A stretch of DNA of 56,253 nt from Bacillota bacterium (GTDB taxonomy: Bacteria > Bacillota > UBA4882 > UBA10575), in contig JAAYHY010000001.1 of NCBI GenBank assembly GCA_012735135.1, forward strand, positions 1-56,253. The letters are read 5' to 3'. The translations under genes were made by a program, and so were the position numbers. The notes under the pieces were generated by a model that was given only the letters and a program-made list of their open reading frames with translations, had not been told where the DNA came from and did no database searches. Within the stretch, counting starts at the first letter, position 1, and each line of letters begins with the position of its first letter. Shown here in pieces: positions 1 to 56,253 of this stretch.

Positions 1-171
1 AGCCTCTCCGCCGGCGGCGATCTTGAACCTATATTGTTATGAAAAGATGTTGACTCCGGGTTTAAAATATCGTCTCGGCGCCAATTTCTTCTTCCTCTTC
101 TCCGAACTAGTCTATCCCTGGGAAATCAATATGGCCCCCGCACCCGTTTTGGTTTAAAGATCAATTTCTAA
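1..171 (+). pseudogene. 3' remnant of a secreted beta-barrel-like protein, frameshifted
   Basis: The window opens inside a coding stretch that reads well up to the residues SELVYPWEIN near position 130. This strongly resembles SEVLYPW of the next gene. In that frame the protein would end abnormally at 155-157. The reading frame entered at position 133 instead gives a C-terminus RTRFGLKINF followed by TAA at 169-171, matching the RFGLSFKF terminus of the downstream paralogue. A one-base indel near 130 therefore separates the body from its natural terminus. The gene is incomplete at its 5' end because of the window edge. It stands in tandem 13 bases before the next copy, so the two are probably a tandem duplication. 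A sequencing error at the frameshift cannot be excluded. Confidence 0.6.
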
Positions 172-184
172 GGAGGCTAAAATT

Positions 185-631
185 ATGAAAAAAGAGCTCC
201 GGATCCCTCTGCTTTTGTTAGTCATCTTCCTTTTGCTGGGCTTGGCCCCGGCCGGCGTTTCCGCCGGCAAAAATTGGGATCAAGATGATTACACCATCGG
301 TTTTCTACAGTTATATAAGACGGAAAACAATGTTGCCAGCGGTTTAAAGTTCCGTCTGTGGCGCGATCTCTACGCCGGAACCAATATCGAGTATTACTCC
401 TCCAACCGGGACACCAAATTGCATCTGACCGGGATTTACCTTTTACCCCACGAATTTTTATTTATCAAGTTCTATTGCGGCGCCGGTTACCGCTTTTCCC
501 GGAAAAACATCGATGAATATCCCTATCTGATTTTAGGCACCCACTTCGGGATTTTTTTCTCCGAGGTGCTGTACCCTTGGGTGGACGAAGCCGGCCCGAA
601 GACCCGGTTTGGTCTCAGCTTTAAGTTTTAA
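185..631 (+). CDS. small secreted protein, predicted outer-membrane beta-barrel-like
   Basis: A 148-residue protein with a typical Sec signal peptide (residues 1-28: basic start, long Leu-rich core, Ala-X-Ala end). The mature part has alternating polar/hydrophobic stretches rich in Tyr and Phe and no internal transmembrane helix. It ends RFGLSFKF, which fits the C-terminal beta-signal of BAM-assembled outer membrane proteins (polar-x-Gly-x-x-hydrophobic-x-Phe). The start ATG has AAGGAGG at 170-176. I do not recognise a named family. The partial gene just upstream and the minus-strand gene at 35948-36505 share the same architecture. Function is unknown; a small porin-like or surface protein is possible. 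The outer-membrane location is inferred from the terminal motif only. Confidence 0.75.
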   Translation: MKKELRIPLLLLVIFLLLGLAPAGVSAGKNWDQDDYTIGFLQLYKTENNVASGLKFRLWRDLYAGTNIEYYSSNRDTKLHLTGIYLLPHEFLFIKFYCGAGYRFSRKNIDEYPYLILGTHFGIFFSEVLYPWVDEAGPKTRFGLSFKF

Positions 632-638
632 GGGCGGG

Positions 639-3600
639 TTACCCCAATTTCCGGTCGGAAGGCCACAGGGTCATCCGTTGATAACCCGCTTCAAAGCCGA
701 GGGCGGCAAGGATCTCTTTGGCCCGGGTTTGGCTAACCGGTTCCCCGTTAAAACTGTGCACAATAATCTTTTGGTCCGGATAAGCCGGATATAAGACGGT
801 CATCAGCGCCTTCAAGCCTTCCTCCACCAGCGACGGGGGGACAGGTCCCAAAGTTTGCAGGCGGAGGTTCCGCCCCGCAGCGGCCAAGATTGGCCGGCCG
901 TCGGCAAAGACCAGATAATCCCCGGTGGGTTTCCTGGCTTCCGGTATCTCCGGCCATTCTGTTATGTAAAGCAACGGGTTGGCCGGATCGGACCAAGCCA
1001 AGGCCCAGCACCGCTCGGACGCTTCACCGGAGACGTTAAGGACGGCCAAAGCCTGAGGAAGCGCATATTGAACCCCGCTTAATCCTTTGATGAAATAGCC
1101 CCGGTGCACCCGGCCGAGGTTCTCCAAGACGGCAAAGAGCGGCGCAACCTCACCCCAGGAGATCCCCTCCGCCTGCGCGATTTCCCGGCAGACAACACCA
1201 TACTGGTGAAACAGGGACCGGATCAGCATTTCCCGGTCGGGCTTTATTGGAGGCAACACCGACCACCTCCCCATCTGGGCCATCACCGCCGGTTGGATTA
1301 CCCCGTAAGCCCCGAGCCGGTCCTGGGGTTTGGTGCGGAGTAGATAGCGGACCGGGCCAAAGGAATCGTTGGTAATCGCCCCTTGGAGCATGAGTTCTTC
1401 CAAGGCCTGCCAGACGGTGGGGGTTGGAAGCCGGGTTTCCCTTAAGAGGAAGGGTAAGGTTTCCGCCCCTTTCTGCATTAACAAATCCAGAATTAACCGG
1501 CCGGACGCGGACAACCCGGAAAGAGCGGGTAACGTCTCTGCTGTTTGCTCGCGTCCCGGGGAGGCGGCTTCCTCCGGTCCGGCGCTTTTTTCGCCGGTTG
1601 ATTGGAAGCCATCGGTGTCCGGATTAAGGGGCGTCGCTCCGGATAAAAAGAGTTGTTCCTCTTCGTCGCCGGGAAGGCGGAAAGACTCAATCCTGATCTG
1701 TAAATGATCCGCCGTGCCCCGGGCCCGCCATTGGAACTGCCCGCTGGCAAAGAGCCTGTCCAAAAGGGAAGGTTTGTACCCCCGCACCCGGACGGGGAGG
1801 AGATGTCGTTCCCAGTCGGCCGCCGGAAACCAGCAACCGCTTAATTGGGCCAAGGTTTCGGCCAGCCCTTCCATCTCACTCCGTTCTCCGGTCACCCCCT
1901 GCCAGCGGGCGAGGAAAGCCGCATACTCCCGGGGTTCCCGGAGACGGGTGCGGGCCTTGACCTCCTGCCGCCCCCGCACAAGGCTTCGCCGGTGAATCTC
2001 CCTTAAGATCTCGGGATCACACCATTCTTCCCCCTGGCCACCGGGGATAAACTCTCCGGCTTCCGCCAGCCCGACAGAGGCCAAAGCGGCCAGTTCTTCC
2101 TCGACCTCCGGCAAGGTCCAGCCGTAACGGGCGGCAAGCTCCCGGGCGGTAAATGGGCCGTGGGTCCGGACATACCGCTGAATAATCCGGGCTTTCGCCT
2201 CCCGGTAAGTTGGGGGGGACCCCGGAAAAGCACCCAGAGCACCTCTCCCATTGGCTTCCATCCCATCAATCCCTTTCCCGCCGGCTTTCTCCCCTTCCTT
2301 CGCTCTTCCTTCCCGAACCGTGGCTCCTGGGAGCCCCATTAAGTACGTGGCCAGTTCGTCCCGGTTAACCAGTAACTGCCGGCCGCCCCCGCCTCCGGCC
2401 GCGGTCCTGTGGTCAGCTTCAAAATCAACCCCGGAGTGAGCCCCGGTCTCGGTCTTGGGGTTAAGCTTAGGCCCGGCCTTTGGTTCCACCTCGACCAAGA
2501 CGGCAAGCCCTTTGGCCTGTAAAGCGGAGAGGATCGCCCGTACCTCCCCTTCCCGTTGGGGAAAGGCCTCAGCGATCTCAAGGTCGGTCAGATCCCCGCA
2601 CCGCGTAAGCCAGTACCGGACCCGCTCCTCGCTCAGCTCCTTCGCCACCAGGTCAATCCCCCGGGCTTTCCGGTCCACCTCCTTAATGATGTCGGTCCGG
2701 AATAAATCGCGAAAGCCGCCCCGGCCGGCAATGGTTCTCAAGGTCGCCGCGCCCAGCCCAAAAAGGCGCTCGCCCCCTTCCACCTTCGGCGTATCGGTAT
2801 CATACATAAAATTGGCCACAAAATTAAAGAGGTGGCCATGGGCAAAGGGAGAAGGGGTCTGGTGCTGTTTCCGGTAAATCTGGATCTTTCCGGTTCCAAC
2901 CTCCGCGAGCACGGAATAGAGACCATCCAGATCCAAATAATCCTGGAAAATTTCCCGGTAGGCCTCGACCACCAGGGGGAAATCCCGATCTCTGGTCACG
3001 ATCTGCAGTAAGTTATCGGCCCGGATCCTAGCCAACCAAAGGGGGACCCTTTTTCCGCCGTACCCGCCCCGGGGCATCACTAACGAACGTTGGGCAACGT
3101 GGCGAAAGACCGCGCCGAAGATGGGCGTTCCGGCCAAGCCCTTCCCTAGTTTCTCTTCGATCGCCCCGGCCGCTAAACCCGGCCAGTCGATGGCTGGCGG
3201 CGTGCTCCCCCGTGGCACACTAAACATAATCCCATCATCCTGGGTAATAAAGGGGAATTTCGCCCCCAGGCTTTCTTCCCAGGCGGCATTGATCAATAAA
3301 GCCAGCGGCAGAAGAACCCGGTTCCCAAAGGTGGAGTGGATAAGCAGGCGCCATTCACCGGCCTCGTCGGGAAACTCCTCAAGGACAATCCGGCGGTCGG
3401 TAGGTAAATAACCAACCGCGCGTTTTTGGGCGGCCAGATAATTATAGAGGTTCTTGGCCACCTCCGGACCGAAGCCGCACCCGGTCTGGAGATAAGGGAG
3501 GAGTTCCCCCGCCTCCAGCTTTGCCTCGAGCCTTCCCAGAAAGGCGCCGATCCGTTTCCCCAGCTCATAAGAGCGTCCCCCCTGTTCCGCCCGCCAAAAG

Positions 3601-5348
3601 GGAACATGGGCCTCACCCTTGCCCGCCGGGGAAACAATGACCCGGTCCTGCCGGATCTCTTCAATCCGCCAGACCGAAGTCCCCAGGACAAACCGGTCGT
3701 TCAACCGTCGTTCGTACACAAACTCTTCATCCAATTCGCCCAAGCGCACATTGGACCCGGCCAGATAAACCCCGAAATAACCCCGGTCCGGAATGGTGCC
3801 GCCGGCCGTGTAGACCAGCCTTTTCCCGTAAGCATCCGGTTTGATCACACCCGCACTCCGGTCCCAATAGAGGCGGGGACGTAAATCCAAATACTCCTTG
3901 CTTTCGTAAACCCCGCTTAGCATGGCCAGCACCCGTTCGAAATCAGTCCGGGCCAAAGTATGATAATTATAGGCGGAACGCACTATTTGCCAGGCCTTCT
4001 CCACCTGCTCCTCTCCGGTGGCGGTCATCGCCACCAGTTGTTGGGCCAAAATATCCAAGCAGTTCAGGGGGGCTTTCATCTGCTCGACCCGGCCCGCCTT
4101 CATCTCCTGAAGCAGGGCGGCCGCTTCCAGAAGGTCTGCCCGGTTCTTGGGAATGATCCGTCCCTTACTGGGCAGATTGATGACGTGTCCGGCCCGTCCC
4201 ACCCGTTGTAACCCCCGGGCAACCTCCTTGGGCGACTCCAGTTGGATCACCAGATCAATCTCGCCCACATCGATCCCCAGTTCCAAAGAGGCGGTCGCCA
4301 CCACACACTTCAGCTCTCCGGATTTCAGTTTTCTCTCCACTTCCAGCCGGATCTCCCGGGCCAAACTACCATGGTGGGTCCGGGCAATCTCTTGCCCCGC
4401 AATCTTATTCAGATTGGCGGTCACCCGTTCGGCCAACCGCCGGTTATTAACGAAAACCAGCGTCGAACGGTGCTGACGCACCAAATCCGCCACCTGTTGG
4501 TAGATCGACGGCCAGATTGTTTTCTCCGGTAACTCCCGCAGGTTGGGTACGGGCAGGCTGATCCGGAGATCCAGTTCTTTTCGTTGGCCGGTGTCCACAA
4601 TGGACACCGGCCGCGGCCGCCACGCCCCGCTCTCCGGATCCTGCTCATACCCGCCGAGAAAGGCGGCCACTTCCTGTAGCGGGCGGATGGTGGCGGATAA
4701 ACCGATCCGCTGGAGGCGCTTATCCGGGCCGGCTGCCTCCGCCACCAGACTTTCCAGGCGTTCCAGCGAGAGCGCCAGATAGGCGCCGCGTTTTTCTGTG
4801 AAAAGCGTATGGATTTCATCCACGATTAAACAACGGACCGTCTTTAAGATCTCCCGGGCTTTGGAGGACAGCATCAAAAAAAGCGACTCGGGCGTGGTGA
4901 TCAGGATCTGCGGCGGCCGGCGTAACATCCGTTGCCGCTCGGACCCGGGGGTATCACCACTCCGGACCGCTCTGGTGATCTCCGGAAGCTCCCGCCCCAG
5001 CTTTGCGCTGTATTCCCGGATACCCTTAAGGGGGAGTTCCAAGTTGCGGTAGATATCATTATTCAAGGCTTTCAGCGGGGAGACATACAAAACCTTCACC
5101 CCGCGGTTCTTTGCCGTCCCAAGCTTCAGCACCGCCGCATCCTGCTCCATTTCGCGGTAAAGCCTGTCAATGGCCTTTAAAAAAGCCGCCAGCGTCTTTC
5201 CGGAACCGGGCGGCGCCAAAAGGAGCACATTTTCGCCGGCGGCGATCCGTGGCCATCCCTCCGCTTGGGGAGGCGGTGGTGTACCGAATGTTTCCGTAAA
5301 CCATTGGGCGACAAGGGGATGGAAATCCTTCAAGGCAGGATGGGGCAC
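639..5348 (-). CDS. lhr: Lhr-type ATP-dependent helicase, full length (Lhr-Core plus C-terminal extension)
   Basis: At 1569 residues it matches full-length bacterial Lhr (about 1,500) rather than the shorter Lhr-Core. Visible motifs are Walker A APPGSGKT (residues 45-52), motif Ia YVSPLKALNND, motif Ib TTPESL, motif II DEIH (177-180), SAT (GLSATI), ATASLELGIDVG and the motif VI region QRVGRAGH. The middle carries the winged-helix and Lhr-specific domain; the last roughly 700 residues form the Lhr C-terminal domain with an AlkZ-like winged-helix character. Known members are 3'-to-5' ssDNA translocases linked to DNA repair. The start is a GTG preceded by AAGAGGTG. The gene appears monocistronic and is convergent with the small secreted-protein gene, seven bases from its stop. 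Confidence 0.93.
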   Translation of the reverse strand: MPHPALKDFHPLVAQWFTETFGTPPPPQAEGWPRIAAGENVLLLAPPGSGKTLAAFLKAIDRLYREMEQDAAVLKLGTAKNRGVKVLYVSPLKALNNDIYRNLELPLKGIREYSAKLGRELPEITRAVRSGDTPGSERQRMLRRPPQILITTPESLFLMLSSKAREILKTVRCLIVDEIHTLFTEKRGAYLALSLERLESLVAEAAGPDKRLQRIGLSATIRPLQEVAAFLGGYEQDPESGAWRPRPVSIVDTGQRKELDLRISLPVPNLRELPEKTIWPSIYQQVADLVRQHRSTLVFVNNRRLAERVTANLNKIAGQEIARTHHGSLAREIRLEVERKLKSGELKCVVATASLELGIDVGEIDLVIQLESPKEVARGLQRVGRAGHVINLPSKGRIIPKNRADLLEAAALLQEMKAGRVEQMKAPLNCLDILAQQLVAMTATGEEQVEKAWQIVRSAYNYHTLARTDFERVLAMLSGVYESKEYLDLRPRLYWDRSAGVIKPDAYGKRLVYTAGGTIPDRGYFGVYLAGSNVRLGELDEEFVYERRLNDRFVLGTSVWRIEEIRQDRVIVSPAGKGEAHVPFWRAEQGGRSYELGKRIGAFLGRLEAKLEAGELLPYLQTGCGFGPEVAKNLYNYLAAQKRAVGYLPTDRRIVLEEFPDEAGEWRLLIHSTFGNRVLLPLALLINAAWEESLGAKFPFITQDDGIMFSVPRGSTPPAIDWPGLAAGAIEEKLGKGLAGTPIFGAVFRHVAQRSLVMPRGGYGGKRVPLWLARIRADNLLQIVTRDRDFPLVVEAYREIFQDYLDLDGLYSVLAEVGTGKIQIYRKQHQTPSPFAHGHLFNFVANFMYDTDTPKVEGGERLFGLGAATLRTIAGRGGFRDLFRTDIIKEVDRKARGIDLVAKELSEERVRYWLTRCGDLTDLEIAEAFPQREGEVRAILSALQAKGLAVLVEVEPKAGPKLNPKTETGAHSGVDFEADHRTAAGGGGGRQLLVNRDELATYLMGLPGATVREGRAKEGEKAGGKGIDGMEANGRGALGAFPGSPPTYREAKARIIQRYVRTHGPFTARELAARYGWTLPEVEEELAALASVGLAEAGEFIPGGQGEEWCDPEILREIHRRSLVRGRQEVKARTRLREPREYAAFLARWQGVTGERSEMEGLAETLAQLSGCWFPAADWERHLLPVRVRGYKPSLLDRLFASGQFQWRARGTADHLQIRIESFRLPGDEEEQLFLSGATPLNPDTDGFQSTGEKSAGPEEAASPGREQTAETLPALSGLSASGRLILDLLMQKGAETLPFLLRETRLPTPTVWQALEELMLQGAITNDSFGPVRYLLRTKPQDRLGAYGVIQPAVMAQMGRWSVLPPIKPDREMLIRSLFHQYGVVCREIAQAEGISWGEVAPLFAVLENLGRVHRGYFIKGLSGVQYALPQALAVLNVSGEASERCWALAWSDPANPLLYITEWPEIPEARKPTGDYLVFADGRPILAAAGRNLRLQTLGPVPPSLVEEGLKALMTVLYPAYPDQKIIVHSFNGEPVSQTRAKEILAALGFEAGYQRMTLWPSDRKLG

Positions 5349-5450
5349 GGAAAAACACCTCTTCTTTTTTGTACCAAAGATCGTGCCTCACGACCGGACT
5401 TCTTTGAGGGCTTTTCAGCAACACCAGTGCGGAGGCTCGATGGTCCTTCC

Positions 5451-5678
5451 CTATTCTTCCTCTAATTCCCGATTCCAACAAGTCAAACAGATGTCATAGG
5501 GGTTATCCCGTGAACCGGGATCCTCTGAATTCAAAAAGCAATTAACAGTTTTATCTTTGACTGGAGCATTTTTGAATAAGTTGCCCGGACATTTGTTAAT
5601 CACCAGATCTCTTTGGTTAACAGCCGGATTCTTGGATAAATAGGCTTTAAGGTATGTCACAAAATTCATCCCTTTCAT
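5451..5678 (-). CDS. hypothetical small cysteine-containing protein
   Basis: A 75-residue reading frame with an acidic C-terminus (ELEEE) and four cysteines, arranged CPGN, NCF and CLTC. The last pair could bind a metal as a small zinc knuckle. Two in-frame ATGs lie at 5678 and 5669. An AAAGGG sits directly against the second ATG, too close for a normal Shine-Dalgarno, so the start is uncertain. I recognise no family. It lies about 100 bases upstream of lhr on the same strand and could be co-transcribed. Base composition is more AT-rich than lhr. It may be a genuine small gene or a chance frame. Confidence 0.45.
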   Translation of the reverse strand: MKGMNFVTYLKAYLSKNPAVNQRDLVINKCPGNLFKNAPVKDKTVNCFLNSEDPGSRDNPYDICLTCWNRELEEE

Positions 5679-5739
5679 TAGTGTGTTCTGTTAATAAGTA
5701 TAACATATAATAGCGGATGTTTGTGAAATATTTATCAAT

Positions 5740-5913
5740 CTAACTGCATCCGGGCAATGCTAGTTTGCTATAAATTAGGTTCGTCTCATTTTTACGTACC
5801 ATGGCTATTTTTAAAAATCCACATTTCCTTTTTTTGGCAATTAGACCTCTCCTTGAATTTGGTATTTGCTCTTCGTCAAGCACATCAAAGACAATACGTC
5901 CCTTTCTTGACAT
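5740..5913 (-). CDS. hypothetical small basic protein
   Basis: A 57-residue reading frame starting MSRKGRIVF, chosen because AAAGGT lies about six bases before this ATG; a longer frame to 5988 has no such site. The product is Lys/Arg-rich (SRRGLIAKKRKCGF) with two cysteines and no signal peptide or membrane segment. Its start codon overlaps the -35 box of the plus-strand promoter at 5907-5935, so the two would be divergent and mutually exclusive. No family is recognised. AT-rich composition sets it apart from lhr. It may be a remnant of acquired DNA. Confidence 0.35.
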   Translation of the reverse strand: MSRKGRIVFDVLDEEQIPNSRRGLIAKKRKCGFLKIAMVRKNETNLIYSKLALPGCS

Positions 5914-5935
5914 TTTGAGACCTTTATTATACAAT
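5907..5935 (+). promoter_or_regulatory. sigma-A type promoter, copy 1 of a repeated promoter-leader unit
   Basis: TTGACA at 5907-5912 and TACAAT at 5930-5935 are separated by exactly 17 bases. Related promoters with the same spacing and a similar spacer occur at 6798-6826 and 7510-7538. It would start transcription near 5942 and produce the leader upstream of the chimeric gene at 6119. Confidence 0.7.
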
Positions 5936-5942
5936 TGTTTTA

Positions 5943-6083
5943 ACTTATAACAAGCAGTTTGGTAGAACGGTAGGAAATAGGAAGGCAAAGGGACAGACTT
6001 TAGCCGCCTCTCATGGAAAGATGGGGTTAACTGTTCCGTTTTGTGTAAAAGAAGCGCTCCTACCGGAGCGCTTTTCCTTTTTC
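5943..6083 (+). promoter_or_regulatory. 5' leader RNA with intrinsic terminator (copy 1), candidate riboswitch/attenuator
   Basis: About 110 transcribed bases precede a strong intrinsic terminator: AAGCGCTCC (6052-6060), loop TACC, GGAGCGCTT (6065-6073), then a T-rich tract. A short closing stem CAGTT / AACTG can form around the purine-rich core. The leader is repeated almost without gaps at 7546-7690. The core contains CAAAGGGACAGA, faintly like the 3' part of a glycine riboswitch, but the rest of that aptamer is missing. The ligand or factor is unknown. The arrangement (promoter, structured leader, terminator, then ribosome binding site) is that of a transcription attenuator. Confidence 0.5.
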
Positions 6084-6118
6084 CGCCAGGAAGCCAAGGA
6101 AAAAGGAGAGTGGACGCC

Positions 6119-6559
6119 TTGAAGAAAAAAGGGGTTTTATGGTTAGCCGTTATTCTTGTGATCGTCGCAGGAGCGCTCTTTTTTCTGCTCCGTAAACCGG
6201 CAACGGAAACATTGATGAAAACTCTTCTATTTGTTTTTTTAAGTCTTTCTTATTTAACAGTATGTTTACTTTTAGTGTCACTTGACAAAAAACATAATAT
6301 TATTAATTCTATAGTTTTACTATTTTTATCTTTATTTGTTTTTTTTGCAGTAAATCATGAAAGTCAAACCTTTATGGTTTTAAACCTTTTATGGGAAGTA
6401 TGGTACGTATTGTTTAATGGTACTTCTTATTTTGCTCATCGTTCGTCCAATGGAAAGATAAAACTACACAATTATAGTTTCCTGATCTGGGGTTTATTCG
6501 TACCCTATAATGCTATTTTTGCATTAACATGTTATTTATTTCTAAAATTCGGATTATAA
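6119..6559 (+). CDS. chimeric membrane protein: ABC binding-protein N-terminus fused to an AT-rich hydrophobic protein
   Basis: The TTG start at 6119 has GGAGAG nine bases before it, as in the paralogue at 7724. The first about 30 residues (KKGVLWLAV...LLRKPATETL) are nearly the N-terminal anchor of the ABC substrate-binding protein encoded at 7724. After that the sequence switches to an unrelated, very AT-rich membrane protein with about four hydrophobic segments and no recognised family. An internal ATG at the junction (MKTLLFVF, near 6214) could be the ancestral start of that protein. The gene therefore looks like the 5' end of a duplicated transporter gene joined to acquired DNA. Whether the 146-residue product is made is unknown. 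Confidence 0.5.
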   Translation: MKKKGVLWLAVILVIVAGALFFLLRKPATETLMKTLLFVFLSLSYLTVCLLLVSLDKKHNIINSIVLLFLSLFVFFAVNHESQTFMVLNLLWEVWYVLFNGTSYFAHRSSNGKIKLHNYSFLIWGLFVPYNAIFALTCYLFLKFGL

Positions 6560-6797
6560 TTCTATTTTATCAGTATTAATAGAAGTAACAAACTATTCTT
6601 AGCCTGGCGGAAAGTAGCTTAACCTGGTGGGGTCCCAATGGAAAATTACGAACTAAACTTGACACAATCTACTTTTTCAAAGATTAACTTCCACTAAATA
6701 ACTTAAAAAAATAATATCTACACTTACTCTTAAGAGGGTAGATTTTACCTTTTTAAATTAAGAAGGGGGAAGCTAATCAGCAGGACGTCCCCTTTTC

Positions 6798-6931
6798 TTG
6801 ACTTTTCCTAGCCTTTAGTATACAATGGTGGCGGTGTTTTATTCTGGGCAGTTGTGACTGTAATTGTCGCAGGATGTGGCGCTTTAGGTTTTTACAATGG
6901 AAAAAAGGATACCGATAAAGAATATGAATAA
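6798..6931 (+). pseudogene. third, degraded copy of the promoter plus N-terminal anchor segment
   Basis: TTGACT (6798-6803) and TACAAT (6821-6826), 17 bases apart, repeat the promoter at 7510 including its upstream C/T-rich flank. The leader and terminator are missing: directly after the -10 box an open frame reads GGVLFWAVV and then VIVAGCGALG, which resembles GVLWLAV...VAG of the binding-protein N-terminus, and ends in TAA at 6929-6931. No good start codon is present. The 6560-6797 stretch before it shows no gene. Confidence 0.45.
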
Positions 6932-6963
6932 AATATTTGTTTTACTTCTTTAGTCTTAAGTTG

Positions 6964-7004
6964 GTCTTATTGTCAAGCCTGGATATCAGGCTTGACAATA
7001 AGAC
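6964..7004. repeat. perfect 18-bp inverted repeat
   Basis: GTCTTATTGTCAAGCCTG (6964-6981) and its exact reverse complement (6987-7004) are separated by five bases (GATAT). It is far longer than most terminators and has only a short T run after it. It could be a terminator for the element before it or an end of a mobile fragment. Confidence 0.8.
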
Positions 7005-7036
7005 TTTAAATACTTTCTTCATAAAGTGGGTGATTA

Positions 7037-7195
7037 ATGATGTCCGACCTTTGGAATAATTTAAAAGAGTATATAAAAGCAAATTTCACTCCTCTAGAAC
7101 TTAAGTTGTGGTTGCTTGTTGTAATAGGATTCGTTTCATATTTCCTAGGTAGAGCTTTAGGCGTCTTTTATTCACATTTAATACATTCACGCTAA
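7037..7195 (+). CDS. small single-pass membrane protein, hypothetical
   Basis: A 51-52 residue frame with two adjacent ATGs (7037 and 7040) and GTGGGTGA a few bases upstream. It has an amphipathic N-terminus (MSDLWNNLKEYIK) and one predicted transmembrane helix of about 20 residues (LKLWLLVVIGFVSYFLG). No family recognised. It sits in the AT-rich island downstream of the inverted repeat. The clear helix and usable ribosome binding site support a real gene, but short length keeps confidence low. Confidence 0.4.
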   Translation: MMSDLWNNLKEYIKANFTPLELKLWLLVVIGFVSYFLGRALGVFYSHLIHSR

Positions 7196-7509
7196 TCCTT
7201 ATTTTTTTATTATTTTCAGTAATATTATTTGCGTTGTGAGTTTACCTCCATTAAATATACTCTGCGTAAAATAAATATTCCTTATATTTCACTTTTATGG
7301 GCTTATAGAACTGTCCAGATGTCATAATAATTCTTTCGATATTAAAAAAAGTATTGCTTCTTTCTAACGCCCGGAGAATATTATTAACCTAAAAAATCTA
7401 TCTTAATAACAACAAAAGCTAAGAACAGATCGACGCCCTTCTGCTTTTAAAGCTCAAAGGTCTTCAAAAACCTGGGGGAAACCGAGCAGCAAGATGCTCC
7501 CCCCTTTTC
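7196..7509. other. AT-rich non-coding stretch
   Basis: No convincing reading frame or RNA gene is seen. The last about 40 bases (from 7470, GGGGGAAACCGAGCAGCAAG...) repeat the flank upstream of the promoter copy at 6798 (from about 6765). Confidence 0.5.
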
Positions 7510-7538
7510 TTGACTTTTCCCAGCCTTTAGTATAAAAT
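7510..7538 (+). promoter_or_regulatory. sigma-A type promoter of the ABC transporter operon (copy 3)
   Basis: TTGACT at 7510-7515 and TAAAAT at 7533-7538 with 17 bases between. This is the copy that still drives the complete leader and the intact binding-protein gene. Confidence 0.7.
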
Positions 7539-7545
7539 TGTTTTG

Positions 7546-7690
7546 ATTTATATCAGCAGTTTGGTAGAACGGTAGGAAATAGGAAAGCAAAAGGGACAGA
7601 CTTTAGCTCGCCACCCGTTGGCAGGATGGGGTTAACTGTTCTGTTTCGCAAAAAAGAAGCGCTCCTACCGGAGCGCTTTTCCTTTTTCCA
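7546..7690 (+). promoter_or_regulatory. 5' leader RNA with intrinsic terminator (copy 2), candidate riboswitch/attenuator
   Basis: Nearly the same leader as at 5943-6083. Terminator arms AAGCGCTCC (7657-7665) and GGAGCGCTT (7670-7678) enclose TACC and are followed by a T-rich run. The possible closing stem CAGTT/AACTG (about 7556 and 7633) is kept in both copies. It precedes the TrpXYZ-like transporter genes. It lacks T-box landmarks (no TGGNACCGCG), so control by uncharged tRNA is unlikely. The ligand is unknown. Confidence 0.5.
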
Positions 7691-7723
7691 CCAGGAAACC
7701 AAGGGAAAAGGAGAGTGGACCAG

Positions 7724-8710
7724 TTGAAGAAGAATGGGGTTTTGTGGTTAGCCGTGCTCCTGGTGGCCGTAGCGGGGGTGCTCTTTTTTCTCCTGCGCAA
7801 ACCGGCCACGGATACTCTGAAGATAGGGATTGTGCAGATTGTGGAACATCCGGCGCTCGATTCCGCCCGGGAAGGTTTTATTGATCTGCTGACGGAAAAC
7901 GGATATGTGGAAGGAGAAAATATAACTTACCAAATCCAAAACGCCCAGGGTGATATGGCCACCGCCAATACCATCGCCCAGAAATTCAAGAATGACAAGC
8001 TCGATCTGATTCTCGCCATTGCCACTCCCACCGCCCAGGCCATGGCAAATATCATTAAAGACAAGCCCATCTTGATTACCGCAGTGACCGACCCGGTCGC
8101 CGCCGGTTTGGTGACCAGCGCCGAAAGACCGGGGACCAATGTGACCGGAACCAACGATCTCCAGCCGATGGAAGGCCAGTTTAAACTGGCCCAGGCGTTG
8201 GTGCCCGGTGTTAAAAGGGTTGGGATCATCTATAACGCCGGGGAGACCAACTCCGTGACCCAAGTCAACATGGCGCGGGAAATCGCCGCCAAGTTAGGCC
8301 TGGAAATTATCGAAGCCACCGTTGATACCAGCGCCGGCGTTTTGCAAGCCGCCCAATCCTTCATCGGCCGGGTTGACCTTATTTATGTCCCCACCGTTAA
8401 TACCGAGGTTTCCGCTTTTTCTTCCGTCGTTAAAGTCGCCGAGGAGAATAAGATTCCAATTATTGCCGGGGAAGAGAATTTAGTAGCCCAGGGCGCCTTA
8501 GCCACGGTCGGCGTTAATTACTACCGTCTCGGCCGTCAAACAGCCGAAATGGCGCTGCGCATCATAAAAGAGGGAGCCAAACCGGAAACCATGCCCATTG
8601 AGAGCCAGAAAGAAACCGAACTGGTCATCAATGCGGATGTGGCCAAAGCCTTGGGGATTAACGTTCCCGCCACCTTAAGGGAAAAAGCAACCTTTGTTCA
8701 AAATAAATAA
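7724..8710 (+). CDS. ABC transporter substrate-binding protein (ABC_sub_bind/TrpX-like)
   Basis: A 328-residue periplasmic binding protein starting at TTG 7724, chosen because GGAGAG lies nine bases before it; the GTG at 7715 touches that site. Residues 1-25 form an uncleaved-looking hydrophobic anchor with no lipobox cysteine. The mature part begins LKIGIVQIVEHPALD and contains the family hallmarks QNAQGD, IATPTAQA, TAVTDPVAAGLV and GTND, typical of PF04392 proteins that pair with a membrane permease and one ATPase. Characterised relatives include the TrpX tryptophan binder, but substrates vary, so the ligand here is unassigned. It is first in a three-gene operon behind the attenuator-like leader. 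Confidence 0.88.
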   Translation: MKKNGVLWLAVLLVAVAGVLFFLLRKPATDTLKIGIVQIVEHPALDSAREGFIDLLTENGYVEGENITYQIQNAQGDMATANTIAQKFKNDKLDLILAIATPTAQAMANIIKDKPILITAVTDPVAAGLVTSAERPGTNVTGTNDLQPMEGQFKLAQALVPGVKRVGIIYNAGETNSVTQVNMAREIAAKLGLEIIEATVDTSAGVLQAAQSFIGRVDLIYVPTVNTEVSAFSSVVKVAEENKIPIIAGEENLVAQGALATVGVNYYRLGRQTAEMALRIIKEGAKPETMPIESQKETELVINADVAKALGINVPATLREKATFVQNK

Positions 8711-8774
8711 CAACAAAAGAACCAAAGTACGGGGTAATTTAGACAAATCATCAATCATAACTGGAGTGACATAA

Positions 8775-9698
8775 ATGTGGTTAAATATTCTGCAAGGCAC
8801 AATTGAACAGGGGCTGGTCTTCAGTTTGCTGGCCATGGGTGTTTACCTGCCCTTCCGGATTTTAGACTTCCCCGATTTGACGGTGGAGGGCAGCTTCCCA
8901 TTGGGCGCTTCGGTGGCCGCGGTTCTGATCATTCACGGAGTCAATCCTTTTCTCGCCACTTTCATTGCTTTCCTCGCCGGTATTTTGGCGGGAATGACCA
9001 CCGGGATCATCAATACCAAACTCAAAATCTCCGGTTTGCTCGCCGGGATTTTGACCATGACTTCCCTGTACTCTATAAACCTCCGGATTATGGGCCGCGC
9101 CAATATCCCCTTATTACGGGAGACTACTATCCTGACGGTCATAAAAGCCTGGGGGTTCCCCGAGCGGTATCTGTCGTTAATCATTTTTACCCTGATCGTG
9201 CTTTTGGTCAAATTCCTCCTCGATTATTTCCTTTATACCGAAATTGGCATGGCGCTTCGGGCCACCGGGGATAGCCCCGTCATGATCGAAAGTTTAGGCG
9301 GGAATACCGATCACTTAAAAATCCTCGGTCTAGGTCTGGCCAATGGTCTGGTCGCCCTCTCCGGGGCGTTGACCTGTCAGTACCAAGGATTTACCGATGT
9401 GGGGATGGGGATTGGGATGATCGTCGTCGGTTTGGCCTCGGTGATCATCGGGGAAGTGGTGGTCCGGACCAGTAAAATCGTCTTTGCCACCCTGGGTGTG
9501 ATCGTCGGTTCCGTCATCTACCGGCTGGCGATTGCCATCGCCCTCCAGCTGGGCTTTGCCCCCACTGATCTGAAGATCGTCACCGCCGTCCTGGTCATCC
9601 TGGCCCTGGGCGCCCCGTCCTTGCGCAAGTTTATGATCCAGGATGAATTCGCCGAACGTTTGATGGAAAGGGGCGTCTCTGATGCTCAGACTAAATAA
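8775..9698 (+). CDS. ABC transporter permease (TrpY-like, branched-chain amino acid permease fold)
   Basis: A 307-residue integral membrane protein with about eight to nine hydrophobic segments and the conserved start region GVYLPFRILDFPDLTVEGSF typical of permeases partnering PF04392 binding proteins. GGAGTGAC precedes the ATG by four bases. It lies 64 bases after the binding-protein gene and its 3' end overlaps the start of the ATPase gene by 17 bases, consistent with translational coupling. It forms the transmembrane channel for the substrate captured by the preceding gene product. Confidence 0.88.
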   Translation: MWLNILQGTIEQGLVFSLLAMGVYLPFRILDFPDLTVEGSFPLGASVAAVLIIHGVNPFLATFIAFLAGILAGMTTGIINTKLKISGLLAGILTMTSLYSINLRIMGRANIPLLRETTILTVIKAWGFPERYLSLIIFTLIVLLVKFLLDYFLYTEIGMALRATGDSPVMIESLGGNTDHLKILGLGLANGLVALSGALTCQYQGFTDVGMGIGMIVVGLASVIIGEVVVRTSKIVFATLGVIVGSVIYRLAIAIALQLGFAPTDLKIVTAVLVILALGAPSLRKFMIQDEFAERLMERGVSDAQTK

Positions 9699-10479
9699 AC
9701 TGCATAAGATCTTTAATTGTGGCAAGGTTAACGAAAACTATGTGCTCTAGGATATTAACTTGGTGGTCCCCGAGGGGGACTTTATCACCATCATCGGCAG
9801 CAACGGAGCGGGGAAATCCACCCTGCTGAATCTGATTGCCGGCACCTTTTTTCCGGAAGCGGGAACGGTGGAGATTAACGGGAAGGATGTCACCCACTGG
9901 CCGGTTTACAAACGGGCGCCCCTCGTCGGCCGGGTTTTTCAAGATCCCCTGCAAGGAACAGCCGCCGAAATGACCATCGAGGAGAATCTTTCCCTTGCGG
10001 TCAAACGCGGTCAGCGCCGGGGTTTACGTTTGGGGTTGGATAAAAACCGGCGGGCGGAGTTTATGCGTCTCCTCTCCTTATTGGAACTGGGCCTGGAGAA
10101 ACGCCTGGATTGTCCGGTCAAATTACTCTCCGGCGGCCAGCGGCAAGCTCTTACCCTGCTCATGGCCACCATAGGCCAACCCCAACTCCTCCTTTTGGAC
10201 GAATATACGGCTGCCCTGGACCCGAAGACAGCCCAACAGATTATGGCTATTACCGACCGGATCGTTAAGGAGCACCAATTAACCGTCCTGATGGTCACCC
10301 ATGACCTGAAACAGGCCTTGGCCATGGGCAAGCGCACAATCATGATGGACCGGGGCGAAATCATCCTTGATCTCAAAGGGAAAGAACGGGAAAAAATCAC
10401 CGTCAACGATCTGCTGGCGAAGTTCGCCGCCAAGAGTGGCCGGGAACTAACCGACGACCGGATCTTATTACATGGTTGA
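9682..10479 (+). CDS. ABC transporter ATP-binding protein (TrpZ-like) interrupted by an in-frame amber codon
   Basis: The natural start is ATG 9682, with AAAGGGG eight bases upstream. Codon 23 is TAG (9748-9750) where relatives normally have a residue such as Gln (NYVL-stop-DINLVV). After it the protein is intact: Walker A GSNGAGKST, Q-loop VFQDP, signature LSGGQRQ, Walker B LLLLDEYTAALDP and the switch histidine VTHD. A TTG at 9760 could restart translation; the AGGA overlapping the TAG is a possible ribosome binding site. The restarted product would lack the first beta strand. The gene may be a recent pseudogene, a re-initiating gene, or carry a base-call error. Confidence 0.8.
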
Positions 10480-10506
10480 CTTAATTTTACCTGGTCGACT
10501 TAATTG

Positions 10507-10536
10507 AAAAGCTGCCCAAAAAGGCAGCTTTTTTTA
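10507..10536 (+). terminator. intrinsic terminator of the ABC operon
   Basis: AAAAGCTGCC (10507-10516), loop CAAAAA, GGCAGCTTTT (10523-10532) and a T run: a textbook rho-independent terminator 28 bases after the ATPase stop. Confidence 0.92.
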
Positions 10537-10539
10537 TTT

Positions 10540-11235
10540 AAACCCTGTAAACAAGGCGTTCACGCAAGCTTGAAAAAGCAAAACCCCGGACGGATCACCC
10601 CGCTGAGGTTTTTTTATGGTGTCCATTAATTCTCTTTCATTCCTGTTATAGAGTAACCTGTCTATTTAGAAACCATAATAAATAGCCTTTCACAAGAAGA
10701 TAGTGTCACCTCTTCGCCGGGTCATTGGATGTACCATTTTCTTCCATGACGGTGTGAATCCAGTTCTTGTATAGATAAGAGCAATTTCTCCCACCGGGGT
10801 TACTTTTTACCACGGATTGCCTCAAAACTGCTTCTTCGGTCCAAGGTGGTTTATTATTCCGTCAATCCTCGTCTTTGTTCGCCAGTCTTCTCACCAATTT
10901 GGCACAAATTTTATAAAAAATTAATAGTAATTGCAGGATTCTGCATAAAAATAACGAATAATACTATCGTTTATTTTTTGTTAATTGTAGTCCGGCTTGT
11001 CTTTCCCCTTGCGTCTCGCCTCTTTCCTCCGCAACCTGCTAAACATTCCATGAATTTATCTTCCTCTCTCAACTCCACGGAAAAGAGTCCAATCGGAACG
11101 GCGGGCTCCGGTTCGCTTGTTGACGGCAGCCGGTACGAACATTGATCGACTGCAGAAAGGTGATTTTAAAGCTACCTATCCATGATTTATTAAATTTATA
11201 AGTTTTATCCATATTTTAGCCGGGAGGAGAATCCA
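10540..11235. other. long intergenic region without a convincing gene
   Basis: A second weaker hairpin-plus-T-run lies near 10580-10612. On the minus strand about 10845-10700 there is an open frame without a start codon (reading PPWTEEAVLRQ, then NWIHTVMEENG), possibly a decayed gene fragment. A plus-strand frame at 10846-11145 has no ribosome binding site and no coding character. The end of the region holds GGGAGGAG, the ribosome binding site of the hydrogenase gene. Confidence 0.4.
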
Positions 11236-13182
11236 GTGAACAATATCGGTTTAGGTGAAGAGACTATTTTCATTATTGAGGAAAATTGCCAGGGATGCAA
11301 TAAATGCATCAGAAATTGTCCGGTCTTTGGCGCCAATATTTCCTACACGCGCGACGGTGAGACCAAAGTCAGGGTAAACCCGGAGATGTGTATCCACTGT
11401 GGCAAATGTATCGAAGTATGCGACCATAACGCCAGGGATTACCGGGATGACACGGAGCGTTTCTTCCGCGATCTTCAGGCCGGAGAGGAGATCTCCGTCC
11501 TGGTGGCGCCGGCGGCCCGCGCCAACTTCCCCAATTATAAACGGGTAATTGGGTACTTAAAAGAAGCGGGAGCCCGGATGGTCTATGATGTTTCCTTCGG
11601 GGCGGATATTACGGTTTGGGCGTATTTGCAAACGTTGGCAAAGGCAGAGGTAAAGGCCATGATTGCTCAGCCTTGCCCGGTCATCGTGACCTATGTGGAA
11701 AAGCACCAGCCCGCCTTACTCGATTACTTGGCGCCGGTGCAAAGCCCGCTGATGTGTACAGCCATCTATTTGCGGAAATATAAAGGATGCCGCGACCGGT
11801 TGGCTTTTCTCTCCCCCTGTATCGGGAAGGGTGATGAGATTAATGACCCCAATACCCAAAATCTGGTTGAATATAATGTGACGTTCAAAAAATTCCTTGC
11901 ATATCTTCAGAAAAAAGGTGTAAAACTGCATGAGTATCCGGAGGGTGACTTTGACGACCCGGGTTGCGGGTTGGGCTATGTTTTCCCGCGGCCAGGCGGG
12001 CTCAGGGAAAACGTGGAGGCAATCGGGGGAAATCTCTGGATCCGCCAAATGGAAGGACAAGAGGAAGCCTATCCTTATTTGCAAAGTTATGAAGAGCGGC
12101 TGGAAAAAGGAAAAGAACTCCCTGCTTTGGTAGATATCTTAAACTGCCCCTACGGCTGCAATAAAGGTACCGGCGCTTGCCAAGAGGCTGACCTCGATGA
12201 TATTGACCTGGCTTTACAGGCGTTTGCCAAAGAAAAAACCAAGGATAAAAAAGGCGGACCACACCTGAAGAACCGTTCCGAAAAGCTGTTTAAAATCTTC
12301 AATAAACAGTTGGCCCTGGAGGATTTTCGCCGCCGGTACCAAAAGAGGGGAGTACAGCCTTTAATGGAGCCGACCCGGGAAGAGTATGCCGAAATTTTCT
12401 TAAGGCTGCATAAGGATACACCCGAAGCTCAAAGTCTCAATTGCACCGCTTGTGGCTATCATACCTGCCGGGCAATGGCCAAGGCCATCTTTAATCAACT
12501 GGACCGCCCGGAAGACTGCATGGATTACAACAGAAAAGAAGTCATCCGGGAAAATTTAAATCTCGAGGAAAAGAACAGAGAAATCAACAGGATGCTGACG
12601 GAAATCACCGCCCTCAGCGAAGAACGGCAAAAACGGGCTGAGGAGTTAACCAAACGGATCCATGAAATCACCGTCAACATGGAGGAAGTATACCGTGGAA
12701 ATGAACAGGCGGCGCAAGAAATAGAAAAGATCGTCCATGATGTGGACGAAGTGGCCAACTACGCCGAGAAACTCCGGAAACTGGTGGGCGAGATCAACGA
12801 AAATGTCGGCCACTTCACCGAAGCCACCGCGGATATTCTCGGGGTGGCGCGCCAAACGAAAATTCTCTCATTAAATGCCGGGATCGAAGCAGCCAGAAGC
12901 AGAGAACACGGAAAAGGATTCAATGTGCTGGCCCAAGAAATCAAAAGGCTGGCCGATGAAACCCAAAATATGGCGGAAGAAGCCTTGGGGAACGAAGAGG
13001 TCATTCAAACTTTGGTTACCACGGTGTTTGAAATCTCCAACACCATTGACCAAAAGATGGCCGCCGTGAATACGGCGATCAAAAATATCTCCGACATCAT
13101 TCAAGAATTCATTGCCCAAGGGGAAGAAATGGTCGCCGCCACCACCAATATCGTCCATGACTACACCCGGCAATTGGACTAG
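11236..13182 (+). CDS. sensory [FeFe]-hydrogenase-like protein fused to a methyl-accepting chemotaxis signalling domain
   Basis: A 648-residue cytoplasmic protein. Domains: two [4Fe-4S] ferredoxin motifs (Cys18/21/24/28 and 52/55/58/62); an iron-hydrogenase catalytic domain (about 85-320) with all four H-cluster cysteines, in QPCP (Cys147), SPCIGKGDE (Cys195, Lys198, Glu201) and NCPYGC (Cys304, Cys308); a further [4Fe-4S] domain (Cys403/406/411/428); and a coiled MCP signalling hairpin (about 440-648, tip LSLNAGIEAAR). The usual proton-relay cysteine of TSCCP is Pro, as expected for a sensor rather than a fast catalyst. GTG start with GGGAGGAG. No transmembrane segment. Likely reports H2 or redox state to a CheA-type kinase. 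No partner gene lies nearby. Confidence 0.88.
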   Translation: MNNIGLGEETIFIIEENCQGCNKCIRNCPVFGANISYTRDGETKVRVNPEMCIHCGKCIEVCDHNARDYRDDTERFFRDLQAGEEISVLVAPAARANFPNYKRVIGYLKEAGARMVYDVSFGADITVWAYLQTLAKAEVKAMIAQPCPVIVTYVEKHQPALLDYLAPVQSPLMCTAIYLRKYKGCRDRLAFLSPCIGKGDEINDPNTQNLVEYNVTFKKFLAYLQKKGVKLHEYPEGDFDDPGCGLGYVFPRPGGLRENVEAIGGNLWIRQMEGQEEAYPYLQSYEERLEKGKELPALVDILNCPYGCNKGTGACQEADLDDIDLALQAFAKEKTKDKKGGPHLKNRSEKLFKIFNKQLALEDFRRRYQKRGVQPLMEPTREEYAEIFLRLHKDTPEAQSLNCTACGYHTCRAMAKAIFNQLDRPEDCMDYNRKEVIRENLNLEEKNREINRMLTEITALSEERQKRAEELTKRIHEITVNMEEVYRGNEQAAQEIEKIVHDVDEVANYAEKLRKLVGEINENVGHFTEATADILGVARQTKILSLNAGIEAARSREHGKGFNVLAQEIKRLADETQNMAEEALGNEEVIQTLVTTVFEISNTIDQKMAAVNTAIKNISDIIQEFIAQGEEMVAATTNIVHDYTRQLD

Positions 13183-13184
13183 CC

Positions 13185-13420
13185 GGGCGCCGCTGCCCAT
13201 GCTGCCCGGTTGAATAAAGTAGCTTCTCCGAAAAACTGGGGTTGAGGACAATATACATGATTCCGCCCTCACCATACAAACGAAGCAAATCGTTAATTGC
13301 CGCGCCAACACCGAGCTTAAATGGTTTTCGTAGTTGATCCATATTGCCAGGTCGATCCGAAACGAGTCGAAGGTAAAGTCTTCGGCGGAAATCTCCTGCG
13401 GCGCCCTGCACAAGAGTCAT
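13185..13420 (-). pseudogene. degraded copy of the beta-barrel-like secreted protein gene
   Basis: Minus-strand frames give KLGVGAAINDLLRLYGEGG and then SEK (about 13321-13223), matching KLGLVGVAAVVNDLVRLYGEGG in the intact gene at 35948-36505. In another frame SYFIQPGSMGSGAR follows, matching SYFIQLGSVGGGTR. About twenty residues between the two blocks are deleted and the frame shifts, and the C-terminus is lost where the hydrogenase gene ends. No start or signal peptide remains. Confidence 0.75.
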
Positions 13421-13438
13421 TATTTAAATATAAAAAAC

Positions 13439-13469
13439 CCCCTCTGCGGAAACAGAGGGGTGCTTTTTT
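13439..13469. terminator. bidirectional intrinsic terminator
   Basis: CCCCTCTG (13439-13446), loop CGGAAA, CAGAGGGG (13453-13460), with T-rich runs on both strands. It can end the minus-strand sugar operon after 13654 and plus-strand transcripts from the hydrogenase gene. A near-identical hairpin sits at 37651-37675. Confidence 0.85.
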
Positions 13470-13653
13470 CGTGCGCCGGGCCCTGGTCACCAATCGTCCC
13501 ACCGGAAGACCGACCAGATCGGCCAGGCCCAACCCGGCAATCCAAATCCCCAGCGACCAAACCAAGGGGCCCTGTTCATTCCGGGGTCCGGTCTTCCCTG
13601 GTCAACACCCTCGCTTCACTGTAATTCCTTTTCCCAGGATCAGATATAACCCG

Positions 13654-14529
13654 TCATGAACTGGTTTTTTCAAAATCACCGGCCTTTCCTTTACTTCCTA
13701 ACAGCTTGATCAGGCGTTTTGTTTTATCCTCAAAAAACTTCAGACTATGCGCAACAACCTCGTGGTAAGGAGGATATTGGTCATCCTCTCCGATCTTCCT
13801 TTTCAATTCACCCCAGGCATGCATCGCGACGGCGGAATAAAAATGGATGTTGCTGATCCCTGCCGCGACGATTTTTCCATAGATACTGTCAGGAAGACCT
13901 GAACCGCCGTGCATGACAAGAGGGACATCCGTAAGGGAAGCAACCTTTTCCACCAGGGCGAGGTCAATCTCAGGCTTTCCCTGATATGGACCATGGACGT
14001 TGCCAAAGGAAATGGCCAGGCCATCAACGCCCGTTTTCGCAATAAAATCCGGGATTAGATCCGGATCGGTTTTATAGCCCGCCGGACCGGGCGCCGGGGT
14101 TCTGAGCGCCGAACCGCCTACATATCCCAACTCGGCTTCGACACAAACACCAAAGGCATGGGCCATCTCGGCAATTTTTTTGGTCTGGGTAATATTTTCA
14201 TTATACGGAAGGGCGGAGCCGTCAAACATAACGGAATTCACGCCCAGTTTAATCGCCTTGGCAATCTGTTCATAACTTTTTCCATGTTCCAGTTGGACCG
14301 CCACCGGGACTTGGGCCCGGCTGGCAATATTCAAGATCATGGGAAAAGAGATTTCCATCGGGATACTGGCGAAAACTTCGGGCGCCACCCCGATCGCAAT
14401 GGGCGATTGTAAAGCTTCGGCAGCGCGGATTGCCCCGTAGGTCATTTCCAGATTTCCACCTAAGACGTGGGGAATAGCGTATTTCTGCTTCCTTGCGATC
14501 CTTTGTAGATCAGAAAGTTTAAAGATCAT
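13654..14529 (-). CDS. class II fructose-bisphosphate aldolase family protein
   Basis: A 291-residue zinc aldolase of the FbaA/GatY/IolJ group. Zinc and phosphate motifs are visible: QLEHG (His82), VEAELG, GNVHGPY (His179) and VMHGGSGLP (His207). The usual catalytic HLDHG Asp is Glu81 here, which may alter activity or substrate. The reaction class is reversible joining of DHAP to an aldehyde phosphate. ATG start with GGAGGCGAG three bases upstream. It is the last gene of the sugar locus; a small terminator separates it from the kinase gene upstream, so it may have lower or independent expression. In this context it probably condenses or cleaves a DHAP-containing intermediate. The exact substrate cannot be read from sequence. 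Confidence 0.88.
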   Translation of the reverse strand: MIFKLSDLQRIARKQKYAIPHVLGGNLEMTYGAIRAAEALQSPIAIGVAPEVFASIPMEISFPMILNIASRAQVPVAVQLEHGKSYEQIAKAIKLGVNSVMFDGSALPYNENITQTKKIAEMAHAFGVCVEAELGYVGGSALRTPAPGPAGYKTDPDLIPDFIAKTGVDGLAISFGNVHGPYQGKPEIDLALVEKVASLTDVPLVMHGGSGLPDSIYGKIVAAGISNIHFYSAVAMHAWGELKRKIGEDDQYPPYHEVVAHSLKFFEDKTKRLIKLLGSKGKAGDFEKTSS

Positions 14530-14603
14530 AATCTCGCCTCCGCCTTTGAAAATTCAGCTATTATCAGCGAATCACAACCAGCTGATCCCGGTCTCCGCCG
14601 TAT

Positions 14604-14630
14604 TAATAAAAAGACCCTCAAAAAGAGGGC
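14604..14630 (-). terminator. small intrinsic terminator between kinase and aldolase genes
   Basis: On the minus strand CCCTC-TTTTT-GAGGG is followed by TCTTTTTATT. Stem of only five base pairs, so probably partial termination. Confidence 0.6.
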
Positions 14631-14660
14631 ATTCTCCCCGATTGGCAGGGCTTAACTCTG

Positions 14661-16163
14661 TTAAATTTGTTTATTTAATTGAAGAACCGTAGTGTATAGC
14701 CGGCGATAAACTTCATAATGTTCCTCGTAAACACGGCACACCGCCGGATCGGGTTCATAAACCCTTTCCACCTCGACCATCACGTCCACCGCTTCCTCGA
14801 AGCTGCGGTAATGGCCGCAACCGACTCCGGCTAATATTCCTGCTCCCAAAGGCGCCGCATCTTTATTTTTTAAAATTTTGATGGGTCGTCCGGTAACATT
14901 CGTCTTAATCTTTAGCCACCGCGGAGATTTGGCCCCGCCGCCAACCGCAATTATTTCATTGATGTTGATCCCGGCTTGCTGCATCGTTTCCAGATTTAAG
15001 CGCAGTTCATAAGTGAGCCCCTCCAAAATTGCCTTGGCGATTTCGCCCTTGGTTGTATTGAGCGTTAAGCCAAAAAACGTCCCTTTCGAGTCCAAATCGC
15101 AAGTGGGTGACCCGCTGCCTTTAAAATGTGGTATGATATATAGATTCGTCGGCAAGGGCGGCATTTGGTCATTAATAAGATCATAGACGCTAAGGCCCCG
15201 TCTTTGGGCCTCCCTCTTTTCCTCCCCGCAAAATTGGTCGCGAAACCACTGGTAAACCACCCCGCCCGTATGATTCAAAGAAAAGGAACAGTACATATCG
15301 GGTTTGGCATGGATGTAACAGGGATAATAGGCTCTGAACATTTTCTCGCTGCGTAAAGGTAGGGAAAAAGCCGTAAACAACACCTCGGCCGTCCCCGTGG
15401 AATCGATCCCGATCCCCTCTTTAATCACGCCGGCGCCAAGGGCGGCGCAAGTTTGGTCGTGCCCGCCGGTGACGAGCAGCGGAGCGCCCGCCAAACCCAA
15501 TTCCTCTTGTACCTTTGGGTTTATTTTCCCGACGGCCGTACCGGAAGGCACGGGGCGGGAGAATTTGTCCACCGGAATTTCCAATTGGTCCAGGATCGGC
15601 TTCGACCAGTCCTTCTGTGTTAAATCAAAAGCCATGGTCCGGGAGGCCATGGTTTGGTCGATGACCGGTCCGGCTCCCAACTTGCCGAGGAGAAAATCGG
15701 CATAGGTCATGAACTTCCAGGTTTGCCTGAAGATTTCCGGCCGTTCCTCTTTAAGCCATAATATTTTCGTCAGTGAATTCATCGGGTGCGGCCGCATCCC
15801 GGTTCGTTCAAATAATGCTTGATCGCCAAAGATCTCTTTGCACCGGTTGGTCTGGGGCAGCGACCGGTAATCCATCCCGAGCAAGGCAGAAAAGAGCGGG
15901 TTCAGCTTTTTATCGACGGGGATTACAGCATCACCCTGTACGGAAAGGCTGATCGCCTTCACTTCTTTAACCCCGCTGCGCTTTACCGCTTCCCGGATAA
16001 CCTCCTTCGCCAATTCCCAGACTAGTAAAGCATCTTGTTCGGCGTAACCAGGCTGCGGATAGAGAATGGGATATTCCTGGGCGGCAGTGCCCAAAACCGC
16101 TCCGTTTTCACTCAGAACGATCGCTTTACAATTGGTGGTCCCAAGATCAAAGCCGATAAACAT
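14661..16163 (-). CDS. FGGY-family carbohydrate kinase (xylulokinase/fuculokinase-like)
   Basis: A 500-residue two-domain sugar kinase. The N-terminal phosphate-binding motif is FDLGTTNCKAIVL; the C-terminal lobe has IDSTGTAEVL, GGVVYQWF, FKGSGSPTCD, EGLTYELRLNLE and VGGGAKSPRW, the adenosine-binding part of FGGY kinases. ATG start with AAGGAGG. It lies directly downstream of the class II aldolase gene at 16227, a pairing seen where a ketose is phosphorylated and the ketose 1-phosphate is then cleaved to DHAP and an aldehyde. Substrate is not predictable within this diverse family; three further FGGY kinases are encoded in the same locus. Confidence 0.9.
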   Translation of the reverse strand: MFIGFDLGTTNCKAIVLSENGAVLGTAAQEYPILYPQPGYAEQDALLVWELAKEVIREAVKRSGVKEVKAISLSVQGDAVIPVDKKLNPLFSALLGMDYRSLPQTNRCKEIFGDQALFERTGMRPHPMNSLTKILWLKEERPEIFRQTWKFMTYADFLLGKLGAGPVIDQTMASRTMAFDLTQKDWSKPILDQLEIPVDKFSRPVPSGTAVGKINPKVQEELGLAGAPLLVTGGHDQTCAALGAGVIKEGIGIDSTGTAEVLFTAFSLPLRSEKMFRAYYPCYIHAKPDMYCSFSLNHTGGVVYQWFRDQFCGEEKREAQRRGLSVYDLINDQMPPLPTNLYIIPHFKGSGSPTCDLDSKGTFFGLTLNTTKGEIAKAILEGLTYELRLNLETMQQAGININEIIAVGGGAKSPRWLKIKTNVTGRPIKILKNKDAAPLGAGILAGVGCGHYRSFEEAVDVMVEVERVYEPDPAVCRVYEEHYEVYRRLYTTVLQLNKQI

Positions 16164-16226
16164 CCGGACCCTCCTTCATCCGCCTGCCTTCATTTTTCCC
16201 GTGGTCAATGCCATGCTTTGCTTCCC

Positions 16227-16889
16227 TTAATGCTTAACACCCATTAATTCTTCAATCTTCTTGATCTGTTCCGCGTTCAAAGGTTTAAAACCGCCCATTA
16301 CTTTGGCGACGACCAGGGATTTCAAATAGGCCTCCAAAGTTTCCATCTTATAATAGGCATCCCAAATCTCACTACCGACCGTAATGGCGCCGTGTTTGGC
16401 CAAGATGATGGCATTCGCCGCAGGATATTTATCCAACGCCTTATTAATCACCACCGGGACCTCTTCCGTCGTGGGTAAAGCATATTCCGTAACGGCAATC
16501 TGGTTAAAGGTAAACATAACCTCGGGCGCGGCGATTTCATCCAGCGGGTATTCGGCGATGGCAAACCCGGTGGCCACCGGCGGATGGGAATGAACAATCG
16601 CTTTAATATCGGCGCGGCGTTGATATAAAGCCAAATGCATCCGGTAGTCACGGGCGGGCTTCGCATATTCTTTAAGGGCCGTGATTACCTTTCCTTCCAG
16701 ATCAATTTTGACCAACTGATCCGGTTCCAAAAATCCCTTACACATCCCGGAGGGGGTAATCAAAACCTCATTTTCAGAAATTCGGATACTCAGGTTGCCG
16801 CCGCCTCCTTCCAAGAGGCCTCTGGCATATAACCTTTTACCCACTTCAACAATGTCTTTCCGGTAACAACTTTCGGTCTTCACGGTCAA
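16227..16889 (-). CDS. class II aldolase/adducin family protein (L-fuculose-1-phosphate aldolase-like)
   Basis: A 220-residue zinc aldolase or epimerase. Motifs: GGGNLSIR, LITPSGMCKG (phosphate binding), VHSHPPVATGFA (zinc His pair), and ILAKHGAITVG (third His). Family members cleave fuculose/rhamnulose 1-phosphate to DHAP and lactaldehyde or epimerise ribulose 5-phosphate. Next to an FGGY kinase and a triosephosphate-isomerase-like gene, cleavage to DHAP plus a short aldehyde is the likelier role. The start may be TTG 16889 or GTG 16883; both sit behind AAAGGGGA. Confidence 0.9.
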   Translation of the reverse strand: MTVKTESCYRKDIVEVGKRLYARGLLEGGGGNLSIRISENEVLITPSGMCKGFLEPDQLVKIDLEGKVITALKEYAKPARDYRMHLALYQRRADIKAIVHSHPPVATGFAIAEYPLDEIAAPEVMFTFNQIAVTEYALPTTEEVPVVINKALDKYPAANAIILAKHGAITVGSEIWDAYYKMETLEAYLKSLVVAKVMGGFKPLNAEQIKKIEELMGVKH

Positions 16890-16922
16890 TCATTCCCCTT
16901 TGTCAACTTTCTCCAATCGTAA

Positions 16923-17702
16923 TCACCAACGGCTTTCGCACAACTCAAGAATTTGTTTAATAATAGCGGCAAAACTCTCCGCTTCCCAAGCGGCACGGCC
17001 GATAAACAGGCCATCAATCGCCGGTTGTGTCATCAAACTGGCCGCATTCTGGCTGTTGACACTCCCTCCGTACAGAACAGGGATTTCTTGGTCACAACCC
17101 GGGAAAAGCTCGGCCAATGTCTCTTTAATCACCTGCTGCGCCCGGTTGGCGTACTCCGGGGCCGCCGGTTTGCCGCCAACCCCGATGGCCCAAACGGGTT
17201 CGTAAGCAATCCAAAGCTGGCGGGCTTGTTCCCCGGTTACCCCATAAAGCCCGAGCTTCAGCTGTTCCCGCAAGCGCTCGGCAGTGACCCCATATGCTTT
17301 ATCCGCCTCAGTCTCGCCGATGCAAACGAGCGGGGTAAACCCGTGGCGCAGGGCAGCTAAAACTTTCCGGTTCACATCAGAATCGGTCTCGCCGAACTTG
17401 TGCCTGCGTTCCGAATGGCCGATCTCAATCAAATCGATGCCAATCGCTTTGAGCATCCGGGGTGAGATCTCCCCCGTATACTCCCCCGCATCTTCCCAGC
17501 ACATATTCTGAGCGCCAATCTTGATTTCGCCTTCTACCGCCGCTACCGCTTCCGGAAGCGCGGTAAAGGAGGGGATCACAAACATTTCCAGTTCGGGGCG
17601 GCGGAAAGCGGCCGTTTTTTCTCTTAGCTCCTTTAAATAGCTTACGGTCTCCCGGTTGGTCTTGTACATTTTTAAGTTGGTTCCCAGGTAGATTCGTTTC
17701 AT
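16923..17702 (-). CDS. triosephosphate isomerase-family protein
   Basis: A 259-residue TIM barrel with the full catalytic set: Asn9/Lys11 in TNLKM, His96 in IGHSERR, Glu168 in AYEPVWAIG and the phosphate loop YGGSVN. The start MKRIYLGTNLKMYKT and location beside an RpiB gene resemble the EryH/DerI group that isomerises tetrulose phosphates in erythritol/threitol pathways, but a role as a second triosephosphate isomerase turning aldolase-derived DHAP into glyceraldehyde 3-phosphate fits equally. It overlaps the rpiB stop by four bases (ATGA), so the two are translationally coupled. Confidence 0.9.
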   Translation of the reverse strand: MKRIYLGTNLKMYKTNRETVSYLKELREKTAAFRRPELEMFVIPSFTALPEAVAAVEGEIKIGAQNMCWEDAGEYTGEISPRMLKAIGIDLIEIGHSERRHKFGETDSDVNRKVLAALRHGFTPLVCIGETEADKAYGVTAERLREQLKLGLYGVTGEQARQLWIAYEPVWAIGVGGKPAAPEYANRAQQVIKETLAELFPGCDQEIPVLYGGSVNSQNAASLMTQPAIDGLFIGRAAWEAESFAAIIKQILELCESRW

Positions 17703-18157
17703 TTCATCGTCATTCTTTCGATCTCTTTTATTTTTTCGACCTTCGGCAGCGAGCGGCCGCCCTTAAATTCCAGGACCAACCATTCCGCCAGAATCTTTTT
17801 GGCTAATTCCGGTCCGATCACGCGCGCGCCCATGCAAAGAATATTGGTGTTATTACTTAACCGGGCGCGCTCCGCCGAATAGATATCATGACAGACCGCC
17901 GCGTAAATCCCCGGGTGTTTATTGGCGGCAATGGCCATCCCAATCCCGGTGCCGCAAACTAAAATCCCATCATAACTATAATTACCGGCAATAATCTTTT
18001 CCGCCACCCGGTGGGCAATAAGCGGATAGGGCGTATCATCCGTTTCACAGGCCACGCCAACGTCTTCGTAAGTGACCCCTTTTTCTTGCAACATCCCGAT
18101 TAATTCGTTTTTCAGCACAACACCCGCGTTATCACAACCGATGACAATCTTTTTCAT
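17699..18157 (-). CDS. rpiB: RpiB/LacAB-family sugar-phosphate isomerase
   Basis: A 152-residue isomerase with the catalytic cysteine loop VCGTGIGMAIAANK (Cys68), the general acid CHD (His95) and NNTNILCMGARVIG. The usual N-terminal DHAG phosphate-side motif reads DNAG (Asn10), which points to a substrate other than plain ribose 5-phosphate, as in LacA (DKAG) and tetrose-phosphate isomerases. Coupled to the downstream TIM-family gene. Together they could interconvert ketose and aldose phosphates such as erythrulose and erythrose 4-phosphates; that assignment is inference. Confidence 0.9.
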   Translation of the reverse strand: MKKIVIGCDNAGVVLKNELIGMLQEKGVTYEDVGVACETDDTPYPLIAHRVAEKIIAGNYSYDGILVCGTGIGMAIAANKHPGIYAAVCHDIYSAERARLSNNTNILCMGARVIGPELAKKILAEWLVLEFKGGRSLPKVEKIKEIERMTMK

Positions 18158-18264
18158 CTTAGTCCATCCCGTTTCTTTATAAGTTTACCCCGGCATTCCA
18201 GGGCGATCTTTAATTCCAGACTTCCTCGGCCGCCCGGGTAATTTCATTTTCGTTTCTTTTCTGC

Positions 18265-19755
18265 TTAATTTCTGTTTAATGTTCTCTGCACCGCCGCTTG
18301 CCACTGGCGGAACAATTCCGCCCGTTCCGCTTCGGGCATTTGTGGCCTGAACTTTTTCTCCGCTTCCCACGCCGCGGCGATTTCCTCCGTATCCCGCCAG
18401 AAACCTACTCCCAGACCGGCCAGATAAACGGCGCCTAAAGCCGATACCTCTCGGATCGGCGGTCTGGTTACTTCAACGTTCAAAATATCGGCTTGAAACT
18501 GCATTAAAAATTCATTGGCCGCCGCTCCGCCATCGGCCCGGAGGGAATCCAGTTTGATTCCGCTTTGTTGCATCAGATCAACCACTTCACGCACCTGATA
18601 GGCTATGGATTCCAAACCGGCCCGGATGAGATGGGCCCGGGTCGTGCTTCGGGTCAAACCGCAAATTAACCCCCGGGCATTCATATCCCAGTGTGGCGCC
18701 CCCAGTCCGACAAAAGCCGGGACCAGATAAACGCCGTCATTACCGGAGAGGCTTTGGGCGATTTCCCCGCTTTTTACCACATCATCCAGGATCCCTAGGC
18801 CATCCCGTAACCACTGCATGGTCGCCCCGGTGACATTAATCACGCCCTCCAAGGCATAAGCGGGCTCTTTCCCCAAGCCCCAGGCTAAAGTGGCGACCAA
18901 GCCTTCCGATGGAAGAACAGGCTGCTCTCCGGCGAACATCATTAACGAGGTTCCCGTTCCATAAGTCGCTTTGGCCATTCCCGGCCGGAAACAGGCTTCG
19001 CCGAACAAGGCCCCCTGCGAGTCGCCGATCACCCCGGTAATCGGCACGCCGGCCGGAAGACCGCCTACCTCAACGGTTTTTCCGTAATGATAAGAGGAAG
19101 GATTAACCTCCGGTAAGGCGGCCGCCGGAATCCCCAAAATGTCCAGCAGCTCCTGGTCCCATCGTAATTCGTAGATATTGTAAAAAAGGGTGCGGGAAGC
19201 ATTGGAGTAGTCCGTGGCAAAGACTTTCCCCCCGGTCAGATTCCATAACAACCAGGAATCGATGGTCCCGATACAAACTTGACCCTTTACCGCTTTCTCC
19301 CTTAAACCACTGACATTATCCAGCAGCCATTTTACTTTGGTGCCGGAAAAATACGGATCAATCTTTAAACCGGTCTTCCGCCGGAAAAGATCGTTATATC
19401 CTTGTTCAATCAGATCTTGACAAAGATCCGCCGACCGGCGGCACTGCCAGACTACCGCCGGAGCCAGAGGTCCGCCGCTGGCTTTATCCCACACCGCCAC
19501 GGTTTCCCGTTGGTTGGTCAGCGCCAACGCCTTTACCCGCCGGGGATCAACACCGGATAAAACTTGGGAAATCAAAGCAACAATGCCGTTCCAAATCTCC
19601 GTGAGGTCATGCTCAACCCAACCCGCCTTGGGATAATACTGGGTTATTTCCCGGTAAGCCCGGCCACAAATCCGGGATGACCCGTCCATCAGCAGCACCT
19701 TACTGCCGGTGGTGCCTTGATCAATCACAAGAATTAAATCACCATTTTCGCCCAT
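18265..19755 (-). CDS. FGGY kinase of the glycerol kinase subfamily
   Basis: A 496-residue kinase very close to GlpK in pattern: VIDQGTTGSKVLL, GWVEHDLTEIW, ALTNQRET, TYGTGTSLMM, PAFVGLGAPHWD, GLESIAYQVREV, RADGGAAAN and GAVYLAGLGVGFW. The ATG at 19755 was chosen because GGGGGGAG lies just upstream; a longer frame overlaps the transketolase gene without such a site. GlpK itself makes glycerol 3-phosphate, but glycerol-kinase-like enzymes of other specificity (erythritol, tetruloses) occur in similar clusters. No glycerol facilitator or glycerol-3-phosphate dehydrogenase is nearby, arguing for a non-glycerol substrate. Confidence 0.88.
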   Translation of the reverse strand: MGENGDLILVIDQGTTGSKVLLMDGSSRICGRAYREITQYYPKAGWVEHDLTEIWNGIVALISQVLSGVDPRRVKALALTNQRETVAVWDKASGGPLAPAVVWQCRRSADLCQDLIEQGYNDLFRRKTGLKIDPYFSGTKVKWLLDNVSGLREKAVKGQVCIGTIDSWLLWNLTGGKVFATDYSNASRTLFYNIYELRWDQELLDILGIPAAALPEVNPSSYHYGKTVEVGGLPAGVPITGVIGDSQGALFGEACFRPGMAKATYGTGTSLMMFAGEQPVLPSEGLVATLAWGLGKEPAYALEGVINVTGATMQWLRDGLGILDDVVKSGEIAQSLSGNDGVYLVPAFVGLGAPHWDMNARGLICGLTRSTTRAHLIRAGLESIAYQVREVVDLMQQSGIKLDSLRADGGAAANEFLMQFQADILNVEVTRPPIREVSALGAVYLAGLGVGFWRDTEEIAAAWEAEKKFRPQMPEAERAELFRQWQAAVQRTLNRN

Positions 19756-19795
19756 AATTGCTCCCCCCTTTTCCCATCTGCCAAGCTGACTCCAT

Positions 19796-20743
19796 TTATA
19801 AGCGTGTCGTTTGCTTCCGGCGCAGCAATTCTTTGGCTTTTTCCACCAAACCCGCGGCATCTAAACCGTAATGTCTAAAAAGCTCCTCCTGGTTACCGGT
19901 GACCAACGGTTCATCGGGAAATCCGGCCACGGTTAAGGGGACTGGACCGCATTCACCCAGCAACTGGGCGACCCGGCTCCCCAACCCGCCGTAAATGCTA
20001 TGTTCTTCCACCGTCAGCAGGGCGCCTGTTTCCCGCGCGGCGGTCAACAGGATTTCGGTGTCCAACGGTTTCAAGGTGTTAAGCGCCACCACCCGGCAGG
20101 AAATACCCGCTTGGCGCAGCAGATAACCGGCGTCCAGGGCGGAACGGACCAACTCTCCCATGGCCACAATGGTCATATCCTCACCGGAGAGCAGAAGAGT
20201 GCCTTTTCCGATCGCCGGCCGATAATTATCGTCGTAAACCCGGGGCGCCGCTTCCCTCCCCAGGCGCATATATACGGGGCCGGGATAATCCACCAACTGC
20301 CGGGTGAGCATCGCCGTTTCCCGGTTATCGGCCGGCAGAATCACCGTAATTCCCGGAATAGCTTGCATTACCGCCAAATCCTGCAATGAATGGTGGGTAG
20401 AACCCAAGGCGCCATAACTCACCCCGCCGCTGATCCCGATCAAGCGGACATTGGCCCCGGAATAGGCCACATCAGTTTTGATCTGCTCAATACTGCGCAT
20501 CGAAAGAAAACAGGCGGGAGAACAAGCAAAAGGGACCTTCCCGCATTTGGCCATCCCGGCGGCGCTCCCCACCAGATTCTGCTCGGCGATGCCCACTTCC
20601 ACAAACTGTTCCGGTAATTCGGTCGCGAACTCATTCAAAGTTGCACTACCCCGGGAATCGCTGGCCAAAGCAATGATTCGCCGGTCGTTTTTGGCCAACG
20701 TCAACAAAGTCTCAGTAAAGACGCGACGGTTCGGTCGATCCAT
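19796..20743 (-). CDS. transketolase, C-terminal subunit (set 1)
   Basis: A 315-residue half-transketolase carrying the pyrimidine-binding and C-terminal domains. The glutamate that activates thiamine diphosphate is in VGIAEQNLVG; further motifs are GGVSYGALGSTHHSLQD, PADNRET, YMRLGRE and VEEHSIYGGLGS. ATG 20743 is preferred over TTG 20758 because GGAG lies nine bases before it. Its start overlaps the end of the N-terminal subunit gene, so the halves are made together and form one active site. It transfers ketol two-carbon units between sugar phosphates. Confidence 0.9.
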   Translation of the reverse strand: MDRPNRRVFTETLLTLAKNDRRIIALASDSRGSATLNEFATELPEQFVEVGIAEQNLVGSAAGMAKCGKVPFACSPACFLSMRSIEQIKTDVAYSGANVRLIGISGGVSYGALGSTHHSLQDLAVMQAIPGITVILPADNRETAMLTRQLVDYPGPVYMRLGREAAPRVYDDNYRPAIGKGTLLLSGEDMTIVAMGELVRSALDAGYLLRQAGISCRVVALNTLKPLDTEILLTAARETGALLTVEEHSIYGGLGSRVAQLLGECGPVPLTVAGFPDEPLVTGNQEELFRHYGLDAAGLVEKAKELLRRKQTTRL

Positions 20744-20747
20744 GATC

Positions 20748-21596
20748 TCACGCTCCAATCTCGCTCGGGCCGACGCCTTCCAGTTCCTTCATGGCCCGTT
20801 CGTACTCTTCACGGCTGGGAACCTTGTGGTGCCAATGAAAATCATTCTCCATGAAAGAAATCCCTTTCCCCTTTACGGTACGGGCGATCACCAAAGAAGG
20901 CCGGCCAACAGTAAAGGGGACTTGATTAAGGTTCTGTCTGATCTGTTGCAGATCGTGCCCGTCGATCTCCCGCACCTCCCAGCCAAAAGCCTCCCACTTG
21001 GCAGCTAAAGGTTGTGTGTTCATAACCTGCTGCGTCGGGCCGCTAATTTGCAGACCGTTACAGTCAATAAGGCAAACCAAATTATCCAACCCGTAATGGG
21101 CCGCGGCAATGGCCGCTTCCCAAATCGAACCCTCGGCCAGTTCCCCGTCGCCCAAGAGGCAATAAACCCGGTACGGGAGTTGGTCCCGTTTTCCCGCCAA
21201 GGCCATACCGGTGGCCACCGAAAGCCCGTGGCCCAAAGAACCGGTGGCAACCTCCACGCCGGGAACCTTCGGGTGGGGATGTCCCATCAACCGGCTTTGG
21301 TACTTCATAAAACTGGCCAGTTCTTCCCGGGGGAAGAAACCCCGGTCGGCCAGGATCACATAATACCCTTCACAACTATGGCCTTTGCTTAAAATAAACC
21401 GGTCCCGCATGGGCCAGGCCGGCTCCTCCGGCCGGTAATTCAGAACATCGTAAAATAAGACCACCAACAAATCCACCGCGGAAAGCGCCCCGCCAATATG
21501 CCCGGCTCCAGCCCGGTAAATCAGGCGTAAAACCTCACGCCGGGTCTCCAGGGCCTTTTGCGCCAATTCCGTAAGGGTCATTTTACTTTCTTTCAA
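20748..21596 (-). CDS. transketolase, N-terminal (thiamine diphosphate-binding) subunit (set 1)
   Basis: A 282-residue subunit with GHIGGALSAVD, RFILSKGHS, SLGHGLSVATGMA and the diphosphate/Mg site GDGELAEGSIWEA with CN(G) about 28 residues later. The start is probably TTG 21596, behind AAGGGTGA; ATG 21581 is the alternative. Gene order N then C follows the usual split-transketolase arrangement. It lies between an FGGY kinase gene and the C-subunit gene. In D-apiose catabolism a split transketolase (AplAB) acts on apulose 4-phosphate made by an FGGY kinase (AplK); the same gene trio is present here, so such a role is possible. Confidence 0.9.
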   Translation of the reverse strand: MKESKMTLTELAQKALETRREVLRLIYRAGAGHIGGALSAVDLLVVLFYDVLNYRPEEPAWPMRDRFILSKGHSCEGYYVILADRGFFPREELASFMKYQSRLMGHPHPKVPGVEVATGSLGHGLSVATGMALAGKRDQLPYRVYCLLGDGELAEGSIWEAAIAAAHYGLDNLVCLIDCNGLQISGPTQQVMNTQPLAAKWEAFGWEVREIDGHDLQQIRQNLNQVPFTVGRPSLVIARTVKGKGISFMENDFHWHHKVPSREEYERAMKELEGVGPSEIGA

Positions 21597-21751
21597 TCCG
21601 CATCACCCTTTAGCATCCTTTTTCAGCAAGGCAGTCGCCCATGCCGGCTCCATATTTCACATAGGAAATTAATGCAAAGCCGGGCAAGGCGACAAGCATG
21701 GAAGGTATTTTCCAGGTCGGTTCTATTCGCTACCATAAGCAGGGAATTAAA

Positions 21752-23299
21752 CTAAAAATATTTCTTTCGCAATTTGGCCAATTCCTTAAAATCCTCTTTT
21801 AAGTGCTGATACAATTTTAAATAAAGCTCAAAGAACTCCATGTAACGTTCGTGATTCGCTTTGACCGGCTCCATTTCCTCAATATATTCCGCCTTTTCCT
21901 TGGCGATGGAATAGTCGGCAAAAACCCCCGTCGCCACACCCGCCAGAATCGCATCGCCATAAGGCGCGCCAACCCGTTGCTTGACAAGGACGGTCGGGAT
22001 ATTAAACACATCGGTAATAATCCGGCGCCAAAGTTTGCTTTTGGCGCCGCCTTCATTCAGGACAATCGGATAATTAATTTTCTTCCCTCTTGCTTTGATG
22101 AGCGTAAACGAATGGTAGAGGGCATAAGCCACCGATTCCATCATCGCCCTGATCAGGTGGGCCTTTCCATGCGAAAGCGACAACCCGAAAACCACACCCC
22201 GCGCATCCGCATCCCACAAAGGTGTCCGTTCGCCCATAAGATACGGTAAAACAAGCAGCCCTTCGCTTCCCGGTGGAATTCCTTCCGCCTCAAGATTAAG
22301 GTAATCATAGGCGTTCAGGGACGGGGTCAGTTTTTCCATGGCCCTTTCCAAATCGGAGAATTTATCCCGCAGATATCTCATCAACTGTCCGCCGGTGGTC
22401 GTGGTCGGAATGGTCACATATGTATGCTCCGGATCGACAGTATAGGGACAAACAATCATCGTCTCCATAAAATCGGTATCGCGGTGGATCACGCCAAAAT
22501 TGCCGCAGGTCCCCAAATTCATCTGCAGATCGCCTTCTTCGATGGCTCCCCCGCCGACCCAGCCGGCGCAGGCATCCGCCTGTCCCGCCGCCACCGGAAT
22601 GCCGGGGACCAATCCGGTCTCCTCCGCGGCCTTTCCGGTCACCGTACCAACGATTGCCGCGCACGGGTAATTATCGGGGAGCAGCGCCGGGTCAATACCG
22701 ATTTCCGCCAATAAATTATGATCGAATTGATTGCGCACAATGTCATAAGCGACTCCATAAAAAGCAGCGGTCGAATAATTGGTCGTAGCCTGCGCGGTTA
22801 ATTTTAACCGGATAAAGCCGTCGATGGTCAGGGCTTTATAAATTCTTCCGTACGCTTCCGGCCGGTTGTTCTTCTCCCACAAGAGATTGACGATGGTGGG
22901 GTGGTCTTCCAGACGGTTGCCGGTCAAGGCAAAGATCCGGCCGGCGCCGACATGCTCTTTCAACCACTCGACTTCTTTCGTCGCCCGGCGGTCCATTAGG
23001 TTGTAAGCCAAATTGATGGGCTGATGATTGGCGTCGACCATCACCAGACAAGGCAGCGCCGAAGAGGTGCCAATCCCGAGGATCTCACGGGGTGAAATCC
23101 CGGCTTTTTGGAGGCACTCCCGGATGAGCTCACAGGTAAGCGTCCAGTAGAGCACGGGGTCGTGTTCGGACCAGCCCGGTTTGCTGATAATAATCGGATA
23201 CTCACGAAAGGCATAAGCAAGGACGTTCAATTCCGTGTCGGTGATACAAGCTTTGGCGCCGCCGGTACCATAATCGATCCCCAATAAATAGCCGCCCAT
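21752..23299 (-). CDS. FGGY-family carbohydrate kinase, next to split transketolase set 1
   Basis: A 515-residue kinase with [58 protein letters not shown] and [10 protein letters not shown]. It closely parallels the kinase at 29634-31184 (GERSPIWD..AQG, SHSKAH); both sit beside split transketolase genes, suggesting duplicated modules. ATG start with AAGGGGGG. It is encoded immediately after the sugar permease gene, so it probably phosphorylates the imported sugar. Subfamily is ribulokinase/xylulokinase-like; exact ketose unknown. Confidence 0.9.
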
Positions 23300-23371
23300 C
23301 TCCGTATCCCCCCTTTTATAGGAATGGACTACTACCTGGAAAGTATAGTTAATCGTTGCCGGGAGAGGAGA

Positions 23372-24367
23372 CTATTTGGCAAAAATTTTCTTAATGTACG
23401 CCAGCGGATTATTCTCCTTTTTATTCCGGAAAATATCAATGATCACAGCCAGGATCACAACGATCCCGATAATGACCCGCTCCCAGTAGGAAGAGATGTT
23501 GAGCAGAACAATCCCATTGGTCAGCACGCCCATTAATACCGCGCCCACCATTGTTCCCAGGATCGTTCCCTCACCACCGGCCAGAGAGGTTCCGCCGATA
23601 ATCGCCGCCGTCACGGTAGGCATCACCCAAGTTTGCCCCGTTGTCGGTTGCCCACCCGCCATGCGACTGGCATAGAGCATCCCGGACAAAGCAGCCAAAA
23701 ATCCGGAGATGGCAAAAACGCTGATTTTGATCTTTGGAACGTTAATCCCCACCAAGTTGGCGGCCGATTCATTGCCACCAATTGCATAAACATAACGCCC
23801 AAAAGGCGTGTTCTTGAGGACATACGCCACAATCACCGCTACCAGAATCATAATAATCACCGGAACCGGTACCACTCCGATCATGCCTTGCCCCAACCAC
23901 AAGAATTTCTTCGGCAGTCCCAAGACCGGGTAACCCTTTGTCAACACTAAGATTAAACCGTAAAAAACTTCCCCGGTCCCCAAGGTCGCAATAAACGGAT
24001 TCAGACCGATTTTGGCAATTAAAAGACCATTAAGCAGTCCGCAAAACAACCCAAAAAGCCCAGCCAGTAATGCACAAAGGTAAGGATCCATCGCCGTACT
24101 GGTCATCAGCATGGTACCAATAATCGCGCTTAACCCGGCAATCCCCCCGACGGAAAGATCAATGCCCCCACTGATTAAAACCAAGGTTTGTCCCAGAGCA
24201 ATAATGGCCGTAAAAGAAACCTGACGAATCACCATCCCCAAGTTAAAAGCCGTTAAAAAGCTGGGGGTAGCTAACGATAAGCCAAAACACATAATGAGCA
24301 AAGCCAGAATGATTCCGCTTTCTCTAAATTTAAGCCTTTTCCATATCTGATCAGTTATTTTCGGCAA
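23372..24367 (-). CDS. sugar ABC transporter permease (RbsC family)
   Basis: A 331-residue membrane protein with about nine to ten hydrophobic segments and the family signature ALGQTLVLISGGIDLSVGG, followed by NTPFGRYVYAIGGNESAA and GGTSLAGGEGTILGT. TTG start with GGAGGAGGAG five bases before it. It forms the homodimeric channel for the preceding ATPase and binding-protein gene products, all in one operon. Confidence 0.93.
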   Translation of the reverse strand: MPKITDQIWKRLKFRESGIILALLIMCFGLSLATPSFLTAFNLGMVIRQVSFTAIIALGQTLVLISGGIDLSVGGIAGLSAIIGTMLMTSTAMDPYLCALLAGLFGLFCGLLNGLLIAKIGLNPFIATLGTGEVFYGLILVLTKGYPVLGLPKKFLWLGQGMIGVVPVPVIIMILVAVIVAYVLKNTPFGRYVYAIGGNESAANLVGINVPKIKISVFAISGFLAALSGMLYASRMAGGQPTTGQTWVMPTVTAAIIGGTSLAGGEGTILGTMVGAVLMGVLTNGIVLLNISSYWERVIIGIVVILAVIIDIFRNKKENNPLAYIKKIFAK

Positions 24368-24390
24368 GGTTACTCCTCCTCCTGATTTTC

Positions 24391-25884
24391 TTAGCTTAAG
24401 GCGATGCGCATAATCTCTTCTTGGCTGGTCTCAATCCCTTTAACTTCCCCTTTTAACCGGCCTTCATGCATGATCAAGATCCGGTCCGCATAGTCAATCA
24501 CTTCTTGCAGCTCCGAAGAGATAAAGATCACCGCATAGCCCTGTGCCACCATCTCTTGCAATAATTGGAAGATCTCTGCCTTCGCCCCCACATCAATCCC
24601 GCGGGTTGGTTCATCCAGGATCAGAATCTTACAACCGGTCAGCATCCAGCGGGCTAAGATTACCTTCTGTTGGTTACCCCCACTCAAATTCTTCACCAGT
24701 TGGCGGGAATGGGGGGTCTTGATCTTCAGCTCGTCGATGTACTTGTTGACATCAACAGCCTCTCTCCGTTGATTGATCCGCCCCCACTTTGTGTATTTCC
24801 CCAACGTTGACATGGTCATATTCTGACTTACGGAGAGGACAGGGAAGAGTCCTAACTTACGCCGTTCCTCCGGTAGAAAACCAACGCCGTTTTTTATGCT
24901 TTTGATCGGAGAAGGGTGCTTGATTTCCTTCCGGTGAATTTTAATGGTTCCTTCGTCCGGTTGGGTTTCCCCAAAGATACACCGGACCAATTCAGTCCGG
25001 CCGGCGCCGACCAACCCGGCTATGCCTAATATTTCTCCGGGATAGAGCTGAAAACTAATTCCGCTGAACTCACCATACCTGGTTAAATTATCAACTTCAA
25101 GCACCGGCGTTTTCTCTACGGTAAAGCTCCGGGCGGTGCGTTTTGCCTTTTTGATCTCCCGGCCCACCATGTAGTGGACCATCTCGTCGGTAGTAGTCCG
25201 TTTCGGATCAAGCTCCGTAATATAACAACCATCACGTAAAACCGTAATCCGGTGGGCAATCCGTAAGATCTCTTCCAACCGGTGGGAAATGTAAAAGACG
25301 GAACCTTTTTTCTCAACAAAACTATTGATAATCTTAAAAAGGCCTTCTGTTTCTTTCTGCGTTAAACTGGCGGTGGGTTCATCATAGATCAGAACCCGGG
25401 CTCCAAAGGCCATCGCTCTGGCAATTTGGATAATCTGCTGTTGCGCCACGCTCAACTCCGCCGTTTTTCTTTTTAAATCAATAACTTCCCCGACCATTTC
25501 CAAAATGGCGGCCGCATCCCGTTGCATTTTATTCCAATCGATCAGACCGAATCTTTTTTTGGGGACCATTCCCAACAAGATATTTTCCGCCACCGTCAAC
25601 TGAGGCACCAGGTTAAGTTCCTGGGGAACAATCCCGATTCCCAAGCGTTGCGCAGTGATTGGGTTGTCAATAACCACCTGCTGGCCATTGTAATGGATCT
25701 CTCCGGCATCCGGTTGGAGCAGACCGAAGATAATTTTCATCAAAGTACTTTTCCCGGCCCCGTTCTCGCCAATTACCGCATGCACTTCCCCTTCGCGTAA
25801 GGAAAGACTAACCTCTCGAAGCGCCTGGACCCCCGGAAAGTGTTTGGAGATATTCTTTACTTCAAGTATAGTCTCGGTATTAAT
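24391..25884 (-). CDS. sugar ABC transporter ATP-binding protein (RbsA family), apparent ATT start
   Basis: Two fused ATPase domains: NBD1 with GENGAGKST, LSVAQQQ and LIYDEPTAS; NBD2 with GLVGAGRTE, LSGGNQQK and LILDEPTRGID. Homology clearly begins NTETILEVKNISKHFPGVQAL, yet between the upstream in-frame TGA (25893-25891) and the internal GTG at 25785 there is no ATG, GTG or TTG. ATT at 25884-25882, with GGAAG nine bases upstream, is the only placed codon giving the expected N-terminus; starting at GTG 25785 would delete the first beta strands. Either ATT is used (as in infC) or an ancestral start was mutated. Confidence 0.85.
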   Translation of the reverse strand: MNTETILEVKNISKHFPGVQALREVSLSLREGEVHAVIGENGAGKSTLMKIIFGLLQPDAGEIHYNGQQVVIDNPITAQRLGIGIVPQELNLVPQLTVAENILLGMVPKKRFGLIDWNKMQRDAAAILEMVGEVIDLKRKTAELSVAQQQIIQIARAMAFGARVLIYDEPTASLTQKETEGLFKIINSFVEKKGSVFYISHRLEEILRIAHRITVLRDGCYITELDPKRTTTDEMVHYMVGREIKKAKRTARSFTVEKTPVLEVDNLTRYGEFSGISFQLYPGEILGIAGLVGAGRTELVRCIFGETQPDEGTIKIHRKEIKHPSPIKSIKNGVGFLPEERRKLGLFPVLSVSQNMTMSTLGKYTKWGRINQRREAVDVNKYIDELKIKTPHSRQLVKNLSGGNQQKVILARWMLTGCKILILDEPTRGIDVGAKAEIFQLLQEMVAQGYAVIFISSELQEVIDYADRILIMHEGRLKGEVKGIETSQEEIMRIALS

Positions 25885-25971
25885 TTTCCTTCACTTCCTT
25901 CCCCTGAACCCTTTAAGACCATTCTACCGGCGATTACGCCGGTAGAATGGTTGTTTGAGCCTTGAGACCTC

Positions 25972-26946
25972 TTATAAGTCGGCTTTGGTCATAATCCGGG
26001 AGCCGGTCGGGTGTTCCTTCGGAATGGTGTGTCCCTCGTTCAAAGCGACCAGGTATTTAACGCTCCAATACCCTTGCTCCCATTGTCTTTGCACTTTAAC
26101 AGCGTCGATGACGCCTTCTTTCATAAATTGAACTGTTTCATCCAGGTCGTCCATACCGACGATGCAAATTTTCCCGGCTTTACCCGCATCTTTAACTGCC
26201 CGGGCAATCCCGATCGGGTTGGAAGCATTGCAGCCGAAGAAGCCTTTGATATTCGGATAGGCCTGCAAAATACCTTCGGCAATTTCCACAGCCTTATCCA
26301 ACACATCGTTGTCGGCTCTTTGCGCCACGACTTTAATGTCGGGGTATTTTTCCATCGCCGCGAGGAAACCTTTCGTCCGTCCCACGTGGTTCGGAGCGGT
26401 TGGCGTACCGGTCAATACGGCGACTTCACCTTTGTAATTGATCTTTTTCGCCAAATATTCCCCTAACTCAAAACCGTCATCATAGTCCTTGTTATGACCG
26501 ACATAAGCCAAACGCAGGCTTTCCGGCGAGTCGTTATCGAAGGTGATTACGTTTATGCCGGCTTTAACCGCTTCATTAATAACCTGGGCGTTGGTCGGGG
26601 GATCGATACAAGCAATGGCAATCCCATCCGGACGCCGGGCCATATGGGACTCAAATTTGCTGATCTGCGACGAAATGTCCGGAACTGGCGGCGCATCCCA
26701 AGTAACGTTGATCTTAATCCCCTGCTTCTCGAATTCTTTGATCGCGTAATTAACGCCGTCTTTAACCTCTTCATACCAAGGATGAACCGTTTTGGGAATG
26801 AACACAAAATTAAGGGTTTTCTTTACCGGCTTAATCAACGAAGCTTGGTAAGGATTACCGTCGATTTTTACGTAAGCTCCCACTGAGATCGCGAAAACCA
26901 AAACCAGCAGTACGGACAGGCCAATTAACATTTTTTTCTTAAACAT
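25972..26946 (-). CDS. sugar ABC transporter periplasmic binding protein (RbsB-like, Peripla_BP_4)
   Basis: A 324-residue binding protein starting at ATG 26946 behind GGGGGAA. A cleavable Sec signal (FKKKMLIGLSVLLVLVFAISVGAYV) has no lipobox cysteine, so the protein is probably free in a periplasm. The mature part shows the type I fold: FVFIPKTVHPWYEEV, GIAIACIDPPTNAQVINEA, NVITFDNDSPES, EVAVLTGTP and FGCNASNPIGIARA. It is first of the RbsB-A-C order, 87 bases before the ATPase, after a terminator at 27097-27148. Sugar specificity is not readable by eye. Confidence 0.92.
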   Translation of the reverse strand: MFKKKMLIGLSVLLVLVFAISVGAYVKIDGNPYQASLIKPVKKTLNFVFIPKTVHPWYEEVKDGVNYAIKEFEKQGIKINVTWDAPPVPDISSQISKFESHMARRPDGIAIACIDPPTNAQVINEAVKAGINVITFDNDSPESLRLAYVGHNKDYDDGFELGEYLAKKINYKGEVAVLTGTPTAPNHVGRTKGFLAAMEKYPDIKVVAQRADNDVLDKAVEIAEGILQAYPNIKGFFGCNASNPIGIARAVKDAGKAGKICIVGMDDLDETVQFMKEGVIDAVKVQRQWEQGYWSVKYLVALNEGHTIPKEHPTGSRIMTKADL

Positions 26947-26963
26947 AACTATTCCCCCTTTTT

Positions 26964-27008
26964 TCATTTCTTGTATGTTTTTTGGTAATTTATGATCATT
27001 TTTATCAT
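26964..27008 (-). CDS. possible 14-residue leader peptide of the importer operon
   Basis: An exceptionally strong ribosome binding site (AAAGGAGGTGGGAA) precedes ATG 27008, which opens a 14-codon frame MIKMIINYQKTYKK ending in TGA 17 bases before the binding-protein ATG. The site is too far from the binding-protein gene to serve it. It may be a regulatory leader peptide or the remnant of a gene start. Confidence 0.35.
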   Translation of the reverse strand: MIKMIINYQKTYKK

Positions 27009-27096
27009 TTCCCACCTCCTTTACCACATTATTTATCAGGATAATAACTTTTACCTATTTTGCAAAATACGACACGTAATGAACAATTCCTTCTTA

Positions 27097-27148
27097 AAAA
27101 TAAAAAAATAAGTTTCGTCTTTGATTATTTTAATCATCGACGAAACTT
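27097..27148 (-). terminator. intrinsic terminator between the regulator/ATPase unit and the importer operon
   Basis: AAGTTTCGTC (27110-27119) and GACGAAACTT (27139-27148) pair, with an inner TGATTA/TAATCA stem; on the minus strand a long T-rich run follows. It separates the DeoR-ATPase transcript from the binding-protein gene. Confidence 0.88.
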
Positions 27149-27196
27149 GTCTCTCCCGTTATCGTTCCCAGCTGCCCGTCTTTTTCGCCCGGGCTT

Positions 27197-28699
27197 CTAT
27201 TGGGCTAAATAATCCATCAATTTTTGTTGATTTAAATCCGGGGTGTTAACCAGATTGGCCACTAATCTTCCTTTGTTTAGAACAAGAATGCGGTCGCTCA
27301 TGCCCAACAATTCCTTCAAATCGGAAGAAATCAGCAAAACGGCCGCTCCTTCTAAGACTAACTCATTAAGAATATTATAAATATCAATCTTAGAACTGAT
27401 ATCCACCCCTTTGGTCGGTTCGTCCAGGATAAAGATGCGGCTGTTTTTATAAAGCCACCGGGCCAAAAGCAGCTTTTGTTTCATCCCGCTACTTAGATTT
27501 CCGGCTTTCACATCGGAGCCGGTTTTGGTGATTCCCAGCTCAAGCTTGTAAAACTCGGCTATTCTTTCTTCCCGGTGCCGGTTCAGGAAAAAGCCATTCC
27601 CCACCCGGGATAAATCGGAGATGGTAATATTCTCTTTGAGACTCAGCAAAGGAAAGATTCCTTCCTGTTCCCTGTCTTCAGTGATAAAGCAAATTCCCGC
27701 CTTGATGGCATCCCGGGCATTACGGAAGGTTGTTTTTTTACCATCTAAATATATTACCCCCGATGAAACCTTTCCCAACCCGAACAAAATCCGGGCTAAA
27801 TTGGTCCGGCCCGAACCGGCGCTCCCCGTCAAGCCAAGAATCTCTCCCCGGTGCAGCGAAAAAGAGAGCCGGTCTAAAATATCCTCACTGACCAACTGTT
27901 CAACGTGTAAAATCTCATCGCCCCGCTGGACACGTAATTTAGGATAACGCTCCTTATAATCCGCGCCGGCAAAATACGTCAACAACCGGTTGTACTCTAT
28001 ATCTTTCACCGGAAAGGTGCCAATATGAACTCCGTCCTGTAAAACTGAGACCTGTTCACCTAAGGTAAAGACTTCCTCCAGTAGACTTGTGATATAAACA
28101 ATGGTAACTCCCCTTTGTTGCAACTCCCTGATTAATTTATAAAGTAATCCGGCCTCCGGCCTGTTTAACGAAGCCGACGGCTCGTCCAGGATTAATATCC
28201 GGGGGTTTTGGTAATAGGCGCGTAAGATCTCGATCAATCTCTTTTGCGCCAACCCTAATTTGGAGACCGGAAGACGGGCGTCAATCTTGACCGGTAACAA
28301 CGACAATAATTTGTCCGCCTCTTCATATAATTGTTTGTGATTGATGCGGTATCTGCCCAAACCCGAATTGCCCCGGGGTTCTTGGTTTAAAAACAGATTC
28401 TCCGCCACGTTCATCTGCTCGATGAGGGTACAATCCTGGTGAAGCATGTGTACCCCATGGGCCCGGGCATCCGCCGGTTCCCGAAAGCGGACTTTTTCCC
28501 CATCAATGATTAAATCGCCATGGTCCGGTTGATAAACACCGCCCATGATCTTGGCTAAGGTGGATTTTCCGGCGCCGTTTTCTCCGGTGATAATATGAAT
28601 GGACCCGGCCGTAACAGTAAGATTGATCTCCTGAAGAACTTTAAGTTCCCCGAATTTTTTGGTCACATTCACAAATTGCAGTTTTGGGCCAACCACCAT
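27197..28699 (-). CDS. second sugar ABC transporter ATP-binding protein (RbsA-like), without its own permease
   Basis: A 500-residue protein with two ATPase domains. NBD1 has GENGAGKST but a degenerate signature (KLGLAQKR) before LILDEPSASL; NBD2 has GSAGSGRTN, NLSSGMKQK and FILDEPTKGVD. ATG 28699 is chosen because AAGGA precedes it; it starts 13 bases after the DeoR-type regulator stop, so the two are co-transcribed. A terminator follows. There is no permease or binding protein in this transcript, so it may serve the RbsC permease at 23372 as an alternative ATPase, or an importer elsewhere, or be left from a lost importer. Confidence 0.88.
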   Translation of the reverse strand: MVVGPKLQFVNVTKKFGELKVLQEINLTVTAGSIHIITGENGAGKSTLAKIMGGVYQPDHGDLIIDGEKVRFREPADARAHGVHMLHQDCTLIEQMNVAENLFLNQEPRGNSGLGRYRINHKQLYEEADKLLSLLPVKIDARLPVSKLGLAQKRLIEILRAYYQNPRILILDEPSASLNRPEAGLLYKLIRELQQRGVTIVYITSLLEEVFTLGEQVSVLQDGVHIGTFPVKDIEYNRLLTYFAGADYKERYPKLRVQRGDEILHVEQLVSEDILDRLSFSLHRGEILGLTGSAGSGRTNLARILFGLGKVSSGVIYLDGKKTTFRNARDAIKAGICFITEDREQEGIFPLLSLKENITISDLSRVGNGFFLNRHREERIAEFYKLELGITKTGSDVKAGNLSSGMKQKLLLARWLYKNSRIFILDEPTKGVDISSKIDIYNILNELVLEGAAVLLISSDLKELLGMSDRILVLNKGRLVANLVNTPDLNQQKLMDYLAQ

Positions 28700-28712
28700 T
28701 ATCACATCCTTA

Positions 28713-29507
28713 TTAAGCTTCGATTTCCATCGTTGTATATAGCCCAATACAGTTTTCAAAAAAGTAATTCTTGTATTCCGCCGGGATCCGGCTGTTGGTA
28801 ATTACTTTTTTAAAATATGTTAAATCACCGATGGAAGTAAGTGCGATTTTATCAAACTTACTATAGTCAGCCGCTAAAACCATTTCATCGGAGTTAAGTT
28901 TTATTGCCTTTATTATGCCAATCACATCAAAATCATTCAAAGTATATCCCCGGTCAAGGTTTATTCCATCCACAGAAACAAAACTAATATTGGTGTGTAA
29001 ATGTTTTAAACAATCCTGCGCAATCGGGCCGACCAGGCAATTTCGCGCGTAATTAATCTCCCCGCCAACGGCAATCACCTTGATCGCCGGCGCTTTTTGC
29101 AACAAGGAAATAACATATAAATTATTGGTCACGATCGTCAAATTCTTTTTTTGGATAAGATTCACCGCAATTTGATAACAGGTTGTGCCCGGCCCGAGAA
29201 AAATGATCTGGTAGTCCTCTACTAAGTTGGCCGCTATCTTCCCGATTTGCTCTTTTTCGGCCAAATAGGGATCATCATCCAGACTAACGCCCGGCTTCAA
29301 TCCATTTCTTGGGTTTTCATCAACCAGTTCCTGTAATACGGCGCCCCCGTAAGTCTTAATAATGTAACCCTCATTTTCCAATTTAACCAGATCACGGCGG
29401 ATCGTCACTTCGGATACAGCCAGTAATTTACTTAGTGTGGCTACATCAATCCGCTTTTTATCCCTGATGATTCTTCTAATCTTCGCTAACCGCTCAGCCG
29501 CATACAT
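28713..29507 (-). CDS. DeoR/GlpR-family transcriptional regulator
   Basis: A 264-residue regulator with an N-terminal winged helix (ERLAKIRRIIRDKKRIDVATLSKLL, then VSEVTIRRDLVKLENEG, residues about 5-50) and the sugar-phosphate-sensing DeoR C-terminal domain (IFLGPGTTCYQIA, LTIVTNNL, AADYSKFDK). ATG start with GGGGGGAA. An extended -10 (TGTTATAAT, minus strand 29536-29528) lies 21 bases upstream. Proteins of this family usually repress sugar operons and release on binding a phosphorylated intermediate; the neighbouring importer and kinase genes are the likely targets. Confidence 0.92.
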   Translation of the reverse strand: MYAAERLAKIRRIIRDKKRIDVATLSKLLAVSEVTIRRDLVKLENEGYIIKTYGGAVLQELVDENPRNGLKPGVSLDDDPYLAEKEQIGKIAANLVEDYQIIFLGPGTTCYQIAVNLIQKKNLTIVTNNLYVISLLQKAPAIKVIAVGGEINYARNCLVGPIAQDCLKHLHTNISFVSVDGINLDRGYTLNDFDVIGIIKAIKLNSDEMVLAADYSKFDKIALTSIGDLTYFKKVITNSRIPAEYKNYFFENCIGLYTTMEIEA

Positions 29508-29527
29508 TAGATTCCCCCCTGGGACCT

Positions 29528-29536
29528 ATTATAACA
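29528..29536 (-). promoter_or_regulatory. extended -10 promoter of the DeoR-type regulator gene
   Basis: TGTTATAAT on the minus strand is a perfect extended -10 element just before the DeoR-type gene; no good -35 box is seen at 17 bases. Confidence 0.55.
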
Positions 29537-29633
29537 TGGGAGATGAATTTTTGATCCTTTTGTCGGATCCACACTAGACACAAAAAAATGTACACTTTTG
29601 AACGCTTTAATCATCAAAATCCGCCTCGAATCT

Positions 29634-31184
29634 TCATTTCGCCGCCGATCTTAGCTCAGCCAGGGCTTTCATGTTGCCGGCAAGCGCCGGATATAGCTCT
29701 TTATATTGCTGAAAATATTGGGAGTAAAGTTGATAATTGCGTACATTGGGCTCAGAACGGTCATCAAAACTGACCCATTCTTTAATCACGGAATAATCCG
29801 CGAGGAGACCTGTTCCCACTCCCGCCAGCAAAGCGTCGCCCAACGGCGCTTCAATATTCCGGCGCGGGCTGATGATCGTCAACCCGGTAACATCGGCAAA
29901 GATCTGTTTCCATAGTTTCGATTTGGTCACGCCGCCGACAAGAATACATTGGTCCCCGTATTTTACCCCGGCGTCACTGGTCTCCATAATATGACGCAAC
30001 GAATAAGCCACCGCTTCTAAAATGGCCCGGTAAACATGGGCCTTCGAATGGGATAAAGTCAAACCAAAGATCGTCCCCTGCGCATTGGTGTCCCAAATCG
30101 GACTCCGTTCACCCATAAAATAAGGTAAAACCAGCAGCCCGTCGCTGCCCGGCTTGATCCCGGCGGCCAAGTCGTCAAGAGCGGCATAGGCGCTTTTCGC
30201 TCCGTTTTCCTCCTTTTCCTTCTCCAATTCGGCAAAGTTATCCCGGAACCAACGGGGTAAAGCGCCGGCCGTCGAAGCTCCTCCGTAAGTATAATTCTTT
30301 GTCAAAGGTTCTTTAATATAAGGCATGGTCACCAAGGTCCGGTTGGTCGGAAACTTCTCGTGCACTACTCCCCAATTGATCGAAGTGCCGATTACGGCCA
30401 CATGTTGGTTGGGCTCCAGCACGCCCGCGCTCAGCGTCGCAACAATGCAGTCAATACCGCCGCCCAGGACCGGAAGGCCGGAGGGCAGCCCCAATTGCTC
30501 ACTGAAAATCCGGTTCAAGCCACCGATGACCGTTCTCGCCTCGACAATCCGCTCCGGCATCATGGTTTTGGGAATACCCAGATCCTTCATTAACTGCTCC
30601 GACCAGGTCCGGGCCGACAAATCAAAAATCCCGCCCAGATTGCCGGCGGAAGAATAATCGATGGCCACCTCGCCGGTGAGCTTATAAATCACATAAGCAT
30701 TGGGCGGTAAAAATAATTTAATCCGCCTCCAATTTTCCGGTTCGTGTTTTTTGATCCATAAGATCTTCGTAAAACCGAAGTAAGGATCAAAGCCATTACC
30801 GGTGATCCCGAACAACCGGTCCAAGCCGATCCGCTCTTCCACCCAGCGGCTTTCTGCGGTCGCGCGCCGGTCCATCCAGATAATGCAAGGACGGACCGGA
30901 TTCATCTTTTCATCACAGGGAACCCCGGTTCCGCCATATAAGCCACTGATGGCAATCCCCGCCACCGCGACGGGATTTACTTTTGATTTCAGTAAAACAT
31001 CTTTAATCGTCTTTACTGTGGCGTCAACCCAGACCTCAGGCCATTGTTCAGCCCATAAAGCTTGGGGCGTCAACACTTGATATTCCACCAACGAAGAGGC
31101 CATGACCTTGCCGTTAAGATCAACCAGTACTGATTTGGCGCCCGAAGTGCCGATATCGGTTCCGATTAAATATTTCTCCACCAT
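29634..31184 (-). CDS. FGGY-family carbohydrate kinase, next to split transketolase set 2
   Basis: A 516-residue kinase with GTDIGTSGAKSVLVD, WAEQWPEVW, IWMDRRAT, IGTSINWG, MGERSPIWDTNAQG, AVAYSLRH and VGGVTKSKLW. It parallels the kinase at 21752-23299. ATG with GGAGGAGAAGG. It is third gene after transketolase C and N subunits in a transcript from the promoter at 33132-33160. It ends 127 bases before the DeoR-type regulator start. Likely phosphorylates a ketose whose phosphate is processed by the adjacent transketolase. Confidence 0.9.
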   Translation of the reverse strand: MVEKYLIGTDIGTSGAKSVLVDLNGKVMASSLVEYQVLTPQALWAEQWPEVWVDATVKTIKDVLLKSKVNPVAVAGIAISGLYGGTGVPCDEKMNPVRPCIIWMDRRATAESRWVEERIGLDRLFGITGNGFDPYFGFTKILWIKKHEPENWRRIKLFLPPNAYVIYKLTGEVAIDYSSAGNLGGIFDLSARTWSEQLMKDLGIPKTMMPERIVEARTVIGGLNRIFSEQLGLPSGLPVLGGGIDCIVATLSAGVLEPNQHVAVIGTSINWGVVHEKFPTNRTLVTMPYIKEPLTKNYTYGGASTAGALPRWFRDNFAELEKEKEENGAKSAYAALDDLAAGIKPGSDGLLVLPYFMGERSPIWDTNAQGTIFGLTLSHSKAHVYRAILEAVAYSLRHIMETSDAGVKYGDQCILVGGVTKSKLWKQIFADVTGLTIISPRRNIEAPLGDALLAGVGTGLLADYSVIKEWVSFDDRSEPNVRNYQLYSQYFQQYKELYPALAGNMKALAELRSAAK

Positions 31185-31250
31185 CCTTCTCCTCCTTTTC
31201 CGCTCCGTTATGGTAGTGCAACTGGCATCTTAGGCTGTCAAAAGCAGTCA

Positions 31251-32078
31251 TCAAGAAAGTTCCCCAAGGGCCTTTTGGTATTCTTCTTCATTGGGCGGGG
31301 TCCCATGAAATTTAATCTGGTTTTCCATAAAGGAAACACCTTTCCCTTTAACGGTCCGGCAAAGAATGGCCGTGGGTTGACCGGTACTTTGCTTCGCCTT
31401 GTCAACCGCCGCCAGAATCTGAGGAAAGTCATGTCCGTCGATCTCGATGACATTCCAATTGAAGGAACGCCATTTTGCCGCCATTGGCGCCATGGACATC
31501 TCCCGGGCCGTCGGGCCATCGTTTTGCAAGCCGTTCAGATCTATAAAGGCCGTTATTTTGTCTAGTTTATAATGGGCGGCGGTCTTGGCCGCTTCCCAGA
31601 TCTGTCCTTCGTTGGTCTCCCCGTCGCCAATGACGACAAAGACCCGGAAATCCTGCCCTTTGATGCGGCCGCCGAAAGCCATGCCGCAAGCCACGGACAA
31701 GCCGATCCCCAAGGAACCGGAGGACATGTCAATCCCGGGGGTTTTTTTCAAGTCGGGATGACCCTGGAGCTTTCCGTTGACACAACGGAATGACTCGGTC
31801 AAATATGCTTTGGGGAAGTATCCCACATCGGCAAGGACGGCATAAAGGGCCGGCGCACAATGGCCCTTCGAAAGGATAAAACGGTCTCTTCCTTCCCATT
31901 TGGGATTGGCCGGGTCAATCCGCATTGTCTTGTAATATAAGGCCACCAGAATTTCGACGATCGAGAAAGAACCGCCCAGATGCCCCGATTGCCGCCGGTA
32001 AACCATTTCAAGAATATCCCGTCGAATTTGTTGCGCTTTCTTTTGGAGTTGCAGCACTTCCCAGCCGTTGCTTTCCAT
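31251..32078 (-). CDS. transketolase, N-terminal (thiamine diphosphate-binding) subunit (set 2)
   Basis: A 275-residue subunit with SGHLGGSFSIVE, RFILSKGHCA, SLGIGLSVACGMAFGG, GDGETNEGQIWEA and a downstream DLNGLQNDGPT. The start follows the C-subunit stop by four bases and its AGAAGGT ribosome binding site overlaps that stop codon. The gene order C then N is the reverse of set 1. About 45 percent of positions look shared with the set 1 subunit by eye, so the two sets are ancient paralogues or separate acquisitions. Confidence 0.9.
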   Translation of the reverse strand: MESNGWEVLQLQKKAQQIRRDILEMVYRRQSGHLGGSFSIVEILVALYYKTMRIDPANPKWEGRDRFILSKGHCAPALYAVLADVGYFPKAYLTESFRCVNGKLQGHPDLKKTPGIDMSSGSLGIGLSVACGMAFGGRIKGQDFRVFVVIGDGETNEGQIWEAAKTAAHYKLDKITAFIDLNGLQNDGPTAREMSMAPMAAKWRSFNWNVIEIDGHDFPQILAAVDKAKQSTGQPTAILCRTVKGKGVSFMENQIKFHGTPPNEEEYQKALGELS

Positions 32079-32082
32079 CTTT

Positions 32083-33045
32083 CTACCTTCTTTCCTTCAT
32101 AAAGATTTGCGAAGATTTGCGCAGCATAGCCTTTTCCGCGGCAGCAATAATGTGGGAAACCGTCAGACCATACTTTTGGAAAAGGTCTTCCGCATCTCCC
32201 GATTCGCCAAATTGATCATCAAGGGCCACCTGTTCAACGGGGACCGGATGCTTCCGGACCAAGAGCTCGGCCACGGCCCCGCCCAAGCCCCCGATCCGGG
32301 TGTGATCCTCAACCGTAACCATGCACCCGGTTTCTCGCGCCGCTTGCAATAGAACCTCCTCATCAAGGGGTTTCAGGCAATGCATATTGATGACCCGGGC
32401 TTCCACCTTTACCTTTTCTAACTCCTCCGCCGCCTGCAAAGCCTTTGCCACCATCGGACCACAGGCCACCAGCGTGACATCGTTACCGCTCCTGAGTAAG
32501 TCGGCTTTGCCGATGATAAACTCTTTTTCCTCCCGGTAGACAACCTCGGCCTCATCCCGGCCTAATCTTAAGTAAACAGGTCCCTTATGTTCGAGGGCGG
32601 CCTTTAATGCGGCCCTGGTTTCAAGCGCATCCGCCGCGACGAGAACTGTAAAATTGGGTAAAGCTCTCATCAGCGCCAGGTCTTCGATGGCCTGGTGGGT
32701 GGCTCCATCGGGGCCCACACAAATTCCGCCATGGGTAGCGACAATCTTTACATTAAGGTTGGGATAGGCGATGGCATTGCGGATCTGTTCAAAGGGTTTC
32801 TCCACCGCAAACATGGCAAAAGCGGCAGCAACCGGGATTAATCCGGTCGTCGCCAGCCCGGCGGCCACCCCGATCATATCAGCCTCACTGACCCCAACGC
32901 TAATATACCTTTCCGGAAAGGTCTGCTTAAAATCAACTATCCGCAGGGATTTGGCTAAATCCGGAGTAACGACGACCAGCGCGGGGTACTCTTGGCCCAG
33001 GGATAATAAGCTTTCTTTAAGAGCGTCGCGAAAAGATAATTTCAT
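32083..33045 (-). CDS. transketolase, C-terminal subunit (set 2)
   Basis: A 320-residue half-transketolase with the catalytic glutamate in VGVSEADMIG, GGICVGPDGATHQAIEDLAL, VAADALETRAALKAA, YLRLGRDEAE and VEDHTRIGGLGG. ATG 33045 is used; the GGAGG is twelve bases upstream, and a TTG directly touching it is unlikely. First gene of the transketolase-kinase transcript. Confidence 0.9.
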   Translation of the reverse strand: MKLSFRDALKESLLSLGQEYPALVVVTPDLAKSLRIVDFKQTFPERYISVGVSEADMIGVAAGLATTGLIPVAAAFAMFAVEKPFEQIRNAIAYPNLNVKIVATHGGICVGPDGATHQAIEDLALMRALPNFTVLVAADALETRAALKAALEHKGPVYLRLGRDEAEVVYREEKEFIIGKADLLRSGNDVTLVACGPMVAKALQAAEELEKVKVEARVINMHCLKPLDEEVLLQAARETGCMVTVEDHTRIGGLGGAVAELLVRKHPVPVEQVALDDQFGESGDAEDLFQKYGLTVSHIIAAAEKAMLRKSSQIFMKERR

Positions 33046-33131
33046 ACTAAGTAGCAACCTCCAAATAAATTATTAAAGCCCCTTGAGCTCCGGGAAATAG
33101 AAAAGAAATGATTTGTCACTGTCCTGTTGGC

Positions 33132-33160
33132 GTTATATATGGTCACCTTCTCTCCGTCAA
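33132..33160 (-). promoter_or_regulatory. sigma-A type promoter of the transketolase set 2/kinase operon
   Basis: Minus strand TTGACG (33160-33155), 17 bases, TATAAC (33137-33132), about 90 bases before the C-subunit start. Confidence 0.65.
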
Positions 33161-33214
33161 ATTCCCCTAACTAGAGTCTTGTTTTCGTTTTTATAAAAAC
33201 CGCTCCTTTTAAAC

Positions 33215-34093
33215 TCAAATCTTATTAAACCTAATGGCCTCAGTGGTAATTTTTAAATTCTCCTGGTATTGCTGGCGCTTCTTCGCCAACAAACCCAAGT
33301 ATAAACTCTCTAAAATTGCCTGCTCCGCCACCCGGCGGGCGATAATCTCTTTGCCAAGGGTCGTGTCGACGGTAGCCGTAAAAATAGTAATGTCACTAAC
33401 TTTAGTTAATGGTGACTTCTCATATTTCGTAATGCTAATCGTCGTCGCTTTCCGTTCCTTGGCTAACCTCATCGCTTCCACAATCGTCCGGCTACGCCCC
33501 GAATGGGAGACGGCAAAGGCAACATCCTTGGGCTGAAGCAAACTGGCCATGGTCAGTTGAAGATCGGGATCGCTATGCACTTGGCTATTAATTCCCAAAC
33601 GTTTAAATTTGATGTCGGCAAAATAACAAGGGATAATGGCGTCGCCCATCCCAAAAAAGACTACTCTGGAGGCGGATAATAAGGCGTTTAAAGCTTCTTC
33701 ACAGTTCTGGGCATTAAGGGCCAACGTATCTTTCAACGTTTGAATATTAATCTGGAAGACCTTTTCCATTATCCCAACAAAGCTGTCATCCAGATTTACT
33801 TCCTCACCGGCCAAAGACAGTGGTTTAACACTGAGTTCCTTTGAAAGGTGAAGTTTAAGTTCGGAAAACCCTTCTAATCCCAACTTTTGGCAAAACCTCA
33901 AGACCGATGCCTGACTGCTCCCGGTGGCGTTCGCCAACTGGGCCAGGGTTAATTCCAAAACCATATCCGGTTTTTCCAACAGGAAGACAGCCACCTTCTT
34001 TTCGGATTTTGTCAAGGAAGGAAGGAGAAACCGTGTCTTTACTAAAGTCTCATGGGGGTTTTTGATCTCGCGCTCCGGGAAATCCGCCATCAT
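33215..34093 (-). CDS. RpiR/MurR-family transcriptional regulator (HTH plus SIS domain)
   Basis: A 292-residue regulator. The N-terminal HTH (about 15-90) reads LPSLTKSEKKVAVFLLEKP, LTLAQLANATGSSQASVLRFCQKLG; the C-terminal SIS sugar-phosphate-binding domain (about 125-270) has ASRVVFFGMGDA, AVSHSGRSRTIVEAM and ATTISITKYEKSPL. Proteins of this type repress or activate sugar-phosphate operons. Divided from the transketolase operon by about 170 bases containing that operon's promoter, which is a likely target. An upstream palindrome at 34135-34161 may be its own operator. Confidence 0.92.
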   Translation of the reverse strand: MMADFPEREIKNPHETLVKTRFLLPSLTKSEKKVAVFLLEKPDMVLELTLAQLANATGSSQASVLRFCQKLGLEGFSELKLHLSKELSVKPLSLAGEEVNLDDSFVGIMEKVFQINIQTLKDTLALNAQNCEEALNALLSASRVVFFGMGDAIIPCYFADIKFKRLGINSQVHSDPDLQLTMASLLQPKDVAFAVSHSGRSRTIVEAMRLAKERKATTISITKYEKSPLTKVSDITIFTATVDTTLGKEIIARRVAEQAILESLYLGLLAKKRQQYQENLKITTEAIRFNKI

Positions 34094-34134
34094 TGCTCAC
34101 CTCGATAAGAGGTTCGCTATCCGTTGAATAAAAC

Positions 34135-34161
34135 CTCCAATTTTATAAAATTTTTTTGGAG
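34135..34161 (-). promoter_or_regulatory. imperfect palindrome in the leader of the RpiR-type gene
   Basis: CTCCAA (34135-34140) and TTGGAG (34156-34161) flank AT-rich DNA containing TTTTATAAAA. Candidate operator for autoregulation. Confidence 0.4.
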
Positions 34162-34200
34162 TATTTTTTGAGCATGCATTAATTAATATCCGCGTCTAGC

Positions 34201-34229
34201 TCGATACCGGAAAACCTTTACTTGCTCAA
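34201..34229 (-). promoter_or_regulatory. candidate promoter of the RpiR-type gene
   Basis: Minus strand TTGAGC (34229-34224), 17 bases, TATCGA (34206-34201). Confidence 0.45.
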
Positions 34230-34291
34230 TTCCCATATTTACTCCATTTTTTTATCTTTTATTTGAAGTTTTTCGTAATAAACCAAGGTCC

Positions 34292-34324
34292 ATAAAAAAG
34301 CACCGGCGGAACATTTGCCGCCGG
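34292..34324 (-). terminator. orphan intrinsic terminator
   Basis: CCGGCGG (34303-34309) and CCGCCGG (34318-34324) pair; on the minus strand TGCTTTTTTAT follows. No minus-strand gene ends here, so it may mark a lost gene or protect the regulator gene from readthrough. The rest of 34094-34404 holds only the promoter elements listed. Confidence 0.7.
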
Positions 34325-34404
34325 ATGATAAAACTGATGACGAGAGCAGAGAGAAAGAGGTAAAATAATACTTAGGGTATAAATAATGACAAAGATTAGA
34401 AAAG

Positions 34405-34914
34405 ATGGTGTTTTCCATGGCAGAGAAAATAAAATATCCGGTTACCCCGGGGATTCGCTTTTTACGCGCCACAAAGGTCAGTTTCACGGAACATTTGTAT
34501 AACTATGAGGAGAGGGGAGGGACGGAGGTCGCGGCGCGGGAATTAGGCCTCCCTGAACACGCGACTATCAAAACGTTGATTATGGAAGATGAAAATAAAA
34601 ATCCCCTCATCATGTTGATGCATGGGGATTTAGAGGTTTCCACCAAGGAACTGGCCCGGCTCATCGGCGTTAAGACCATCCAACCTTGTGCACCGGCAAC
34701 CGCCAATAAGCTCAGCGGGTATCTGGTCGGGGGAACGTCACCCTTTGGCACCCGGCGCCAGATGCCGGTGTATATGGAAGCGACCATTTTGGAGCTGCCG
34801 AAAGTCTACATCAATGGGGGTAAGCGCGGCTTCCTTGTGGGAATGGACCCGCAGGACCTGGTCAAACTGTTGGCTCCTAAACTGGTGAATGTCGGGATCC
34901 GGAAGCGGGGATAG
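34405..34914 (+). CDS. ybaK: YbaK/EbsC-family Cys-tRNA(Pro) deacylase
   Basis: A 169-residue single-domain protein of the YbaK group, which hydrolyses Cys mischarged on tRNA(Pro). Family features are KTLIMEDENK (catalytic Lys), LIGVKTIQPC, GGTSPFGTRRQMPVYMEATI and YINGGKRGFLVG. The start may be ATG 34405 or ATG 34417; neither has a strong ribosome binding site. Six bases separate its stop from the next gene, so the two are probably co-transcribed. Confidence 0.9.
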   Translation: MVFSMAEKIKYPVTPGIRFLRATKVSFTEHLYNYEERGGTEVAARELGLPEHATIKTLIMEDENKNPLIMLMHGDLEVSTKELARLIGVKTIQPCAPATANKLSGYLVGGTSPFGTRRQMPVYMEATILELPKVYINGGKRGFLVGMDPQDLVKLLAPKLVNVGIRKRG

Positions 34915-34920
34915 GGGATT

Positions 34921-35991
34921 ATGTCCTTTCAAGGATGGGACAGCGTTCAGGTGAAAACCAAAGACGGGTTAAAACCGGCCATCGCGCCGGTGATCATCTC
35001 GGCCAGCCGGGCTACGGATATCCCGGCCTTTTATAGCGATTGGTTGATGCGGAGGCTGGAGGCCGGTTATGTCAAATGGATTAACCCCTTCAACCGGCAG
35101 GCCCAATATGTATCCTTTGCGAAAACACGGGTTATAGTCTTTTGGACGAAAAACGCAAAGCCGCTGATCAAACACCTCCCCGTCCTTGACCGGATGGGAA
35201 TCAATTACTACTTTACCTTCACCGTTAACGACTACGAAGCGGAAGGGTTGGAACCGAACCTGCCCAAACTTTCCGCAAGGATTCAAACCTTTCAACAGTT
35301 GGCAAAAACCATCGGCAAAAAGAAAATAATCTGGCGGTTTGACCCTTTAATCCTGGGCAAGGATTTAACCGTCGAACGATTACTCCAAAAAGTACAGCGC
35401 GTCGGGGAAGCGCTTCATCCTTTTACCGAAAAACTGGTGATCAGTTTTGCGGACATCTCTATTTACAAACGGGTTCAGCGTAACCTGATCAATGGCGGTT
35501 TTGCCGACTACCTCGAATTTGACCAGCCTAAAATGGAAGCAATCGCCGCCGGTCTTGCGGAAATCAACCGGGAGTGGGGCCTCCAGATTGCGACCTGTGG
35601 CGAAGAAATTGATCTTGCGGCTTACGGGATCACACAGAATAAATGTATCGATGCGCAAGTAATGATCGAGCTCTTCCCCCATGACCAAGACTTGATGAAG
35701 TTCCTTGGGGAAGAGCCCCCGCAACCAAGCTTATTCCCAGGTATAACAGAGAGCGGCCGGCGGTCAATCAACCTGAAAGACAGAGGTCAGCGCAGATCCT
35801 GCGGTTGTATTGCCAGTAAAGATATCGGACAGTACAACACCTGTATGCATCTTTGTAAATACTGCTACGCCAATTACTCGGAGGAGTTGGTGCGCAAAAA
35901 CTATCGACAGAAAAGGGACATCAACGCGGAGGGCATTTTGCGGGACTTTAAAAATGATACCGCAGCCCCACCGTCGTGGCAAAGCCGTTGA
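34921..35991 (+). CDS. DUF1848 family protein
   Basis: A 356-residue protein with the DUF1848 N-terminal hallmark VIISASRATDIPAFYSDW, then INPFNRQ, VIVFWTKNAKPL, FTFTVNDYE and a C-terminal cysteine cluster (SCGCIAS, NTCMHLCKYCYANY) that could hold an iron-sulfur cluster as in radical-SAM-related proteins. Biochemical function of the family is not established to my knowledge. Its 3' end overlaps the convergent gene at 35948 by 44 bases, and the last residues may have been altered by that junction. Confidence 0.88.
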   Translation: MSFQGWDSVQVKTKDGLKPAIAPVIISASRATDIPAFYSDWLMRRLEAGYVKWINPFNRQAQYVSFAKTRVIVFWTKNAKPLIKHLPVLDRMGINYYFTFTVNDYEAEGLEPNLPKLSARIQTFQQLAKTIGKKKIIWRFDPLILGKDLTVERLLQKVQRVGEALHPFTEKLVISFADISIYKRVQRNLINGGFADYLEFDQPKMEAIAAGLAEINREWGLQIATCGEEIDLAAYGITQNKCIDAQVMIELFPHDQDLMKFLGEEPPQPSLFPGITESGRRSINLKDRGQRRSCGCIASKDIGQYNTCMHLCKYCYANYSEELVRKNYRQKRDINAEGILRDFKNDTAAPPSWQSR

Positions 35992-36505
35992 GATAGAAGG
36001 GTTTGCCTTCGATCTTTTCCGCCCTGGTTCCGCCGCCCACACTTCCTAACTGGATAAAGTAGCTCAGGGGATGATTCTCATCCATAAAGAATTCAAAGCC
36101 GAAATGCCCGTAACCGCCGAATTTATTTTTCTCCGAAAACCGGTGATTGGGCACAATACACATGACTCCCCCCTCACCATACAAACGGACCAGGTCATTA
36201 ACGACTGCGGCTACGCCAACCAGCCCCAGTTTATATATGGAATAAGGCATCCATTCATACTCGGTTTGGCCGGCGGGAATTCCGTCAAAATATGAGGTGT
36301 TCACCGAGAACCGCACCGCCACCCGGTCGTGTAAAAAGTAAGGACTGGTCATGCTCAGGCCAAAGCCAAAGTCACGGTGGAAATTATTCAAATTATAACC
36401 GAGGGCGAAATGGGTCTTACGCGACGCAGCGCCTTCCCCCGCCAAGACAACCGATGGCGCGGTAAAAATTAACAAGAGAGCCAAACCCATAGCCAACCTT
36501 TTCAT
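35948..36505 (-). CDS. small secreted protein, predicted outer-membrane beta-barrel-like
   Basis: A 185-residue protein with a Sec signal peptide (KRLAMGLALLLIFTAPSVVLAGE, cleavage after VLA) and a mature part of alternating residues rich in Gly, Tyr and Phe (FGFGLSMTSPYF, VAVRFSVNTSYF, YGHFGFEFF). It ends TVGLRYHF, a perfect beta-signal. A degraded copy lies at 13185-13420. AAGGGAGG precedes the ATG. It resembles small outer-membrane beta-barrels such as those of the OmpW/OprF size class, but no named family is certain. Confidence 0.78.
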   Translation of the reverse strand: MKRLAMGLALLLIFTAPSVVLAGEGAASRKTHFALGYNLNNFHRDFGFGLSMTSPYFLHDRVAVRFSVNTSYFDGIPAGQTEYEWMPYSIYKLGLVGVAAVVNDLVRLYGEGGVMCIVPNHRFSEKNKFGGYGHFGFEFFMDENHPLSYFIQLGSVGGGTRAEKIEGKPFYLNGFATTVGLRYHF

Positions 36506-36594
36506 TAAAAAACCTCCCTTTTTATCCCTTTATTTTTCCTTTTTCCGGGCTACTTCAAATTGCCTTCGAAACTTGTCGACTCACCCGGCTTTGA

Positions 36595-36933
36595 TTATTT
36601 TTCGCCCGGTTCCAGCTGCCGGGAGCCGGCGTCAGCGACCACCTGAATGATCTGCTCCAATTGCTTCAGGTATTGCAGAAAGGCTTCCCGTCCTGATGGG
36701 GTCAGACGACAGATGGTTTTTGGTTTCCGCTTAACAAACCTCTTTTCCACTTGGATATAGCCGGCTTCTTCCAGGACCCGGAGATGGGCGCTGAGGTTAC
36801 CGTCGGTTAAACTCAGATGTTTTTTGAGGGTTAAAAAATCACTATCCCCGATCGAAGTAAGGACGGTCATGATCCCTAGACGCGCTTTTGCCTGGAAGAG
36901 GTCATTGAGATTTTGGATCAGGCCGTCATGCAT
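36595..36933 (-). CDS. winged-helix transcriptional regulator (HTH_34/ArsR-like)
   Basis: A 112-residue DNA-binding protein: ARLGIMTVLTSIGDSDFLTLKKHLSLTDGNLSAHLRVLEEAGYI with a basic wing VEKRFVKRKPKTICRLTPSG, then a short dimerisation helix. Its ATG overlaps the stop of the membrane-protein gene by eight bases, so both are translated from one message. The perfect palindrome in the shared promoter (37513-37526) is a likely autoregulatory site. Small regulators of this type commonly control adjacent membrane proteins. Confidence 0.9.
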   Translation of the reverse strand: MHDGLIQNLNDLFQAKARLGIMTVLTSIGDSDFLTLKKHLSLTDGNLSAHLRVLEEAGYIQVEKRFVKRKPKTICRLTPSGREAFLQYLKQLEQIIQVVADAGSRQLEPGEK

Positions 36934-37477
36934 TTTTAATCACTTGTTTCCGCATTATGATGCCGGTGAGAATTAACCCTCCACCGCCGCCAACTGCCAG
37001 CCAGATTTCTTGGAAAGGAGAAGGGATCCACAGCCCTGTTCCCGCCGCCAGAATCAGCCAGCCACCAATCAGAATCAACGAACGTCCGGCAAAGATTCCC
37101 GCTAATATGTAGAGTAAACCAATGTGAAAAGGCCAGAAGACATTGATGACTTGGATATTATCGGTGATCCTCAATAATTGATTGAACAAAAGCGCAATAT
37201 AGACAAATAAAATTAGCATTAACCAGCCGATTTTTTTGAGAAGCGGAGGCACGGGATCTTTCCTTATCCTGAAACCGATTACGGCGGAAAGAAGGGCGCC
37301 GACCGGAAAAATTGCCACCCATACCCCATAGTGCCACCAGAGGGACCCCACATAACCTGCGATCCAGAGAAGACCCCAGAGGAGAAAAAAAAGATAGCCA
37401 TCGGCCGCCCGGAGCCGGGTCTGGACGATTAACTTCTGCAAATAGGCAATCTGGTCCAACGCTTCCTCCGTCTTCAC
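36926..37477 (-). CDS. four-helix membrane protein co-encoded with the HTH regulator
   Basis: A 183-residue protein starting at GTG 37477 (AAGGGAGG eight bases upstream). This start is fixed by the promoter at 37508-37536, which lies inside any longer frame. After a soluble N-terminal stretch (KTEEALDQIAYLQKLIVQTRL) there are about five to six hydrophobic segments (YLFFLLWGLLWIAGYVG; VWVAIFPVGALLSAVIG; WLMLILFVYIALLF; PFHIGLLYILAGIFAG; SLILIGGWLILAAG; LAVGGGGGLILTGIIM). No family name is recognised. Role unknown, perhaps envelope or stress related, controlled by its partner regulator. Confidence 0.82.
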   Translation of the reverse strand: MKTEEALDQIAYLQKLIVQTRLRAADGYLFFLLWGLLWIAGYVGSLWWHYGVWVAIFPVGALLSAVIGFRIRKDPVPPLLKKIGWLMLILFVYIALLFNQLLRITDNIQVINVFWPFHIGLLYILAGIFAGRSLILIGGWLILAAGTGLWIPSPFQEIWLAVGGGGGLILTGIIMRKQVIKNA

Positions 37478-37507
37478 TAGCCACACCTCCCTTATTAATT
37501 TAACTTT

Positions 37508-37536
37508 ATGATACAAAGTACTTTGTGATTTGTCAA
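37508..37536 (-). promoter_or_regulatory. promoter with an embedded 14-bp perfect palindromic operator
   Basis: Minus strand TTGACA (37536-37531), 17 bases, TATCAT (37513-37508). The spacer contains ACAAAGTACTTTGT (37513-37526), a perfect palindrome, positioned so that a bound dimer would block RNA polymerase. The HTH_34 regulator encoded in the same transcript is the obvious candidate ligand. Confidence 0.8.
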
Positions 37537-37552
37537 GGACTAATTTTACTGG

Positions 37553-37602
37553 ATAGACCCGGGCTTTACCGGCCTGCTCCCTACGGGGACGTACATACAG
37601 TT
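37553..37602 (-). repeat. about 50-bp fragment resembling the dihydroorotase gene
   Basis: About 42 of 50 bases match pyrC at 52331-52380 in the same orientation, including TAGACCCGGGCTTTACC. The minus-strand frame reads YVRPRREQAGKARVYPV against YVRLQGERAGKARVYPV in dihydroorotase. It lies upstream of the palindromic promoter and has no gene of its own. Confidence 0.6.
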
Positions 37603-37650
37603 CTTTTGGCATCTTTCCCTTCACAAAACCCTTTATTTTAGGCATAAATA

Positions 37651-37675
37651 ACCCTCTCTGCGAAACAGAGAGGGT
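37651..37675 (-). terminator. intrinsic terminator after the two-ATPase ABC operon
   Basis: ACCCTCTCTG (37651-37660), loop CGAAA, CAGAGAGGGT (37666-37675), 16 bases after the ATPase stop; T-rich on the minus side (TTATTTAT). Confidence 0.75.
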
Positions 37676-37691
37676 GGTGCTGCAGTGCTAG

Positions 37692-38750
37692 TTATGCTTC
37701 ATACCAATGCAGGCGGTTAAACCGGAGATAACAGGTCTCTCCTTCCCGGAGGAGGCCTTGGCGGTACAGTTTTTGGACACGGATTTCCGTAGCGCCGATC
37801 ATGACCCGGTAATCAATGACCTCCCCCAAAAAGGCCCGGCGTTTCACTACGCCTTTGACGCCGCCTTCGCCTTCACTGACAAAGGCGATCTCCGACGGGC
37901 GGCAGGCCAGCGTGGCTGAGGGCGCCTTAAAGCCGGCGGGAATTTCCCTGGTCAACACCCCCGCTTCCGGCGCGGATTCCACCACCGCGCCGCCCTCTTG
38001 CACCCGGACCGGAATAAAGTTGGAAAGGCCGACGAAGCCGAAGACGAACTTATTGGCCGGATGGTTATAAATCTTCATTGGGGCATCAACCTGCTGGACG
38101 ACGCCATGGTCCATAATCATCATCCGGTCGGAGATGGCCATCGCCTCCGCCTGGTCGTGGGTGACAAAGACCACGGTGTAGTTGAATTTCCTTTGCAATT
38201 CTTTGATCTCGAAACGCATTTCTTCCCGTAACTTCGGATCCAGGTTGGACAAGGGCTCATCCAAAAGCATGACGGTGGGATTCAAGGCAATGGCCCGGGC
38301 GAGGGCAATCCGTTGCTGTTGCCCGCCGGACAACTCGTTGGGATAACTCTCCTTCACCTTGGTTAAGCCGGTATGCTGGAGGGCCTTATCCACCCGTTCC
38401 TTGATCTCCGCCTTGGGCAAACGCCGGTCCTTCAAGGGGAAGGCCACATTTTCATAGACGTTCAAATGGGGCCAGACCGCAAAGGCTTGGAAGACCATGG
38501 CAAAGTTCCGCTTGTTGGGGGGGATATAAATCTTCTTGACGCTGGAGGAGTAGATCTCCCCCCCAACGATCACTTCGCCTTCGTCCAGATCCTCAAAACC
38601 GGCCAGCATCCGTAGGGTGGTCGTCTTGCCGCAACCGGACGGTCCCAGCATGGAGAAGCATTCTCCCTGCTCGATCTTTAAGTTGAGATCATTAACCGCC
38701 GTGACTTTGCCAAATCTCTTGGTGACGTGCACGAGCTCAACCTGGGCCAT
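37692..38750 (-). CDS. ABC transporter ATP-binding protein 2 (Fe3+/polyamine type, FbpC-like)
   Basis: A 352-residue ATPase: Walker A GPSGCGKTTTLR, Q-loop VFQAFAVWPH, signature LSGGQQQR, Walker B VMLLDEPLSNLD, switch VTHDQAEAMA, then a TOBE-type C-terminal domain from about residue 240. ATG start overlaps the permease stop by one base. It is last in the order binding protein, ATPase 1, permease, ATPase 2. The partner ATPase (40462-41559) is clearly related but distinct, so the importer may use a heterodimer or alternative ATPases. Confidence 0.92.
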   Translation of the reverse strand: MAQVELVHVTKRFGKVTAVNDLNLKIEQGECFSMLGPSGCGKTTTLRMLAGFEDLDEGEVIVGGEIYSSSVKKIYIPPNKRNFAMVFQAFAVWPHLNVYENVAFPLKDRRLPKAEIKERVDKALQHTGLTKVKESYPNELSGGQQQRIALARAIALNPTVMLLDEPLSNLDPKLREEMRFEIKELQRKFNYTVVFVTHDQAEAMAISDRMMIMDHGVVQQVDAPMKIYNHPANKFVFGFVGLSNFIPVRVQEGGAVVESAPEAGVLTREIPAGFKAPSATLACRPSEIAFVSEGEGGVKGVVKRRAFLGEVIDYRVMIGATEIRVQKLYRQGLLREGETCYLRFNRLHWYEA

Positions 38751-40465
38751 CAGGCATTCCTCCTCTCCGCTTTACTGAGTCTCCGGATGATAATCTCACC
38801 GATGACGATAATGACCAGGGCAATCGAGGCCAACGCGGTAGCGTAGACCGTCTCGCCGTCTTCATGCAGGGCATAGATGGCCACCCCGATCGTCCGGGTC
38901 GTCGGCCCGTACAACAACACCGAAGTGGTGAGTTCCCGAAGGGCCGGGAAGAAGATCATGAAAAAGGCCGAAATCATTCCCGGTTTAATCAACGGCAAGA
39001 CAATGTCTTTTAAGGCTTGCCAATGGCTGGCCCCGCACGCGCGGGAGGCTTCTTCCAAGGAGTCATGGACCTGCTCCAGCGAAGCGGAGGTCGACTTCAG
39101 GGCAAAGGCCATATAGCGGGCGATATAAGCCACAAAGATAATCCCCGCCGTATTGTACAGGTTGATGCCGAATTTCCCGCTCCAGGCCAGGATCACACCC
39201 AAGGCGATGACCGTCCCGGGCACCGAATAGGGCAGCATACCGAGGAACTCCAGGATAAATTTACCTTTCACCTTGGCTTTGACAATCACATAGGAGATCA
39301 TGGTCCCGACCAGCATGGTCACCACGGCCGCGCCGACGGAAAGAATCACACTGTTCTTAATCGAATCCCTGGTCATCTTCCAGGTAAAGATGTATTTCAA
39401 GTTATCCAGGGTCATGTTGGTAAATTTCAGCGGCAGACCGTAGGTCTTCAACGCTCCGACCAGGAAGATGATGACCGTCGGCAGGAGAACCGTCACGGCA
39501 ATATAGAGAATGCTCAGGACCAGCATGGGCACCCGCAAGCCCCGGAGTTTCAAGAGCATCGGGCGCATGCTCTTCCCGGCGATAATCTGGTAACGGCCCT
39601 TCTTTAAAACCAGGTTCTGCAGGTAGAGAATAAGGGCCGCCGCCAGAACCAGGAGCGAGGCCAGGACCGTCCCGGTCCGGATGGCGTTGAAGCTCCCACC
39701 GCTGGCATGGATCGCCTGGTAAATGAGGGTCGGAATATTATAGATCCCGGCATTCTGCCCCAAAACCGACGGCACCCCGAAGTGGGAAAGGGAGTACATC
39801 GCCACCAACAGCGCCCCGGCGACAAAACTCGGCGTAATCAGCGGGAACGTGATCTTCCGGGTAATGGTGAAAAGGTCAATCCCGGAAATGAGGGCGGACT
39901 CCTCCAGGGTCGGGTCCATCCGCTCCAGCGCCCCGCTGACCTGAATAAAGACAAAGGGGAAGAGATACATGGTCTCGACAATGATGATCCCGGTCATCGT
40001 ATAGACATTAAAGGGGGCCTTCTCCAACCCCAAAAGATTCACCAGAAAGACGTTTAAATAACCGCCCCGTGGGGAACAGAGGATCTTCCAGGCAATCGCC
40101 CCGATAAAAGAGGGCAGCATGAACGGGACCACAAAGAGGAGTTTCATCAGATTTTTAAAGGGCAAATCGGTCCGGGTCACCAACCAGGCAAAAAAGACGC
40201 CCAAGACCGTGCTCAGGGCCGTCACCCCGGCCGCGATCACCACCGAATTCCAAAGGGCTTCGTAAGTTTGGGGTTGACTCAGGATCGTCACCACATCTTT
40301 TAAGTTAAACTTGCCTTCGGGGGTGGTAAACGCATTCCAGAAAATTAAGAGAATCGGAAAGGCCACGACCACCACGAGAATGGCGATGGAGACCAAAAGC
40401 ACCAACTCGGCCACGCCAAACTTCTTTAAGCCGGACAAACCTTTTGCCAGCCGTGGAAACTTCAC
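38750..40465 (-). CDS. fused ABC transporter permease (FbpB-like, two BPD_transp_1 domains)
   Basis: A 571-residue membrane protein with about twelve hydrophobic segments in two homologous halves, each carrying an EAA-type coupling loop: LEESALISGIDLFTITRKITFPLI in the first half and LEEASRACGASHWQALKDIVLPLI in the second. Two coupling loops explain how two different ATPases could each dock on one half. It overlaps both neighbours by one to four bases, so the operon is tightly coupled. Family substrates include ferric iron, thiamine, polyamines and phosphonates. Confidence 0.92.
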   Translation of the reverse strand: MKFPRLAKGLSGLKKFGVAELVLLVSIAILVVVVAFPILLIFWNAFTTPEGKFNLKDVVTILSQPQTYEALWNSVVIAAGVTALSTVLGVFFAWLVTRTDLPFKNLMKLLFVVPFMLPSFIGAIAWKILCSPRGGYLNVFLVNLLGLEKAPFNVYTMTGIIIVETMYLFPFVFIQVSGALERMDPTLEESALISGIDLFTITRKITFPLITPSFVAGALLVAMYSLSHFGVPSVLGQNAGIYNIPTLIYQAIHASGGSFNAIRTGTVLASLLVLAAALILYLQNLVLKKGRYQIIAGKSMRPMLLKLRGLRVPMLVLSILYIAVTVLLPTVIIFLVGALKTYGLPLKFTNMTLDNLKYIFTWKMTRDSIKNSVILSVGAAVVTMLVGTMISYVIVKAKVKGKFILEFLGMLPYSVPGTVIALGVILAWSGKFGINLYNTAGIIFVAYIARYMAFALKSTSASLEQVHDSLEEASRACGASHWQALKDIVLPLIKPGMISAFFMIFFPALRELTTSVLLYGPTTRTIGVAIYALHEDGETVYATALASIALVIIVIGEIIIRRLSKAERRNA

Positions 40466-41559
40466 ATTAATCCCTCCACTTCCGCCTCATGGGCAAAGGA
40501 CTTCACGTGATGAAACTTGAGGAAGCAAGTTTCCCCCTCTTTAAACAGCAAATTGTTGCTAATCGCCTCGTGGGTATCTTGTTGCACCCGCAGATTCATC
40601 CCGCCCAAGTTTACACTGTAGTCAATGGTGGGCCCCAGGAAGGTTGCCCTTTGCACCCGGGCCCTTGTCCCCGTATCCTCCCGGGTCAACTCAATATCGG
40701 AAGGACGGCACGCGGCCAGGATTTTCCCGTCTTGGCCGGTCTGGGCCAGGAACTGCAAAGCCTTAACCTCCTCCTCCGTGCTTTCCAGCCAAACGCGGCC
40801 GTCCTGCTTGGCCAGGGGAATAAAGTTGGAAACCCCCATGAATTTGAAGACAAAGCTATCCGCCGGCTGCTCATAAATCTCTTCGGGGGTCCCCACCTGC
40901 CGGATCCGGCCGGCCGCATCCATAATGGCAATCCGGTCGGAGAGGGCCAGGGCCACTTCCTGGTCGTGGGTGACATAAAGGATGGTCACTCCGGTCTCCT
41001 TCTGCAACTCTTTAATCTCAAACCGCATCTCCTCCCGGAGTTTGGCGTCCAGGTTGTTCAAGGGCTCATCCAGCAGCAAAATCTGGGGTTTGGAGACCAA
41101 CGCCCGGGCCAGGGCAATCCGTTGCTGCTGACCGCCGGAGAGTTGATAGGGAAGGCGTTCCTCCAGACCGGCCAATCCCACCTGGGCGATGGCTTTCCTC
41201 GTCCGCTCCCGGGCTTCTTCTTTCTCGACCTTCTGGATCTTCAGGGGATAGATCACATTTTCAAAAACGGTCATGTGGGGCCAGACCGCATAGTCCTGAA
41301 AGACCACCCCGATCTTCCGCTGCTCGGGAGGGAGGAAGACATTCTTCTCGGCACTGCTGACCAGGGTGGAGCCGATAAAAATCTCGCCCGCGTTGGGGCG
41401 CTCAAAACCGGCGATTAACCGGAGAACCACCGTCTTCCCGCAGCCGGACGGCCCCAAAAAGGTCAGACACTCCCCATCTTTGATGGTGATATTAAAGTTT
41501 TCGATTACTTTATGGCTGCCATAATGTTTACTGACGTCCACCAGCCTAACTTCAGCCAT
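40462..41559 (-). CDS. ABC transporter ATP-binding protein 1 (Fe3+/polyamine type, FbpC-like)
   Basis: A 365-residue ATPase: GPSGCGKTVVLR, VFQDYAVWPH, LSGGQQQRIALARALV, ILLLDEPLNNLD, VTHDQEVALALSD and a C-terminal TOBE-like domain. The start is ATG 41559 (or ATG 41562), behind GGGGA. It is separated from the binding-protein gene by an intrinsic terminator at 41604-41647, so membrane components are probably made at lower level than the binding protein. Confidence 0.92.
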   Translation of the reverse strand: MAEVRLVDVSKHYGSHKVIENFNITIKDGECLTFLGPSGCGKTVVLRLIAGFERPNAGEIFIGSTLVSSAEKNVFLPPEQRKIGVVFQDYAVWPHMTVFENVIYPLKIQKVEKEEARERTRKAIAQVGLAGLEERLPYQLSGGQQQRIALARALVSKPQILLLDEPLNNLDAKLREEMRFEIKELQKETGVTILYVTHDQEVALALSDRIAIMDAAGRIRQVGTPEEIYEQPADSFVFKFMGVSNFIPLAKQDGRVWLESTEEEVKALQFLAQTGQDGKILAACRPSDIELTREDTGTRARVQRATFLGPTIDYSVNLGGMNLRVQQDTHEAISNNLLFKEGETCFLKFHHVKSFAHEAEVEGLM

Positions 41560-41603
41560 CATTAATCCCCGCCTTTGACATAGATTTCCTCCGTTATAAA
41601 AAA

Positions 41604-41647
41604 GTTGCACGTCCCTTTCCGCCGGTTGCACCAAAGGAACGTGCAAC
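41604..41647 (-). terminator. long intrinsic terminator between binding-protein and ATPase genes
   Basis: GTTGCACGTCCCTTT (41604-41618) pairs with AAAGGAACGTGCAAC (41633-41647) with one mismatch; minus strand T run of seven follows. Likely sets binding-protein excess by partial termination. Confidence 0.88.
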
Positions 41648-41673
41648 GACACCAGCCTTAACCCGACAGGCTA

Positions 41674-42678
41674 TTATTTCGTCATGATCTTCGTAAACTG
41701 GTCGATGATGTTGGTCTTCTCGGCCATGACCCAATCGTAGTCAATGGGCATTGCCCGCCGGACCGCTTCCTCCGGTGCGACCAGGCCGACATTCTTCACG
41801 ATCGGCACGTCCTCACGGATCGGGAGGGTTAGACTGTTGGCAATAATGGCTTGTCCTTCCGCGGAGAGCATGAAATCGATGAACTTCTTGGCCGCCTCTA
41901 TGTTTTTCGAACCTTTCACAATCGCCGCCGGGCTGGGGATCACCAGGATTTTATCCAGGTAAGCAAAGCCTAAAGTGGCGCCCTTCTGGATCTTCCCGAT
42001 GGTGATATAGTCCACCGCCAGGCAGGCTTTGAGGTCACCAAGCGCCGTATCGTCGACCACTTCCCCCGAGCCTTTCCCGATCTTGGCCCCGTTGGCCCGG
42101 AGTTTTTCAAAGTACTCCCAGCCAAGGTTTTGCACCATCGCGGCCACACTGACCATTGAGGTGCCGGAGAGGGCCGGGTTGGCGATGCCGAAACCATCGG
42201 CATAATCTTTGCCCAAAAGGTCATCCCAGGTTTTGGGCGGCGTTTTGATATAATTGGTATTATAGGCGATCCCCAGCGTTCCCAAGCGGATGGGGGTGAA
42301 ATAGCCATCCGGGTCTTTCACCGGGCTCACAACTTTGGCGGCTTCCGGTGAGATGTATTTTTCCAGCATCCCCTCGCGCTTCAGTTGATAAAAATCGGGA
42401 ATTTCACTGGTCCAGATCACGTCCACCATAATATTGCCCGCCTGGCGCTCGGTGGCAAGTTTCGCCATCAATTTGCCGGCGCCGGCCGAATAATAGTCAA
42501 ATTGAATATTGGGGTATTTTTTCACAAAGGCATCGCGGATCTGCCCAATCAGCTGTTCCTTCATGGAAGTATAGACCATCAGTTTTTCCTTCTTGGCTTT
42601 CGGCGCGGCAAAGGTCAAAGGAACGCTGCTCACGATGATGAGCAAAACCAGGAAAAACATTAAAAGTCTTTTTTTCAT
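41674..42678 (-). CDS. ABC transporter extracellular solute-binding protein (AfuA/FbpA-like)
   Basis: A 334-residue binding protein. ATG 42678 has AGGAGG upstream. A Sec signal (KKRLLMFFLVLLIIVSSVPLTFA, cleavage near FAA) has no lipobox cysteine. The mature protein starts KLMVYTSMKEQLIGQIRDAF and shows SAGAGKLMAKLATERQAGNIMVDVIWTS in family position, GIAYNTNYIKTPPKTWDDLL and GSKNIEAAKKFIDFMLSAEGQ. This is the type II fold of SBP_bac_6/8 proteins binding ferric ions, phosphonates or sugar phosphates. The ligand is not decidable here. Confidence 0.9.
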   Translation of the reverse strand: MKKRLLMFFLVLLIIVSSVPLTFAAPKAKKEKLMVYTSMKEQLIGQIRDAFVKKYPNIQFDYYSAGAGKLMAKLATERQAGNIMVDVIWTSEIPDFYQLKREGMLEKYISPEAAKVVSPVKDPDGYFTPIRLGTLGIAYNTNYIKTPPKTWDDLLGKDYADGFGIANPALSGTSMVSVAAMVQNLGWEYFEKLRANGAKIGKGSGEVVDDTALGDLKACLAVDYITIGKIQKGATLGFAYLDKILVIPSPAAIVKGSKNIEAAKKFIDFMLSAEGQAIIANSLTLPIREDVPIVKNVGLVAPEEAVRRAMPIDYDWVMAEKTNIIDQFTKIMTK

Positions 42679-42857
42679 TACCCGTTTCCTCCTATTTTTG
42701 GTAATCGTCATCATTTGGTCCAGTAGTCCGGGACATTCCCTTTTCCGGCATTCTCTTCTCCGTCATGCGGGTCGTCCTCGCCGGACGAGGTTTTACCAAT
42801 TGATAAATCTCCCTCCTGTAAATCTCCCTCCTTCCTTACCGACCCCTCCGTACAGAT

Positions 42858-42896
42858 TGTTGACTTGCTGTTGACTTGCTGTTGATTGTTGACTTG
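42858..42896. repeat. short tandem repeats TGTTGACTTG
   Basis: Three perfect copies and one degenerate copy with 11- to 18-base periodicity, about 180 bases upstream of the binding-protein start. Helical-phase spacing makes it a candidate binding site for the membrane LuxR-type regulator. Confidence 0.7.
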
Positions 42897-43104
42897 AGGG
42901 TCAAGCTCTTCTTCTGACCACCACGCGATTGGTCTTTCGGTTTTCTCTTCGCTTTGGATTATAGGCGATTTCTGACGGTACCGGCGTACTTTTTTACCTG
43001 TTTGCAACAAATCAGTACCTTAGTACTTACTGTTTTTTAACCCCGCGCAGAAATAACTTGCCATTATTTGTAATTACATGCACTTATTGCCATTATAAGG
43101 AAAA

Positions 43105-43138
43105 TTAAAAGTGCCAGTGGCAACCGCACTGACACTTT
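43105..43138 (-). terminator. intrinsic terminator of the LuxR-type regulator gene
   Basis: AAAGTG-C-CAGTG (43108-43119) pairs with CACTG-A-CACTTT (43127-43138), one mismatch, followed on the minus strand by TTTTAATTTT. Confidence 0.75.
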
Positions 43139-43154
43139 CCAGGAAAACCAATTA

Positions 43155-44534
43155 TTATGTTTGGGGTGGAGGTCCGGTGGTTAAACCGGCTTCAATCGCC
43201 TTTAAGGAAGCTTGAACCCGGTTCTCCACCTGCAGTTTGGTGTAGAGCGCACTAATATTATTTTTGACGGTCTGTTCGGCCAGGTGAAGCCGCTCGGCAA
43301 TTTGGCGGTTGTCACAACCCTGCGCGATCAAGGTTAAAATCTGGATCTCCCGTTCGTTTAGCTTCTCTAACCAGGCAGGTTTTCCGGGAGCAACGGGGGT
43401 GGGCACGGCCGGGGACACGGCCGTAAACGCCGGAAAGACCCCTTTATAGACAGCCAGGGCCGAACAGAAGAAGAAAAGTTCCAAAGTGACAAAGAGCAAC
43501 CAATAGATCGTCCGGAAGACGGAGAAAAAATGGGCTTTTCGGACAAGACCTTGGGCGATCGGAATCACGTTCAGCAAAAGCCAGTTGTTTTCGGCAAGGG
43601 GGTAATTAACCACCAGGACCGTGCTGCCGTGGGCTTGGGTAAAGAGACTGACCTCCGTTTTCAGCAGGTCATGGAGGCGGAAAGAACTTAGATCGGAAAA
43701 AAGAGAAGCGACTTTCGTCGCAATCTCCTCTTTAAAGGGGGAAGAAAGGATGGTCCCCTCCCCGTCGACCAGCAGATAATAATCGCTCTTCAGCTTGCCG
43801 TCCAAAGAATGTTCTTCTTTATAAAGATGATCATTGATCGAATAATCCAGATACTTCTCCTTGAGAAACAGCAAAAGCAGGCCGAGGGGCTCTCCGGAAT
43901 ACAGGTGATTGATCCGCCGGCCAAGGACTAAAAAGTAATCTTGATTCAGGTGTAAACGCAAAGGACCGAACCGGACAATTTGCCCACCGGCCGCCATGAT
44001 CCGCTGATATTGAAGACTCTCCCGAAAGTTCCAGAGAAATTGGGTGGAAACCAACTCCCCCATGGTTAAGGCCTTCCGCTTTGGATTATTATGGTCAAAA
44101 AAGACCGCTTCCGCGAGGACCGGATCAAAAAAGGCATAGCCATCCATAAAATTGGAAAAGGACTGGTTATACTGGGAAACACCATAGGTTTCGGTAGCGG
44201 TAACATACTCCTGCAGCATGTTATTTAAGTCTTGATTGGCAATCAATTGAATTGAGATATTCTCGTAATCATCCATTTTCACCTGGAGATTGGCCGCAAT
44301 CTGTTTCATCTCCGAGCGGGCATAAGCGGCAATCTTTTCCTGTTGCGGGATGATTTGCCGCTGCCCATAGATAAAGAAAACCGGAAGAAAAAGCACGGCA
44401 AGGACAAGGAAGAACAAAAGTTTAAGGCGGGCGAAAGGGGTGGTCGCCGCCGTCAAGCGCCAGAATTTGATTAACCTTTTTTCGATCCGCTGATAAAAAT
44501 GGTAAAATTGCCTCGCCAATCCCTTTGACGCCAT
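43155..44534 (-). CDS. membrane-anchored LuxR-type one-component regulator with an extracytoplasmic sensor
   Basis: A 459-residue protein. Transmembrane helix 1 spans about residues 36-56 (LKLLFFLVLAVLFLPVFFIYG); an external region of about 280 residues follows, with sensor-like features (LKSDYYLLVDGEGTILSSPF, VLVVNYPLAENNWLLLNVIP) reminiscent of Cache domains; helix 2 is near 345-375; a Pro/Ala linker leads to a LuxR HTH at about 392-455 (LNEREIQILTLIAQGCDNRQIAERL, AEQTVKNNISALYTKLQVENR). No kinase or receiver domain is present, so signal should pass through the membrane directly to DNA. It precedes the ABC importer genes on the same strand and probably controls them. Confidence 0.88.
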   Translation of the reverse strand: MASKGLARQFYHFYQRIEKRLIKFWRLTAATTPFARLKLLFFLVLAVLFLPVFFIYGQRQIIPQQEKIAAYARSEMKQIAANLQVKMDDYENISIQLIANQDLNNMLQEYVTATETYGVSQYNQSFSNFMDGYAFFDPVLAEAVFFDHNNPKRKALTMGELVSTQFLWNFRESLQYQRIMAAGGQIVRFGPLRLHLNQDYFLVLGRRINHLYSGEPLGLLLLFLKEKYLDYSINDHLYKEEHSLDGKLKSDYYLLVDGEGTILSSPFKEEIATKVASLFSDLSSFRLHDLLKTEVSLFTQAHGSTVLVVNYPLAENNWLLLNVIPIAQGLVRKAHFFSVFRTIYWLLFVTLELFFFCSALAVYKGVFPAFTAVSPAVPTPVAPGKPAWLEKLNEREIQILTLIAQGCDNRQIAERLHLAEQTVKNNISALYTKLQVENRVQASLKAIEAGLTTGPPPQT

Positions 44535-44581
44535 TCTTTTCCTCTTTTCCTAGCCCGATTTTCGCCGCATAGTTTAACAAA

Positions 44582-44605
44582 TAATATTATACTTAATATT
44601 ATACT
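44582..44605 (-). repeat. tandem 12-bp direct repeat over the promoter of the LuxR-type gene
   Basis: AGTATAATATTA occurs twice in a row on the minus strand (44605-44594, 44593-44582), each copy containing TATAAT, about 50 bases before the start codon. It may be a duplicated -10 element or a regulator site. Confidence 0.7.
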
Positions 44606-44650
44606 ACTCCTTCACTGTGATTCCTTCTCCCATGTTCAGACATTGCCGTT

Positions 44651-45259
44651 CTAACTTCTGCTTCCCGGCTTCACCAGGGGAATCCCTTGGCGGCAAAGAG
44701 GGCATTCTTCCGGGTCATAGGCTTCAATCTTTACCTGTAATAAACTCTTAAACAAGAGACCGTCAAAAGCAACCTGGCCACCGCTGCGGTCCACCAGCAC
44801 CCCAACCCCCACCGGCTGGGCGCCGGCCGCTCTAACCAGAGCAAGCACTTCCCGGACCGAACCGCCGGTGGTGATCACATCCTCCACCACCAGGACTTTT
44901 TCCCCCGGTTTCAGGGTAAAGCCCCGGCGCAAAGTCATTTCCCCGTTTTGCCTCTCACTGAAAAGGGCCTTTACCCCCAAGGCTCGCCCGACTTCATGGG
45001 CGACGATGATCCCGCCCATGGCCGGTCCGGCCACCGTCTCCACGCCCAGACCGGTAAATTGCCCGGCCAAGGCTTGCCCCAAGACAGCCGCCAGCCGGGG
45101 ATACTGCAAGACCCGGGCACACTGCATATACTGGGCGCTGTGTTTTCCAGAGGTTAGTAAGAAATGTCCTTGGAGCAGCGCTCCTGTCTCTTTAAAGATC
45201 GCCATTATTTCCTGGGGACTTTTCATCCCCGCTCCGGATTCCTCAAGCTTTTCCCACAT
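44651..45259 (-). CDS. pyrE: orotate phosphoribosyltransferase
   Basis: A 202-residue PRTase that converts orotate and PRPP to OMP. The PRPP loop VLVVEDVITTGGSV, the N-terminal LTSGKHS and AGPAMGGIIVAHEVGRALG are diagnostic; the C-terminal zinc-like cysteines (ECPLCRQG) are seen in thermophilic/clostridial members. ATG with GGGGGAAGG. Last gene of the pyr operon; no clear terminator follows before the divergent-spaced LuxR-type promoter. Confidence 0.95.
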   Translation of the reverse strand: MWEKLEESGAGMKSPQEIMAIFKETGALLQGHFLLTSGKHSAQYMQCARVLQYPRLAAVLGQALAGQFTGLGVETVAGPAMGGIIVAHEVGRALGVKALFSERQNGEMTLRRGFTLKPGEKVLVVEDVITTGGSVREVLALVRAAGAQPVGVGVLVDRSGGQVAFDGLLFKSLLQVKIEAYDPEECPLCRQGIPLVKPGSRS

Positions 45260-45359
45260 TTACCTTCCCCCTTCCCTTTTTGCCCCGGTAAAAACTTCTT
45301 TATTTTCTCCTTTCCCTAAAAGGCTGTTCGCTGCTGGTCACTTTTACCTGGAAAATACA

Positions 45360-46067
45360 TTAGCATCTCCACAGACTCTCCAAGGCCTGTCTCGGATCGG
45401 CGGCCCGCGTCACCGGGCGGCCGACGACCAGATAGGAACTGCCGGCCCGGAGGGCCTCCGCCGGGGTGACCACCCGAACTTGATCATTCTTCTCACTGCC
45501 GGGCGGACGAATGCCCGGCGTGACCAGAAGAAAATCCGGCCCAAGACTGCTCCGGAGGATGGCCGCCTCCTGGGCCGAAGCGACCACCCCGTCCAAACCG
45601 GCTTTTTTCGCCAGTTGGGCCAGGTTGACCACCTGAGCCCGGGCCGAACCTTGGACCCCCAACTCCCGCAGGTCTTCTTCGCCCAGACTGGTCAGGACGG
45701 TTACCCCAATCACTTTAATCCCGGCCTGGTGGCAGACCTCCGCCGCCCGCGCCATCATCTCATAACCACCGGCGCAGTGCAGGTCGACCATATCCACGCC
45801 CGCCGCGCATAACACCCGCAGGGTCCGTTCCACCGTTGTGGGAATATCATGCAGCTTCAGATCGAGAAAGAGTTTATACCCCATCCGCTTAAACTCCTCG
45901 ATCAGGTTAAGTCCGGTTATGGCGTAAAGCTCCAGGCCTATTTTGAGCCAGCAGCCGGAGCCTTGTAACGCTTCCGCCAAAGCAAGGGCCTCCCGGCTGG
46001 AAGCCACATCCAAAGCCACGATCACTTTTTCGTTCAGCGGATTGGCCTGGTTCAGACCAGCCTCCAT
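45360..46067 (-). CDS. pyrF: orotidine 5'-phosphate decarboxylase
   Basis: A 235-residue TIM barrel that decarboxylates OMP to UMP. Catalytic motif FLDLKLHDIPTTV (Lys-Asp-Lys-Asp network), N-terminal VALDVAS, VTVLTS and C-terminal PGIRP...GRPVTRA. AAAGGAGG precedes the ATG. In the usual clostridial order between pyrD and pyrE. Confidence 0.96.
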   Translation of the reverse strand: MEAGLNQANPLNEKVIVALDVASSREALALAEALQGSGCWLKIGLELYAITGLNLIEEFKRMGYKLFLDLKLHDIPTTVERTLRVLCAAGVDMVDLHCAGGYEMMARAAEVCHQAGIKVIGVTVLTSLGEEDLRELGVQGSARAQVVNLAQLAKKAGLDGVVASAQEAAILRSSLGPDFLLVTPGIRPPGSEKNDQVRVVTPAEALRAGSSYLVVGRPVTRAADPRQALESLWRC

Positions 46068-46224
46068 CAGCGTTTCCTCCTTTATCTATTTACTGTACAA
46101 GATCACCCCGCCAAAACTCCTCTCCCAAAGACACGGGTTGTTTATGGTGCGTTCTCTTCCCCGTCAACCGTCCGGTCACCATCCATTTGGGCCGGGCAAT
46201 GGGCCTCCCCCCGTAAACCCTCTC

Positions 46225-47142
46225 TTACCGATGGGCCAGTCCCACGATCTCCCGGACCGCGCCGTATCCTTGCTCCCGGCAGTACGTTTCCAACCCCCGG
46301 AGAATCTCCAAGGGAGCCATGGGGTTGACAAAGTTAGCGGTCCCGACACCGACGGCGGCCGCACCGGCCAGCATAAACTCGACCGCATCCTGCCAAGAGC
46401 TGATCCCCCCCATGCCGATAATGGGCAGCTTAACCGCTTGGTAGACTTGATAGACCATCCGCACGGCCACCGGCAGCACCGCCGGGCCGGAGAGTCCGCC
46501 CATGATGTTGCCCAGCACCGGCCGGCCGGTTTTAAGATCAATCCGCATCCCCAAGAGGGTGTTAATCAACGAGATTATATCCGCCCCGCCGTTTTCCACC
46601 GCTTTGGCCATCACGACAATATCGGTAACATTGGGCGATAGTTTGGCGATGAGCGGAAGTCTCGTGTGGCGGCGGGTTATTTTCAAGACTTCCTCGGCGC
46701 TCCTGGGATCGGTCCCGAAGGCCAACCCGCCACCCTTAATATTGGGGCAGGAGATATTCACCTCCAAAGCGGCAATGCAGGAATCTTCCGGCATGGAAGC
46801 GGCCAGCAGCCTGTAATCATCCAAAGAAAAACCGGAGATGTTGACGATCACAGGGGTATTCAGCTTTTCCAGCTTAGGCAGGTGAGTGGCGAGAAAGGCT
46901 TCCAGGCCCGGATTCTCCAAACCTACGGCATTCAGCATCCCGGAGGGGGTCTCCGCCACCCGGGGCGCCGGATTGCCGCGGCGCGGCAAAGGCGTGATCC
47001 CCTTGACCGTAATCGCCCCCAACAGGGAGGGATCGTAAAAAGCCTTATATTCCTCGCCAAAGCCGTAGGTCCCCGAAGCGGTCAGCACCGGGTTTTTCAA
47101 TTGCAAGCTGCCCAGGCGGGTGGTGAGGTCAATCTTGGTCAA
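46225..47142 (-). CDS. pyrD: dihydroorotate dehydrogenase B, catalytic subunit
   Basis: A 305-residue class 1B enzyme, FMN-dependent, oxidising dihydroorotate to orotate with PyrK. TTG 47142 is chosen since AAGGAGGT lies just upstream and it gives the canonical start [18 protein letters not shown] and length. Motifs: [34 protein letters not shown], and IIGMGGI. It overlaps the end of pyrK by 14 bases. Confidence 0.96.
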
Positions 47143-48007
47143 CCCAGACCACCTCCTTACCGTCAAAGACGGGGCCGTCCCGGCAGACCCGCTTTCGCGC
47201 CAGGGCGCCGTCGGCCGTCCGGACGGTGCAGGCACAGCCCAAACAAGCCCCCACCCCGCAGGCCATTCTCTCTTCCAATGATACTTCCACCGGCACCCCG
47301 GCGTGGAGAAGAAGCCCGGTCACCGCCTGCAACATCCCTTTGGGGCCGCAGGCGGCGGCCGCGATCACCCTTTGCCCGCCCCGGCCTCCACCGGCCACCG
47401 CGGCCATCCCCGCAACGTTTTGGGGGCCGGTCTCTCCCTTGCGGAACAATTCTGCGCTCAACTCGGCCCTTAGCAGATCAGTAACCATCCCGCGGTGTCC
47501 CATACTCCCGTCCAAAGTGGCGACGGCATAATCCATCCCCAGCGGGAAGAGGGTTGCCCGGCCGACGGTCTCGAGGAAGGACCGGTTTTCCCCGCCCCAG
47601 AGGACTTTCACCTTCACCCGGGACCGGTCCACCGCTGCGGCCAAGGCCAAAAGGGGAAAAAGGCCGATCCCCCCGGCCACCAGCAGCAGTTCTCCCGCCG
47701 CCGGCACGGTAAACCCTTTCCCCACCGGTCCAATCACACTTAAACTTTCCTCCGCCCTCACCCTGGTCAGCAACGCCGTCCCCCGGCCGGCCACCCGGTA
47801 AAAAAGGGTAACCTCCCCCTTGGCCCGGTCGCTCCCGGCGATACTAATGGGGCGGCGGAGCAGAGGATCGGTGGCCACCCCGACCTGCAGGTGGACAAAC
47901 TGGCCGGGTTGGGCGGTGGCCGCCACCGCCCCTTTAAGGACAAGCCGGTAAAGGTCCGAACCCGGGGCCAGCGGCCTGTTTTCAATCACCGTTTCCCGGT
48001 GGAGCAT
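47129..48007 (-). CDS. pyrK: dihydroorotate dehydrogenase B, electron transfer subunit
   Basis: A 292-residue flavoprotein-iron-sulfur subunit passing electrons from PyrD to NAD. FAD motif [13 protein letters not shown]-binding [12 protein letters not shown], and [2Fe-2S] ligands in [13 protein letters not shown] plus a later RVCRDGPVF. The ATG at 48007 follows AGGTG by six bases. A Gly/Ala-rich insertion (about residues 205-225) is longer than in typical PyrK proteins. Confidence 0.95.
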
Positions 48008-48118
48008 TGTGATCACCTCTTTCCCCTTCTTTATCCGCCTTTCTTTGGCTGTTTATCTTGGCCCAATATCTACTTGGCATTGACCTGACTACTTGACCAT
48101 AATGACTCCGGCCCTCCT

Positions 48119-51100
48119 TTAGAGGGCGAGCAAACTCGGCATGGTCTCTTCCAGCACCTGCAGCCAGGCCTCAGCCGTATCCAGACTGGTAAAGCAGGGG
48201 ATACCCTGTTCCACGGCGGCCCGGCGGATAGCAAAACCGTCGCTGGCCGTCTTCCGGCCGTGGGTGGTCGTATTCACCACACACTGAATTCGTCCGTCCC
48301 GGATCTGGTCCCGGATCTCCGTTGACCCTGTATGCAATTTGGCCACGGTCGTCACCTCCAGACCGGCCTGGCGCAAAGCCGCCGCCGTCCCGGCGGTGGC
48401 GATGATCCGGAAACCCAGCGCATGGAATCGCCGGATCAGGGGAATCCCTTCGGCCTTATCCCGGTCGGCCAAGGTGGCCAGGAGCGTGCCGGAGGCCGAC
48501 ATCTGCAACCCGGCGGCAAGCAAGGCTTTATAGAGCGCTTTCCGGTACTGGTAATCCAGGCCCATGACCTCGCCGGTGGATTTCATCTCCGGCCCCAAGG
48601 AAGGCTCAACCCGGTGCAGCTTGGAGAAGGAGAAAACCGGCACTTTCACGGCCACTTTCTCCCCCGCCGGCGGTAAGCCGGGGGTGATCCCTAATTCAGG
48701 CAGGGGCTCCCCCAAAATTACCCGGGTGGCCAACTCCACAATGGGGATTCCCGTCACTTTGCTCAAAAACGGCACAGTCCGGCTGGCACGGGGGTTTACT
48801 TCAAGAACATAGACCTCATTTTGGTAGATGACATATTGGATATTGAGCAACCCTTTAACCCGCAAGCTCCGGGCGATGGCTTCCGTCAACCCGGTGATGG
48901 CCGCCTGTTGTTCCGCGGGGATCCGCCGGGGCGGATAGACCGTAATCGAATCGCCCGAATGAATACCGGCCCGTTCCAGATGTTCCATAATCCCGGGGAG
49001 ATAAACCCGCTCCCCGTCGGCGACGGCGTCCACCTCCACTTCCTTCCCCAACAGGTATTGGTCGAGCCAGATTTGCTGGCCCGGGAATTCCTGCAAGGCT
49101 TGGGTTAACACCGTGCGGAGCTGCGGCTGATCGTAAACGATTTGCATGGCCCGGCCGCCCAGCACATAAGAGGGGCGAACCATCAACGGGTAGCCAATCA
49201 CCCCGGCCAGCTTCTCCCCCTCCTCGAGGGTGGAGACACAACCACCCCGGGGCCGGCGGGCGCCGATGGCCTGTAACACCTGGTCAAAAAGGCCCCGTTC
49301 TTCAGCCCGGTCAATATCCTCCATGGCCGTCCCCAGAATCTTATACCCGCGCTGCGCCAACCCCTGACCCAGTCCGATCGCCGTCTGCCCGCCGAACTGG
49401 ATGATCACCCCTTCCGGCTCCTCCTTATCCAGGACGGCACAGACCTCTTCCAGGGTTAAAGGCTCGAAATACAAGCGGTCGGCCGTGTCAAAATCGGTGG
49501 AGACCGTCTCCGGGTTGTTATTGATAATAATACTTTCCACCCCGGCCCGGCGCAAGGCCTTGACCGCATGGACCGAACAGTAGTCAAATTCAATCCCCTG
49601 GCCGATACGGATGGGACCGGAGCCAAGGACCACCACCTTCCGCCGGTCACTGACCTTCCTTTCCTGCTTTTCCTTAACTTCCTCCTCAGCATAACAGGAG
49701 TAAAAATAGGGACTGACGGCTTCACCCTGATCGGCGCCGGCGCCAACCGTCTTAAAGACCGGTTGCAGGCCGTGACGTTTCCGGAAAGTATAGACTTCCT
49801 CCTCGGTGGTCCGCCAGAGCCGGGCCACTTCCCGGTCGGCATAACCCATCTTTTTGGCTTGTTCCAGGGTCACCAGGTCGAAAGGGTTGGCTTCCAGTTC
49901 CGCTGCAAAAGCGACAATCCCTTTGATCTTCTCTAAAAAGAAGGGATTCCACCGGTTCAGTCCGGCTACCCGTTCTACACTCCACCCCCGGCGGAAGGCT
50001 TCGGCGATGATGAAGAGCTGATCATCTTCCGGCCGCCGGCACTTGTCCTCTATTTCCCGGTCGCTCAACCTCTTCAGCGCCGGCTCGCAAAGGCCAAAGG
50101 CCCTCAACTCCAGGGAGCGGACGGCTTTCAGCAAAGCGGTTTCCAGGTTATGCCCCAAGCCCATCACCTCCCCGGTGGCTTTCATCTGGGTGCCGAGGGT
50201 CCGGTCGGCATCGGAGAACTTGTCAAAGGGCCAGCGGGGGATCTTGACCGCCACGTAATCCAAGACCGGTTCAAAAAAGGCCGAGGCCTTCCCGGTCATG
50301 GGGTTCCTCAGCTCAGGCAGGGTATAGCCGACGGCAATTTTCGCCGCCACTTTAGCAATGGGATAGCCGGTAGCCTTGGAGGCCAGGGCGCTGGACCGGC
50401 TTAGCCGCGGATTAACCTCAATGACCACATATTCCAGCTTCTCCGGGTGCAAGGCAAACTGGACATTACAACCGCCTTCGATGCCCAAGGCTGCCACGAT
50501 CTTCAGGGCCGAGCCCTTTAAGCATTCCAGTTCCTGGCCGGTCAGGGTCTGGCAGGGCGCCACGACAATACTGTCGCCGGTGTGAATGCCAACAGGGTCC
50601 ATGTTTTCCATATGGCAGACGACAATACTGTTCCCGTCCCGGTCGCGTAAAACTTCAAACTCTATCTCCTTCCAACCGGCCACGCTTTTTTCCACCAGCA
50701 CCTGCCCGATCATACTGGCCAGCAGGCCGTTTTGGACAATCCCTTTCAGTTCTTCAGCGTGATGGGCAATCCCGCCCCCGGTCCCCCCAAGGGTGAACGC
50801 GGGGCGGACGATGACGGGGTAGCCGATGGTTTCGGCAAAACTTAAGGCCTCCTCGACATTGCTCACAATCCGGCTCTCCGGTACCGGCTCGTTGATCATC
50901 TGCATCAGCCGGCGGAACTCCTCCCGGTCTTCGGCTTGCCTGATGCTCCGGAGCGGGGTGCCGAGGAGCGTAATCCCGCAGCGTTGTAAGACTCCGGTCC
51001 GGGCCAATTGAAAGGCCAGATTCAAGCTGGTCTGGCCGCCCATGGTCGGCAGTAACCCGTCCGGCCTTTCTTTCTCAATGATCCGGGTCAAAAACTCCAG

Positions 51101-51307
51101 GGTCAACGGTTCAATATACACCTGGTCGGCGCTTTCCCGGTCGGTCATGATCGTCGCCGGGTTGGAATTGACCAGGAGCGTCCCGATCCCCTCTTCCCTC
51201 AGGGCCCGGCAAGCCTGGGTACCGGCATAATCAAACTCGGCCGCCTGCCCGATGACGATGGGACCGGAACCGATCACCAACACCTTCTGCCAGTTGCCTT
51301 TTGGCAT
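48119..51307 (-). CDS. carB: carbamoyl phosphate synthase large subunit
   Basis: A 1062-residue enzyme of standard length: carboxyphosphate half ([33 protein letters not shown]), oligomerisation region, carbamoyl-phosphate half ([36 protein letters not shown]) and a C-terminal MGS-like allosteric domain ([24 protein letters not shown]). ATG 51307 with GGGAGGAAAG. The glutaminase partner carA normally precedes it but is absent; only 98 non-coding bases separate it from pyrC. Glutamine-derived ammonia therefore requires a carA elsewhere in the genome. Confidence 0.97.
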
Positions 51308-51405
51308 CTTCTTTCCTCCCTTCAACAGTCGCCGCAACCAGCGTGGAAAAGAGCGTCCCGGTCCGGCTGGACTTTACCCCACAGCCGGTCACCGGCTCCT
51401 CCTGA

Positions 51406-52734
51406 TTACGGCAGCACCTTCCGGTCTTTAACAACCAGCTTGCCCCCGACCCAGACCATGACCGGAAAGCCTTGCAGTTCCTTACCGAGAAAAGGCGTAT
51501 TATGGCTTTTCGATTCCCGGGTTTCCGCCGTAACCACTTCCCGCCACTCCGGGTCAAAAAGGACCAGGTCGGCCAGGGCCCCTTCCGCCAAGGTGCCGCC
51601 GGGCAGCCCAAACCGGCGGGCCGGGTTCACCGCCCAAAGCTCGATTAATCTCTCCGGTTTCAGCTTTCCTTTGGCCACCAATTCCTGCCAGACCGCGGCC
51701 AAAGCGGTTTCCAGCCCATTGATGCCGAAGGGCGCTTCGGCAAAGGGTTTCGCCTTCTCTTCCCAAGTATGGGGCGCATGGTCGGTGGCCAGTAGATCAA
51801 TAGTCCCGTCCAGCAACCCTTCCAGGAGGGCCGCCTGATCCTCCCGGCTGGGCAGCGGAGGGTTTACTTTATAGGAAGTGCCGGTCAGCGGCACATCCTC
51901 GTCGGCAAAGATTAAATGATGGGGATTTACCTCGGCAGTAAGGTCAATCCCGGCTTCTTTGGCGGCCCTGATCACCCGGACACTTTCTTTCGTCGAAATA
52001 TGGGCCAGATGAAGACGGCCTCCGGTCTCCTTGGCCAGCAGCGCATCCCGGGCCACCATCACACTCTCGGCGCTGGCCGGGATCCCCCTCAAACCCAGGC
52101 GGGCGCTGGTTTCACCCTTCCGTATCACCCCCGCCCCGGCCAAATTTTCATCTTCGCAATGGCTGATCACCGGACAACCGGTCAGCTTCGCATATTCCAA
52201 GGCCAGTCGCATCACCTCGGCGCTTTGGATCCCCTTGCCGTCGTCGGAGAAGGCCACCGCGCCACCGGCTTTCAGGTCCACCATCTCCGTCAGCTCCTGC
52301 CCGGCCAACCCCTTGGTTACCGCCGCCACCGGGTAGACCCGGGCTTTACCCGCCCGCTCCCCCTGGAGACGGACATACTCCACCAGGGCTCTGGTATCGA
52401 TCACCGGCCGGGTGTTGGCCATCGCTAGAATGGAAGTAAAGCCGCCCCGCGCCGCCGCCCGCGCGCCGCTTTTGATCTCCTCTTTCTCCTCCTGTCCCGG
52501 TTCCCGCAGGTGCACATGGGCGTCGATCAAACCGGGAAAGAGATACTTTCCGGCCCCGTCCACCACGGATACCTCCGCCAGGTCGGAACAGCCCAAGAGC
52601 GCCAACACCGCCGCGGCGGTCAACTCTTCCCCCACCACCACTTTGACAATCCGGCCTCCCCGCACCAGCAGGCTGCCCCGGCCGGAGATCCGGTTCACCG
52701 GATCAAGCAGATGCGCATTTTTAATCCACAACAC
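51406..52734 (-). CDS. pyrC: dihydroorotase, class I
   Basis: A 442-residue zinc amidohydrolase closing carbamoyl aspartate to dihydroorotate. Metal and catalytic motifs: DAHVHLREPG, AFSDDGKGI, ISHCEDENL, HLAHIS and LATDHAPHT. GTG 52734 lies seven bases after GGGAGGA and overlaps the end of pyrB by 14 bases. Part of this gene (EYVRLQGERAGKARVYP) has a fragmentary copy at 37553-37602. Confidence 0.96.
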   Translation of the reverse strand: MLWIKNAHLLDPVNRISGRGSLLVRGGRIVKVVVGEELTAAAVLALLGCSDLAEVSVVDGAGKYLFPGLIDAHVHLREPGQEEKEEIKSGARAAARGGFTSILAMANTRPVIDTRALVEYVRLQGERAGKARVYPVAAVTKGLAGQELTEMVDLKAGGAVAFSDDGKGIQSAEVMRLALEYAKLTGCPVISHCEDENLAGAGVIRKGETSARLGLRGIPASAESVMVARDALLAKETGGRLHLAHISTKESVRVIRAAKEAGIDLTAEVNPHHLIFADEDVPLTGTSYKVNPPLPSREDQAALLEGLLDGTIDLLATDHAPHTWEEKAKPFAEAPFGINGLETALAAVWQELVAKGKLKPERLIELWAVNPARRFGLPGGTLAEGALADLVLFDPEWREVVTAETRESKSHNTPFLGKELQGFPVMVWVGGKLVVKDRKVLP

Positions 52735-53659
52735 GGCTGGATCCTCCCCCCATCATTAAATAAATCAAAGCCATCCGGACCGCCACCCCGTTGGTCACCT
52801 GCTCCTCGATTACCGAACACGCGCTGTCCGCCAAGTCGCTGGCGATCTCTACCCCGCGGTTGATCGGCCCGGGGTGGAGGACAATCGTCTCTTTCACGGT
52901 TTTGCCGAGGCGCTCTTTGGTTAAGCCGTAGAGCCGGTGGTATTCGCGGACGGAAGGGAACAAACCCCGCGCTTGTCTTTCCAACTGCAAACGGAGGGCC
53001 ATCACCGCATCGGCGCCGGGTAGTTCCCGGTCTAAATCATAGGAAGTCTTCACCCCCAAATAGCCCATTTCCGGAGGGAGCAGGGTCGGCGGCCCAACCA
53101 AGACCACCTCGGCGCCGAGTTTCTTCAAACCCAGCACATTACTGCGGGCCACCCGGGAGTGGAGGATATCCCCGACAATCACAATCTTCTTCCCGGCCAA
53201 GCCCCCCAGCTTCTCTTTGAGCGTAAAAAAATCCAGCAGCGCTTGGGTCGGATGGGCGTGCTCACCGTCACCGCCGTTGATGACACCCGCCTTGAGCTGC
53301 TGGGCCAAAAAAGCGGCCGCCCCGGAACCGGCGTGTCTGATCACCACCAGATCAATCTTCATCGCCTGCAGAGTCTTGGCAGTATCATATAGGCTTTCGC
53401 CCTTGTTGACACTACTTTGGGCCACCGAAAAAATAGTCACATCCGCCCCCAAAATTTTTGCGGCCGTTTCAAAGGAAGTCCGGGTCCGGGTGCTGTTCTC
53501 GTAAAACATCAGCGCCATAGACTTTCCCCGCAGGGTCGGCAGCTTTTTCAACGGCCGCGTTAAAAGATCTTTCATCGGCAGGGCGGTTTGTAAAACAAAC
53601 TCAATCTCCGCCGCTGTTAAATCCTGAATGTCCAGTAAATTCCGGTGTCTCCACTCCAT
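52721..53659 (-). CDS. pyrB: aspartate carbamoyltransferase catalytic subunit
   Basis: A 312-residue catalytic chain. Carbamoyl phosphate motif FYENSTRTRTSFE, HAHPTQALLD, GDILHSRVARSN and the aspartate-side HPGPINRG. ATG 53659 follows AAGGAGG; a longer frame runs into the attenuator and is not used. No regulatory subunit pyrI is present, as is usual in Firmicutes. First gene of the operon. Confidence 0.97.
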   Translation of the reverse strand: MEWRHRNLLDIQDLTAAEIEFVLQTALPMKDLLTRPLKKLPTLRGKSMALMFYENSTRTRTSFETAAKILGADVTIFSVAQSSVNKGESLYDTAKTLQAMKIDLVVIRHAGSGAAAFLAQQLKAGVINGGDGEHAHPTQALLDFFTLKEKLGGLAGKKIVIVGDILHSRVARSNVLGLKKLGAEVVLVGPPTLLPPEMGYLGVKTSYDLDRELPGADAVMALRLQLERQARGLFPSVREYHRLYGLTKERLGKTVKETIVLHPGPINRGVEIASDLADSACSVIEEQVTNGVAVRMALIYLMMGGGSSRVVD

Positions 53660-53707
53660 GGGCGAAACCTCCTTCCAAACTTGTGGGGTGTTCCGTAAGG
53701 GAACAAT

Positions 53708-53738
53708 AGAAAAAAACCTCCTGGCCAAAGGCAGGAGG
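53708..53738 (-). terminator. pyr attenuator 2: intrinsic terminator
   Basis: CCTCCTG (53717-53723) and CAGGAGG (53732-53738) pair on the minus strand, extended by GCC/GGC, and T7 follows. Lies 49 bases before pyrB, after PyrR loop 2. Confidence 0.9.
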
Positions 53739-53760
53739 AATTGCAGCACAATCCAGCCGT

Positions 53761-53793
53761 CCCTTGGCTACCTCACGGGATAACCTTAAAGGG
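53761..53793 (-). promoter_or_regulatory. pyrR_element: pyr attenuator 2: PyrR-binding loop
   Basis: Minus strand CCCTT stem, bulge, then TATCCCGTGAGGTA closed by AAGGG. The core ATCCCGTGAGGT fits the known PyrR anti-antiterminator loop consensus (ARUCCNGNGAGGYU). PyrR bound with UMP should favour the terminator at 53708-53738. Confidence 0.88.
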
Positions 53794-53953
53794 CTGTTCC
53801 GGTTCTAATCTTTCAATGCTCAATACTTATAAGTTGATAAATTAATATAGCGGTAAAGGGTTTATGGTTAACCAGCCGAATCCGACCTTTCCAAGCCACC
53901 CGGGTCTTCACCGGGTGAAAGAAGCGCTTACAAGCGGGCGACCGGCATAATCC
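53794..53953 (-). other. 160-base segment between the two pyr attenuators
   Basis: Contains the hairpin CACCCGG (53897-53903) / CCGGGTG (53911-53917) and a short minus-strand frame (KRFFHPVKTRVAWKGR then LVNHKPFTA) with no start codon. A promoter-like TTAACC, 16 bases, TATATT follows on the minus strand. It may be a scar of a deleted pyrR or uracil permease gene, which normally separates such attenuators, or an independent small RNA. Confidence 0.4.
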
Positions 53954-53988
53954 CAATAAAGAAAGCTGCCGGCACGCGCAGGCAGCTT
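53954..53988 (-). terminator. pyr attenuator 1: intrinsic terminator
   Basis: AAGCTGCC (53963-53970) and GGCAGCTT (53981-53988) with a ten-base loop; TCTTTATT follows on the minus strand. Confidence 0.85.
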
Positions 53989-54038
53989 CAGATCCCTATA
54001 CTCAAGGATAGAAAGATAGAAATATCTCTCCGTATTCT

Positions 54039-54072
54039 GCCTTACCTGCCTCACGGGACAAGATTTAAAGGC
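54039..54072 (-). promoter_or_regulatory. pyrR_element: pyr attenuator 1: PyrR-binding loop
   Basis: Minus strand GCCTT, internal loop, TGTCCCGTGAGGCA, then AAGGC. Same design as loop 2: core TCCCGTGAGG kept while the flanking stems differ by compensating changes. Confidence 0.88.
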
Positions 54073-54091
54073 CTAACTTAATCTCTCAGTT

Positions 54092-54120
54092 ATTCTAAAC
54101 AAGCTACGGTTAAAAGTCAA
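54092..54120 (-). promoter_or_regulatory. promoter of the pyr operon
   Basis: Minus strand TTGACT (54120-54115), 17 bases, TAGAAT (54097-54092), about 20 bases before PyrR loop 1. Confidence 0.8.
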
Positions 54121-54314
54121 GAAAATCTTCGTGAAAATGAAAATATCTTTCTGGCAACGTCATAAACTCATCTCAAACGCTATATGTTATGTTGGAATCC
54201 TTATTCGTTACAACGTAAACAGCTTTAATCAGCTTATGTTTATTTTATGTTTAGTTTTTGTTTAGAGGAGTTATTTAAAATAAATATATCAAATTTCATA
54301 AAGGAGGTTATCCG

Positions 54315-54836
54315 ATGTCGATGAAGAAACGACTTTTCTTCAGCTTGCTGATTGGCTTATTTATTCTCACCTTACTGCTTACCGGTTGCGGTGGAAGTAA
54401 AACCGGAAAAGGCGGCGGAGATGATGATTTCCCGACCATCATTGATTTTAATGCTAAAGCTTATGAAGGTACGGCTTGGCGGTGCGCCGCGTCAGAGAAC
54501 TATCCGGAAATTACCGTATATATCGACGAAATAGTCAATAAAGATGAGAACTATCATTATTATAGTGGTTCAGTGAAGTCCTCTGCTACCGGGACAATAA
54601 ATATAACCGGGGAGGGTCTTTCCAGTTACATTGCTTTGACGGCGACTGAATTTTATGGAATGAGATTAATTACTTTTTTAGTTAGTGCAACTGGCGATGA
54701 GGGCGATCAGATCCAAATCAGTGGCGTTATTGATACAAGCAAGCCCAATACCGTAATAGTAGCGTATTTAGTATTTAACGACTACGAATACGATGATGAA
54801 ACTAGTTCGGAGATTATCAAATTTACTAAGCTGTAA
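54315..54836 (+). CDS. hypothetical lipoprotein
   Basis: A 173-residue protein with a lipoprotein signal (KKRLFFSLLIGLFILTLLLTGC; Cys25 is the lipidation site) then a Gly/Asp-rich linker (GGSKTGKGGGDDDF) and a small beta-rich domain. AAGGAGG lies eight bases before the ATG. No family recognised. AT-rich relative to the pyr genes. The 54121-54314 region upstream holds AT-rich promoter-like DNA (repeated ATGTTTA/TTTGTTTAG). Probably surface-exposed or periplasmic; function unknown. Confidence 0.8.
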   Translation: MSMKKRLFFSLLIGLFILTLLLTGCGGSKTGKGGGDDDFPTIIDFNAKAYEGTAWRCAASENYPEITVYIDEIVNKDENYHYYSGSVKSSATGTINITGEGLSSYIALTATEFYGMRLITFLVSATGDEGDQIQISGVIDTSKPNTVIVAYLVFNDYEYDDETSSEIIKFTKL

Positions 54837-55140
54837 GTTAAAAGTTTTGAACCCTCTGCCATTAAAACTTCTTAAGCGTTAACGTTATCTTTTATGCTAA
54901 CAGTAAAGAACCTATTAATTATTAAATGTTAGTTACCGGACTGAAAGGTAGTTGCTTACGGTAACTACCGCGTATCCCCCACCCCGGCAAGCCGGGGTGG
55001 GGGATATTGTAAACCCGGTAATTAATCCCCGCCTGAGCTGATAGAACAGCTCCCTCCCCTGAAAGAACCATCTTAAAACAAAGTTAATTATCCGCGAGTC
55101 TTCCGGAAAAGATAGAGCACGGATGGATTGGGGTAACCTT
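54837..55140. other. intergenic region with a large inverted repeat
   Basis: No gene seen; a minus-strand frame at 54933-55160 is produced by the GC-rich palindrome and is not coding. Holds the inverted repeat listed next. Confidence 0.5.
54973..55006. repeat. perfect 16-bp inverted repeat with two-base centre
   Basis: TATCCCCCACCCCGGC (54973-54988) and its exact reverse complement (54991-55006). Very GC-rich, no T run. Located between convergent genes, so a bidirectional block to transcription is possible. Confidence 0.85.
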
Positions 55141-55803
55141 TCAACTGTTGCCCTCGGCAATCAGCTCCACGATGGTCTTGGGCGTGCCAGGGCCTCCCCT
55201 TACCCCTTCAAAGCGAAGATAGACCCCGTCGGCTTTTCTGTACCAATAATGGGCACTCCAGAATATCGAAAAAGCTACTTTAATCCGGACCGCTTCCACC
55301 TCCCGGTTATTGATGGTTACATCCTCGGTCTTTTGTTTAGTCGCCACCATCTTATAACACTTTATGTTGAACGGCTCAACGATCCAAAATTCGGTCTTCT
55401 CCGCTTCCGACCGGACGAAATCGGCGAGGGCGACTTCGAGCGATTGATACCACGGCAAGGAGTCAATCTTAAATTCCTTGGCGAACTCTTTACCCTTAAA
55501 CCTTCCCTTGACGGTCAGCAGATTACCTTCCCTCTCCCCTACTAAATCCGTTCCCGCGCCCCGGTTTCTCAATTCCCAACGGAGCGTGGAATGATCTTGA
55601 CGGCAAAGGATGTACTGATACTCGTTGTCATTCTCCGCTTCCACGGTGTAACCCGCCGGCGCGGGTTTTATGGTCCATTTATTCTCGATACTGGTCTTTC
55701 CGGTCGTTTCGCGGTAAACATAATTCTTTTCCGTCGCCAAAACCGGGAGACTAATTAACAAGGTAATAATCGACAATAGAAAAAAGGATCTTCTCATCAT
55801 CAA
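55141..55803 (-). CDS. secreted protein of unknown function
   Basis: A 220-residue protein with a Sec signal peptide (RRSFFLLSIITLLISLPVLA, cleavage after VLA) and a beta-rich mature domain with many Glu/Lys pairs (YTVEAENDNEYQYILCRQD, LLTVKGRFKGKEFAKEFKID, VRIKVAFSIFWSAHYWYRKADGV split across strands). The pattern of paired strands and the WYRKADGVYLRFEG ending recall periplasmic DUF3108-like proteins, but this is not certain. Same strand as the partial gene downstream in coordinates. Confidence 0.75.
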   Translation of the reverse strand: MMMRRSFFLLSIITLLISLPVLATEKNYVYRETTGKTSIENKWTIKPAPAGYTVEAENDNEYQYILCRQDHSTLRWELRNRGAGTDLVGEREGNLLTVKGRFKGKEFAKEFKIDSLPWYQSLEVALADFVRSEAEKTEFWIVEPFNIKCYKMVATKQKTEDVTINNREVEAVRIKVAFSIFWSAHYWYRKADGVYLRFEGVRGGPGTPKTIVELIAEGNS

Positions 55804-55945
55804 ACACCACCTTGTCCGACGGGCAATTCCGCCCTTTATTCGCTTCTTTCATCTCGGCGGCATCCCTTGATGACCAGACTTTTCGCCCTATTTTTTAGCC
55901 CCGACAAGTAGGGGAGGGTTATGATCCTTCTGGTTTTTGGGTAAC

Positions 55946-56253
55946 TTAATCCCCCACTTGCTTCTGGATGGCAATTGTCGTTTTGTACGAGCCTAAGCCG
56001 AAGGCTTCATAGACATACGGCTGAACCGTCAAGCCCTCCTCCGGAAAGGGCAGGGAACCCTTAATTGGGAAGATATACCCGAATTCTTCCCCGACGAAGG
56101 CCGGTTCTTTGCCCAGGCGTTTCCGGTAGAAATCCGTAACCTGCTCGGGGGGATCATTACTGAAATAGACGTAAATATGGGACTCGTCACCCAGGGACAT
56201 CCCGGCGGTCAGCTCCGGGCTGAAGACTGCTCCCGGGTAAATGGGGACCCCCA
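55946..56253 (-). CDS. hypothetical protein, 5' end beyond the window
   Basis: The last 102 residues of a protein whose frame stays open to the window edge (beginning GVPIYPGAVFSPELTAG). The pattern P-x-YPGA followed by YVYFSNDPPEQVTDFYRKRLGKEP is common in secreted or lipid-anchored hypothetical proteins of Firmicutes and Proteobacteria. No function is known. Ends 142 bases before the neighbouring secreted-protein gene start, so they may be co-transcribed. Confidence 0.65.
   Translation of the reverse strand, partial: GVPIYPGAVFSPELTAGMSLGDESHIYVYFSNDPPEQVTDFYRKRLGKEPAFVGEEFGYIFPIKGSLPFPEEGLTVQPYVYEAFGLGSYKTTIAIQKQVGD

Follow-up and report, generated by a model that had tools for sequence, protein, structure and literature searches.

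A conserved leader in front of an ABC transporter operon of a Bacillota bacterium as a proposed HutP-family-dependent attenuator of aromatic amino acid genes

The window, meaning the whole stretch of 56,253 nucleotides that was analysed, carries two copies of a leader, both at the positions claimed in the initial annotation. Within the 2.56-Mb genome to which the window belongs, these copies lie at 7540-7770 and 5937-6150 and are 88% identical, and no third strong copy could be found there. The same search gave further weak DNA matches on contigs C94 and C64 (C64:12101), while a weak match on C86 was rejected as it looks like coding sequence when read. Both copies contain GGTAGAACGGTAGGAAA, and each follows the same order: a promoter of the form TTGAC(A/T)-N17-TA(A/C)AAT, CAGTTTGGTAGAACGGTAGGAAATAGG just 3' of it, a variable hairpin, and GCGCTCCTACCGGAGCGC with a T-rich tail. 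The following features were assigned to the downstream copy (copy 2) and its operon.

7510..7538, + strand: predicted promoter of the ABC operon, read from the sequence, with -35 box TTGACT (7510-7515), -10 box TAAAAT (7533-7538) and a 17-nt spacer
7557..7575, + strand: triple-triplet site CAG-TTTGG-TAG-AACGG-TAG, an exact match to YAGNNNGGTAGNNNGGYAG and the proposed binding site of a HutP-family protein
7571..7577, + strand: 5' strand of the proposed antiterminator, GGTAGGA, overlapping the third triplet and complementary to 7663-7669
7593..7642, + strand: intervening hairpin region (GGGACAG ... CTGTTCTG), variable in relatives, from fold predictions and the alignment
7655..7690, + strand: intrinsic terminator AGAAGCGCTCC[TACC]GGAGCGCTTTT with T-rich tail, from a terminator finder, its hairpin being present in 11/11 aligned leaders
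7663-7669, + strand: 3' strand of the proposed antiterminator, TCCTACC, inside the terminator
7724..8710, + strand: PF04392 substrate-binding protein (Pfam, 287.5 bits), with a probable TTG start at 7724 that is aligned with ATG in loci L008 and L014
8775..9698, + strand: ABC permease (BPD_transp_2; Pfam, 81.3 bits)
9760..10479, + strand: ABC ATPase (Pfam ABC_tran, 91.9 bits), given as the longest listed frame; the true start may be upstream

For the upstream copy (copy 1), four features were assigned.

5907..5935, + strand: predicted promoter TTGACA / TACAAT, read from the sequence
5955..5973, + strand: triple-triplet site, identical to that of copy 2
6050..6085, + strand: terminator, from a terminator finder (GCGCTCCTACCGGAGCGC at 6054-6071)
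6119..6211, + strand: about 31 codons remaining from a duplicated substrate-binding-protein gene, the signal peptide similar to 7724-7816, followed by unrelated sequence

The predicted promoter of the ABC operon is supported by a TTGAC...TAtAaT box that stands equally distant from the leader in congeners, and it would place the transcription start of copy 2 at about 7545; GCGCTCCTACCGGAGCGC and the T run of this copy occupy 7659-7676. The leader had been described as lying in front of a PF04392-type ABC transporter. This holds for copy 2, which precedes an intact operon, but not for copy 1 (5943-6083), which is followed only by the 31-codon remnant, and the frame 6041-6559 gave no match in a Pfam search. 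Since just these codons of a second binding protein remain, copy 1 (5943-6559) is, to judge from its sequence, a decayed duplicate of the start of the ABC operon in which the leader is complete. On the NCBIfam TrpX model NF041285 the substrate-binding protein of copy 2 scored 315.7 bits, below the cut-off of 390.

A blastn search among 149 relatives revealed the core of the leader in 7/7 congeners as well as in further genera of this family. It is located before the same ABC operon in genera g1 and g2, so that conservation in homologous operons, which had been named as a check on the leader, was found in these genera and in all congeners; in genus g3 the same core, again with a terminator, precedes a DctP-type (TRAP-T) transporter. 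Two blastn matches in distant genomes (L016 and L017), where neither a terminator nor a related gene was seen, were taken as chance. Searched against Rfam, the whole window gave nothing at the gathering score, and a lax threshold returned only chance terminator-like matches near the leader. The initial annotation, which had matched the leader to no riboswitch class and had suggested this search, is supported in that respect, and it was also right that the leader is not a T-box, as no T-box or stem I match was obtained at either threshold.

The structure ascribed to the leader was borne out in part. With the terminator included, the two copies fold better than shuffled sequences (z -3.1 and -4.1); without it they hardly do so (z -1.0 and -1.2), and the structure of the leader is therefore mainly that of its terminator, which is indeed strong. 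In an alignment of 11 leaders, AGTTTGGTAGRAYGGTAGGAAA and the terminator GCTCCTRCY-GG with its T run are invariant. One of the two blocks first taken as conserved, GGTAGAAYGGTAGGAAA, is kept outside the window, while the other, GGGACAGACTTTAG, varies freely in this alignment. The CAGTT/AACTG stem thought to close the structure is lost in relatives, AACTG being confined to the two window copies. Between core and terminator, relatives differ in both the length and the sequence of the leader, and what is kept there is a hairpin of changing sequence. Consensus folding backs the terminator and part of this middle hairpin, and little else; a compensatory change was found for 2/19 consensus pairs of the 11 leaders, one of them in the terminator hairpin (G-C to A-U).

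The invariant stretch of the leader proved to be a linear repeat, YAG-N3GG-YAG-N3GG-YAG, with spacers of five nucleotides between triplets, an exact 8-nt period and GG before each later YAG. Each window copy holds nine NAG triplets at mixed spacing, three of which are conserved. Searching 16 genomes of the family with YAGNNNGGTAGNNNGGYAG yielded 31 sites, about ten times as many as the reversed pattern (about 3-4), and 29/31 belong to aromatic-related genes. These comprise 11 sites in ABC operon leaders (both window copies included), 11 over the Shine-Dalgarno sequence of aroF (DAHP synthase), three in leaders of DctP-type transporters, two in hutP leaders and two before a gene resembling tryptophanase or tyrosine phenol-lyase; the other two look unrelated. 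The genome of the window has exactly three sites, namely the two leaders and aroF (G000:C140:16406-16424). At aroF the repeat covers the Shine-Dalgarno sequence without any terminator. The gene for the beta-eliminating lyase (L206, 1501-3003; L205) has the triple-triplet site in its leader, where no terminator was seen, and its product reached 608 bits on the NCBIfam tryptophanase subfamily model and 452 bits, below the cut-off, on the tyrosine phenol-lyase model. This site suggests that aromatic catabolism may also be part of the regulon. A repeat-like sequence, CAGGAYGGCAGGAYGGAAG, was also noted upstream of a gene of unassigned family in two related genomes (L218 and L219, motif at 1501), and may be due to chance or mark an extra regulon member.

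The last repeat of the core, GGUAGGA, is complementary to UCCUACC in the 5' arm and loop of the terminator, and the pairing of the two would form an antiterminator that is mutually exclusive with the terminator. When the transcript was truncated after UCCUACC, this pairing was predicted with P 0.98 and 0.97 for the window copies and with P 0.9 or more for most relatives; two relatives did not favour it (L013, 0.03, and L011, 0.41). Complete transcripts strongly favour the terminator over this pairing (P = 0.00 for the antiterminator), so that the switch would have to be kinetic and act before the 3' arm is made. Complementarity between core and terminator arm was found with letters that differ by gene, i.e. 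UAGGA/UCCUA for the transporters, UAGUGC/GCACU for hutP and CAGGAG/CUCCUG for aroF. Over 38 leaders, the real cores gave a more stable duplex with the arm than did shuffled ones (mean z -1.4), which is indicative only as the sequences are related.

A HutP-like protein is encoded elsewhere in the same genome (hutP, C140:18710-19090; PF09021, E 2.4e-45, or about 1e-45). Its gene is the first of the operon hutP-aroH-(histidine-phosphatase-like)-hisC-aroF-tyrA, in which aroH encodes chorismate mutase and aroF, with its own copy of the repeat, is fifth; in relatives aroA follows the hutP...tyrA operon. A scan of the genome collection recovered 442 close relatives of the protein. Among the best 80 of these 442 hutP loci, aroH was located close downstream on the same strand in 72, and in many of the 80 it is followed by hisC, aroF, tyrA, aroA or trpE. 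Within the clade of the window, 12/14 hutP leaders carry the repeat, compared with 0.8 in dinucleotide shuffles; most hutP leaders outside this clade are without an obvious triplet site.

The assignment of this protein to the HutP family was supported at the level of the predicted fold. The ten best PDB matches of its AlphaFold model (pLDDT 88) are all HutP chains, with a TM-score of up to 0.77, and a profile built from aromatic-type proteins and one hut-type sequence retrieved the solved HutP structures from the PDB with E 7e-20; a phmmer search of the PDB with a single aromatic-type protein found nothing. The NCBIfam models do not cover the aromatic-type HutP, while they do cover the true hut-type HutP of genome G038. 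The latter (L095, G038:C50) lies amid apparent histidine-degradation genes and could serve as outgroup for the aromatic branch. In the HxxxH motif of hut-type HutP (HALYH), both histidine positions are occupied by glycine in the aromatic branch. We take these histidines to hold the metal and the histidine ligand in the HutP of Bacillus subtilis, and since the pair is replaced by glycines, the ligand or metal site of the aromatic branch should differ. Another divergent protein, the second HutP-family member of its genome (L096, G031:C6), is encoded upstream of apparent P-II and nitrogenase (nif) genes and may represent a further HutP subfamily with another role.

Beyond the family, the two-repeat pattern YAGNNYGGYAGGAYGG, PF09021 and PF02081 were each searched in 398 genomes of the phylum. 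As this looser pattern also matches coding sequence in many genomes, the YAGNNYGGYAGGAYGG sites were judged by position and context only. Among the matches listed, in genomes with a listed hutP, at least 25 of 80 sites fall within -1..+10 kb of hutP on the same strand where 0.15 would be expected, and none on the opposite strand. Genomes G030 and G116 were used in designing the pattern, and there may be overlap in a few more loci, but omitting them leaves the picture unchanged. Forty-five sites of the phylum were read, and 27 of them are leaders of aroF, hutP, aroH, tyrA or a DctP transporter, nearly all of which are followed by an intrinsic terminator. The third YAG, which was not part of the search pattern, is present in 18/27 of these leaders and in 1/18 of the other sites (P = 4e-5, a value that is indicative only, some of the 27 leaders coming from related genomes). 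The triplet pattern is degenerate outside the clade of the window.

With the repeat, its restriction to these genes, the complementarity of core and terminator, the HutP fold and the operon linkage established by computation, the leader is quite probably an attenuator of transcription that belongs to an aromatic amino acid regulon and depends on being read by a HutP-family protein. HutP as the binder, its ligand and its polarity are each what we infer. With nothing bound, GGUAGGA would pair with UCCUACC as soon as the latter is transcribed, and the resulting antiterminator would allow expression of the ABC operon. Once tyrosine, phenylalanine or possibly tryptophan became abundant, the HutP-family protein would bind the three triplets, UCCUACC would be freed, the terminator would form and import would be shut off; it is because the antiterminator strand contains a triplet that a bound protein would favour termination. 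A leader of this kind would also let HutP repress its own operon; at aroF, repression would result from the bound protein masking the Shine-Dalgarno sequence, and a terminator would be unneeded. Attenuation at the leader and cover of the Shine-Dalgarno sequence at aroF would each be consistent with an aromatic end product repressing these genes by feedback. An aromatic amino acid is also suggested as the substrate of the ABC operon, from this regulation together with the sub-threshold TrpX match.

As the main rival reading, the binder could be TRAP (MtrB), which with tryptophan bound would recognise the YAG repeats and terminate or repress these genes in place of HutP. TRAP reads NAG triplets and acts on trp and trpP in Bacillus subtilis, and the logic would be the same here, as abundance of the end product would make a ring protein that reads triplets block an antiterminator or mask a Shine-Dalgarno sequence. 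The gene mtrB is present in this genome (C75:45712-45912), in 16/16 genomes of the family and in 27/28 of the motif genomes checked, compared with 200/398 in the phylum, and both the nine NAG triplets at mixed spacing in the window leaders and the TrpX score of the substrate-binding protein, although below cut-off, can be read in its favour. However, the trp leader of the same genome (L070, on C75, with mtrB directly upstream and trpE following) contains about eleven (G/U)AG, most of them at 5-nt intervals, within a stretch of about 50 nt, and because these are classical 5-nt repeats, TRAP appears to use its usual spacing here. This trp leader also has a terminator, and more NAG triplets lie around the trpE start. 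Where a TRAP-type site would have about 9-11 (G/U)AG with 2-3-nt spacers, the present leader has three conserved YAG, and its site differs from that of TRAP, a protein of another family, in having just three triplets at an 8-nt period with added GG instead of about eleven at 5 nt. Moreover, the repeat marks hutP, aroF, aroH and tyrA and occurs near hutP far beyond chance. In genus g24, a genome consisting of a single contig (G036) has HutP but gave no TRAP match, and carries a three-triplet leader with terminator directly before aroH; three other genomes of this genus (G082, G120 and G206) are not among the TRAP-positive genomes listed. In view of the canonical trp leader, the spacing, the linkage to the hutP operon and the genus lacking TRAP, TRAP is an unlikely binder.

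Equally improbable is that HutP binds the site but acts in the reverse sense, bringing about antitermination or activation. This is how the protein acts on the hut operon of B. subtilis, where HutP with bound L-histidine prevents formation of the terminator (PMC7430163). HutP proteins are reported to recognise NAG repeats in clusters of three (PMC7430163), and the system described here shares with hut (PDB 1wmq, 1wpv) the family PF09021, the predicted fold, the three-NAG cluster and, by our reading, amino-acid-dependent control at a terminator. The aromatic-type protein has about 25% identity or less to hut-type HutP, the targets are aromatic biosynthesis and transport, and the predicted sign is opposite. 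The triplet spacers of B. subtilis hut are four nucleotides long, whereas those found here are five, with added GG. In B. subtilis the triplets recognised by HutP are part of the terminator region, but here they lie far upstream and overlap the antiterminator strand, and the terminator AGAAGCGCTCC[TACC]GGAGCGCTTTT holds no triplet triad, i.e. no second cluster is present in the terminator region. Binding at aroF, where the site covers the Shine-Dalgarno sequence, should repress, and feedback repression would be expected for genes of biosynthesis and uptake.

The leader had been put forward as riboswitch-like, and a conserved leader that ends in an attenuator was indeed found, with a linear triple repeat in place of a conserved aptamer fold. 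A true riboswitch, in which the leader RNA itself binds a metabolite, would account for the conservation, the switchable terminator, the transporter downstream and the lack of an Rfam match. It is nevertheless very improbable, for no conserved aptamer fold is seen, the region from core to terminator is variable in length and sequence, covariation is limited to the terminator and a few middle pairs, and aroF carries the same linear repeat without that region. The linear repeat, the terminator-free copy at aroF and the genomic tracking with hutP favour an attenuator read by a protein over an RNA that binds a metabolite. Direct repeats near a promoter might also be a DNA operator for a transcription factor, a reading that can be dismissed with similar confidence given an 8-nt period out of step with the DNA helix, a repeat whose sequence changes together with that of the terminator arm in its own transcript and an aroF copy inside the operon at the Shine-Dalgarno sequence. 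In summary, a genuine and conserved leader is present that appears to have gone unreported, and it is best explained as a target of the aromatic-type HutP and not as a riboswitch.

To our knowledge, HutP has so far counted as a curiosity of histidine use in Bacillus that concerns a single operon. The openly licensed HutP literature, among the matches listed, contains nothing on aromatic genes, and a description in a subscription journal is possible; nothing in the openly licensed literature joins HutP with chorismate mutase. A survey of attenuators from 2010 mentions neither HutP nor DAHP synthase (PMC2965389). The TrpXYZ system of Streptococcus suis, which is controlled by a tryptophan T-box (PMC9382623), resembles the present locus in its TrpX-related ABC operon and in having a leader with terminator; here no T-box was matched in Rfam, and a repeat read by a protein is proposed in place of tRNA.

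Taken together, the leader is most likely part of an as yet unreported circuit that governs both synthesis and uptake of aromatic amino acids and occurs widely among clostridia-like bacteria. It is also reasonably likely that a large, undescribed branch of HutP was re-purposed from histidine use to the sensing of an aromatic amino acid. In many Bacillota this branch would act through YAG triads with 8-nt period, using attenuation as well as translational repression, on chorismate mutase, DAHP synthase and prephenate dehydrogenase, on its own gene and on transporters of aromatic amino acids. If this is true, many HutP-family members in Bacillota would regulate the common aromatic pathway, as a second triplet-reading switch beside TRAP, and hundreds of unnamed hutP genes would obtain a function. 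Aromatic amino acids would be the predicted substrates of the PF04392 operon and of the DctP-type transporter, and the family would offer a test system for how one RNA-binding fold changes its ligand and the sign of its action.
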